Part shown: positions 1 to 42,558 of the stretch, piece after piece
Numbering within the stretch: position 1 is the stretch's first letter
How the letters are laid out: each line of letters starts with the position of its first letter
Program-made: the position numbers and the translations under genes
NCBI GenBank assembly: GCA_017860255.1
Contig: JAFNAR010000023.1
Span: 1 to 42,558 of the forward strand
Length of the DNA: 42,558 nucleotides
Direction of reading: 5' to 3'
From: Bacteroidota bacterium
GTDB taxonomy: Bacteria > Bacteroidota > Bacteroidia > Bacteroidales > P3
Notes under the pieces: model-generated
Databases searched by the model: none
What the model was told of the DNA's origin: nothing
What the model saw: only the letters and a program-made list of their open reading frames with translations

Positions 1-1
1 T

Positions 2-142
2 TCAACTATTAGAGGAATTAAGGTTAATTTCAAGCCAAATGTTCGTTTTAAAAACAAACTTAAGAGTGCTTATTACGAATATCGTAATCCAATGCCTAAA
101 GGTTTGGTTTTACCTGCTGCAGATGCTCCTGTGAATCCGTAA
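2..142 (+). CDS. 3' end of an unidentified gene (possibly HU-like DNA-binding protein)
   Basis: An open frame enters from the left edge and stops at TAA 140-142, giving the last 46 residues of a protein whose start lies outside the window. The visible part is basic (RGIKVNFKP, then Lys/Arg-rich residues) and ends in a Pro/Ala-rich tail. The RGIKVNFKP pattern recalls the C-terminal strand of Bacteroidota HU-like histone proteins, but the fragment is too short for a firm call. A hairpin with a T-tract about 95 bases downstream may be its terminator. Confidence 0.45.
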   Translation, partial: STIRGIKVNFKPNVRFKNKLKSAYYEYRNPMPKGLVLPAADAPVNP

Positions 143-202
143 GGAGTCTAAGGACATTAAAGACCTTAAACTCTTTAAGCTCCTTAAGAGCAAAACTTTC
201 TT

Positions 203-227
203 CCCCTTTAGGGGAATGAGGGGTAAA
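203..227 (+). repeat. CCCCTTTAGGGG element, copy 1
   Basis: The near-palindrome CCCCTTTAGGGG (203-214) is followed by AATGAGGGGTAAA. Related copies begin at 435 and 491. Each is preceded by TTTCTT or TTTCCT and followed by a GGGTAAA tail. The C4/G4 arms could form a short hairpin. Such G/C blocks stand out in an AT-rich spacer. Confidence 0.7.
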
Positions 228-236
228 TTGAAAGTT

Positions 237-272
237 GGGCAATCCTTTTGGGTTGCCTTTCTTTTTTTTTCT
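237..272 (+). terminator. Rho-independent terminator candidate
   Basis: GGCAATCC (238-245), a TTTT loop and GGGTTGCC (250-257) form an 8-bp stem with one G-T pair, directly followed by a long T-rich tract. It would end transcription of the partial gene at the left edge. Confidence 0.65.
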
Positions 273-384
273 TTCTTCTTCTGTCCTTACTTTTTTCTTG
301 ATAAAAAAGTAACAAAAAATCAAGACTGTTCACAAAAAGCTAAAAATTGCAGCCTTGAACTAAAAGTTTATAAACTCGCTTCGA

Positions 385-486
385 AGTGAAAAGGTAAAAG
401 TGAATAGTGAAAAGTGAAAAGTGAAGAGTTTCTTCCCCTTTAGGGGGGAGGGGTAAATATTAGTGAAGAGTGAAAAGTGAAGAGTT
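385..486 (+). repeat. GTGAAAA / GTGAAGA short tandem repeats
   Basis: Heptamer-like units GTGAAAA, GTGAATA and GTGAAGA recur through 385-430 and again at 463-486, on either side of the second CCCCTTTAGGGG copy. The units are short, imperfect and lack unique spacers, so this is low-complexity DNA rather than a CRISPR array. Confidence 0.6.
435..457 (+). repeat. CCCCTTTAGGGG element, copy 2
   Basis: Second copy of the element at 203. The core is 435-446, followed by GGAGGGGTAAA. It is preceded by GTGAAGAGTTTCTT, the same lead-in as copy 3, so the repeated unit is longer than the core and includes the GTGAARA block. Confidence 0.7.
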
Positions 487-490
487 TCCT

Positions 491-515
491 CCCCTTTAGG
501 GGAATGATGGGTAAA
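491..515 (+). repeat. CCCCTTTAGGGG element, copy 3
   Basis: Third copy, with the core at 491-502 followed by AATGATGGGTAAA. The spacing between copies 2 and 3 (56 bases) and the shared GTGAAGAGTTTC lead-in suggest a local tandem duplication. Confidence 0.7.
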
Positions 516-682
516 CACACATAGGCTCTGCTCTACGCTGGGGAAACAATTCTATTAAATTTAAGTAAAAAATAAGTGGTAAAAGGTAAGGGTTTTGGGT
601 GTAAATGTGCTGTTTTTTTGATTATTTATATATATGATAATTAGTGAAATGAGATTAATAAGGAAAATATTTCATCAAATTT

Positions 683-714
683 TTTGGAAAAGCTTAATTT
701 TTGTTGTATCTTCG
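683..714 (+). promoter_or_regulatory. Bacteroidota-type promoter of the histidine kinase
   Basis: TTTG at 683-686, a 20-base spacer and TATCTTCG at 707-714 fit the Bacteroidota promoter pattern (TTTG, about 20 bases, TAnnTTTG), with one substitution in the -7 box. The start codon follows about 28 bases later. Confidence 0.6.
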
Positions 715-742
715 CATGTTAATTCACTTTGAGTAATCATAT

Positions 743-3406
743 ATGCAGACTATTAAACTTGTTAAAACAACTTATAGGTTAGTTGTGATAATGGTTCTAA
801 TCATTGTCCCAATAATTGCCTTTGCTTCAAATCCTAAACAAAAAACTGTTCTCTATGTTAGCTCTTTTGCTGAGTCTACTGTTTGGTCTCAGAAAACAGA
901 AGAGTCTCTTTTAAAAACTTTCCAAAGTGAAAACTATAATATAAATCTACTACGTCTTTTTTTGGATGAGGAAAAAACTCCAAGGCTTGAAGACAGAATA
1001 AAAATTCTTAGAAATTTCTTTAAAAATAATAAGGAAAAGATTGATGTTATTGTTGTTTTTGATTATGGTGCAACTAAGGCTTTTCTTAATTATTCTGATC
1101 CCATAGTTTCTAAAATTCCTATTATTTTTGCTTCGGAACTGGAAAAGGATACTGAAATAAAGTATAATAATATTACTGGTGTTGCTTTTGATTATGGTGT
1201 TGGTCAAACTTATAAATATGGATTAAAGATTTTTCCTGATACTAAAAAGGTATATGTTTGGGCTGATAATAGTCCTACGGGTAAGCTTTTTATTGAGGAG
1301 GCTATGGCTAATTTGAAGGGCTATAATCCTGATGTTGAAATTGAGTATGGTTTGAATGTTGGGAGTTTGGAAGAGCTGAGAAAGAAGTGCAAGAGTTTGG
1401 ATTCTAATTCTTTTGTTATTTTTGGTACTTGGTCTTTGGATTCTTTGGGCAGGAAGTATAGTGATGAGATTCTTGCTAATATATTTTTTAAGGATGTTAA
1501 GGTTCCAATTTTTTGTACTTATGAGGAGAGAATAGGTAATGGTTTCATTGGTGGTTTTGTGCAAACGCCAGAGGGTAATGCAATTTCTGCTGCAAGAAAA
1601 GCTATTAGAATTTTTAATGGTGAGTTTGTTGATAGAATGGTTATTGAGCATATTGCTCCAACTCCAATTTATGATATAAGAGGTATTGTTAAGTATGATG
1701 GTAATATTAAAGCGATTCCAAGTAGTTCGGTATTAGTTAATCGTTTTTCTGGTTATTTTTTAAAATATCATATTTTCCTGATACCAATTTTAGCTTTAAT
1801 TTTTGTATGTATGTTCTTCCTCTATTACTTTATTTTACAGAGATACAGGAATAGAAAGTTAAAAAAATCGTTGAAGGAGAAAGAGGTTAGTGAAAAGAAT
1901 TTGCAGGAAAATGTAAAAATTCTATCTTCTGCTATGCCTTCTTTTAGAATTCTTTCTTGGATTTTTAATGACAGAACAAAGATTTTCAAATATGGTGTTA
2001 CTGATGAAAATGGTATTTTAGAGATTAATCAAGAGGGTGATTTATCTATTGCAAAATCTTTTGTTAGTAAAGAGTTTGAGGATAAATTTATGGATTTCTT
2101 TTACAAATTGGATTTTGTAAAAGATGTGCATGAGTTTCATCTTGAATATTTTGGTCGTATTCCAGGTGAAGTAAAGGATTCGTGGTGGGAGATTAAGGGC
2201 AATATTAAAGAGTGTGAGGACTCAGAGGGTAAATATAAGATTATAAATGCTATACATATTAATATTCAAAGGTATAAGCAAATTGAGATTAGGCTCAATG
2301 AAGCTTTAGATAGAGCAATTAGGAGTGATAAGTTAAAATCTAATTTTATTGCAAATATTACTCACGAAATCAGAACTCCTTTAAATGCTATTACTGGTTT
2401 TGCTAATCTTATTCATTCCGATATTGAAGAGGATATGAGAATTGAATACTCTAATATTATTAAAGAAAATAGTGATAAGCTTATTGATATTATTAATGAT
2501 ATTATTCTTATTAGTGAAATTCAATCGGGTTATTTTGAACATAAAATGGTGGTTTTAGACCTTAGTCAATATATTACAGAACTTGACAGTATGTTCCGCT
2601 TCCGTTTCCCTTCAAACATTGAGTTTATTGTTGAAAATCCATATCAATCATGTATTGTTGAGGTTGATAAAGATAGACTTTTCCAAATTATTAAAATATT
2701 TATTGATAATGCCATTAAGTTTACTCAACAAGGATTTGTAAAGCTTGGATATGTGGTAGAAGATAATGGTGTTAAGTATTATTGTCAGGATAGTGGTATA
2801 GGTATTAAAGAGGAAGATAAGGATAATATTTTTACTCTTTTTGAAAAAGTTGATTCAAACAAACAAGGAACAGGAATAGGACTTGGCATTGTTAAATCTA
2901 TTGTTGAGAAGATGAATGGAAGATATGGATTGGAATCGGAATTTGGTAAGGGTAGTTATTTCTGGTTTTGGTTGCCAAGCAATACAATTGTTATTGATAA
3001 TGAGTCAAAACAAAGCTATGTTGAGATTGATAATATTATGGAGACAAAGCAGAAGGTTTTGATTGTTGAAAATGATAATTCAACTTCATCACTGTTGGAA
3101 GAAAATGATTTTAGCTCCTATTATGAATTAAATACTTCCAATCCATTGATTGAAAATATTATTGATTCTATTTCTCAAATTAATCCTAAGTTAATTATTC
3201 TTGCTCAAAAAGCACAATATTTAGATGACTATAATACTTTTAAACAATTAAAATTAGAGTATCCTTCAATTCCAGTAATTATTATTTCTGAACAATTGCT
3301 TATTCACGAAAAAAATAAACTAATTAAGTCTGGTTGTAATAAATTTGTTGAATTACCGATTGATGTTGAGAGTTTAAAGAGAAAAATAAATAAACTAATT
3401 GGCTAA
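743..3406 (+). CDS. Membrane sensor histidine kinase with ABC-substrate-binding-like sensor and degenerate receiver
   Basis: This 887-residue protein has an N-terminal membrane anchor or signal (about 13-29), a long extracytoplasmic region (about 35-320) resembling the ABC substrate-binding sensor fold (KTVLYVSSF start), a second membrane segment (about 343-365), a PAS-like region (about 395-525), a dimerisation/phosphoacceptor domain with THEIRTPLNA (H541), and an ATPase domain with N box DNAIKF (N656), DSGIGI and GTGIGLGIVKS. The C-terminal receiver-like domain (about 770-887) has Ala821 at the phospho-acceptor Asp position and Leu871 at the conserved Lys position, so it probably cannot be phosphorylated. 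No response regulator gene is adjacent, so the partner is unknown. The last 12 bases overlap the convergent MATE gene. The ligand cannot be named from sequence. Confidence 0.9.
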   Translation: MQTIKLVKTTYRLVVIMVLIIVPIIAFASNPKQKTVLYVSSFAESTVWSQKTEESLLKTFQSENYNINLLRLFLDEEKTPRLEDRIKILRNFFKNNKEKIDVIVVFDYGATKAFLNYSDPIVSKIPIIFASELEKDTEIKYNNITGVAFDYGVGQTYKYGLKIFPDTKKVYVWADNSPTGKLFIEEAMANLKGYNPDVEIEYGLNVGSLEELRKKCKSLDSNSFVIFGTWSLDSLGRKYSDEILANIFFKDVKVPIFCTYEERIGNGFIGGFVQTPEGNAISAARKAIRIFNGEFVDRMVIEHIAPTPIYDIRGIVKYDGNIKAIPSSSVLVNRFSGYFLKYHIFLIPILALIFVCMFFLYYFILQRYRNRKLKKSLKEKEVSEKNLQENVKILSSAMPSFRILSWIFNDRTKIFKYGVTDENGILEINQEGDLSIAKSFVSKEFEDKFMDFFYKLDFVKDVHEFHLEYFGRIPGEVKDSWWEIKGNIKECEDSEGKYKIINAIHINIQRYKQIEIRLNEALDRAIRSDKLKSNFIANITHEIRTPLNAITGFANLIHSDIEEDMRIEYSNIIKENSDKLIDIINDIILISEIQSGYFEHKMVVLDLSQYITELDSMFRFRFPSNIEFIVENPYQSCIVEVDKDRLFQIIKIFIDNAIKFTQQGFVKLGYVVEDNGVKYYCQDSGIGIKEEDKDNIFTLFEKVDSNKQGTGIGLGIVKSIVEKMNGRYGLESEFGKGSYFWFWLPSNTIVIDNESKQSYVEIDNIMETKQKVLIVENDNSTSSLLEENDFSSYYELNTSNPLIENIIDSISQINPKLIILAQKAQYLDDYNTFKQLKLEYPSIPVIIISEQLLIHEKNKLIKSGCNKFVELPIDVESLKRKINKLIG

Positions 3407-4744
3407 GGCTTTAAGTTGTTTTACTTGTGCAATAACTAAAAAGGTTGTTATTATAGTTGAAACAATATCGCTTATTGGCATTGCCATCCACACTCCTTTT
3501 ATTCCCAAAAAATTAGGTAGAATAATAAGTAATGGTATTAGAAGTATTACTTGTCGTGTTAAGGAAAGAAATATTGATTTTCTTGCCTTGCCTATTGACT
3601 GGAAGAAATTGGATGAAACAATTTGAAAACCTGCAATAGGATAAACAATAAACACTATTCTAAATCCTTTAATTGCTATATCAACTAATTCGTGGTCTGT
3701 TGTGAAAGCCATACTTATTGCTTTTGGGAAAAGCTCCACTGCTGCAAATGCAATCAACATAACCAAAACTCCCCATTTAACTGCTTTATAGTAGGTTTGT
3801 AAAACTCTATCATAGTGTTTAGCTCCATAGTTGTAGCCAACAATTGGTTGCATTCCCTGTGTTATACCCAAAACAATCATCACAAAGATAAAAGCAACAC
3901 GATTAATTATTCCATAAGCTCCAATTGCAAGGTCTCCTCCAAATTTCTGAAGGCTATAATTTATCAATACAACAACAAAACAAGCTGCTGCATTCATCAA
4001 AAAAGGAGATAAACCGATTGAGAATATATCAAAAATAATCTTTCCATTAAAATGAAATATCTCTCTTGAAAAGTAAATTACCTTATTCCTTTTCATATAG
4101 ATAATTATAAGCCAAATGAGAGATATAAACTGTGATATCACTGTTGCCCATGCTGCTCCTGCAATACCCCATTCAAAAACAAAGATAAATATTGAAACCA
4201 AAATGATGTTGATTCCAACAGAAAATATGGTAACCAGCATTGCAAGTTGCGGATTTCCTGATGAACGTACAATGGCGTTAAGTCCAAAGAACAGGTGAGT
4301 TATTATGTTACCAAAAAGTATGATAACCATAAAGTCACTTGCATATTTTATTGTTTGGTCGCTTCCTCCAAAAAAATATAAAATATCATCTAAGAAGGGT
4401 AGGGTGAAGAGTGTGAATAGTGATCCAATAATTATGCTTAATATTACCACATTACCTAAAACATTTCTTGCATAGTTGTGGTCTTTTCTTCCTAAACTGA
4501 TTGACACTAATGTTGCTCCTCCAACACCAACCAGTGTGCCAAAGGCTGCCGAAAGATTCATTAAGGGAAAGGTTAGTGCTAAGCCTGATATTGCTAATGC
4601 TCCAAGTTTTTGACCAATAAAAATGCTATCAATAATGTTGTATAAAGACGAAGCAATCATAGCAATAATTGCAGGAAAAGCATACCTACGTAATAAACAT
4701 CCTATATCGTCTCTTTCTAAAAGAAGGGATTTATCTTCACTCAT
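3395..4744 (-). CDS. MATE family efflux transporter
   Basis: This 449-residue, strongly hydrophobic protein fits the usual length of a 12-helix MATE exporter, which pumps drugs or metabolites out using a Na+ or H+ gradient. Visible family features are the N-terminal PAIIAMIASSLYNIIDSIFI segment, a second-half repeat with GITQGMQPIVGYNYGA, and polar residues inside the helices. It is the last gene of the minus-strand cluster, 64 bases after mtgA, with a possible promoter of its own at 4756-4763. Its stop overlaps the end of the convergent kinase gene by 12 bases. Substrate is unknown. Confidence 0.9.
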   Translation of the reverse strand: MSEDKSLLLERDDIGCLLRRYAFPAIIAMIASSLYNIIDSIFIGQKLGALAISGLALTFPLMNLSAAFGTLVGVGGATLVSISLGRKDHNYARNVLGNVVILSIIIGSLFTLFTLPFLDDILYFFGGSDQTIKYASDFMVIILFGNIITHLFFGLNAIVRSSGNPQLAMLVTIFSVGINIILVSIFIFVFEWGIAGAAWATVISQFISLIWLIIIYMKRNKVIYFSREIFHFNGKIIFDIFSIGLSPFLMNAAACFVVVLINYSLQKFGGDLAIGAYGIINRVAFIFVMIVLGITQGMQPIVGYNYGAKHYDRVLQTYYKAVKWGVLVMLIAFAAVELFPKAISMAFTTDHELVDIAIKGFRIVFIVYPIAGFQIVSSNFFQSIGKARKSIFLSLTRQVILLIPLLIILPNFLGIKGVWMAMPISDIVSTIITTFLVIAQVKQLKALAN

Positions 4745-4755
4745 AATTAAGTTTG

Positions 4756-4763
4756 CAAAATTA
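4756..4763 (-). promoter_or_regulatory. Possible -7 box before the MATE gene
   Basis: On the minus strand TAATTTTG fits TAnnTTTG and lies 12 bases upstream of the MATE start. No clear TTTG is found at the expected upstream distance, so this is a weak candidate. Confidence 0.35.
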
Positions 4764-4808
4764 CAAAATAATTCAACAAACTTACTTTAAGCTATCAATT
4801 AGTTTTTT

Positions 4809-5555
4809 TTATTTCTTGAACCTTATTCTTCCGTGTTTGTCCATCATATACATTACCCTGTTGGCTCTTGCATTAAGATAAGGAGTTGGATGGGCTGCAT
4901 TTCTTTTTAGTGGTGAAGGTAAAACAGAAGCCAAGAGGGCAGATTCTCTTTTTGTGAGTTTTTTTGCACTCTTGCCAAAATAGTGGTTAGCTGCTGCCTC
5001 CACTCCATAAATACCATCTCCAAACTCAATAACATTCAAATAAACCTCCATAATTCTTTCCTTAGGCCAAAAGAATTCAATAAGAATGGTATAGTATGTT
5101 TCTAAGCCTTTTCTAATCCAGCTTCTTCTATTCCAAAGGAATACATTTTTTGCTGTTTGTTGGCTAATGGTGCTGCCTCCTCTAATTTTTTTACCTCTTT
5201 TGTTATATTCAATTGCTCTTTCAATTGCCTGGGTGTCAAATCCATTATGTTTTAAAAACATATTATCTTCCGAAGCAACAACGGCACGAATCATATTATT
5301 GTTAATATCATCAATGTCAACCCAGTCTTTCTCCAATCTTACTTCTCTTTTTGATGAAAAGGTTTGTTCAATTGTTCTTTGAACCATTAGAATGGTGATA
5401 GGAGGATTAATGAACCTGTATACAATGGTCATAAATATTGAAAATGCAAAGAAACATAGTGTTGTTACCCAAATAACTTTCCACAGTTTTCCCCAAAAAC
5501 CTTTCTTTTTTGTTTTCTTTGTCTTTCTTTTTGTTGCTGTTTTTTCGTTAACCAT
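4809..5555 (-). CDS. mtgA: Monofunctional peptidoglycan glycosyltransferase (GT51)
   Basis: The 248-residue enzyme polymerises lipid II into glycan strands at the outer face of the inner membrane. A Lys-rich cytoplasmic tail (1-26) precedes one membrane helix (about 27-47) and a single GT51 domain. Diagnostic motifs are VVASEDNMFLKHNG (catalytic Glu96), RGGSTISQQTAKN and KERIMEVYLNVIEFGDGIYG. There is no transpeptidase domain, and the length is typical of MtgA rather than a class A PBP. It follows the pseudouridine synthase gene by 16 bases and is probably cotranscribed with the phospholipid genes upstream. Confidence 0.93.
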   Translation of the reverse strand: MVNEKTATKRKTKKTKKKGFWGKLWKVIWVTTLCFFAFSIFMTIVYRFINPPITILMVQRTIEQTFSSKREVRLEKDWVDIDDINNNMIRAVVASEDNMFLKHNGFDTQAIERAIEYNKRGKKIRGGSTISQQTAKNVFLWNRRSWIRKGLETYYTILIEFFWPKERIMEVYLNVIEFGDGIYGVEAAANHYFGKSAKKLTKRESALLASVLPSPLKRNAAHPTPYLNARANRVMYMMDKHGRIRFKK

Positions 5556-5571
5556 ATTATCTTTAAATGCT

Positions 5572-6261
5572 TTATTTTACGTTCTCTTCAAACCATTTCC
5601 ACAGGTTTTCATCTGGACATGGTGCTATGAAAGTCATTTTTTGTTTTAGTGTAGGATGTTCAAAGGTCAGTTCTCTTGCGTGAAGTGATATTGAACTTAT
5701 TTTGTTGCTTCTTCCAAATCCATATTTTAAATCTCCTTTTATTGGGCATCCAATATTTGCCAATTGAACTCTAATTTGATGGTGTCGTCCTGTGTAAAGT
5801 TCAACCTCCAGCAGACTGTAAAATTCACTTTGAGCCAATAGACGGTATTTCAGTTCTGCAAGTGAGCCTTTTTGAGTGTCTTTGGTAACATAGGATTTGT
5901 TTTGCTTTTCATCCTTAATCAAATAGTTGCTTAAAACATCTTCCTCTTTTGGAGGTGGGTTTCTAACAATTGCCCAATATTTCTTTGTGAAGAGCTTATC
6001 GTGTATTTGTTTGTTTAGTCTAACAAGTGCTTTCTCTGTTTTGGTGAATACAACAGCTCCACTAACTGGCCTGTCCAAACGATGAACAACTCCACAGTAA
6101 ATATTGCCAGGTTTGTTGTATTTCTTCCTTAGATAATCTTTAATGTAATCAACCAGACTATCGTCTTTGGTTTTGTCCCCATGAACAATTTGAGAGTTCT
6201 TCTTATTGATTACTAATATATGATTATCCTCATATATTATTTGTTTTTCAAAATCTTCCAT
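5572..6261 (-). CDS. RluA-family RNA pseudouridine synthase
   Basis: The 229-residue protein contains the RluA signature HRLDRPVSGAVVF with catalytic Asp63, followed by KKYWAIV and RHHQIRVQLA, all typical of enzymes that isomerise uridine in rRNA or tRNA. It starts directly with the catalytic domain and has no N-terminal S4 RNA-binding domain, like the shorter RluA/TruC-type members. The target nucleotide cannot be told. Its ATG overlaps the psd stop codon (TAATG), which implies translational coupling to phosphatidylserine decarboxylase. Confidence 0.9.
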   Translation of the reverse strand: MEDFEKQIIYEDNHILVINKKNSQIVHGDKTKDDSLVDYIKDYLRKKYNKPGNIYCGVVHRLDRPVSGAVVFTKTEKALVRLNKQIHDKLFTKKYWAIVRNPPPKEEDVLSNYLIKDEKQNKSYVTKDTQKGSLAELKYRLLAQSEFYSLLEVELYTGRHHQIRVQLANIGCPIKGDLKYGFGRSNKISSISLHARELTFEHPTLKQKMTFIAPCPDENLWKWFEENVK

Positions 6262-6917
6262 TACAATGTTGCCAAAACAGATAATCCTCCTTTAACCTTG
6301 TCTTCAAGTTCTGCATGTACGTTTGCACTCAAAGGAACAAAAACATCAACTCTTGAACCAAATTTAATAAATCCTAATTCATCTCCCTGATGTACTTCCT
6401 GACCTTCTTTGGAATAGCAAACAATTCTTCTTGCCAATGCTCCTGCAATTTGACGAACAACAATCTTATCTCCTTTGGCAGTTTCAATGCAAACGGTTGT
6501 TCTTTCATTTAGGGTTGAACTTTTAGGATGCTTTGCAATTAAGTATTTTCCGTTATGATAATTGGTATATATTATTTTACCTGAAACAGGATAGCGATTA
6601 ACATGAACATTGTTAGGAGACATAAAGGTTGAGATTTGAATACATTCTGTTTTCAAAACTTCTGGTTCGTAAACTTGTTCAACAACAACAATTGTCCCAT
6701 CTGCACTACCAATTACTTGGTCTTCACTATGCAATAGTTCTCTTTTAGGAATTCTGAAAAATCGTATAACAATAAGTGCAACTATTACTATAAGAGCAGT
6801 TAATGAATACCAATACCAATCCCAATCATCAATAAAATAATTCATTGCACTAATAATTACAATTGCTAAAAGCATTGTGTAAGCTATGATTCTGTAACCT
6901 TCTTTATGTATATACAT
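6261..6917 (-). CDS. psd: Phosphatidylserine decarboxylase proenzyme
   Basis: The 218-residue protein matches the short phosphatidylserine decarboxylase group. It has two N-terminal membrane helices (about 8-26 and 33-52), the central FMSPNNVHVNRYPVSG segment and the C-terminal FGSRVDVFVP motif. By family knowledge the chain self-cleaves between Gly187 and Ser188, leaving a pyruvoyl cofactor on the alpha chain. It converts phosphatidylserine to phosphatidylethanolamine in the inner membrane. It lies 13 bases after cdsA, which makes the CDP-diacylglycerol precursor. Phosphatidylserine synthase is not in this window. Confidence 0.93.
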   Translation of the reverse strand: MYIHKEGYRIIAYTMLLAIVIISAMNYFIDDWDWYWYSLTALIVIVALIVIRFFRIPKRELLHSEDQVIGSADGTIVVVEQVYEPEVLKTECIQISTFMSPNNVHVNRYPVSGKIIYTNYHNGKYLIAKHPKSSTLNERTTVCIETAKGDKIVVRQIAGALARRIVCYSKEGQEVHQGDELGFIKFGSRVDVFVPLSANVHAELEDKVKGGLSVLATL

Positions 6918-6930
6918 TATTTAATGTGTG

Positions 6931-7755
6931 TTAGTTTAGACGTAAAAATAAGTAAATAAAAATAAATGGTAGGGTTATAAAGAGTATATCGAAACGATCC
7001 AATATACCTCCATGTCCAGGTAGTATTTTGCCACTATCCTTAACTCCCATTTGTCTTTTAAACATTGATTCAACCAAATCTCCAAATGTTCCAATTATGC
7101 AAATTATTGCTCCAATTATCATCCAATCAAAAAACTCTAATGGGGAGTTTGTTAACTTAAATAATATAATGGAAGCAATTTGAACTGCAACAACTCCTCC
7201 AAAAAATCCTTCCCAGCTTTTCTTAGGGGAAATTCTTTCAAAGAGTCTTCTCTTTCCAAACTTTATCCCTACCAAATAGGCAAAGGTGTCATTGCACCAA
7301 GCCAATATAAAAACACTTAGTAGAATAATTGGTATAAAGTTATTGGGCAAAAACTGAGGATTTACAATAAAGTTTGTTAAGCCCAAAGGAATAATAATAT
7401 AAACTACTCCTAAAATGGTGTATGCGATATTGGTGAATGGGTTTTCTTTTTTGCGAAAGAGTTCCATTATAAATATTGCAAAACATAGGAAAAGAGAAAT
7501 TGTTATTGAGTATTTGGTTTCTATTTGAAATGCTTTTAATGCAAAAAAACTATATGTTGAAATGGCTAACAAGTAGCCCATAGGTTTTAATGGAGAAATT
7601 TGACTGAGTTTTGAGTTATTATAAAATTCATATAGAGCAATTATTGAAATAACTCCAAAGAATATGGCAAGAACAATGGGGTTGATGATTATTGCAAAAA
7701 TAACTGCTAATACATAAACTGCACCTGTAATTGTTCTTTGAGTAATATTTTTCAT
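6931..7755 (-). CDS. cdsA: Phosphatidate cytidylyltransferase
   Basis: The 274-residue polytopic membrane protein makes CDP-diacylglycerol from phosphatidic acid and CTP. The C-terminal CDP-diglyceride synthetase signature is visible at about 240-259 (DSGKILPGHGGILDRFD), preceded by GTFGDLVESMFKR and KKSWEGFFGG, which are also conserved in the family. About seven or eight hydrophobic helices are seen. It starts 4 bases after the LUD-domain gene and is followed closely by psd, forming a phospholipid synthesis block. Confidence 0.95.
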   Translation of the reverse strand: MKNITQRTITGAVYVLAVIFAIIINPIVLAIFFGVISIIALYEFYNNSKLSQISPLKPMGYLLAISTYSFFALKAFQIETKYSITISLFLCFAIFIMELFRKKENPFTNIAYTILGVVYIIIPLGLTNFIVNPQFLPNNFIPIILLSVFILAWCNDTFAYLVGIKFGKRRLFERISPKKSWEGFFGGVVAVQIASIILFKLTNSPLEFFDWMIIGAIICIIGTFGDLVESMFKRQMGVKDSGKILPGHGGILDRFDILFITLPFIFIYLFLRLN

Positions 7756-7759
7756 GATT

Positions 7760-8368
7760 CTAATTGGCTTGAATTAGGTTTTCTACTGTGAAAAGATAGA
7801 GCTCTTTAATCTCTTCTTTCAAAATATAACTTGGATTAAGTGTGAAAATATACTTAGGGATATTTTCAGAAGTTTCATTGAGTGCTGTTGCTAAATCTAA
7901 TGCAATTTGTGAAGTAAAGACAATGATAATGAATATGCTTGGAAAGGTTTCAAACTTAGAGTTGTCAATTTGATTGGAGGTAATGGTTATTAGGCTATTT
8001 CTTGCTGAAACACTATGACATAAGGTTATGCCAACATTTTTTGTTCCATCAAAACCATCATTGCCTTGAATTCCATTGGTACCTAAAAAATCCTTTAAAT
8101 TGTTACCCAAAACAGAAATATCATTTGCCCAATTTCTATATTCTATCATGGAGTGGAGTTTATTTATCAAGTCGTTTTCATTCCTGCAATAAATAAACTT
8201 TCCTCCACATTGAACTATATTTTCAGCAAATATCATTAATGGGTCATCATCAATGGTGCTATAAACATCTGCTTCCATATCTATATTTGGATATGGAATA
8301 TCTGCCTTTTCTAATACAGAATTACGCAATAGCTTTAATATAGCTCCTTTTTCGGAATTCCCTCTCAT
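7760..8368 (-). CDS. LUD-domain (LutC/YkgG-like) protein
   Basis: This 202-residue protein resembles the LUD domain of LutC/YkgG proteins. An N-terminal helical part is followed by a region with VGITLCHSVSARNSLIT, where family members usually read GIT.A..AIAETGS, and a FPSIFIIIV strand. LutC takes part in lactate oxidation with LutA and LutB, but neither partner is nearby and the LUD motif is divergent, so that role should not be assumed. Its position between ftsH and cdsA, 12 and 4 bases away, suggests a housekeeping function tied to the membrane cluster. Confidence 0.7.
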   Translation of the reverse strand: MRGNSEKGAILKLLRNSVLEKADIPYPNIDMEADVYSTIDDDPLMIFAENIVQCGGKFIYCRNENDLINKLHSMIEYRNWANDISVLGNNLKDFLGTNGIQGNDGFDGTKNVGITLCHSVSARNSLITITSNQIDNSKFETFPSIFIIIVFTSQIALDLATALNETSENIPKYIFTLNPSYILKEEIKELYLFTVENLIQAN

Positions 8369-8380
8369 GAGTTTTTATTT

Positions 8381-10498
8381 CTAATTTATTTCTTCTTCGG
8401 AAATAGTATTAGAATCTGTTTTGTTTTCTTCTATATTTGAATTTGTGTTGTTATTGGCGCTTTCTTCAACATTTTCAAAAGGACGTTTGCCAAAAATCAA
8501 TTCCAAATCTTCTCTAAATATTACTTCTTTCTCAACAAGTTGCATTGCAAGTTTGTCAAGCTTTTCTATATTTGTTGTAAGTATTTCCTTAGCTTTTTGA
8601 TAAGCCTCTTCAATCATTTTGTGAATTTCATTATCAATGCTTTCAGCTGTTTTTTCGGAGAAAGGTTTTGTAAATCCATATTCGCTTTGTCCTGTTGAGT
8701 CGTAGTAGCTTATATTCCCTATTTTTTCATTTAGTCCATAGTATGCCACCATTGAATAGGCCATCTTGGTTGTTCTTTCCAAATCATTTAATGCTCCTGT
8801 TGACACTTCTCCAAAAACAATATCTTCTGCTGCTCTTCCTCCCAATAGAGAAATCATTTCGTGCATAAGTTGTGATTTGGTTGTTATTTGTCTTTCCTCT
8901 GGCAAATACCATGCTGCTCCAAGTGCTTGTCCTCTTGGAACAATGGTTACTTTAACCAATGGACTTGCATGTTCAAGCATCCAGCTAACTGAAGCATGTC
9001 CTGCTTCATGATATGCTATTGTTTTCTTTTCGTTTGGAGCTATTACTTTATTCTTCTTTTCCAATCCTCCAATAATTCTGTCAACTGCATCAAGGAAATC
9101 CTGTTTGCCTATTAGCTTTTTGTTGTGTCTTGCTGCAATTAAGGCTGATTCATTACAAACATTTGCTATGTCTGCTCCTGAAAATCCTGGAGTTTGTTTT
9201 GCAAGAAATTCAATATCTACGCTTTTCTTGTCATATTTCAGGTTCTTGGTGTGAACCTTAAATATTGCTTTTCTTTCTTCAAGGTCTGGTAGGTCAACAT
9301 GAATTTGTCTATCAAATCTTCCAGCTCTTAGAAGTGCTTTATCTAAAACATCTGCTCTATTGGTTGCTGCAAGTATAATTACTCCTGCATTTGTTCCAAA
9401 TCCATCCATTTCTGTTAGGAGTTGGTTTAATGTGTTTTCTCTTTCGTCATTAGAGCCTGATGCAAGATTTTTTCCTCTTGCTCTACCTATTGCATCAATT
9501 TCATCAATGAAAATAATACATGGTGCTTTTTCTTTTGCTGTTTTAAACAAGTCTCTAACTCTTGATGCTCCAACTCCAACAAACATTTCAACAAAATCAG
9601 ATCCTGAAAGAGAGAAGAAAGGTACTTTGGCTTCTCCTGCAACTGCTTTTGCTAATAATGTTTTTCCTGTTCCTGGAGGACCAACTAAAAGGGCTCCCTT
9701 TGGAATTTTACCTCCAAGGTCTGTATATTTCTTAGGATTTTTCAAAAAGTCAACAATTTCCATTACTTCAAGTTTGGCTCCTTCCAATCCTGCAACATCT
9801 TCAAAGGTTGTCTTAACATCATTCTCTTTGTCGTAAAGTTTGGCTTTTGATTTTCCAACATTGAAAATTCCTCCACCAATTCCTCCACCACCTGAAGATG
9901 AATTTCCTCCTCTCATCATTCTAAAGAAAACTATCCAAATAACAATTAGAATAACAAAAGGTAGTATGAATGAAAGACTTTCTCCCCAAAAGTTTTTCCT
10001 TGTTTCAGGACTAAAAATAATTCTACGTGAACTAATAATCTCACTCTTTTTAACCTCACTTTCAACACCTATGGTATCTCTTGCTATCCATTGGTTTTCA
10101 ATATCTTTTAGTTGTTCCCTAAATTGTGAAAATTCTACAAATTTATAAACATAAAAGCCTTCTTTGGTGTTTGTTTGTGTGCCCAAAAATCCTGATTTTG
10201 GTTTTAAATCATTATATAATGAATCACTCTTTATTGCATCTGGTTTAATATATACCTCTGCAAACTCTTTATTTACAACTGTAATTTTAGAGTAATCTTT
10301 CTTCAAAAGGACTTGTTGGAGTTTCTCCCATTGAATTTCTCTGTTTATTTTTGAATCTCCATTATCGGTAAAGAACATTATTCCTAAGAAAACGAAGACT
10401 GCTATATAAATCCAATAAATATTAAAGGTGAATTTTGGTTTCCCTTTAATTGGATTTTTAAAATTGCTTTTATTTTTGTTTGTTTGTTTGTTCGCCAT
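8381..10498 (-). CDS. ftsH: ATP-dependent zinc metalloprotease FtsH
   Basis: The 705-residue membrane AAA+ protease degrades misassembled membrane proteins and regulatory substrates. Order of parts: N-terminal helix (about 28-44), periplasmic domain, second helix (about 175-193), Gly/Ser-rich linker, AAA+ domain with Walker A GPPGTGKT (273-280) and Walker B IIFIDEIDAIG, then the M41 protease with zinc motif HEAGH (497-501) and LNDLERTTKMA. The tail of about 30 residues is rich in Asn, Glu and Ser and varies between species. It starts 12 bases after rsfS ends. Confidence 0.97.
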   Translation of the reverse strand: MANKQTNKNKSNFKNPIKGKPKFTFNIYWIYIAVFVFLGIMFFTDNGDSKINREIQWEKLQQVLLKKDYSKITVVNKEFAEVYIKPDAIKSDSLYNDLKPKSGFLGTQTNTKEGFYVYKFVEFSQFREQLKDIENQWIARDTIGVESEVKKSEIISSRRIIFSPETRKNFWGESLSFILPFVILIVIWIVFFRMMRGGNSSSGGGGIGGGIFNVGKSKAKLYDKENDVKTTFEDVAGLEGAKLEVMEIVDFLKNPKKYTDLGGKIPKGALLVGPPGTGKTLLAKAVAGEAKVPFFSLSGSDFVEMFVGVGASRVRDLFKTAKEKAPCIIFIDEIDAIGRARGKNLASGSNDERENTLNQLLTEMDGFGTNAGVIILAATNRADVLDKALLRAGRFDRQIHVDLPDLEERKAIFKVHTKNLKYDKKSVDIEFLAKQTPGFSGADIANVCNESALIAARHNKKLIGKQDFLDAVDRIIGGLEKKNKVIAPNEKKTIAYHEAGHASVSWMLEHASPLVKVTIVPRGQALGAAWYLPEERQITTKSQLMHEMISLLGGRAAEDIVFGEVSTGALNDLERTTKMAYSMVAYYGLNEKIGNISYYDSTGQSEYGFTKPFSEKTAESIDNEIHKMIEEAYQKAKEILTTNIEKLDKLAMQLVEKEVIFREDLELIFGKRPFENVEESANNNTNSNIEENKTDSNTISEEEIN

Positions 10499-10510
10499 TT
10501 CTAATTAATA

Positions 10511-10891
10511 TTATTGAACATTTTCTAAATGAGTTTGTGGAGCATCTTTCCACATTTGTTCTATTTTGTAAAAATCACGTGTCTCTTCAAGCATAACGTG
10601 AATGATAACATCAAAATAATCTAATAAAACCCATTGACAATTTTGAAGTCCTTCAATCCTTTTAGGACTTAAGCCAACAGATTGTTTAATTTCTTGTTCA
10701 ATTGCATCTGTTATTGAATCTATATGTGAAGGAGAGTTGCCGGTGCAAACTATATAGTAATCAAATAACGATCCTTCTATTTCTTTTAATGATATTATAG
10801 TAATATCTTTTCCTTTTTTGTCTTGTATCCCCTTGATTGCTATCTCTGTTAGCATAAGTGAGGATTTGTTTGTATTTTTTCTTACTGCCAT
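10511..10891 (-). CDS. rsfS: Ribosome silencing factor RsfS
   Basis: The 126-residue protein belongs to the RsfS/YbeB/iojap family, which binds ribosomal protein L14 on the large subunit and blocks subunit joining in starvation. Typical segments are FDYYIVCTGNSPSHIDSI and WVLLDYFDVIIHVM. I chose the ATG at 10891; an in-frame TTG two codons upstream (10897) is less likely. It is the first gene of the minus-strand cluster and has a promoter-like -7 box just upstream. Confidence 0.93.
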   Translation of the reverse strand: MAVRKNTNKSSLMLTEIAIKGIQDKKGKDITIISLKEIEGSLFDYYIVCTGNSPSHIDSITDAIEQEIKQSVGLSPKRIEGLQNCQWVLLDYFDVIIHVMLEETRDFYKIEQMWKDAPQTHLENVQ

Positions 10892-10912
10892 TTTCAAAGT
10901 TTAATTAACCAG

Positions 10913-10920
10913 CAAAGATA
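10913..10920 (-). promoter_or_regulatory. -7 box for rsfS-ftsH-cdsA-psd cluster
   Basis: TATCTTTG on the minus strand matches TAnnTTTG exactly, 21 bases before the rsfS ATG. A TTG lies about 22 bases further upstream. This is the best candidate for the main promoter of the minus-strand cluster. Confidence 0.55.
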
Positions 10921-11075
10921 CATTATTTTACAATATTAATAACAACTAAAAAAGAAAAAACGATTTTATACAAATAATTGATGTTTCTAAATAAGGTTTT
11001 ATAAGCTTTAATCTTTGTTTAACGAATGCAAAATTCCATTTCTTCTAAGCAATATTTATAGCTTTTTATTTGGGT

Positions 11076-11108
11076 TTTGAATTTGAAATCAATTCTTTTA
11101 TATTTTTG
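11076..11108 (+). promoter_or_regulatory. Bacteroidota-type promoter of the biotin ligase gene
   Basis: TTTG at 11076-11079, a 21-base spacer and TATTTTTG at 11101-11108 match the group's promoter pattern. The gene starts 46 bases downstream. It is divergent from the rsfS promoter in the same 263-base spacer. Confidence 0.65.
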
Positions 11109-11154
11109 CATCATAAATAATTCAAAAAAGAGAAACAGGAAATAAAATAATAAT

Positions 11155-11889
11155 ATGAGCCATTATAATATTCATTGGTTTGAAAGTTTGCATTCTACTC
11201 AGGACTATTTGAAAAACTCCTTTGATGATTCTTTACCTAAATGGACTGTTATTGCTACAAAAGAACAAAAAAAAGGTAAGGGACAAGGTCAAAATGTTTG
11301 GGAGTCGGGAAAAGACATGAATCTAACATTTTCAATTTTGCTTTATCCCAATTTCTTACAGGCAAGAGATCAGTTTCTTATTACTCAAATTCTTTCCTTA
11401 GGTATTTATGACTTCCTAAGTCGCTACTTATCTAACGTATTTATTAAATGGCCAAACGATATTTATGTTGGAAATAATAAAATATGTGGTATTTTAGTGC
11501 AAAACCAAATAATAGGAATGGAATATTCAACTGCCTTTTGCGGAATAGGTATTAATGTTAATCAAACTGGATTTAGTTTTGCTCCAAATCCAACATCATT
11601 AAAATTGGAATTAGATAAGAGTTTTGATTTAGATATATTATTGGAGGAAGTTTTGGATTGTATTAGGATAAGATATGAGCAATTGGAGAATAATTTGATT
11701 TCTGACTATAAAAAAGAATACATAGAGAAGCTATTATTTTATAATGTTTGGAGCAAATATTTATATTGTGATACTGAAATAATGGAGGCAATAATAAAAG
11801 ATGTTGATGAATTTGGACGATTAATTTTGGAAAATAGGATAGGAAAAGAGATAATTGCAGACTTAAAACAGCTAAAATTTCTATTTTAA
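11155..11889 (+). CDS. birA: Biotin-[acetyl-CoA-carboxylase] ligase
   Basis: The 244-residue enzyme activates biotin with ATP and attaches it to a Lys of the biotin carrier protein of acetyl-CoA carboxylase or related enzymes. The biotin-loop motif GKGQGQNVWESG (41-52) and the KWPNDIYVGNNKICGIL segment with the biotin-binding Lys98 are present. There is no N-terminal helix-turn-helix, so unlike E. coli BirA it is not expected to repress transcription. It is divergent from rsfS, a neighbourhood often seen in Bacteroidota. Confidence 0.93.
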   Translation: MSHYNIHWFESLHSTQDYLKNSFDDSLPKWTVIATKEQKKGKGQGQNVWESGKDMNLTFSILLYPNFLQARDQFLITQILSLGIYDFLSRYLSNVFIKWPNDIYVGNNKICGILVQNQIIGMEYSTAFCGIGINVNQTGFSFAPNPTSLKLELDKSFDLDILLEEVLDCIRIRYEQLENNLISDYKKEYIEKLLFYNVWSKYLYCDTEIMEAIIKDVDEFGRLILENRIGKEIIADLKQLKFLF

Positions 11890-11989
11890 TCTCAAAATTA
11901 AATATTTCATTTTTATCCATTTATCTAAGAGTATGATATTTTTTTTACTTTTTCTTCTCGAAAAATTAGGTGGAAATATTGAAAGTTGA

Positions 11990-11997
11990 TACCTTTG
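11990..11997 (+). promoter_or_regulatory. Upstream promoter candidate (P1) of the tRNA-tuf operon
   Basis: TACCTTTG at 11990-11997 matches the TAnnTTTG -7 box. The -33 region is weak. It lies 94 bases upstream of a second, better promoter, so the tRNA-tuf operon may have two starts. The stretch between them contains a run of TTTCAAAAAA/TTTGAAAAA inverted motifs. Confidence 0.45.
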
Positions 11998-12060
11998 CAC
12001 CCGCTTTAAAAAGGTCTTTGAAATGTGAAAGAACAAATTTCAAAAAAATGTTTGAAAAAT

Positions 12061-12091
12061 TTTGTTGTTTCAAAAAATGTTTCTAACTTTG
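12061..12091 (+). promoter_or_regulatory. Main promoter candidate (P2) of the tRNA-tuf operon
   Basis: TTTG at 12061-12064, a 19-base spacer and TAACTTTG at 12084-12091 fit the Bacteroidota promoter closely. The first tRNA starts 36 bases downstream. Confidence 0.65.
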
Positions 12092-12126
12092 CAAACTCTT
12101 TTGTCTTTTTTTGAAGATGAAAATTT

Positions 12127-12200
12127 GCCGATGTAGCTCAGTTGGCCAGAGCAGCTGATTTGTAATCAGCTGGTCGGGGGTTCGAATCCCTCCATCGGCT
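12127..12200 (+). tRNA. tRNA-Thr(TGT)
   Basis: The acceptor arm GCCGATG pairs with CATCGGC and is followed by a T discriminator. The D arm has GCTCAGTTGG, the anticodon stem GCTGA/TCAGC holds loop TTTGTAA with anticodon TGT, and the T loop is TTCGAATC. The length is 74 bases and CCA is not encoded. It is the first gene of the tRNA-tuf operon. Confidence 0.95.
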
Positions 12201-12207
12201 CAAGTTA

Positions 12208-12289
12208 GGGAAGGTACCAGAGTGGTCAAATGGGGCAGACTGTAAATCTGTTGGCGACGCCTTCGTTGGTTCGAATCCAGCCCTTCCCA
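12208..12289 (+). tRNA. tRNA-Tyr(GTA)
   Basis: The acceptor GGGAAGG pairs with CCTTCCC. The anticodon stem GCAGA/TCTGT carries loop CTGTAAA with anticodon GTA. The long variable arm (TGGCGACGCC region) and 82-base length are typical of class II tRNA-Tyr. CCA is not encoded. It starts only 7 bases after tRNA-Thr. Confidence 0.95.
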
Positions 12290-12336
12290 CATAATGTTTG
12301 TTAATTAATAGTTAATAAACATAAATAAAAACACAA

Positions 12337-12409
12337 GCGGAAGTAGCTCATTTGGTAGAGCGATAGCCTTCCAAGCTATAGGTGGCGGGTTCGAGCCCCG
12401 TCTTCCGCT
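12337..12409 (+). tRNA. tRNA-Gly(TCC)
   Basis: The acceptor GCGGAAG pairs with CTTCCGC. The anticodon stem ATAGC/GCTAT holds loop CTTCCAA with anticodon TCC. The T arm GCGGGTTCGAGCCCCG is normal. The length is 73 bases and CCA is not encoded. Confidence 0.95.
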
Positions 12410-12422
12410 CAAAGCTTAAAAG

Positions 12423-12452
12423 AGAGCGGGTTAGAGTAATCTAACTCGTTCT
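12423..12452 (+). promoter_or_regulatory. 12-bp hairpin between tRNA-Gly and tRNA-Thr
   Basis: The arms 12423-12434 and 12441-12452 pair over 12 positions (two G-T pairs) around the six-base loop AGTAAT. No T-tract follows, so it is unlikely to be a terminator. It may be a processing site for the polycistronic tRNA-tuf transcript. Confidence 0.6.
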
Positions 12453-12473
12453 TAATGGCGTTAATAAAACTAA

Positions 12474-12545
12474 GCCGTTGTAGCTCAGTGGTAGAGTACT
12501 TCCTTGGTAAGGAAGGGGTCACGAGTTCAAGTCTCGTCAATGGCT
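12474..12545 (+). tRNA. tRNA-Thr(GGT)
   Basis: The acceptor GCCGTTG pairs with CAATGGC (one G-T pair). The anticodon stem CTTCC/GGAAG holds loop TTGGTAA with anticodon GGT. The T arm is ACGAGTTCAAGTCTCGT. The length is 72 bases. It is the last tRNA before tuf, with a 77-base leader between them. Confidence 0.94.
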
Positions 12546-12622
12546 CTTTCTTTACAATATATGTGTAAATATAAAAGAATATAGATAAATAAATTTAACA
12601 ATTAATTAATACGTCAATTATT

Positions 12623-13810
12623 ATGGCAAAAGAAAAATTCGACCGTTCCAAACCACACGTTAATATTGGTACTATTGGACACGTTGACCACGGTAAAACA
12701 ACTTTAACTGCTGCTATTACAACTGTTTTAGCAGAAAAAGGTTTGTCTGAAGTTAAGTCTTTTGATTCAATCGACTCAGCTCCTGAAGAAAAAGAAAGAG
12801 GGATTACAATTAACACTGCTCACGTAGAGTATCAAACTGCTAGTCGCCACTATGCACACGTTGACTGTCCAGGTCACGCTGACTATGTTAAGAATATGGT
12901 TACTGGAGCTGCTCAAATGGACGGAGCAATCATCGTTGTAGCTGCAACTGATGGTCCAATGCCTCAAACTCGTGAACACATCCTATTAGCACGCCAAGTA
13001 GGTGTTCCTCGTTTAGTAGTATTTATGAATAAAGTTGACTTAGTTGACGATACTGAGTTATTAGACTTAGTTGAAATGGAAGTTCGTGACTTATTAACTT
13101 TCTATTCATTTGACGGAGATAATACACCAATTATTCGTGGATCTGCTTTAGGTGGATTGAATAAAGAACCAATGTGGGTTGATAAAATTATGGAATTAAT
13201 GGATGCTGTTGATTCATGGATTCCACTTCCAACCAGAGATGTTGATAAAGAGTTCTTAATGCCAATTGAAGACGTATTCTCAATTACAGGTCGTGGAACA
13301 GTTGCAACAGGTCGTATTGAAACTGGAGTTGTTAACTCAGGAGATCAAGTAGATATCATCGGTATGGGAGCTGAAAAGCTTAAATCAGTTGTTACAGGAG
13401 TTGAAATGTTCCGTAAGATACTTGATAGAGGTGAAGCTGGAGATAACGTAGGTTTATTACTTAGAGGTATCGATAAAGACGAAATTCGTCGTGGTATGGT
13501 TATCGCTAAACAAAATTCTGTTAAACCTCACAAAAAATTCAAAGCTTCTGTTGTTATCTTGAAGAAAGAAGAAGGTGGACGTCACACTCCATTCCACAAC
13601 AAATATCGTCCTCAATTCTATTTTAGAACAACTGACGTTACAGGAGAAATTACTCTTCCTGATGGAGTTGAAATGGTAATGCCTGGTGATAACTTAGAAA
13701 TTACTGTTAATCTAATTGCAGAAATCGCATTAAATGTTAACCTTAAATTCGCTATTCGTGAAGGCGGTAGAACAGTTGGTGCAGGACAGGTTACTGAAAT
13801 TTTAGACTAA
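12623..13810 (+). CDS. tuf: Elongation factor Tu
   Basis: The 395-residue GTPase delivers aminoacyl-tRNA to the ribosome. Visible G-motifs are [19 protein letters not shown] and NKVD, with the switch I segment [13 protein letters not shown]. The C-terminal barrels contain [11 protein letters not shown] and the ending [16 protein letters not shown]. The length is standard. It lies between the tRNA cluster and tRNA-Trp. It uses many well-recognised codons (GAC, CAC, CGT) compared with its neighbours, as expected for a very highly expressed gene. Confidence 0.98.
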
Positions 13811-13820
13811 ACTAAACATA

Positions 13821-13852
13821 AAATTACAGAAAGTTAATTCCTGTAATTTTTT
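13821..13852 (+). terminator. Terminator or attenuator after tuf
   Basis: AAATTACAG (13821-13829) and CTGTAATTT (13841-13849) form a perfect 9-bp stem with an 11-base loop, running into six T residues. It stands between tuf and tRNA-Trp, one base before the tRNA, so it may partly end transcription after tuf and lower expression of the downstream genes. Confidence 0.6.
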
Positions 13853-13923
13853 AGGGGCATAGTTCAATGGCAGAATCGCGGTCTCCAAAACCGTTGATGG
13901 GAGTTCGAATCTCTCTGCCCCTG
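13853..13923 (+). tRNA. tRNA-Trp(CCA)
   Basis: The acceptor AGGGGCA pairs with TGCCCCT, with G as discriminator. The anticodon stem GCGGT/ACCGT (one G-T pair) carries loop CTCCAAA with anticodon CCA. The length is 71 bases. The order tuf, tRNA-Trp, secE, nusG is a conserved bacterial arrangement. Confidence 0.95.
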
Positions 13924-13944
13924 CAATATTAAAAATAAGAATTG

Positions 13945-14163
13945 ATGTCTAAGATAATTAATTACGTTAAAGAAAGCTATGATGAACTAATGCATAAAGT
14001 ATCATGGCCAACAATGTCGGAATTGCAAAATAGTACGATTGTAGTATTTGTAGCCTCTTTAATTATTGCCCTAATAATATTTATTATGGATATAATGTTT
14101 GGAGTACATCCTACATTGTTCTGGAAAGGCTTACTTGGTTACTTATATAGCATGATGGGATAA
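13945..14163 (+). CDS. secE: Protein translocase subunit SecE
   Basis: The 72-residue single-helix form of SecE stabilises SecY in the Sec channel. The amphipathic part [17 protein letters not shown] is followed by one membrane helix (about 30-50). I chose the ATG at 13945; an in-frame TTG sits one codon upstream. It starts 21 bases after tRNA-Trp. The usual partner nusG follows after an unusually long 118-base spacer. Confidence 0.93.
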
Positions 14164-14181
14164 TTCTCATTTTGTTTGTTT

Positions 14182-14225
14182 TATATATCTTGCTTCCCGT
14201 AGACTTATTGTCATTGAGATATATA
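14182..14225 (+). promoter_or_regulatory. Inverted repeat in the secE-nusG spacer
   Basis: TATATATCT (14182-14190) and AGATATATA (14217-14225) are perfectly complementary, enclosing 26 bases. The 118-base spacer has no gene. It may be an RNA processing or regulatory structure, or a remnant; no clear -7 box was found in it. Confidence 0.4.
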
Positions 14226-14281
14226 GAGGCAATCAATTATTTATTTTTGATGATTATATCAATTTCAATTATTTTCAAATT

Positions 14282-14827
14282 ATGAGTGATCAATCTAAGA
14301 AATGGTATGTTGTTAGAGCAATAGCTGGAAAAGAGAAAAAAGCTAAAGAATACATAGAAAGTGAAATTTCCAGGCTTGCTTTGCAAGAGTTTGTTTCTCA
14401 AGTATTGATTCCAACTGAGAAAGTTTATTCTGTACGCAATGGTAAAAGAATTTCTAAAGATAGAAATCTTTTCCCTGGTTATGTACTTATAGAAGCTAAT
14501 TTAGTTGGTGAAATTGCTCACATTATCAAAGGAATTCCTAATGTTATTAATTTTATTTCAGAGAAAAATGGTAACCCAGTTCCCCTACAAGAGAGCGAAG
14601 TTAACAGAATTCTTGGTAAAATGGATGACATGTATGGTCAATCTGAAGAATTAACTGATCCTTTCATTATTGGAGAATCTGTTAAAATTGTAGATGGACC
14701 TTTTAGTAATTTCTCTGGTACTATTGAAGAAATAAATGACGAAAAGAGAAAATTGAAAGTTACGGTTAAAATATTTGGTCGTAAAACTCCAGTTGAACTT
14801 TCATTTATTCAAGTTGAAAAAGAATAA
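14282..14827 (+). CDS. nusG: Transcription termination/antitermination factor NusG
   Basis: The 181-residue protein binds RNA polymerase and couples it to Rho or the ribosome. The NGN domain starts [18 protein letters not shown] and includes FPGYVLIEA. The C-terminal KOW domain has [18 protein letters not shown]. Length and order are typical. It is followed by rplK after 43 bases. Confidence 0.96.
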
Positions 14828-14870
14828 TCGTTTATTTTAATTTTTAATAATCTTTAAGCACAGTCTAAAA

Positions 14871-15296
14871 ATGGCAAAAGAAGTTGCAGGATTAATTAAA
14901 TTACAAATTAAAGGCGCAGCTGCAAACCCATCACCACCTGTTGGTCCTGCATTAGGAGCAAAAGGTGTTAATATTATGGAATTTTGCAAACAGTTTAATG
15001 CACGTACTCAAGAACAAGCTGGAAAGATTGTTCCAGTAATCATTACTGTTTATGCTGACAAGTCTTTTGATTTCGTAATTAAAACCCCACCTGTGGCAGT
15101 TCAATTAAAAGAAGTAACAAAACTTAAAAGTGGTTCAGCAGAACCTAATAGAGTTAAAGTTGCTTCAATAACAATGGATCAAGTTAAGACTATTGCTGAA
15201 GCAAAAATGGTTGACCTAAACTGCTTCACATTAGAATCTGCTATGACTATTGTAAGTGGAACTGCAAGAAGTATGGGTATAACAGTTAAAGAATAG
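14871..15296 (+). CDS. rplK: 50S ribosomal protein L11
   Basis: The 141-residue protein forms part of the GTPase-associated centre on 23S rRNA. It shows the conserved N-terminal segment [20 protein letters not shown] and the C-terminal rRNA-binding part ending [12 protein letters not shown]. Length matches the family. It is the first ribosomal gene of the L11-L1-L10-L7/L12 string. Confidence 0.98.
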
Positions 15297-15335
15297 TTCT
15301 TTAACAAGTATAAATTTAGAATTTTTCACAACAAA

Positions 15336-16031
15336 ATGGCAAAACATTCGAAAAAACAAAAAGAGGCTTTAGCTAAATTTGATTTAACTAAACTTTACTC
15401 TTTAGATGAAGCTGTGAAAATCGTAAAGGACATTACCTTCACAAAATTTGATTCATCAGTTGATATTGATGTTCGCTTAGGAGTTGACCCTCGTAAAGCA
15501 AATCAAATGGTTAGAGGTATTGTTACTTTGCCACATGGAACAGGTAAAACAAAAAGAGTATTGGTTCTTTGTACTCCTGATAAGGAAGAAGAAGCTAAAG
15601 CAGCCGGAGCTGATTATTTTGGATTAGATGAATATCTTAACAAAATTAAAGGCGGTTGGACGGATATCGATGTAATTATTACAATGCCAAGTGTAATGCC
15701 TAAAATTGGAGCATTAGGAAAAATATTAGGTCCTCGTGGCTTGATGCCTAATCCAAAAACAGGTACAGTTACAATGGAAGTCGGTAAGGCTGTTCAAGAA
15801 GTAAAAGCAGGTAAAATTGATTTTAAAGTTGACAAATATGGTATAATTCATACTGGAGTTGCACGTGTTTCTTTTGATGGTCAAAAGATATGTGATAACG
15901 CTAATGAAGTTTTAGCTTCAATTTTAAAACTTAAACCAACTGCTGCAAAGGGAACTTATGTTAAGAGCGTAACAATTTCTTCAACTATGAGTCCTGGAGT
16001 TAAAATTGATCCAAAATCCATAAGTAAGTAA
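15336..16031 (+). CDS. rplA: 50S ribosomal protein L1
   Basis: The 231-residue protein builds the L1 stalk and helps release the E-site tRNA. Conserved parts are VDVDIRLGVDPR-like [29 protein letters not shown] and the signature [21 protein letters not shown]1 represses its own operon in many bacteria by binding mRNA, but I did not identify such a site. It lies 39 bases after rplK. Confidence 0.98.
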
Positions 16032-16056
16032 ATCTTCACAAGTAAACTTTTGAAAT

Positions 16057-16581
16057 ATGATAAAAGAAGATAAAGGAAAGTTAATTGAATCTATTGGAGC
16101 TGAATTATCAAATTATCCTTATGTATATTTAGTTGATGTTGCTGGATTAAATTCAGTTGACACAGCAAAATTAAGGAGATTATGCTTCCGTAGAGAGGTT
16201 AAGCTTATGACAGTTAAGAACACATTGCTTAGAAAAGCAATGGAAAAATCTGGGATAGATTATTCTGAAATTTTCCCAGCTCTTAATGGTTCTACTTCGA
16301 TCATGCTTTCAAACGTCAACAATTTACCTGCAAAATTAATAAAGGAATTTAGAGCTACAAGCCCTAAACCAGTATTAAAAGCTGCATATGTAGAAGAATC
16401 ATTCTATTTAGGAGATGCAAACTTAGATGTATTGATTAACATCAAATCTAAGGTTGAACTTATTGCTGACATCATTGCAGCATTACAATCTCCAGCAAAG
16501 AATGTTATTGGTGCATTACAGTCAGGAGGCGGAACAATTGCTGGCGTGTTAAAAACATTATCGGAAAAAACAGAAAAATAA
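16057..16581 (+). CDS. rplJ: 50S ribosomal protein L10
   Basis: The 174-residue protein anchors L7/L12 dimers to the ribosome. It shows TAKLRRLCFRREVKLMTVKN, NTLLRKAMEKSG and a C-terminal helical part (AALQSPAKNVIGALQSGGG) that binds L7/L12. It starts 25 bases after rplA and is followed by rplL after 33 bases. Confidence 0.97.
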   Translation: MIKEDKGKLIESIGAELSNYPYVYLVDVAGLNSVDTAKLRRLCFRREVKLMTVKNTLLRKAMEKSGIDYSEIFPALNGSTSIMLSNVNNLPAKLIKEFRATSPKPVLKAAYVEESFYLGDANLDVLINIKSKVELIADIIAALQSPAKNVIGALQSGGGTIAGVLKTLSEKTEK

Positions 16582-16614
16582 AAGTATTGTTAAACATTTA
16601 ATAAAGAAAATAAA

Positions 16615-16989
16615 ATGGCAGATTTAAAAGCGTTTGCAGAACAATTAGTTAATTTAACAGTTAAAGAAGTAAAAGAATTAGCTGATATTTTAAAAGATGA
16701 ATACGGAATTGAACCAGCAGCAGCAGCAGTAGCAGTAGCAGCAGGTCCAGCAGCAGCAGGTCCAGCAGTTGAAGAAAAAACATCATTTGATGTTGTTCTT
16801 GTTGAAGCAGGTGCATCAAAATTAAACGTAGTAAAATTAGTTAAAGATCTTTGCAGTCTTGGATTAAAAGAAGCTAAAGAATTAGTTGATGCAGCTCCAA
16901 AACCTTTGAAAGAAGGAATTTCTAAGGACGAAGCTGAAGCTTTAAAAGCACAATTAGAAGAAGCTGGTGCAAAAGTTGAAGTAAAATAA
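16615..16989 (+). CDS. rplL: 50S ribosomal protein L7/L12
   Basis: The 124-residue stalk protein recruits translation factors. An N-terminal dimerisation domain (1-32), an Ala/Gly/Pro-rich hinge (about 34-54, with [10 protein letters not shown]) and a C-terminal domain starting [14 protein letters not shown] are seen. The hinge is encoded by a GCA-rich run (16714-16770) containing two copies of GCAGGTCCAGCAGCA-like sequence, which could vary in length. A strong hairpin follows before rpoB. Confidence 0.97.
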
Positions 16990-17013
16990 GACATTTCACC
17001 GCAATATAAATAT

Positions 17014-17053
17014 AGGAATAGGGTATTCTAATTATTGAATACCTATTCCTTAT
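17014..17053 (+). promoter_or_regulatory. Strong hairpin in the rplL-rpoB spacer
   Basis: Arms 17014-17028 and 17037-17050 form a 14-bp stem with one bulged G around the loop TAATTATT, followed by a weak T-rich stretch. By analogy with E. coli, where this spacer holds an attenuator and an RNase III site, it may set the ratio of ribosomal protein to polymerase mRNA. Confidence 0.6.
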
Positions 17054-17101
17054 TTGTGTTTGTAATAGTATCTTATTTTTTAACTAATTAATTTTTAAAC
17101 C

Positions 17102-20100
17102 TTGGCACATAATAAATCTAATAACATAGTAAGTTTTGCATCAGTAAAACATTTTGAATATCCTGATTTCTTAGATATTCAATTAAAATCGTTTCAAGAT
17201 TTTTTCCAACTTGAAACAAACTCTGAAAATAGAGTAAATGAAGGTCTATACAAAGTATTTTCAGAAAATTTCCCAATTTCAGATGCGAGAAATAATTTCG
17301 TTCTTGAATTTTTGGATTACTTTATTGACCCACCTCGTTATTCAATTGAAGAATGCTTGGAAAGAGGTCTAACATTTAGTGTCCCATTAAAAGCAAAATT
17401 AAAATTATTCTGTACTGACCCTGAACATGAGGATTTCGAAACAATAATACAAGATGTATATTTAGGAATGATTCCTTATATGACCCCTCGAGGCACATTT
17501 GTAATTAATGGTGCAGAAAGAGTGGTTGTATCTCAATTACATCGTTCTCCTGGAGTATTTTTCGGTACCAGCAATCATGCTAATGGAATGCAGTTATATT
17601 CTGCAAGAATTATTCCATTTAAAGGTTCATGGATGGAGTTTACAACTGACATTAACAATGTCATGTATGCTTACATAGACAGAAAGAAAAAATTACCTAT
17701 TACTACATTATTGAGAGCAATAGGATATGAAACTGATAAAGACATTTTAGAAATATTTAATCTTGCTGAAGAAGTTAAGGTCAATAAAACTTCATTAAAG
17801 AAGGTAATTGGAAGAAGACTTGCAGCAAGAGTTGTACGTGCATGGATAGAAGATTTTGTGGATGAAGATACTGGAGAAGTAGTATCTATTGAACGTACAG
17901 AAGTTATTATTGATAGAGAAACAGAATTGGCTGAAGAACATATTGAAGATATTATTCAATCTGGAGTTCAAACCATTTTGCTACATACTGATGATTCTCT
18001 TTCAAGTGACTATTCAATAATTTTTAATACACTTCAAAAGGATACGGCTAATAATGCCAAGGAAGCTGTTGAATTTATATATAGACAATTAAGAAGTGCT
18101 GAACCACCAGATGAAGAAACTGCAAGAGGTATTATTGAGAAATTATTCTTCTCAGACAAACGTTATGACTTAGGTGATGTTGGACGTTTTAGAATTAATA
18201 CCAAATTAAATCTAAAAGTTCCTGATGATGTTCACATTCTTACAAAAGAAGATATTATTTCAATTATTCAATATCTAATAGAATTAATAAATTCTAAAAC
18301 TGATGTTGATGATATTGACCACTTAAGTAACAGAAGAATTAGAACTGTTGGAGAACAACTTTATGCTCAATTTGGAGTTGGTTTAGCCCGTATGGCAAGA
18401 ACAATTCGAGAAAGAATGAACGTTAGAGATAATGAAGTGTTTACTCCTACAGACTTAATAAATGCAAAAACACTTTCATCAGTAATTAATTCATTCTTCG
18501 GGACAAATGCATTGTCTCAATTTATGGATCAAACAAATCCTCTTGCAGAGCTTACTCATAAAAGACGTATATCTGCATTAGGACCTGGAGGTTTGTCAAG
18601 AGAAAGAGCTGGATTTGAAGTACGTGACGTTCACTACACTCACTATGGAAGACTATGTACAATAGAAACTCCAGAAGGTCCAAACATTGGATTGATTTCA
18701 TCTTTATGTGTTTTTGCAAAAATAAATACTTTAGGATTCATCGAAACACCTTACTACAAGGTTCAAAATAGTAAAGTTTTGATGGATGAAGAGCCAATAT
18801 ATTTAAGTGCAGAGGAAGAAGAAGATATGATTGTTGCACAAGCAACTTCTCCAATTGCAAAGGATGGAAAACTTATAGGTAACAAAATTAAAACTCGTAA
18901 AATGGCAGATTTCCCAATTGTTGAATCTGACCAAGTACATTTAATGGACGTTGCTTCCAATCAAATTGCTTCAATTGCTGCATCACTAATTCCATTCCTT
19001 GAACACGATGATGCTAACCGTGCCTTAATGGGATCAAACATGATGCGTCAAGCTGTTCCACTTTTAAATCCTGAAATTCCAATTGTAGGAACAGGAATTG
19101 AACCTTCTGTAGCTCGTGATTCAAGAGTTTTATTGATTTCTGAAGGAGATGGTGTTGTTGAATTTGTAGATGCAGAAAAAATAACAATAAGATATAATAG
19201 AGACGAGAAAGAAAGAAAAGTTAGTTTTGACGATGACGAAAAAACATATTACTTTACTAAATTCCAAAGAACTAACCAAAGTACATCAATTAACCTTCGC
19301 CCAATTGTAAGAAAAGGTGATAAGGTTAAGAAAGGTCAAGTATTATCTGAAGGATATGCTACAAAGGATGGCTCTTTAGCATTAGGAAGAAACCTTCAAG
19401 TTGCATTTATGCCTTGGAAGGGTTATAATTATGAAGATGCTATCGTTATTTCAGAAAAGGTTGTAAAGGAAGATATATTCACTTCAGTCCATGTTGAAGA
19501 ATTTATAACAGAAGTTCGTGAAACTAAACGAGGATTGGAAGAATTAACAAAAGATATTCCAAATGTAAGTTTAGAAACAACCAAAGACCTTGATGAAAGA
19601 GGAATGATTCGTATTGGAGCTTATGTTAAAGAAGGAGATATTTTGGTAGGTAAAATTACTCCAAAAGGAGAATCTGACCCAACACCAGAAGAAAAACTTC
19701 TTAGAGCAATCTTTGGCGATAAGGCTGGAGATGTAAAAGATGCTTCAATGAAAGTACCACCATCAATAAGTGGTGTTGTTATCGATAAAAAACTCTTCAC
19801 AAGAATACTTAAAGATAAAAAATCAAGAGCTAAGGACAAAGAAATAATTAGAGAACTTAAAGATAAAAATGACAAAGAACTATTAGACTTAAAGAATAAG
19901 TTAGTAGATAAGTTATTTGTTATTTTAAGTGGAAAGGTTTCTCAAGGAGTTTATTCTGCATTTAATGAAGAGTTAATTCCTAAGAAAGCTAAGTTCAACC
20001 AAAAAATGTTGTTAGCAATAGATTATAATAATATTAATCCAAATAAGTGGACAACAGATAAGGAAACAAATGGATTAATTAAAATTTTGTTGAACAATTA

Positions 20101-20923
20101 CAATATTCGATATAGAGAAATACAAGGAGTTTTTGCAAGACAACAATTTGTTACTGCTATTGGAGATGATTTACCAACAGGCATTGTTCAAATGGCAAAA
20201 ATTTATATTGCTAAGAAGAGAAAATTGAAAGTAGGAGATAAGATGGCAGGACGACATGGTAACAAGGGTATTGTTGCTAAAATCGTTCGTGAAGAAGATA
20301 TGCCATTCTTAGAAAACGGAAAACCTGTTGATATTGTATTAAATCCACTTGGTGTTCCTTCTCGTATGAACCTTGGACAAATTTTTGAAACCGTTTTAGG
20401 TTGGGCAGGTAAAGAATTGGGAGTAAATTTCCAAACTCCAATTTTTGATGGTGCAAGTTTAGACCAAGTTAATGAATACATGAGAAAGGCTGGATTACCT
20501 GAAAATGGAAAATGTTATCTATATGATGGAGAAACAGGAGAGAAATTCCATCAAGCTGCAACAGTAGGATATATCTATATGTTGAAACTTCACCATATGA
20601 TTGATGACAAAATGCACGCTCGTTCAATTGGACCTTACTCATTAATTACTCAACAACCACTTGGAGGTAAAGCTCAATTTGGAGGTCAGCGTTTTGGGGA
20701 AATGGAAGTTTGGGCTTTGGAAGCATTTGGTGCATCTAACATACTTCAAGAGATTTTAACAGTAAAATCTGATGATGTAATTGGAAGAGCAAAGGCTTAT
20801 GAAGCAATTGTTAAAGGAGACAATATGCCAACACCTGGAATTCCGGAATCATTTAATGTTTTAATACATGAACTTAGAGGATTAGGTTTAGAAATTACGT
20901 TTGATAACAATGAAAATAACTAA
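17102..20923 (+). CDS. rpoB: DNA-directed RNA polymerase subunit beta
   Basis: The 1273-residue beta subunit carries all expected blocks: LEYPDFL-like [16 protein letters not shown] near the N-terminus, the rifampicin region [31 protein letters not shown] and the C-terminal [19 protein letters not shown]. The start is TTG (17102): a stop lies two codons upstream in frame, and the first in-frame ATG is deep inside conserved sequence. Residue 520 is Thr in [12 protein letters not shown] where nearly all bacteria have Pro. Length and similarity point to Bacteroidales. It is 42 bases before rpoC. Confidence 0.97.
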
Positions 20924-20964
20924 TCATAATTAGTTCAATAAATCATCAAGTAGCATTAAGTAAA

Positions 20965-23900
20965 ATGGCAATAAAAAAAGAAAGTTTAATAAATAGTAAT
21001 TTTAATTCGATGACAATCAGTTTGGCATCACCTGAATCAATTCTTGAACGTTCAAGAGGAGAGGTGCTCAAACCTGAAACCATCAATTATAGAACATATA
21101 AACCAGAAAGAGACGGACTTTTCTGCGAAAGAATATTTGGACCAATTAAAGATTGGGAATGTCATTGCGGAAAATATAAGAGAATTCGTTATAAAGGAAT
21201 TATTTGTGACCGTTGTGGTGTTGAAGTAACAGAGAAAAAAGTTCGTAGAGAAAGAATGGGACATATTCAATTAGTTGTTCCAGTTGCTCACATTTGGTTC
21301 TTTCGTTCTCTTCCTAACAAAATAGGTTCTTTGCTTGGTCTTAAAACAAAGGAATTGGAGCAAGTAATTTACTATGAAAAATATATTGTTGTAAATCAAG
21401 GTATATTAGAAATTGAAGGAGTTAAAAAAGGAGTGCTTTTGGATGAAACACAATATTTTGAATGCCTTGAATCTCTACCTCCAGAAAATCAACAATTAGA
21501 AGATGAAGATCCAAACAAGTTCATAGCTAAAATGGGTGCAGAAGCTCTAATTGTTCTTTTAAAGGCATTAGACTTAGATAAATTATCCTATGATTTACGT
21601 GACACTGCAAACAAAGAAACTTCACAACAAAGAAAACAAGATGCCTTAAAGAGATTAAATGTTGTTGAAGCTTTTCGTGATTCGCAAAGCCGAATAGAAA
21701 ACCGTCCAGAATGGATGATAGTTCAAGTTGTACCTGTAATTCCACCAGAATTACGTCCACTTGTTCCTCTTGACGGAGGACGTTTTGCAACTTCTGACTT
21801 AAATGACTTATATAGAAGAGTTATTATTAGAAATAACCGTTTGAAAAGATTGATTGAGATTAAAGCTCCTGATGTAATTATGCGTAATGAAAAACGTATG
21901 TTGCAAGAAGCTGTTGACTCTTTATTTGACAATTCAAGAAAGGTTAGTTCTGTTAAATCAGATTCTAATAGAGCTTTAAAATCACTTTCCGATAGTTTGA
22001 AAGGAAAGCAAGGACGTTTTCGTCAAAACTTATTAGGAAAACGTGTTGACTACTCTGGCCGTTCAGTAATCGTTGTAGGTCCAGACTTACAATTGCATGA
22101 ATGTGGTTTGCCAAAAGATATGGCTTCAGAGCTTTTCAAACCATTTATTATTAGAAAAATTCTTGAAAGAGGAATAGTTAAAACTGTTAAATCAGCAAAG
22201 AAGATTGTAGATAGAAGAGATCCTGTTGTTTGGGAAATTTTGGAAAACATATTAAAAGGACACCCAGTTCTATTAAATCGTGCTCCAACTCTTCACCGTT
22301 TAGGTATTCAAGCATTCCAACCTCGTTTGGTTGAAGGTAAGGCTATTCGTCTTCACCCACTTGTTTGTTCTGCTTTCAATGCTGACTTTGATGGTGACCA
22401 AATGGCTGTTCACGTTCCACTTGGAAATGCTGCTGTTTTGGAAGCTCAACTTCTTATGCTTGCTTCACATAATATTCTTAACCCTGCTAATGGAGCTCCA
22501 ATCACAGTTCCTTCTCAAGATATGGTTCTTGGTCTATATTATATGACCAAAGCAAGAGTATCTGATGAAGAAAGAAAGATGAAGGGAGAAGGAAAAGTGT
22601 TTTATTCTCCAGAAGAAGTTCAAATTGCTTATAATGAAGATGCAGTTGACTTACATGCTAACATTAAGCTAAGAAGAACCTTTGTTAAGGATGGTGAACA
22701 AAAAACAGAAAGAATAGATACCACTGTAGGTAGAGTATTGTTAAATATGGTTATTCCAGAAGAATATGGTTATGTAAATCAAGTTTTGAAGAAAACAATT
22801 CTAAGGGATATTCTTGGAGACATTCTAAAAGTTTGTGGAACCCAAAAAACTGCTCAATTCCTTGATGATATCAAAAACTTAGGATACAGAATGGCGTTTA
22901 GAGGAGGACTATCATTCAATTTGGGAGATGTTATTATTCCAGAAGAAAAGGCAGTTCTTATTGAAAAAGCTAATAAAGAAGTAGATGATGTTGTGTTAAA
23001 CTACCAAATGGGGCTTATCACAAACAATGAAAGATATAATCAAATCATTGACGTTTGGACAAACACTAACCGTGACTTGACCAATGTTGTAATGAAACAG
23101 GTTGCAAAAGATAGACAAGGTTTCAACCCAGTTTACATGATGTTGGACTCAGGAGCTCGTGGATCTAAAGAACAAATTCGTCAGCTTTCTGGTATGCGTG
23201 GACTGATGGCAAAACCTCAAAAATCTGGTGCAACAGGAGCTGAAATTATTGAAAACCCGATTGTGTCAAACTTCAAAGAAGGACTAAGCGTGTTGGAATA
23301 CTTTATTTCAACTCACGGTGCTCGTAAGGGTTTGGCCGATACAGCTTTGAAAACTGCTGACGCAGGATACTTAACACGTCGTTTGGTTGACGTTGCTCAA
23401 GATGTTATTATTTCTGATGAAGACTGTGGAACATTAAGAGGTATTCCAACAACAGCTCTTAAGAAGAATGAAGAAATTGTTCAAACACTTTACGATAGAA
23501 TTTTAGGTAGAGTAACTCTTCACGACATTGTTCATCCTCAAACAGGAAAAATAATTGCTCGTGCAGGAGAAGAACTAACAGAAGAAATATGTAAGGAAGT
23601 TGAAGATTCTCCTATTGAAGAAGTAGAAATTCGTTCAGTATTGACTTGTGAATCTAAACATGGAGTTTGTGCAAAATGTTATGGACGTAACTTAGCTTAC
23701 GGAAGAATGGTTCAAAAGGGAGAAGCTGTAGGTGTTATTGCCGCACAATCAATTGGAGAACCAGGAACACAGTTAACACTTCGTACCTTCCACGTTGGGG
23801 GGGTTGCTGGAGGAAACATTGGAACCACTTCAAAAATTATAGCTAAATATAATGGTTTACTAATAATTGATGAATTACGTTCTGTTGAATACAAAGCTCC

Positions 23901-25278
23901 AGATAAAGAAGATTGCCAAATCGTAATTGGTCGTTCTGCTGAATATAGAATAATTGATGAAAATACAGATTCAGTATTAGCCTCAGGTAATATTCCTTAT
24001 GGAGCAAGACTATATTATGATGACAAATCACAAGTTAAGAAAGGTGATTTGATTGTTGAATGGGACCCATACAATGCAGTTATCATAACAGAAGTTACTG
24101 GAAAGGTTTCATTTGAAAGTATTATTGAAGGTATTACCTTTAGAGTTGAATCAGATGACCAAACAGGACTTCAAGATAAAGTAGTTATTGAATCTCGTCA
24201 AAAAGCTAAAAATCCAGCAATATGTATAGTTAATTCAACTGGAGATATACTTAAGGTATACGATATACCTGTTGGAGCTCACTTAATGGTGGAAGATGGA
24301 CAAAAGCTAAAGGCTGGAGACACCTTAGTTAAAATCCCTCGTTCATTTGGAAAAGCAGGCGATATCACTGGAGGTCTTCCAAGAGTAACCGAGTTGTTTG
24401 AAGCAAGAAATCCTTCTGACCCTGCAGTTGTTGCCGAAATTGATGGAGTTGTTTCATTCACAAAAAAACTTAAGAGAGGAAATCGTGAAATTGTTATCAC
24501 AAGCAAAACTGGAGAAACACGCTCATATCTTGTTTCCACATCAAAGCAAATTCTTGCACAAGAAAATGACTTTGTGAAAGCAGGAGCACCACTTTGCGAA
24601 GGAGCAATCACACCGGCAGATATTCTTGCTGTAAAAGGACCAATGAGAGTTCAAGAATATATTGTTAATGAAGTTCAAGAAGTTTACCGTTTACAAGGGG
24701 TAAAAATTAATGATAAGCACTTTGAAGTAATTGTACGTCAAATGATGCGTAAAGTTGAAATTGATGACCCAGGCGATACAAATTTCCTTGAAGGAGAAAT
24801 TGCAAACAAGCTTGACTTCAACGAACAAAATGATAATATATTTGGCATGAAGGTTATCGAAGACCAAGGAGATAGCGAATTGTATGTTAATGGACAAATC
24901 ATAAGTGCAAGAAAACTAAGAGATGAAAATTCTTCCCTAAAACGTAAGGATAAAGCTCAAATAGTTGCACGTGATGCACAGCCAGCAACAGCACGTCAAA
25001 TTCTTCAAGGTATAACAAGAGCCTCTTTACAAACTAAGAGTTATCTATCAGCAGCTTCATTCCAGGAAACAACAAAAGTTCTTACAGATGCAGCAATCAA
25101 TGCTAAACAAGATGACCTGTTAGGTTTGAAAGAAAACGTTTTGGTAGGACACTTAATTCCTGCAGGAACAGGATTGAAAGAATACAGAAATGCTTTCGTT
25201 GCCAACAAACAACAATTGGAAGAACTAATTGCACAAAATGCCCCTTCAAAAAGAGGTAGAAAAGCAAAAGAAGAATAG
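20965..25278 (+). CDS. rpoC: DNA-directed RNA polymerase subunit beta'
   Basis: The 1437-residue catalytic subunit shows the N-terminal zinc ribbon (Cys66, 68, 81, 84), the active-site motif NADFDGD (472-478) that holds Mg2+, the second zinc site ([14 protein letters not shown]), and the trigger-loop/bridge segment [16 protein letters not shown]. The C-terminal tail is Lys/Arg-rich. A run of seven G residues (23797-23803) lies inside the GG codons of HVGGVAGG and keeps the frame. No break or insertion is seen; length is usual for Bacteroidota. Confidence 0.98.
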
Positions 25279-25295
25279 ATAATAAATTGATTGAG

Positions 25296-25595
25296 ATGGA
25301 AAATAAAGAACAAAAAATGGATATTGAATTACCTGTTGAAGTAGCACCAGGAATTTACACTAACCTACAACTAATAACTCATTCCTCAACCGAGTTTATT
25401 ATAGATTTTATTCAAGTTTTGCCAGGAGTTCCAAAGGCACAAGTTCGCTCTCGTGCAATACTTTCTCCTCAACATGCAAAAAGATTTCTTTATGCATTGA
25501 AAGAGAATATTGAAAAGTACGAACAGCAAAATGGAGTAATAACTGAACCTGATCAAGCTATTCCATATCAAATGAACCCAATGGGAAAAGCATAA
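25296..25595 (+). CDS. DUF3467 protein
   Basis: This 99-residue acidic protein is 17 bases after rpoC. It matches the DUF3467 family by its IYTNLQLITHSSTEFIIDF, PQHAKRFLYALKENI and surrounding residues, a family typically found right after rpoC in Bacteroidota. Its function is not established. I chose the ATG at 25296; TTG 25287 is the alternative. Cotranscription with rpoBC and the strong terminator directly after suggest a role linked to transcription, which is inference only. Confidence 0.88.
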   Translation: MENKEQKMDIELPVEVAPGIYTNLQLITHSSTEFIIDFIQVLPGVPKAQVRSRAILSPQHAKRFLYALKENIEKYEQQNGVITEPDQAIPYQMNPMGKA

Positions 25596-25620
25596 GAAAC
25601 TTTTTATCTATAAATATTAA

Positions 25621-25658
25621 AAAGAGCGTAGTTGAATTTTCAATTATGCTCTTTTTTT
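25621..25658 (+). terminator. Terminator of the RNA polymerase operon
   Basis: Arms 25621-25635 and 25640-25654 form a 15-bp stem (two G-T pairs) with an ATTT loop, ending in a run of T. It is among the strongest hairpins in the window and marks the end of the tRNA-tuf-rpoBC operon. Confidence 0.9.
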
Positions 25659-25982
25659 GTTCACTTAAATGATTAATAAAAGTATTCTTTAGCCTTATTA
25701 CCAAAAACATCAATCATAGCTAAAAATAAGTCAAGTTTATTTTAAAATAAGTCAAGGATATTTTTATTTAAGTCCCTTATATTTTTATTTATGATTGACT
25801 TATTTTTCATTATGATTGAGTTTTTTATAACTCCTTATTTCATTTTACTAAAACGCTGTTTTAATTTACTAACTCTTTACTTTAATAAATTCTTTCTTTG
25901 TTTTATTTTACTAAAGTAAGGTTTTATTCTAACCTTGTTTTTTTTGCTTATATAAGTAGGGGAAAAACAAAGGATGATAATT

Positions 25983-26039
25983 GATATAAAAAGTTAATAA
26001 GTTAATAAAAAGAGCCCAAAAATGAAAAGTGTTTTTGAA
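25983..26039 (+). repeat. Island direct repeat, copy 1
   Basis: This 57-base segment matches 27466-27520 with few changes. A 22-base core (25993-26014) is identical and contains the tandem octamer GTTAATAA twice. The two copies bracket both unrecognised secreted-protein genes. Confidence 0.8.
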
Positions 26040-26070
26040 ACAGATAGAATAAAATACTTCTATTTAAAAT

Positions 26071-26091
26071 AAAACCATTAACTTTGGTTTT
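26071..26091 (+). promoter_or_regulatory. Inverted repeat over a -7-like box
   Basis: AAAACCA (26071-26077) and TGGTTTT (26085-26091) are perfect inverted repeats 7 bases apart. TAACTTTG (26079-26086), a TAnnTTTG match, lies between and over them, so this may be a promoter with an operator. No TTTG was found at the right distance upstream. Confidence 0.35.
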
Positions 26092-26158
26092 GGAAATTAT
26101 ATACAAAATAATCCAGTAAAAGAAGAAATTCCAGCACAACGTGAATATAAATTGCAAT

Positions 26159-26731
26159 ATGAAAAGAATAATAATATTTTTAGGATTGATACTTTGTTGT
26201 TTATTTTATGCAAAAGCACAGAATGACTCAACAATAAATAATAAAAAAGCTAAAATTGACACTAATTTTATTTACAAGATAACTGAACATCCAAGTTTAG
26301 GTAGATGGTATGTATTTCCAGTAACATTAGATTGTAATGGGAAGAAAATTAAAGTAATAGTTGATAATGGATATTTCTACAGGTGTTTAGAAAAGAAATT
26401 TGGATTTACACAAGAAGAATATAAAGCATATATTAGAGATGTTTTGATAAATGAAAAAACTATACCATTTTGTTTAGAAGAACGAATTGATTGCAAGTTA
26501 TCAAAGATACTTATGGAAGAAATAGAATATTATAACAATACATACATAAATGAGTATAGAAAAGATATGGATAAATTCTTAAAATGGGCTTTTGATGAAA
26601 ATAGTATTTTGACAAAAGAAAAATTTACAGGTATGATAGTTGAAATATTATTCGAAAATAATATAGCTATTAAACCATCTTGCGAAGCTCCTTATTATGT
26701 TTATTATAAAAGTGATGAAATTCCTTGGTAA
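26159..26731 (+). CDS. Unrecognised secreted protein
   Basis: I do not recognise this 190-residue protein. It begins with a clear signal peptide (MKRIIIFLGLILCCLFYAKA, cleavage near residue 20), so it is exported. The mature part is rich in Lys, Glu, Ile and aromatic residues and contains four Cys after the signal. The ATG at 26159 is preferred over GTG 26141 because it places the signal peptide at the start. It sits in the island bracketed by direct repeats and is 69 bases before a second small secreted protein. The motif TTTGGAGTTG occurs 17 bases after its stop. Confidence 0.75.
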   Translation: MKRIIIFLGLILCCLFYAKAQNDSTINNKKAKIDTNFIYKITEHPSLGRWYVFPVTLDCNGKKIKVIVDNGYFYRCLEKKFGFTQEEYKAYIRDVLINEKTIPFCLEERIDCKLSKILMEEIEYYNNTYINEYRKDMDKFLKWAFDENSILTKEKFTGMIVEILFENNIAIKPSCEAPYYVYYKSDEIPW

Positions 26732-26747
26732 AGGGTAATGTCTCAGA

Positions 26748-26780
26748 TTTGGAGTTGATTATATAATTCGTTGAAAACAT
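26748..26780 (+). repeat. Post-gene repeat, copy 1
   Basis: TTTGGAGTTG followed by an AT-rich stretch and TTGAAAAC lies 17 bases after the stop of the first secreted-protein gene. A close relative lies 19 bases after the stop of the second. The shared 3' flank suggests that the two genes arose or moved as similar cassettes. Confidence 0.55.
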
Positions 26781-26800
26781 TTAGAATAAAATAATTAGAT

Positions 26801-27367
26801 ATGAAAAAGAATTTGTTGTTTTGTTTTTTGCTTATAAGTAGTTTTGCTTTTAGTTCTAATTTAACAAATAAGGATACAATACCTGATAAACTAATAACTA
26901 AGATTAATGGAGGATATTTATTTCAATATTACACGCCAGTAAAACAAACACGTGATGAAGAACGATATTTTCCAATGTTTTTTAAAATGATTTTTCCAAA
27001 GTCATATAAGAGTTTCAGTATTTTCCCAGAACAACATTTCTTTTTTAAGTTCAAAAGCAAACAATATATTGTTATTTATTATGACTATCACGACTATTTT
27101 GATACAGTTTCTCAGAATATTGATACTGTGTATTTGGTTAATAAATCTGTTATTGATAGTATTTTTGAAAGCTATGCCAGTGCGGAGATGAGAGAATATA
27201 TTAGAAAAGAGATTAGAATAAGAGAAGATAGATTTAATAAAATAGTCAGAAGAAAAGGAGTAACTTTTTTATTGTGTAATATAAAAGAAGAAGAGTTAAA
27301 GATGTTTGAACAAAGTATTGACTCTTTTAATATTATTAGACCTTATAGAATAGACAAGAGGTTATAA
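26801..27367 (+). CDS. Unrecognised secreted protein
   Basis: I do not recognise this 188-residue protein. It has a signal peptide (about 1-18, MKKNLLFCFLLISSFAFS) and a basic, aromatic-rich mature part (YFPMFFKMIFPKSYKSF, then IVIYYDYHDYFD). The C-terminal half is probably helical and charged. It has no clear similarity to its neighbour at 26159, though both are of like size and exported. It is probably cotranscribed with that gene. Copy 2 of the island direct repeat begins 99 bases after its stop. Confidence 0.75.
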   Translation: MKKNLLFCFLLISSFAFSSNLTNKDTIPDKLITKINGGYLFQYYTPVKQTRDEERYFPMFFKMIFPKSYKSFSIFPEQHFFFKFKSKQYIVIYYDYHDYFDTVSQNIDTVYLVNKSVIDSIFESYASAEMREYIRKEIRIREDRFNKIVRRKGVTFLLCNIKEEELKMFEQSIDSFNIIRPYRIDKRL

Positions 27368-27385
27368 TATGATAGTTATATAGTA

Positions 27386-27419
27386 TTTGGAGTTGGGAAT
27401 GTAATTAATTGAGAAAACA
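27386..27419 (+). repeat. Post-gene repeat, copy 2
   Basis: TTTGGAGTTG at 27386-27395, then TAATTAATTGAGAAAAC, is related to 26748-26780 and lies at almost the same distance (19 against 17 bases) from the preceding stop codon. Confidence 0.55.
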
Positions 27420-27430
27420 AGGTTTAATTA

Positions 27431-27470
27431 ATATCTATTTTATCTCTTACTTGAAAAAGAGAATAGATAT
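27431..27470 (+). promoter_or_regulatory. Hairpin at the edge of direct repeat copy 2
   Basis: ATATCTAT (27431-27438) pairs with ATAGATAT (27463-27470), and the inner TCTCTT (27443-27448) pairs with AAGAGA (27457-27462), leaving a four-base bulge. No T-tract follows on the plus strand. Its 3' arm overlaps the start of the direct repeat. Confidence 0.5.
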
Positions 27471-27520
27471 AAAAGTTAATAAGTTAATAAAAAGAGGTCA
27501 AAAAAGAAAAGTGTCTTGAA
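27466..27520 (+). repeat. Island direct repeat, copy 2
   Basis: This 55-base segment matches 25983-26039; the identical 22-base core is 27475-27496. The copies start 1483 bases apart and enclose two secreted-protein genes. Confidence 0.8.
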
Positions 27521-27819
27521 TAGTTGTCGAAAAATACTTTTCAAAAAAGGGTGTTTTTTATTAACTTTATAGACTATCTCCCCATCGAAAAAGGATAATT
27601 ATCTCGTACTATTTTCCAATAATGTTTTTTTTGGTAGTGCGTGATATGATTTCAGCACTATGAATTGGATAATCTTATAATGTATTTGCTTGGTGTAAAA
27701 GATTTGAGGTTGATTTTCTGGGTAGTTCGGTAACATTGATTATTAAAATTAATTTTCTCCAAAAAATCTAAGATTATAATATTGTGGTTTTTTAGTGCTG
27801 GTCTGTATTTTTAAGGGGA

Positions 27820-27834
27820 TGTCCTGAAAAAAGT
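27820..27834 (+). mobile_element. Possible fossil insertion-sequence end
   Basis: TGTCCTGAAAAAAGT is identical to the first 15 bases of the insertion-sequence end at 42466, and similarity continues weakly (a CAAAAA run). No transposase reading frame or opposite end was found nearby, so only a remnant is suggested. Confidence 0.4.
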
Positions 27835-27888
27835 ATCAAAAATTTGAAAATAGTCTCTTAAAATAGGGGTATGAAATCGGAAAAATAG

Positions 27889-27896
27889 TATTTTTG
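27889..27896 (+). promoter_or_regulatory. -7 box of glnN
   Basis: TATTTTTG matches TAnnTTTG, 30 bases before the glnN start. The region about 20 bases further up has no TTTG, so the promoter may depend on an activator or be weak. Confidence 0.45.
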
Positions 27897-27925
27897 CAAA
27901 ATAAACCCTATAATTTTATACCTAT

Positions 27926-30115
27926 ATGTCAAAAATGCGTTTTTTTGCACTTAAAGAGCTTATGAATCGTAAGCCTATTGAAGTTAATTTACCTTCTAAA
28001 AACCTTTCAGATTATTATTCTTCTTTGGTTTTTGATAAGAAAACTATGCAGGAATATTTGCCTAAAGAGGCTTATATGGCTGTTGTTGAAGCCTCAGAAA
28101 ATGGTAAGCCTATTTCGAGAGATAAAGCCGATTTGATTGCTAATGCAATGAGAAATTGGGCTAAGGGTTTTGGTGTAACTCACTATACTCACTGGTTTCA
28201 GCCTTTAACTGATGGTACTGCAGAAAAGCATGATGGCTTTATTGATTTTAGTAGTCAGGGTGATGTTATTGAACGATTCTCAGGGAAACTATTAGTTCAA
28301 CAGGAACCTGATGCTTCTTCTTTCCCTAATGGTGGGATAAGAAATACTTTTGAGGCAAGAGGATATACTGCTTGGGATGTTTCTTCTCCTGCTTTTATTG
28401 TGGATGACACTCTTTGTATTCCAACAATTTTTGTTTCCTATACTGGTGATGCTCTTGACTACAAAACTCCTCTTTTAAAGGCGTTGAATGCTGTTGATAA
28501 GGCAGCAACTGATGTTGCAAGATTGTTTGATAAAAATGTTAATAAGGTTTCTGTTAATTTGGGATGGGAGCAAGAGTATTTTTTGGTTGATAGTGCTTTA
28601 TATAATGCAAGACCTGACCTTTGTTTGACAGGAAGAACACTTATGGGGCATTCTTCTGCAAAGGATCAACAATTGGATGACCATTATTTTGGCTCAATAC
28701 CTCAAAGGGTAATATGTTTTATGAAGGATTTGGAAATTGAATGTCATAAACTTGGGATACCTGTTAAAACTTGTCATAATGAGGTTGCTCCCAATCAATT
28801 TGAATTAGCTCCAATTTTCGAAGATGCTAACCTTTCAAATGACCATAATCAGTTGGTGATGGATTTGATGAAAAGGATTGCCAACAAACATAATTTTAAT
28901 GTTCTTTTCCACGAAAAACCTTTTAGCGGGATTAATGGCTCAGGAAAACATAATAACTGGTCTTTGCAAACAGACACTGGAGTAAATCTTTTTGCACCAG
29001 GAAAGAACCCAAAAGCAAATATGCTGTTTCTTACTTTCATTGTCAATACTGTAATGATGGTGTATAAGAATCAAGATATTTTAAGAGCTTCAATAGTTAG
29101 TGCTTCCAATTCCTATAGATTAGGAGCAAATGAGGCTCCTCCATTGATTCTTTCAGTTTTCTTGGGAAAATACTTAACCAATATGTTGGAATCCTTAGAA
29201 GAGAAAGTTGGTGAAAAGAAAATGACTGCTGAGCAAAAGACTGCATTAAAATTGGGTATTGGACGTATTCCAGAAATACTTTTGGATAATACTGATAGAA
29301 ATAGAACATCACCTTTTGCATTTACAGGTAATAGATTTGAGTTCCGTGCAGCAGGCTCTTCTTCCAATTGTGCTGCTCCAATGATTGCAATTAATGCTGC
29401 TATGGCTCATCAATTAAATCAATTTAAGAAGGATGTAGATTTGTTGATGGATAAGGGAGTTGGTAAGGATGAAGCAATTTTTAAGGTGCTTAAGAAAATG
29501 ATAAAAGAATCCAAGCCAATTTGTTTTGAGGGAGATGGATATTCTGATAATTGGGCAAAAGAAGCAAAGAAAAGAGGTTTGACAAATATTGAATCTGTGC
29601 CAGAGGCATTACTAAAATATGAATCAGAATTGGCTAAAGAAGTTTTTGTTGGAGAAGGAGTGTTTAATGAAACAGAGTTAGTAAGCAGGGTGGAAGTAGA
29701 GCTTGAGAAATTTGTAAAAAAGATACAGATTGAAAGTAGGGTTTTAGGTGATTTGACCATTAACCACATAGTACCTATTGCAGTTACTTATCAAAATCGT
29801 TTGCTTGAAAACTTAATTGGACTAAAACAAATATTTGATAAGGAAGAATATGAAGAATTGTCTTTTGCAAGAAAGCAATTGGTTAAAGAAATATCAAAAT
29901 ATGTTTCAGAGATAAAATTGCAAGTAAAGGAAATGACCAATCAAAGAAAAATAGCCAATAGGATAATAAATATGAAAGAAAAAGCATTTGCTTATTCCAA
30001 TAATGTTAAGCCTTACTTAGAATCAATTAGAGAATGTGTTGATAATTTGGAAATGGAGATTGATAATGAGATTTGGCCATTGCCAAAATATAGAGAATTA
30101 TTGTTTGCAAAATAA
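27926..30115 (+). CDS. glnN: Type III glutamine synthetase
   Basis: The 729-residue enzyme makes glutamine from glutamate, ammonia and ATP in the cytoplasm. The length and the long N- and C-terminal parts mark the GSIII (GlnN) class, common in Bacteroidota. Visible blocks are GVTHYTHWFQPLT, WEQEYFLVD, NEVAPNQFELAP, the ATP-binding GSGKHNNWSLQTDTG and RTSPFAFTGNRFEFRA with a substrate-binding Arg. It stands alone with its own promoter, followed by a weak terminator. No ammonium transporter or PII gene lies beside it. Confidence 0.97.
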   Translation: MSKMRFFALKELMNRKPIEVNLPSKNLSDYYSSLVFDKKTMQEYLPKEAYMAVVEASENGKPISRDKADLIANAMRNWAKGFGVTHYTHWFQPLTDGTAEKHDGFIDFSSQGDVIERFSGKLLVQQEPDASSFPNGGIRNTFEARGYTAWDVSSPAFIVDDTLCIPTIFVSYTGDALDYKTPLLKALNAVDKAATDVARLFDKNVNKVSVNLGWEQEYFLVDSALYNARPDLCLTGRTLMGHSSAKDQQLDDHYFGSIPQRVICFMKDLEIECHKLGIPVKTCHNEVAPNQFELAPIFEDANLSNDHNQLVMDLMKRIANKHNFNVLFHEKPFSGINGSGKHNNWSLQTDTGVNLFAPGKNPKANMLFLTFIVNTVMMVYKNQDILRASIVSASNSYRLGANEAPPLILSVFLGKYLTNMLESLEEKVGEKKMTAEQKTALKLGIGRIPEILLDNTDRNRTSPFAFTGNRFEFRAAGSSSNCAAPMIAINAAMAHQLNQFKKDVDLLMDKGVGKDEAIFKVLKKMIKESKPICFEGDGYSDNWAKEAKKRGLTNIESVPEALLKYESELAKEVFVGEGVFNETELVSRVEVELEKFVKKIQIESRVLGDLTINHIVPIAVTYQNRLLENLIGLKQIFDKEEYEELSFARKQLVKEISKYVSEIKLQVKEMTNQRKIANRIINMKEKAFAYSNNVKPYLESIRECVDNLEMEIDNEIWPLPKYRELLFAK

Positions 30116-30153
30116 TTTCCAATTATTCATTTGTTTTTGCTGATTAAATTAGG

Positions 30154-30196
30154 GCTTCTGTTATAAGAGGCCTGACAATTAGAAGCAGAGTTTTTT
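30154..30196 (+). terminator. Weak terminator candidate after glnN
   Basis: GCTTCT (30154-30159) and AGAAGC (30181-30186) can pair around a 21-base loop, followed shortly by a T-rich tract. The stem is short, so the call is tentative. Confidence 0.4.
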
Positions 30197-30220
30197 ATTT
30201 TTTATTTTTTTATCTAATTG

Positions 30221-30252
30221 TTTGAGCATTTGAGAAATATAATATATCTTTG
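30221..30252 (+). promoter_or_regulatory. Promoter of the hydrogenase operon
   Basis: TTTG at 30221-30224, a 20-base spacer and TATCTTTG at 30245-30252 match the Bacteroidota promoter pattern exactly. The leader to the first start codon is about 75 bases. Confidence 0.7.
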
Positions 30253-30316
30253 CAAATTGAAATTCAAGCTATAATTTCAATATTTGGTAGAGAACAAATT
30301 CGTTATAAATCAAAAT

Positions 30317-30322
30317 AAGGAG
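30317..30322 (+). promoter_or_regulatory. Shine-Dalgarno sequence of the small [2Fe-2S] gene
   Basis: AAGGAG lies 10 bases before the ATG at 30333. Most genes in this window have no such site, as is usual for Bacteroidota. Confidence 0.6.
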
Positions 30323-30332
30323 AATAATTAAT

Positions 30333-30725
30333 ATGACTAAAATCAAATCGTTAGCTGACTTAAAAGCTATGAAACAAAGCGTTCAAGAAAAAATTGATAC
30401 GCGAGCTAAAGGAAAAGCTGAAGGCTTAGTACAAGTGAAAATAGCAATGGCTACTTGTGGTATTGCTGCTGGAGCTAAAAATGTTATGGACTACATGATG
30501 TCTGAAACAGAAAAAAGAGGAATGGATGTTGTCTTTACTCAAACTGGATGTATGGGATATTGTCATGCAGAACCAACAATTGAAGTAACTCTACCAGGTA
30601 AAGAGCCAATAGTTTTTGGCTATGTTGACCTTAAAAAAGCTGATGAAATCATCGATAAATATATCAAAGATGGTGAATTAGTGGAAGGAATTATACCTGT
30701 AAACTACGAAAAAATTAATAATTAA
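30333..30725 (+). CDS. Small [2Fe-2S] thioredoxin-like ferredoxin of the hydrogenase operon
   Basis: The 130-residue protein has a thioredoxin-like ferredoxin domain (about 34-120) with ATCGIAAGA (Cys42) and TGCMGYCHAEP (Cys73, Cys77), as in small iron-sulfur proteins encoded with NAD-dependent [FeFe] hydrogenases. Only three of the four expected cluster Cys are present, so the cluster may use another ligand or be absent. The first 30 residues are a charged helical extension. It is the first gene of the operon, 39 bases before HydB, and probably serves as an electron carrier or extra subunit. Confidence 0.85.
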   Translation: MTKIKSLADLKAMKQSVQEKIDTRAKGKAEGLVQVKIAMATCGIAAGAKNVMDYMMSETEKRGMDVVFTQTGCMGYCHAEPTIEVTLPGKEPIVFGYVDLKKADEIIDKYIKDGELVEGIIPVNYEKINN

Positions 30726-30750
30726 TACCTAACAAATTTATTCAACTTTT

Positions 30751-30756
30751 AGGAGG
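30751..30756 (+). promoter_or_regulatory. Strong Shine-Dalgarno sequence of the HydB-like gene
   Basis: AGGAGG lies 8 bases before the ATG at 30765, a near-perfect anti-16S match. It is the clearest such site in the window and is atypical for this group. Confidence 0.7.
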
Positions 30757-30764
30757 AAAAATAT

Positions 30765-32558
30765 ATGGCTAAATTCAAAATGCACTTATTGGTCTGTGGA
30801 GGTACGGGCTGTAATGCATCAAGGAGCCAAGAGATAGCTGCAAATTTAAAGAGCTCTCTTAAGGACAATGGTTTAGAAAATGAAGTTCAGGTTATCTTAA
30901 CAGGATGTTTCGGTTTTTGCGAAAAAGGTCCAATTGTTAAGGTTATGCCTGACAATACTTTCTATACGGAAGTAAAACCAGAAGATGCAATTGAAATTAT
31001 TATGGAACATGTTGTTAAGGGAAGAAAAGTAACTCGTTTACTTTACACTGACCCTGAAAACAAACAACACGTTGCAGACTCAAAACATATGGGATTCTAT
31101 AAAAAACAAATGCGTATTGCTTTACGTAACTGTGGTTATATAGATCCTCAAAATATTGAAGAGTACATCGGAGCTGATGGTTACACAGCTTTGGCAAAAT
31201 GTTTGGGAGAAATGACTCCTGAACAAGTTATTAACGAAATTAAACTTTCTGGTCTTCGTGGTCGTGGAGGTGGTGGTTTCCCTACAGGATTGAAATGGGA
31301 AATTGCATCAAAAAATCATGCAGATCAAAAATATGTAGTTTGTAATGCTGACGAAGGAGACCCAGGTGCTTTTATGGACCGTTCAATTCTTGAAGGAGAC
31401 CCTCACACTGTTTTGGAAGCAATGGCAATTAATGGATTTGCTATAGGTGCAACAAAAGGACTTATTTATATCCGTGCTGAATACCCACTTGCAATTAATC
31501 GTCTATTAGTAGCAATTGATCAAGCTCACGAATATGGTCTTTTAGGAGAAAATATTTTGGGCTCAGGATTTAATTTTGATATTGAATTGCGTTATGGAGC
31601 AGGTGCTTTCGTTTGTGGAGAAGAAACAGCTCTTATTCACTCAATGGAAGGACAACGTGGAGAACCAACATTCAAACCACCTTTCCCAGCTCAATCAGGA
31701 TATAACAAAAAACCAACCAACGTAAATAATGTTGAAACTTATGCAAATATTCCAATCATTATTACAAAAGGAGCAAATTGGTTTAACAAAATAGGAACAG
31801 AAAAGAGTAAGGGAACTAAGGTTTTCGCTCTTGCTGGTCAAATCAACAACGTTGGACTTATTGAAGTTCCAATGGGAATAACTTTAAGAGAAATTATCTT
31901 CGAAATTGGTGGTGGTATCAAGGGAGGAAGAGAATTTAAAGCTGTTCAAACTGGAGGTCCTTCAGGAGGTTGTTTAACAAATAAACACTTAGATACACCA
32001 ATTGATTATGATAACCTTATAGCTGCTGGCTCAATGATGGGTTCAGGAGGTATGGTTGTTATGGACGAAACTTCTTGTATGGTTGCAATTGCTAAATTCT
32101 ACTTAGAATTTACTGTTGAAGAATCTTGCGGAAAATGTAGTCCATGCCGTATTGGTAACAAACGTTTACATGAAATCTTAGAAAAGATAACTAAGGGTAA
32201 TGGAACAATGGAAGATTTAGACACTCTAACTAATCTTGGAAGAGTTATTAAAGATACAGCTCTTTGTGGATTAGGACAAACATCTCCAAATCCAGTTCTT
32301 TCTACCATTGAAAACTTCTATGATGAATACTTAGAACACATTAAAGACAAAAAATGTAGAGCAGGAGTTTGTAAATCATTGATGCAATATGTTATCGATC
32401 AAGAACAATGCGTTGGATGTACTGCTTGTGCAAGAAATTGTCCTGTTAATGCAATCTCTGGCGAAAAGAAAATGCCTCACTTTATCAATACAGAGTTATG
32501 TATTAAGTGCGGAGCATGTATTGAGAAATGTAAATTCAATGCAATTAGCATTTGTTAA
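30765..32558 (+). CDS. hydB: NADH-binding, NuoF-like hydrogenase subunit (HydB)
   Basis: The 597-residue flavoprotein links NAD(H) to the hydrogenase. An N-terminal [2Fe-2S] domain (Cys11, 16, 48, 52) is followed by the 51-kDa FMN/NADH domain with GLRGRGGGGFPTGLKWE, an SLBB part, the [4Fe-4S] motif ESCGKCSPCRIG and two C-terminal ferredoxin clusters (CVGCTACARNCP, CIKCGACIEKCK). This layout is that of HydB/NuoF of bifurcating or NAD-dependent [FeFe] hydrogenases. It is 39 bases after the small [2Fe-2S] gene and 25 before HydA. Confidence 0.94.
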   Translation: MAKFKMHLLVCGGTGCNASRSQEIAANLKSSLKDNGLENEVQVILTGCFGFCEKGPIVKVMPDNTFYTEVKPEDAIEIIMEHVVKGRKVTRLLYTDPENKQHVADSKHMGFYKKQMRIALRNCGYIDPQNIEEYIGADGYTALAKCLGEMTPEQVINEIKLSGLRGRGGGGFPTGLKWEIASKNHADQKYVVCNADEGDPGAFMDRSILEGDPHTVLEAMAINGFAIGATKGLIYIRAEYPLAINRLLVAIDQAHEYGLLGENILGSGFNFDIELRYGAGAFVCGEETALIHSMEGQRGEPTFKPPFPAQSGYNKKPTNVNNVETYANIPIIITKGANWFNKIGTEKSKGTKVFALAGQINNVGLIEVPMGITLREIIFEIGGGIKGGREFKAVQTGGPSGGCLTNKHLDTPIDYDNLIAAGSMMGSGGMVVMDETSCMVAIAKFYLEFTVEESCGKCSPCRIGNKRLHEILEKITKGNGTMEDLDTLTNLGRVIKDTALCGLGQTSPNPVLSTIENFYDEYLEHIKDKKCRAGVCKSLMQYVIDQEQCVGCTACARNCPVNAISGEKKMPHFINTELCIKCGACIEKCKFNAISIC

Positions 32559-32583
32559 ACTCAAAAAATGTTAAGAAAAAGAA

Positions 32584-34356
32584 ATGGAAAAAATAAACAT
32601 AATTATAGATAATAAGCCGTTGCAGGTTGAGAAAGGTCAAACTGTATTGAAAGCGGCACGTGCAGCAGGCATTGATATACCTACTCTATGTTATTACGAA
32701 TTGGATGGAGTTAAATTAGAAAATCGTCCAGGAGGATGTCGTATGTGCGTTGTAGAGATTGAAGGAAGAAAGAATTTAGCACCTGCTTGTGCAACAGAAG
32801 TTGCAGAAGGAATGGTTATTCATACTTGTTCTTTAAGAGTTGTTAATGCTCGTAGAACAGTTTTGGAATTAATCCTTTCTGACCACCCTGCAGATTGTTT
32901 GATTTGCCCTAAGAGTGGAAAATGTGAATTGCAAGATTTAGCACAACGTTTGGGAGTAAGAGAAATCCCTTACCAAGGAGAACAATCAACTTATAGAAAA
33001 GATATGTCTCCAGCAATCATTCGTGATGTTGATAAATGTGTTATGTGTCGTAGATGCGAAACTGTTTGTAACGTATGGCAAACAGTTGGAGCTCTTTCAG
33101 CAGTAAACAGAGGATTCCAAGCAGTTGTTGCTCCTGCATTTGAACAAGACCTTGCAAAGAGCCCTTGTACAATGTGTGGTCAATGTGTTATGGCTTGTCC
33201 AGTTGGAGCACTAAGCGAAGTTGACTTAACTCGTCAAGTTATTACAGCAATATCAGATCCTAAGAAAACAGTTGTTGTTCAAACAGCTCCAGCAGTGCGT
33301 GTAGCATTAGGAGAAGAGTTTGGAATGGAACCAGGAAGCATCGTTACTGGTCAAATGGCATCAGCTTTAAGAAGAATTGGATTTGACTATATTTTTGATA
33401 CAGACTTTGCAGCTGACCTTACCATTATGGAAGAAGGAACTGAACTTCTTACTCGTATTGATAAGTTCACTAAGGGAGACAAAAACGTTAAATTACCTAT
33501 CTTAACTTCTTGTTGTCCAGGTTGGGTAAACTTCTTTGAAACAAATTATCCAGATATGTTAGACGTTCCTTCAACAGCAAAGAGTCCACAACAAATGTTT
33601 GGAGCTGTTGCTAAGAACTATTTAGCAAACAAACTTGGTATTAAACGTGAAGATATGGTTGTTGTTTCAATTATGCCTTGCGTTGCTAAGAAATTTGAAA
33701 GTCAAAGAGAAGAGTTTAAAGAAAACGGAAACCCAGATGTTGACTACTCATTAACAACTCGTGAATTAGCAGAACTTATCCGTCAATTCAATATAGATTT
33801 CAAAACACTTCCAGTAGAAGACTTTGATAATCCACTTGGAGAATCAACAGGAGCAGCAGTTATCTTTGGTGCAACAGGAGGAGTTATTGAAGCAGCAACT
33901 CGTACAGCTTACGAACTATTTACTGGAAAGAAACTTGAAAAAGTTGACTTCACAGAATTAAGAGGCTTGGAAGGCGTTAGAGAAGCTACTGTTGACTTTA
34001 ACGGAACACCAATTAAGATTGGAATTGCACATGGATTATCAAATGCTCGTAAGTTATTAGACGAAGTTAAAAAAGGTAATTCAGGATTCCATGCAATAGA
34101 AGTTATGGCATGTCCAGGAGGATGTATTGGAGGAGCAGGTCAACCATTCCATCATGGTAATTTTGACATAATCAGAAAACGTCAAGAAGCAATTTACCGT
34201 GAAGATGCTGGAAAACCAATTCGTAAATCACACGAAAATCCATACATTCAAACCCTATACAAAGAGTGGTTGGGAGCACCTTGTGGAGAAATTTCACATC
34301 ATTTGCTACACACACACTATTTTGATAAATCAAAACATATAGAAATAGAAGGATAA
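32584..34356 (+). CDS. hydA: [FeFe] hydrogenase catalytic subunit (HydA)
   Basis: The 590-residue enzyme makes or oxidises H2. In order: N-terminal plant-type [2Fe-2S] domain, His/Cys [4Fe-4S] segment (HPADCLICPKSGKCELQD), two [4Fe-4S] ferredoxin motifs (CVMCRRCETVC, CTMCGQCVMACP), then the H-cluster domain with L1 TSCCPGW (Cys310 proton relay, Cys311 ligand), L2 MPCVAKKFE (Cys366) and L3 MACPGGCIGGAGQP (Cys510, Cys514), ending in the small-subunit-like tail. All cluster ligands are present, so it should be active. The HydE, HydF and HydG maturases are not in the window. Confidence 0.96.
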   Translation: MEKINIIIDNKPLQVEKGQTVLKAARAAGIDIPTLCYYELDGVKLENRPGGCRMCVVEIEGRKNLAPACATEVAEGMVIHTCSLRVVNARRTVLELILSDHPADCLICPKSGKCELQDLAQRLGVREIPYQGEQSTYRKDMSPAIIRDVDKCVMCRRCETVCNVWQTVGALSAVNRGFQAVVAPAFEQDLAKSPCTMCGQCVMACPVGALSEVDLTRQVITAISDPKKTVVVQTAPAVRVALGEEFGMEPGSIVTGQMASALRRIGFDYIFDTDFAADLTIMEEGTELLTRIDKFTKGDKNVKLPILTSCCPGWVNFFETNYPDMLDVPSTAKSPQQMFGAVAKNYLANKLGIKREDMVVVSIMPCVAKKFESQREEFKENGNPDVDYSLTTRELAELIRQFNIDFKTLPVEDFDNPLGESTGAAVIFGATGGVIEAATRTAYELFTGKKLEKVDFTELRGLEGVREATVDFNGTPIKIGIAHGLSNARKLLDEVKKGNSGFHAIEVMACPGGCIGGAGQPFHHGNFDIIRKRQEAIYREDAGKPIRKSHENPYIQTLYKEWLGAPCGEISHHLLHTHYFDKSKHIEIEG

Positions 34357-34369
34357 AAACATAACAACT

Positions 34370-34849
34370 ATGGCAAAGGTAAAATTATCAGAAAGCAAAA
34401 TAAACAAGATAAAGGAAATTTGTGCAAGCTTTGGCAACAAGCCAGGTGAAGCAATTAATGTCCTTCATAAAGTACAGGGAGAGTTTGGTTATTTACCAGC
34501 AGAAGTACAAGAAGTAATAGCACAAGAACTTAATGTTTCAGTTGCACAAATATACGGAATTGTAACCTTCTACTCTTTCTTCACAATGACTCCAAAAGGA
34601 GAATTTCCAATTTCAGTATGCATGGGAACAGCTTGTTATGTTCGTGGTGCAGAAAAAGTGTTGGATGAATTTAAAAGAGAATTAAAAATTGGTGTTGGTC
34701 AAACAACTCCTGATGGAAAATTCTCATTGAATTGTCTTCGTTGTGTAGGTGCTTGTGGATTAGCTCCAGTGGTACTTATTGGAGAAAAAGTTTACGGACG
34801 TTTAACTCCAGACGGAGTTAAAGATATTCTAAACGAATACCGTTCATAA
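34370..34849 (+). CDS. hydC: NuoE-like [2Fe-2S] hydrogenase subunit (HydC)
   Basis: The 159-residue thioredoxin-like protein has the 24-kDa NuoE fold: helical N-terminus (EAINVLHKVQGEFGYLP), then CMGTACYVRG and NCLRCVGACGLAP, which supply the four [2Fe-2S] ligands. It starts 14 bases after hydA. With HydA and HydB it would form the HydABC complex that, in Thermotoga and acetogens, uses NADH plus ferredoxin to evolve H2 by electron bifurcation. A terminator follows. Confidence 0.94.
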   Translation: MAKVKLSESKINKIKEICASFGNKPGEAINVLHKVQGEFGYLPAEVQEVIAQELNVSVAQIYGIVTFYSFFTMTPKGEFPISVCMGTACYVRGAEKVLDEFKRELKIGVGQTTPDGKFSLNCLRCVGACGLAPVVLIGEKVYGRLTPDGVKDILNEYRS

Positions 34850-34874
34850 ACCTAACCCAGTTTATCTTATAAAC

Positions 34875-34910
34875 AAAAGGACGTCTTGCATAAGCTCGGC
34901 GTCCTTTTTT
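34875..34910 (+). terminator. Terminator of the hydrogenase operon
   Basis: AAAAGGACG (34875-34883) pairs with CGTCCTTTT (34900-34908) around a 16-base loop and leads into a T-tract. It closes the operon 26 bases after the hydC stop. Confidence 0.85.
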
Positions 34911-35250
34911 GTTTTTCTAATAACTTATTTAGAAAGGATTTTTTTTGAGGAGAGATAGTCATCAGTGAACTTCCTTCATAAAACTATTAGTCAAACTCAA
35001 AACAATAAGTGGCTTCGCAACAAAGAAACTAATCAAAGAGTAATGAAATACTAATATATTTCTTAGTAGTATTTCGAATTTTATTCAATTGAATTAAAGA
35101 ACGTATAAGAGATTACAAAAATATTTTCTGTTTTGAGCTTACTTTTCATAAGAATTAGTTGTTATTATTAAAGAAGTTGTATTTTTGGATATTGGAAATA
35201 AGTTTATTTGTTTGCTGGTGTAGATAAATATAAACCAAAATAAAAAAGAC
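34911..35250. other. 340-base non-coding stretch with inverted repeats
   Basis: No gene is supported. It holds a perfect 9-bp inverted repeat GAAATACTA/TAGTATTTC (35045-35053 and 35067-35075), the 12-base palindrome ATTCAATTGAAT (35083-35094) and a promoter-like site at 35159-35187. The two inverted repeats could be operators or an RNA leader for the lipoprotein gene. Confidence 0.5.
35159..35187 (+). promoter_or_regulatory. Promoter candidate of the lipoprotein gene
   Basis: TTG at 35159-35161, an 18-base spacer and TATTTTTG at 35180-35187 resemble the group's promoter. The gene starts 64 bases downstream. Confidence 0.5.
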
Positions 35251-35937
35251 ATGAAAAAAGCTATTATATTATTATTGTTTATCTCTTCAATCTTTTGTTT
35301 ATTTACAACTTGTAAGGAAGAAGATGATAAACCAACCCCAACTTGTGATTTTGTTAATTTCAAATATTATAATGGAGAACAATATTATTTGGGAGAATTA
35401 TCTAATAATTACATTGTAATTGGAGTTGATACAAGCTATAGTGAGACTCAAATTCAAGACTTTATTTCATCAATAAATCAATTTGACCAAAACTATTCCT
35501 ATACAATACATAAATCTACTTTACACAAATTCAAAGAAATTCCATTGAGACTTAATTATTCAAAGACTTGTGAAGAAATAACTCAAATTATTTCTTACTT
35601 AAAAGGTTGTGAAATTATTTCTTATGCTCACTATGCTATGCAAACAGATTATTGTTATAATTTAATTGGGGAGCCAATGGGAAATTTATGTATAAATAGT
35701 TATGGATCTGATTTCTTTGTAAAGGTTTTTGATACAAATGATTTGAGTGGTTTAACTCAAATGGCTCAGAAAACAAAAACTGAAATAGTTGAACAAAATG
35801 AATATTTGCCAGATTTGTTTGAGCTAAGAGCAACAAAATATTCTCAAGGTGATGCATTAAAGATGGCAAATCTTTTTTTTGAATCAGGGTTATTTGATTT
35901 TAGTGAGCCTCAATATGGATCATATCCAGTGGAATAA
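35251..35937 (+). CDS. Unknown lipoprotein, probably surface-exposed
   Basis: I do not recognise this 228-residue protein beyond its export signal. It begins MKKAIILLLFISSIFCLFTT and then Cys21, a plausible though non-canonical lipidation site. The Cys is followed by KEEDD, which fits the K-(D/E)2 type lipoprotein export signal known from Bacteroidota (Capnocytophaga, Bacteroides), so it may face outwards. The mature part has alternating strands and three more Cys. It is a single gene with its own promoter, convergent with the DUF1801 gene. Confidence 0.75.
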   Translation: MKKAIILLLFISSIFCLFTTCKEEDDKPTPTCDFVNFKYYNGEQYYLGELSNNYIVIGVDTSYSETQIQDFISSINQFDQNYSYTIHKSTLHKFKEIPLRLNYSKTCEEITQIISYLKGCEIISYAHYAMQTDYCYNLIGEPMGNLCINSYGSDFFVKVFDTNDLSGLTQMAQKTKTEIVEQNEYLPDLFELRATKYSQGDALKMANLFFESGLFDFSEPQYGSYPVE

Positions 35938-35973
35938 AATTAAATAACACTTTATTCTTTCTTTGCAGTGATA

Positions 35974-36360
35974 TTATTTCTTTTTCTTTGAATTGCAACC
36001 TAAAGCTCCTTTTTCTGAATCTTCTTTAACTCTAAACAAGACGATTCTTTTAATTAAATCAATTGGAAGTGGTTTGGAAACTGGGAATTGAATTGTTCCT
36101 TTTGAATGTTTATATTCTTTTAATTCTTCTTCAAACGCTTCAATACCATTAGATGTTGGGAAAAGGCTCACATGATTTTTAAATCCTCCAAAATAAACTA
36201 TAGGTCCATTTCCCTTATAGGTTGGCATTTGATAACTAATACATTCAATTGATAAAGGAGCGTTTTCAATAATCAACTCCCTGATCTCAATCAGCTTAGC
36301 CTTAACATCTCCATCAAAACTGTTAATATAAATATCTACTTCTTTCGATTTCTTATACAT
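35974..36360 (-). CDS. DUF1801 (YdhG-like) protein
   Basis: The 128-residue protein fits the DUF1801/YdhG family: an N-terminal helix with IRELIIENAPLSIECISYQM, then YFGGFKNHVSLFPTSNG and GTIQFPVSKPLPIDLIKRIV. Some relatives (Bacillus Fra) are iron chaperones, but that role is not shown here. The C-terminal tail is Lys-rich. It is the last gene of the minus-strand operon and begins 2 bases after the glycosyltransferase, so it is probably translated from the same mRNA. Confidence 0.85.
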   Translation of the reverse strand: MYKKSKEVDIYINSFDGDVKAKLIEIRELIIENAPLSIECISYQMPTYKGNGPIVYFGGFKNHVSLFPTSNGIEAFEEELKEYKHSKGTIQFPVSKPLPIDLIKRIVLFRVKEDSEKGALGCNSKKKK

Positions 36361-36362
36361 TA

Positions 36363-37538
36363 TTATTCTTTTCCTGCAACTTGTTTTAATATGCTTTCTA
36401 ATTGACTGCCGTAGGTTTCCCAGCGGTAGTTTTCTCTAACAAAATTATTACCATTTTGTGCTATTTGGTCAGCAAGGGAAGGGTTTTGTAATAAATTGAT
36501 GATTGAATCGGCATATTCTTTTGGAGAGGATGCAATAAGTATATTTTCATTATGAGTGGCTCCCAAAGCTTCATTAGCAAGTGGGGAACTTATACAAGGA
36601 AGGTTCATTGCCATAGCTTCAAGGAGTTTGTTTTGAAGACCAGTTCCTATTTGCATTGGTGCAACAAATATCTTACTCTTGGCATAATATTCTTTCATAT
36701 CATCAACCCAACCAGTTACTTTAATATTCTCTGAACTTAGACTTTGAACTGAAGTAGTAGGGTTAGCTCCTGCAATTACTAATTTTGCATCAGGTAGTTT
36801 CTCCCAAACCAAAGGCATAATCTCTGTGGCAAGAAATATTGCTGCAACAGAATTAGGGGCATAAGACATGCCTCCTGAAAATATTATATCAAATTCCTTA
36901 GTTTTATTGCTTTTGTAATTGAAATAGGAATCATCAACTCCATTTGAAATAACAGTAATTTCATCTTGAGAAGGGTGCTTGATTTCTTTCTTATCTGTCT
37001 CAACAATAATAGTGAGCTTATTGAAGATATCAAACATCTTGGCTTCATATTTTTGAAGTCTTTTTGCTTCAATGTTGAATAAGCATTTCAGTAGAAAGCT
37101 ACTTTTGGAAGCTCTTCGTTTCATATTGGTTGAAAGAGCATCCTGGAAGTCTAATACTTTAAGGTAATTAATATTTGAATATTTAGCTGTTCTTACAAAT
37201 TGATAATATACAACATCAGGGTTAACTTTTTCGCAGAAGGAATTGAGCTTTTTAATGTTTTTCTTGTGAGAGAAATAACCAGTTTGGAAAGGAGTGCCAT
37301 CAAACAATGATTTGGTCATCCCTAAAATGGAATCAAATTTATTAAATTGACCAATACATATTTTCTTTACGAAAGACAAGAGAATGGTTTCAGCTTTAGG
37401 GTTGATTGCTGAGTTGTTTAAACAAAACAAATATACATCATTGTTCTTAGCAAGTTCTTTAATTTGATAAAATGCTCTAAGCTTATCTCCTTTGTCTAAA
37501 GGGTAGGGAATACGTGATAAGACAACTAATATCTTCAT
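36363..37538 (-). CDS. Family-4-like glycosyltransferase
   Basis: The 391-residue protein has the GT-B fold of family 4 enzymes. The N-terminal acceptor half starts MKILVVLSRIPYPLDKGDKL. The C-terminal donor half has FSGGMSYAPNSVAA, KLVIAGANP, VTGWVDDMKEYYAKS and the signature APMQIGTGLQNKLLEAMAM, with the nucleotide-sugar Glu motif. It resembles exopolysaccharide sugar transferases. Donor and acceptor cannot be told. It is 42 bases after a related glycosyltransferase, so both likely build one polysaccharide. Confidence 0.88.
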   Translation of the reverse strand: MKILVVLSRIPYPLDKGDKLRAFYQIKELAKNNDVYLFCLNNSAINPKAETILLSFVKKICIGQFNKFDSILGMTKSLFDGTPFQTGYFSHKKNIKKLNSFCEKVNPDVVYYQFVRTAKYSNINYLKVLDFQDALSTNMKRRASKSSFLLKCLFNIEAKRLQKYEAKMFDIFNKLTIIVETDKKEIKHPSQDEITVISNGVDDSYFNYKSNKTKEFDIIFSGGMSYAPNSVAAIFLATEIMPLVWEKLPDAKLVIAGANPTTSVQSLSSENIKVTGWVDDMKEYYAKSKIFVAPMQIGTGLQNKLLEAMAMNLPCISSPLANEALGATHNENILIASSPKEYADSIINLLQNPSLADQIAQNGNNFVRENYRWETYGSQLESILKQVAGKE

Positions 37539-37580
37539 TAATGACAGCTTTTAATGATTAGTATTTGATTTGCGGTTAAT

Positions 37581-38780
37581 TTACTTAACTTCTAATTGAC
37601 CATATAAGTCAACCAATTCTCTTGCGATAGCATTAATATTATATTTTTCACTAATTAGTTTTTCAGCATTTTGAGCAATATTATGAGAAAACTCCTTGTC
37701 TGTAACACATTTATAAATACTTTCTGCAAATTCCTCTGGAGCGTTGGCAATTACAATATTTACATTATTTTCATACAAAATACCTTCTGCAGCTTGAGAA
37801 GTAGCAATTATACATTTTCTAAGCGACATCGCTTCAAGAATTTTAATTCTTATTCCACTTCCAGAAAGCAAAGGTACAATCATAATTTCTTTAGAACAAA
37901 TAAACCTTGCACTATCAGGAACTTCTCCATAAATAACAACTCCTTCTCTGTTTAAATTCAAAAGCCATTGAGGCATTGCTCTTCCAGCAAAATAAGCTTT
38001 AATATTAGGAAGCTTTTCATGAACCATATCCCAAACATTATCCAAAAACCATTCAATTGCTTGTTGGTTTGGAATCCAATTCATGGAGCCAATATGAAAT
38101 AAACTGTCCTTTTCTTCAATATCCTTGTCAATAAAGTCTGGAGTCTCAATCCCTACAGGAACATTCTTGCAAGGAACCTTACATCCATTCTCAATAAAAT
38201 AATTAGCATCAACCTTGGTAACAGGATAAACTCCATCGTAGTGATTAACCATTTCAAGTTCATACTTCTTAAGGCTATAAGCCAATTGGTTGAGGTAAAT
38301 TTTCTTTAAAGGATTCTTTGTGCTTTGAGCAGTCTTTTCCCAAATTAAATGTTCAATATTAGGAGCTCTAAGAACAATCTTTGCTTTAGAGTTTTTTCTT
38401 ATAACAGAAATATAATGAGAAAGAAAAATGCTTTCAAGTTGAATAACATCAAACTCTTCCTCTTTCAAAAGAGATGCAAGCCTTTCTTCCATTTCCTGGC
38501 AATAGAAACGCTTAACATGATAGCTTTCATTTTTTATGAAACTGCAAAGAGCAGAAAACACATTAAGTTTTAAATTAACAAATATGGTTTCAAACTGAGT
38601 CTTTTCAATATATTCTTTTGGAAGTTCTGAAATTTTAACTGGATGCTTGAAAGTGTTAAAAGCAAGAACCTTCACCTTATGTTCATTATTCAAAAGTCCC
38701 ATTGTTAAAGTATGCATTCCCATTGAACCGCCGTCAACAACAGGGAAAGGAGGCTTATAGCAAAGCTGTAAAATCTTCAT
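37581..38780 (-). CDS. Family-4-like glycosyltransferase
   Basis: The 399-residue enzyme has the same fold as the next gene: MKILQLCYKPPFPVVDGGSM at the start, HIGSMNWIPNQQAIEWFL at the donor half, then PNIKAYFAGR and PLLSGSGIRIKILEAMSL. It probably transfers a sugar from a nucleotide or lipid donor during envelope polysaccharide synthesis. Its ATG overlaps the stop of the permease gene (TAATG), so the two are translationally coupled. Confidence 0.88.
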   Translation of the reverse strand: MKILQLCYKPPFPVVDGGSMGMHTLTMGLLNNEHKVKVLAFNTFKHPVKISELPKEYIEKTQFETIFVNLKLNVFSALCSFIKNESYHVKRFYCQEMEERLASLLKEEEFDVIQLESIFLSHYISVIRKNSKAKIVLRAPNIEHLIWEKTAQSTKNPLKKIYLNQLAYSLKKYELEMVNHYDGVYPVTKVDANYFIENGCKVPCKNVPVGIETPDFIDKDIEEKDSLFHIGSMNWIPNQQAIEWFLDNVWDMVHEKLPNIKAYFAGRAMPQWLLNLNREGVVIYGEVPDSARFICSKEIMIVPLLSGSGIRIKILEAMSLRKCIIATSQAAEGILYENNVNIVIANAPEEFAESIYKCVTDKEFSHNIAQNAEKLISEKYNINAIARELVDLYGQLEVK

Positions 38781-40222
38781 TATTTATTTTCAAATTTATG
38801 TCCAGTTAAAAAATCTTTAATCTTGTTTAAAGCCTTAATCCAACTTTCAGAATTTAAAAGTGAAGAATCGGATGTGGCTTTAATGGTAAGGAAAAGGCCA
38901 ATTGGTAAGAATACCAATGTTGAACTCCACATACCTAAGAATGATGAAACAGCACCTTCAACAGAAGCTTTTTCTCCAATCATTCCTACAACATAATATA
39001 ATATAAAACTCAAAACCGAAACCACCACAGGCATTCCCAATCCACCCTTACGAATAATTGCTCCCAAAGGAGCCCCAATAAAGAATAAGATTAAGCATGC
39101 TGCTGAAAGAGTAAACTTTCTATGCAGTTCGTTTCTGTGTCTAATAATTAATTCACTGTCACCATTTCGTTTTGAGTCTAACATCTTCAAATCACTTTTA
39201 AGATAAGTTGTCCTTTGTGAAGCTTGTTCAATTACCTTTTGCTTATCTTGATTAGTAAGTAAAGAATAGTCTTTATAGAAAGAGAAGTCATACGATGAAT
39301 CCATCTTAAAAATATTGGAATCTCTAATTATTGGAGTTGTAATTTGATTTCTAATTCCTTGTACAATTGAATGATTAAAATCCAAATTTTCTTTTCTTAG
39401 TTCATTTATATTCTTGTTTAATTGAGTAATGTTAAGCATCTTGTAATGGCCTGAATATCTGTCTTCATCTGTTTCCTTAAAAGCAAAATCTGACACATCA
39501 AACCTAATCAATTGCTCCTTAAAGTTAAGTCTGATTAAAGGACGAGTGTAGAAAGATTGGTCATCAACGCTTTCATCATAAGTATATCCATCAATTAAAT
39601 TAAAAACAAGTGTATTCCCATTATCCTCTGTATACATTTGTCCTTTCTTTGCAGCAGTTACGCTAATGTTTCCCATGCTCTTGCTGTGATCATAAATCAC
39701 AACATCGCTCAAATTCTTTCCTTCCTTATCCTTTGCTCCAATACGAATAATATATTTTTCAATTTCGGCATAAAACTCATTAGGACGAATATTTACCGTA
39801 GGCTTTTTAGTATTAATCTCATACATCAATGTTCTCATTTTCTTTTCTGCAATAGGCATAAAGTTATTTGAGAAAAAGAATGCAAAAACAGATAGTAAAG
39901 AAACGACAGCAATCATTGGTCTGAGAATTCTCCAAAGAGAAATCCCAGCAGACTTCATGGCCACCAATTCGTAGCGTTCTCCAAAATTACCAAGTGTCAT
40001 TATGGAAGCTAACAAAATTGCTAAAGGCAAGGCCATTGGAACCAAGGTAACCAATATATACCAAAACAATTGAAGTATAACAAGGGCGTCTAAGCCTTTA
40101 CCAATCATCTTTTCTAAAATCTTCCAGATGAATTGTAAAAGCAGAACAAATTCCGATATGGAAAATGTAAGTAAAAGGGGACCTAAAAATGATTTTATTA
40201 TAAGTATATCAAGTTTCTTCAC
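38780..40222 (-). CDS. LptF/LptG family lipopolysaccharide export permease
   Basis: The 480-residue inner-membrane protein belongs to the YjgP/YjgQ family. Three N-terminal helices (about 10-35, 50-80, 95-120, with the ELVAMKSAGISLWRILRPM coupling segment) are followed by a periplasmic beta-jellyroll part (about 130-370) and three C-terminal helices (about 378-465). Such permeases pair with LptB2 to extract lipopolysaccharide. LptF and LptG cannot be separated by sequence alone. It is longer than E. coli LptF/LptG (about 360) because of the periplasmic part. It heads an operon with two glycosyltransferases. Confidence 0.9.
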   Translation of the reverse strand: MKKLDILIIKSFLGPLLLTFSISEFVLLLQFIWKILEKMIGKGLDALVILQLFWYILVTLVPMALPLAILLASIMTLGNFGERYELVAMKSAGISLWRILRPMIAVVSLLSVFAFFFSNNFMPIAEKKMRTLMYEINTKKPTVNIRPNEFYAEIEKYIIRIGAKDKEGKNLSDVVIYDHSKSMGNISVTAAKKGQMYTEDNGNTLVFNLIDGYTYDESVDDQSFYTRPLIRLNFKEQLIRFDVSDFAFKETDEDRYSGHYKMLNITQLNKNINELRKENLDFNHSIVQGIRNQITTPIIRDSNIFKMDSSYDFSFYKDYSLLTNQDKQKVIEQASQRTTYLKSDLKMLDSKRNGDSELIIRHRNELHRKFTLSAACLILFFIGAPLGAIIRKGGLGMPVVVSVLSFILYYVVGMIGEKASVEGAVSSFLGMWSSTLVFLPIGLFLTIKATSDSSLLNSESWIKALNKIKDFLTGHKFENK

Positions 40223-40246
40223 AACAAAACTTTACAATTAAAGCAA

Positions 40247-40254
40247 CAAAAATA
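40247..40254 (-). promoter_or_regulatory. -7 box for the lptF/G-glycosyltransferase operon
   Basis: TATTTTTG on the minus strand matches TAnnTTTG, about 25 bases before the permease start. No clear -33 box was seen. Confidence 0.4.
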
Positions 40255-40276
40255 CAAAGATTTAATCTTTTATTAG

Positions 40277-40284
40277 TAATTTTG
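40277..40284 (+). promoter_or_regulatory. -7 box for the dipeptidyl peptidase III gene
   Basis: TAATTTTG matches TAnnTTTG, 33 bases before the start. It is back to back with the minus-strand box at 40247 in a 94-base divergent spacer. Confidence 0.45.
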
Positions 40285-40316
40285 CTTCCAAATAAAACAA
40301 ATTAATTAAATACAAT

Positions 40317-42374
40317 ATGAAAAAGTTGATTATGATTTCAGCCCTTTTATCATGTTTACTTGTAATGCCTGAGGGAATTAAGGCACAGAACAAAACTAAA
40401 GACAAAGAACAATTTAAGTATGTAATTGATGAATTCGCTGATATTAAAGTTATGCGTTACCAAGTTCCATCATGGGACAACCTAAGTTTGAAGCAACAAG
40501 AATATCTTTACTATCTATCTCAAGCAGCAAACAGTGGAAGAGATATATTGTGGGATCAAAACTATAAATACAATTTAACTGTAAGAAGAACTTTAGAAAA
40601 CATTCTTTCTTCTTATAATGGAAAACGTCAAGGAAAAGAATGGGAAGATTTTTTGGTTTATGCTAAAAGAGTATTCTTCTCTAATGGTATTCATCATCAC
40701 TATGCTGAAGACAAAATTATGCCTACTTTCTCCAAAAACTATTTCTCAACTCTTTTGAAACAATCAAGTCAAAAGAATTTCCCAACAAATAAAGGAGAAA
40801 AAGTTGATGCTTTCTTTACAAGAGTAACTGATATTATATTCAATAAAAACATTGCTCCTTATAGAAAAGAAACTGATAAATCAAAAGATATTATTGCATC
40901 TTCAGCTGTTAATTTCTACGAAGGAGTAACTCGCAAAGAAGTTGAAGATTTTTACAAACAAAAACAAAGTCCAGATAGTGAACGTCCTCTTTCTTTTGGT
41001 TTAAACTCTAAAGTTGTAAAAGAAAATAATAAAGTTGTTGAGAAAGTGTATAAACTTGACGGATTATATTCTAATGCTATTAAAGAAATAATCTATTGGC
41101 TTGAAAAAGCAAATAAAGTTGCAGAAAATGATGCTCAAAGAGAATATACAAATCTATTAATTAAATACTACCAAACTGGAGATTTGAAAATTTGGGATAA
41201 TTACAATGTTAAATGGGTTTCTGATATTCAATCACAATGCGATTATGTAAATGGATTTATTGAAGATTATGGTGATCCATTGGGAATGAAAGCAACATGG
41301 GAATCTGTTGTAAACTTCAAAGACTTGGAAGCAACCAAAAGAACAGAAGTTATAAGTGCAAATGCTCAGTGGTTTGAAAATAATTCACCTGTTGCTCCTC
41401 AATACAAAAAGAAAGAAGTTAAGGGAGTAAGTGCAAAAGTAATTAATGCTGTTATGCTTGGAGGTGATTGTTTTCCAACTCCACCAATTGGAATTAACCT
41501 TCCAAATGCTGATTGGATTAGAAAAGAATTTGGAAGCAAATCAGTAACAATTGCTAATTTAACTTCAGCTTATGATTTAGCTGCACTTGAATCTCCAAAA
41601 GGAGCATTACAAGAATTTGCTGCAAGTGAAGAAGAAATTGAAAAGGCAAAGAAATATGGTTCAATGGCAGGTGATTTACACACTGACTTACACGAATGTT
41701 TAGGACATGGTTCAGGTCAACTTCTTCCTGGCACTTCAGCAGGTGCATTGGCTGACTATTCTTCTTCATTGGAAGAAGCAAGAGCTGATTTATTTGCTCT
41801 TTATTATATGATGGATCCATATTTAATTGAAATTGGACTAATTCCTGACCTTGCTGTTGGAGAAGCTGAATATGACAGTTATCTTCGTAATGGACTTCTT
41901 TCTCAATATGCAAGAATTGAATTTGGTAAAACAGTAACCCAAGCACATATGCAAGCTCGCAAACTAATATCTACTTATACTTTTGAACAAGGTGAAAAGA
42001 TTGGAGCTGTGGTTAGGTTTGAAAAAGACAATAAAACTTATTTTCAAATAAAAGATCATAATGCTGTTAGAAAAATATTTGGAGAATTGCTTGCAATGAT
42101 TCAAGATATTAAATCTACTGGTAATTATGAAGGAGGAAAGAATTTAATTGAAAAATACGCTGTTAATATCGACCCAGTATTACACCAAGAAGTTATTGAC
42201 CGTTACAAGAAATTAAATATTAAACCTTATGGAGGTTTTGTAAATCCTGAAATAACTCCAATTGCTGACAAAGATGGTAAATATATTAAGTTTGAAATTT
42301 CCTACCCAACAGACTTCCTAAAACAACATCTTCAATATGGTAAGAAATACTCTTTCTTACCAACAATGAATTAG
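40317..42374 (+). CDS. Secreted dipeptidyl peptidase III (M49)
   Basis: The 685-residue zinc exopeptidase removes dipeptides from peptide N-termini. It has a signal peptide (about 1-23) and so probably acts in the periplasm. The M49 motifs are HECLGH (459-464, zinc ligands His459 and His464, catalytic Glu460) and EEARAD (486-491, zinc ligand Glu487). The Cys in HECLGH is also seen in the characterised Bacteroides thetaiotaomicron enzyme, while most family members have HELLGH. The length and the C-terminal GGFVNPEITP segment fit the family. It is sometimes mis-annotated as dihydrofolate reductase. Confidence 0.93.
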   Translation: MKKLIMISALLSCLLVMPEGIKAQNKTKDKEQFKYVIDEFADIKVMRYQVPSWDNLSLKQQEYLYYLSQAANSGRDILWDQNYKYNLTVRRTLENILSSYNGKRQGKEWEDFLVYAKRVFFSNGIHHHYAEDKIMPTFSKNYFSTLLKQSSQKNFPTNKGEKVDAFFTRVTDIIFNKNIAPYRKETDKSKDIIASSAVNFYEGVTRKEVEDFYKQKQSPDSERPLSFGLNSKVVKENNKVVEKVYKLDGLYSNAIKEIIYWLEKANKVAENDAQREYTNLLIKYYQTGDLKIWDNYNVKWVSDIQSQCDYVNGFIEDYGDPLGMKATWESVVNFKDLEATKRTEVISANAQWFENNSPVAPQYKKKEVKGVSAKVINAVMLGGDCFPTPPIGINLPNADWIRKEFGSKSVTIANLTSAYDLAALESPKGALQEFAASEEEIEKAKKYGSMAGDLHTDLHECLGHGSGQLLPGTSAGALADYSSSLEEARADLFALYYMMDPYLIEIGLIPDLAVGEAEYDSYLRNGLLSQYARIEFGKTVTQAHMQARKLISTYTFEQGEKIGAVVRFEKDNKTYFQIKDHNAVRKIFGELLAMIQDIKSTGNYEGGKNLIEKYAVNIDPVLHQEVIDRYKKLNIKPYGGFVNPEITPIADKDGKYIKFEISYPTDFLKQHLQYGKKYSFLPTMN

Positions 42375-42398
42375 AATTCTGAAAACATAAATCCTTAG

Positions 42399-42435
42399 GG
42401 CCTAAGATTCAAATAAAGTTTCTTAGGCCTTTTTT
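42399..42435 (+). terminator. Terminator after the dipeptidyl peptidase gene
   Basis: GGCCTAAGA (42399-42407) pairs with TCTTAGGCC (42421-42429) over 9 bp and is followed by six T. The insertion sequence begins 31 bases further on. Confidence 0.85.
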
Positions 42436-42465
42436 ATGGCTTATCTAATTTCAACTTACGTGACT

Positions 42466-42558
42466 TGTCCTGAAAAAAGTTGACACAAAAACCCAAATCA
42501 ACATGGACAAAAATTTAAGAAAAGAACCCATTACCGATGCATTTCGCTACAAAGTAGT
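42466..42558 (+). mobile_element. Left end of an insertion sequence (runs off the window)
   Basis: TGTCCTGAAAAAAGTTGACA looks like the terminal inverted repeat of an IS3-type element, starting with TG, and a reading frame begins 37 bases inside. The same 15 bases recur at 27820. The family is inferred, because neither the transposase body nor the other end is visible. Confidence 0.6.
42503..42558 (+). CDS. Start of a putative transposase gene (partial)
   Basis: An ATG at 42503 opens a frame of 18 codons to the window edge (MDKNLRKEPITDAFRYKV). The position just inside a terminal-repeat-like sequence suggests the first transposase gene (OrfA, helix-turn-helix) of an insertion sequence. Only the N-terminus is visible, so the call rests mainly on position. 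Confidence 0.5.
   Translation, partial: MDKNLRKEPITDAFRYKV

Follow-up and report, generated by a model that had tools for sequence, protein, structure and literature searches.

Two genes for exported proteins carry a genus-specific 3' tag shared with Rhs toxin loci and occupy an exchangeable rpoC–glnN spacer in a Bacteroidales genome

The window, i.e., the whole stretch of DNA analysed here, comprises 42,558 nucleotides of a Bacteroidales genome (assembly GCA_017860255.1, contig JAFNAR010000023.1). The island of interest is flanked on the left by rpoC and a DUF3467 gene (25287–25595) and on the right by the type III glutamine synthetase gene glnN (27926–30115), which confirms its placement between rpoBC and glnN in an earlier note on this DNA. 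It includes two co-directional genes, which lie on the forward strand as do the repeats, tags and relic of the island described below, and no toxin ORF is present between them. Gene 1 (26159–26731) and gene 2 (26801–27367) encode proteins of 190 and 188 aa, both with hydrophobic N-termini and neither with a Pfam match better than E 0.07, in agreement with their earlier description as two unassignable signal-peptide proteins of about 190 residues. The G+C contents of genes 1 and 2 are 0.24 and 0.25, compared with 0.34–0.36 for rpoC, glnN and the DUF3467 gene.

Each of the two genes is followed by a tag of about 66 nt (GGTAGTGTATCAGATTTGGAGTTGATGATGTAAGT...), which is distinct from the GTTAATAA direct repeat bracketing the genes. 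Tag 1 (26734–26801) lies 3 nt past the stop codon of gene 1 (E 2.8e-12 with the tag model R1) and tag 2 (27377–27439), a degenerate copy, lies 10 nt past that of gene 2 (E 1.9e-8); both are among the copies from which the model was built. A third, older and degenerate tag-like stretch is located before glnN (27693–27760) and is alignable in the own genome (G000) and in three relatives (G002, G006 and G010). Its positions 27693–27755 have 75% identity to strong tags (E 5e-6), whereas model R1 picked up just the copy in G002, and this weakly (E 0.028).

The direct repeat consists of a left copy (25983–26039) and a right copy (27466–27575, including a long hairpin). Its two copies align without gaps over 47 nt (25989–26035 and 27471–27517; 91% identity; start-to-start distance, 1482), and thus the bracketing repeat reported earlier exists. 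The identical core reported with it is also present, but its true length is 26 nt (AAAAGTTAATAAGTTAATAAAAAGAG) rather than 22. The tandem octamer GTTAATAAGTTAATAA has exactly two sites in the own 2.58 Mb genome, both in the island, and one further site with one mismatch. As the same pattern read backwards likewise has three sites with at most one mismatch, the 16-mer by itself carries little weight. Chance does not account for the longer match: a search with 27440–27640 recovered, besides itself, the left copy at E 2e-14, the next best match having E 0.037.

A search for further copies elsewhere, as proposed earlier, was positive. With 25940–27640 as the query, a third relative of the left copy was found in the own genome (G000:C38; 61 nt, 80% identity, E 2.7e-8), and relatives were found also in G002 and G004. 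These lie at L068 (G000:C38) 4909–4969, at L038 (G004:C14) and at G002:C14:83218–83278, and that at G000:C38 resembles an entire palindrome, about 100 nt long. In the island, a hairpin at 27466–27575 (z −4.2) has the right copy as one of its arms; the hairpin at the left copy is not significant (z −1.5).

The rpoC–glnN spacer was compared within the genus, the comparison set being the own genome and ten same-genus relatives (11 genus genomes). At the sensitivity used, the rpoC end is matched in all 11 genomes and glnN in five, and spacer contents were compared in G000, G002, G003, G006 and G010. Sister species have different cargo here between conserved flanks and outer repeats: in the sister G002, both flanks and both GTTAATAA copies are kept (aligned blocks of 83% and 90% identity), but in place of genes 1 and 2 there are two ORFs for unrelated lipoproteins (159 and 249 aa). 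Homology between the two genomes ends on the left at window position 26142, which is the end of a probable relic of the C-terminal part of a REP-associated tyrosine transposase gene (26044–26142), and restarts on the right at about 27385, within tag 2. The spacer of G003 includes ORFs of 170 and 127 aa and that of G006 a 101-aa ORF and an HU-related gene; in that of G010, no ORF of at least 50 aa is present.

The idea of an inserted cassette or a recombination-prone island, raised in the earlier note, therefore holds in part. Different cargo between the same flanks (G002, G003 and G006, with G010 near-empty) supports an exchangeable cassette in a recombination-prone spacer. The 55–57-base repeat is, however, not the exchange boundary because the cargo in G002 changes inside both copies, and the repeat was rejected for this role; instead, a different element, the 3' tag, marks the right-hand breakpoint. 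The near-empty spacer of G010 has no GTTAATAA copies as read, nor does the spacer of G006. The GTTAATAA repeats are best read as older palindromes that surround the site without delimiting it. The third suggestion of the earlier note, a regulatory element common to both genes, gained no support from these sequence comparisons.

The sequence-only model R1, built from an alignment of 18 tag copies, yields 58 rows at E ≤ 0.05 in seven of the 11 genus genomes and 37 tag copies at E ≤ 1e-5 in six of them; the 37 strong copies include the 18 building copies, and the tag counts given here leave out the other 21 of the 58 rows. In a family sample of 149 genomes, tag matches at E ≤ 1e-4 are present in six, all of this genus, and the 138 genomes outside the genus gave no match under stricter filters able to lose weak matches. 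Exact tag matches are found in the Bacteroidales MAGs UBA5371, UBA5515 and UBA4893. Among the matches listed from titles and abstract openings of the open-licence literature, no such tag is described.

The 5' edge of the tag is sharp (GGTAGTG, just past stop codons), its head is often partly duplicated and its tail diverges. The 37 strong copies form 33 clusters; for 29 of these, an ORF on the same strand ends within −40 to +150 nt. A same-strand stop codon lies within −5 to +50 nt for 25 of 33 clusters, compared with 465 of 20,000 positions drawn at random from these loci, and clusters led by copies outside the model building behave similarly (11/16). The ORFs preceding tags are mostly small, and 25 of 29 have a hydrophobic N-terminus, compared with 86 of 192 ORFs of at least 100 aa (Fisher p 1e-6), where the 192 include the tagged ORFs, signal peptides were called by a crude hydrophobicity rule, and the tagged gene of G002:C7:192192, which is cut in the locus used, is scored as failing. 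The four clusters with no ORF end in range are located in G000:C45, G000:C5, G002:C8 and G010:C35, two of them behind Cas13 loci. Tandem tags 66–70 nt apart occur in G000:C66 and G010:C36. Many tags precede a TTCTGTC-type inverted repeat and a T-run; at the two tags of the window, no such inverted repeat follows and no terminator-like site was found. Also, a weaker second tag-like copy is seen about 155 nt past several strong tags (L057:3651 and 5074, L061:4865, L066:4856 and L058:2647), suggesting a longer composite 3' region.

The tag that follows the island genes also follows small genes located directly behind the tips of Rhs toxins. Rhs core domains were found at 19 places in five of the 11 genus genomes, 18 of them above the family cut-off. 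The order Rhs tip, small gene, tag is present at all four Rhs places of G002 and at one of the two in the own genome, and four of these five small genes encode a hydrophobic N-terminus. The exception is at G002:C7, where the small gene lacks a hydrophobic N-terminus and is separated from its tag by 123 nt. At none of the 13 Rhs places in G001, G003 and G004 was a tag seen nearby, and in G006 (83% complete), G007 and G010, tags are present with no Rhs core match. In G001, which has no tag, the Rhs-linked small genes also look exported. The own genome's second Rhs gene (L166, G000:C56:18000–30000, 320–8066) encodes a protein of 2105 aa whose tip is Ntox23 (E 1.8e-29) and is followed by two paralogous lipoprotein genes (38% identical), which are likely immunity genes, with no tag match.

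Gene 2 has relatives in two other genomes among 393 of the order, in addition to one in G010. The relative in G214, from another family, is a 180-aa lipoprotein whose gene (L165:6006–6548) lies directly downstream of an Rhs-core ORF with the tip at L165:6551–7468, at a distance of 2 bp. It shares 26% identity with the gene 2 protein over 182 aa (E 2.9e-13, searched among 417 ORFs), is full-length and lies inside a row of Rhs tip modules. That in G220 is the first in a run of small exported ORFs, and that in G010 is an orphan and tagged. Gene 2 therefore belongs, as an orphan, to a family in which another member is linked to Rhs, and the sequence relationship suggests that it would encode an orphan Rhs immunity protein. 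Weak matches in G004, G005 and G042 (E 0.001–0.01) correspond to long or broken frames. Searches of viral contigs did not find the family, and searches of plasmids did not find gene 2. The G214 tip has no meaningful Pfam match; its SDAHIHP...PQPSDAD stretch resembles a JAMM metalloprotease motif. The row in G214 (L165, G214:C30:55000–67000, 3010–9169) consists of four Rhs-core tip ORFs, each preceded by about 460–540 nt of near-identical DNA; several precede a small exported ORF, and one of the tips carries a fused IstB-like end.

For gene 1, close relatives are present in two of 61 genomes including the own one, the sole other being G002, where the protein is 96% identical. This relative is located at G002:C7, a locus other than the rpoC–glnN spacer, and adjoins a paralogue of 231–243 aa, depending on the start codon. 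The shared DNA (window 26147–26730; 584 nt, 97%) corresponds to the ORF and a few leading bases and ends at the stop codon; at G002:C7, no tag follows and, in the stretch read, no GTTAATAA repeats bracket the gene. A search of 393 order genomes found only gene 1 itself, and neither these nor the 61 genomes yielded an Rhs-linked relative. The position directly downstream of a toxin tip, typical of Rhs immunity genes, is thus occupied by a member of the gene 2 family (in G214) and not by one of gene 1. Gene 1 might encode an orphan immunity protein as judged by its context, a weaker case than that for gene 2. Sequence searches of the PDB with the gene 1 family, the gene 2 family and one G214 tip returned nothing below E 0.25, and single-sequence structure models of genes 1 and 2 (mean pLDDT, 41 and 38) have no usable fold. 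None of the immunity families in Pfam fits the 26 tag-linked or related proteins, which gave one weak, unrelated match. The genomes compared are drafts, and the protein families are shallow.

The island is best explained as a short array of two orphan Rhs-type immunity genes that lack their toxins, reside in a variable spacer and are reshuffled as units of a gene and its tag, for which a probability of about two in three is estimated. Exported immunity proteins in the periplasm would block toxins from neighbours that act in or pass through this compartment. The gene-plus-tag units would travel by homologous or homology-assisted recombination. In module exchange at Rhs loci, the Rhs core would provide the left arm and the tag is a candidate for the right arm; the tag arm might also carry small genes to other tags, e.g., the old one before glnN, which could have helped to turn the spacer into a landing site. 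Relics of the REP-associated transposase upstream of some tagged genes are a possible second left arm in a few cases. As judged from these analyses, recombination of this kind would suffice to explain the data.

Integron gene cassettes, which carry a single gene and a single 3' repeat, form short arrays and are exchanged, resemble the units seen here with one gene and one 3' tag, likewise in short arrays and exchanged. The tag might accordingly be the site of an undiscovered integron-like site-specific system that captures single exported-protein genes as cassettes; its sharp 5' edge right past stop codons, its partly duplicated head, the tandem tags in G000:C66 and G010:C36 and the two-gene arrays at several sites, with a single gene per tag, are consistent with this. 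Such a system is nevertheless unlikely, as ordinary recombination can account for the data and no recombinase is found in the window among the matches listed (25 of 55 Pfam families, 29 ORFs). Moreover, unlike attC, an imperfect palindrome that folds as a single strand, the 18 aligned tags have no consensus pairs and no common fold, by which attC-type cassettes were rejected. It is similarly doubtful that a genus-specific system uses the tag as its recombination site to capture Rhs immunity genes, and perhaps other defence genes, which would constitute a scattered antidote bank with no fixed platform.

That the proteins are exported accessory proteins of an ordinary kind, with the tag as no more than a travelling 3' element, such as part of a terminator region, would agree with the inverted repeat and T-run behind many tags and with the lack of a known family for either gene. 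This is quite unlikely given the order of Rhs tip, small gene and tag at five places, the relative of gene 2 behind an Rhs tip, and the two window tags, which have no inverted repeat. Very unlikely are the two GTTAATAA repeats as ends of a composite mobile element that imported both genes: they bracket the cargo in both G000 and G002, have relatives elsewhere and do not occur in the spacers of G010 and G006 as read, but both copies stay where the cargo differs, with the breakpoints inside them, and in the stretch read around the relative of gene 1 at G002:C7, they do not flank the gene.

Two orphan Rhs-type immunity genes in such a spacer can be compared with several known systems. According to Zhang et al. 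(2012; PMC3482391), polyimmunity loci are usually single per organism, and most immunity proteins are cytoplasmic. Like these loci, the island would hold unrelated, co-directional, toxin-less immunity genes, and its content differs between close relatives (G000 and G002); unlike them, the genes here form small scattered groups, look exported and have a 3' tag in common with Rhs modules. The recombinase-associated acquired interbacterial defence (rAID) system of Bacteroidales is described as an array behind a tyrosine recombinase (PMC12247911). Similarities, by its description there, are the host order, co-oriented short genes, a conserved intergenic motif, though not necessarily the same one, and a proposed orphan immunity role; the rAID genes have about 100–300 codons with intergenic motifs, and the two genes here have 188–190 codons with a tag after each. 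Whereas rAID is described as one array behind a recombinase (PMC12247911), the genes here are scattered, and no recombinase is among the window matches listed (25 of 55 Pfam families). For orphan immunity arrays of the Vibrio cholerae T6SS, homologous or homology-assisted recombination is argued to be sufficient (PMC5361080, section 13), and for orphan Rhs modules of Salmonella, such recombination is supported (PMC3967940). Orphans here would likewise arise by recombination of toxin–immunity modules; as described there, however, the V. cholerae and Salmonella orphans stay in the toxin locus, whereas here they are also found alone between housekeeping genes. The present case differs from polyimmunity loci and rAID in the scattering over many sites, the exported-looking products and the tag by which orphans are linked to Rhs modules.

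An implication is that orphan antidotes may be dispersed among housekeeping genes and exchanged there, with no need for a single array. By means of one short tag, candidate immunity genes of the genus, which belong to no known family, could be listed without protein homology, and some of these candidates are paired with Rhs toxins by the tag. How bacteria gather immunity to rivals would thereby become directly testable.

The transposase relic was traced through other loci. The stretch 26044–26130 has 87% identity to L055:5316–5402, which runs into a reading frame matching a transposase fragment at L138; tblastn with this fragment gave no match in the window itself. Only C-terminal fragments of the gene, and no intact copy, are present in the loci read, with NCBIfam NF047646 as the best match (E 7e-9, below its cut-off). 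A relic lies upstream of tags in four of 33 clusters, compared with no match in 40 control loci (227 kb), which exclude loci fetched for the relic itself, such as L055. A further relic at L109 is outside the scored stretch, and another at L141 is beside a weak tag. The relic as a fixed part of tagged units was rejected, the cases being too few.

Exchange in place was observed also at a CRISPR locus. At one site with flanks 95–97% identical, the own genome has Cas13a (L135, G000:C45:6000–16000, 1955–5116; NF038188, E 9e-156) and the sister G002 has Cas13b (L133, G002:C8:96000–106000, 1438–4674; NF038190, E 1e-212). Homology stops at the start codon and restarts inside the last VI-A repeat, the tail of which persists behind the VI-B array in G002; this is an in-place swap of type VI subtypes.

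In addition, spacers hold short motif arrays with a period of about 21–23 nt (two helical turns) and a motif that differs per site, as at L054:1346, L056:4712, L069:4605, L133:5455, L138:4199 and window 25722–25931, where the copies are inexact (families D6 and D8). Among 23 arrays of three exact 9-mers counted in 346 kb, 15 have a period of 21–23, compared with none in a block-shuffled control.
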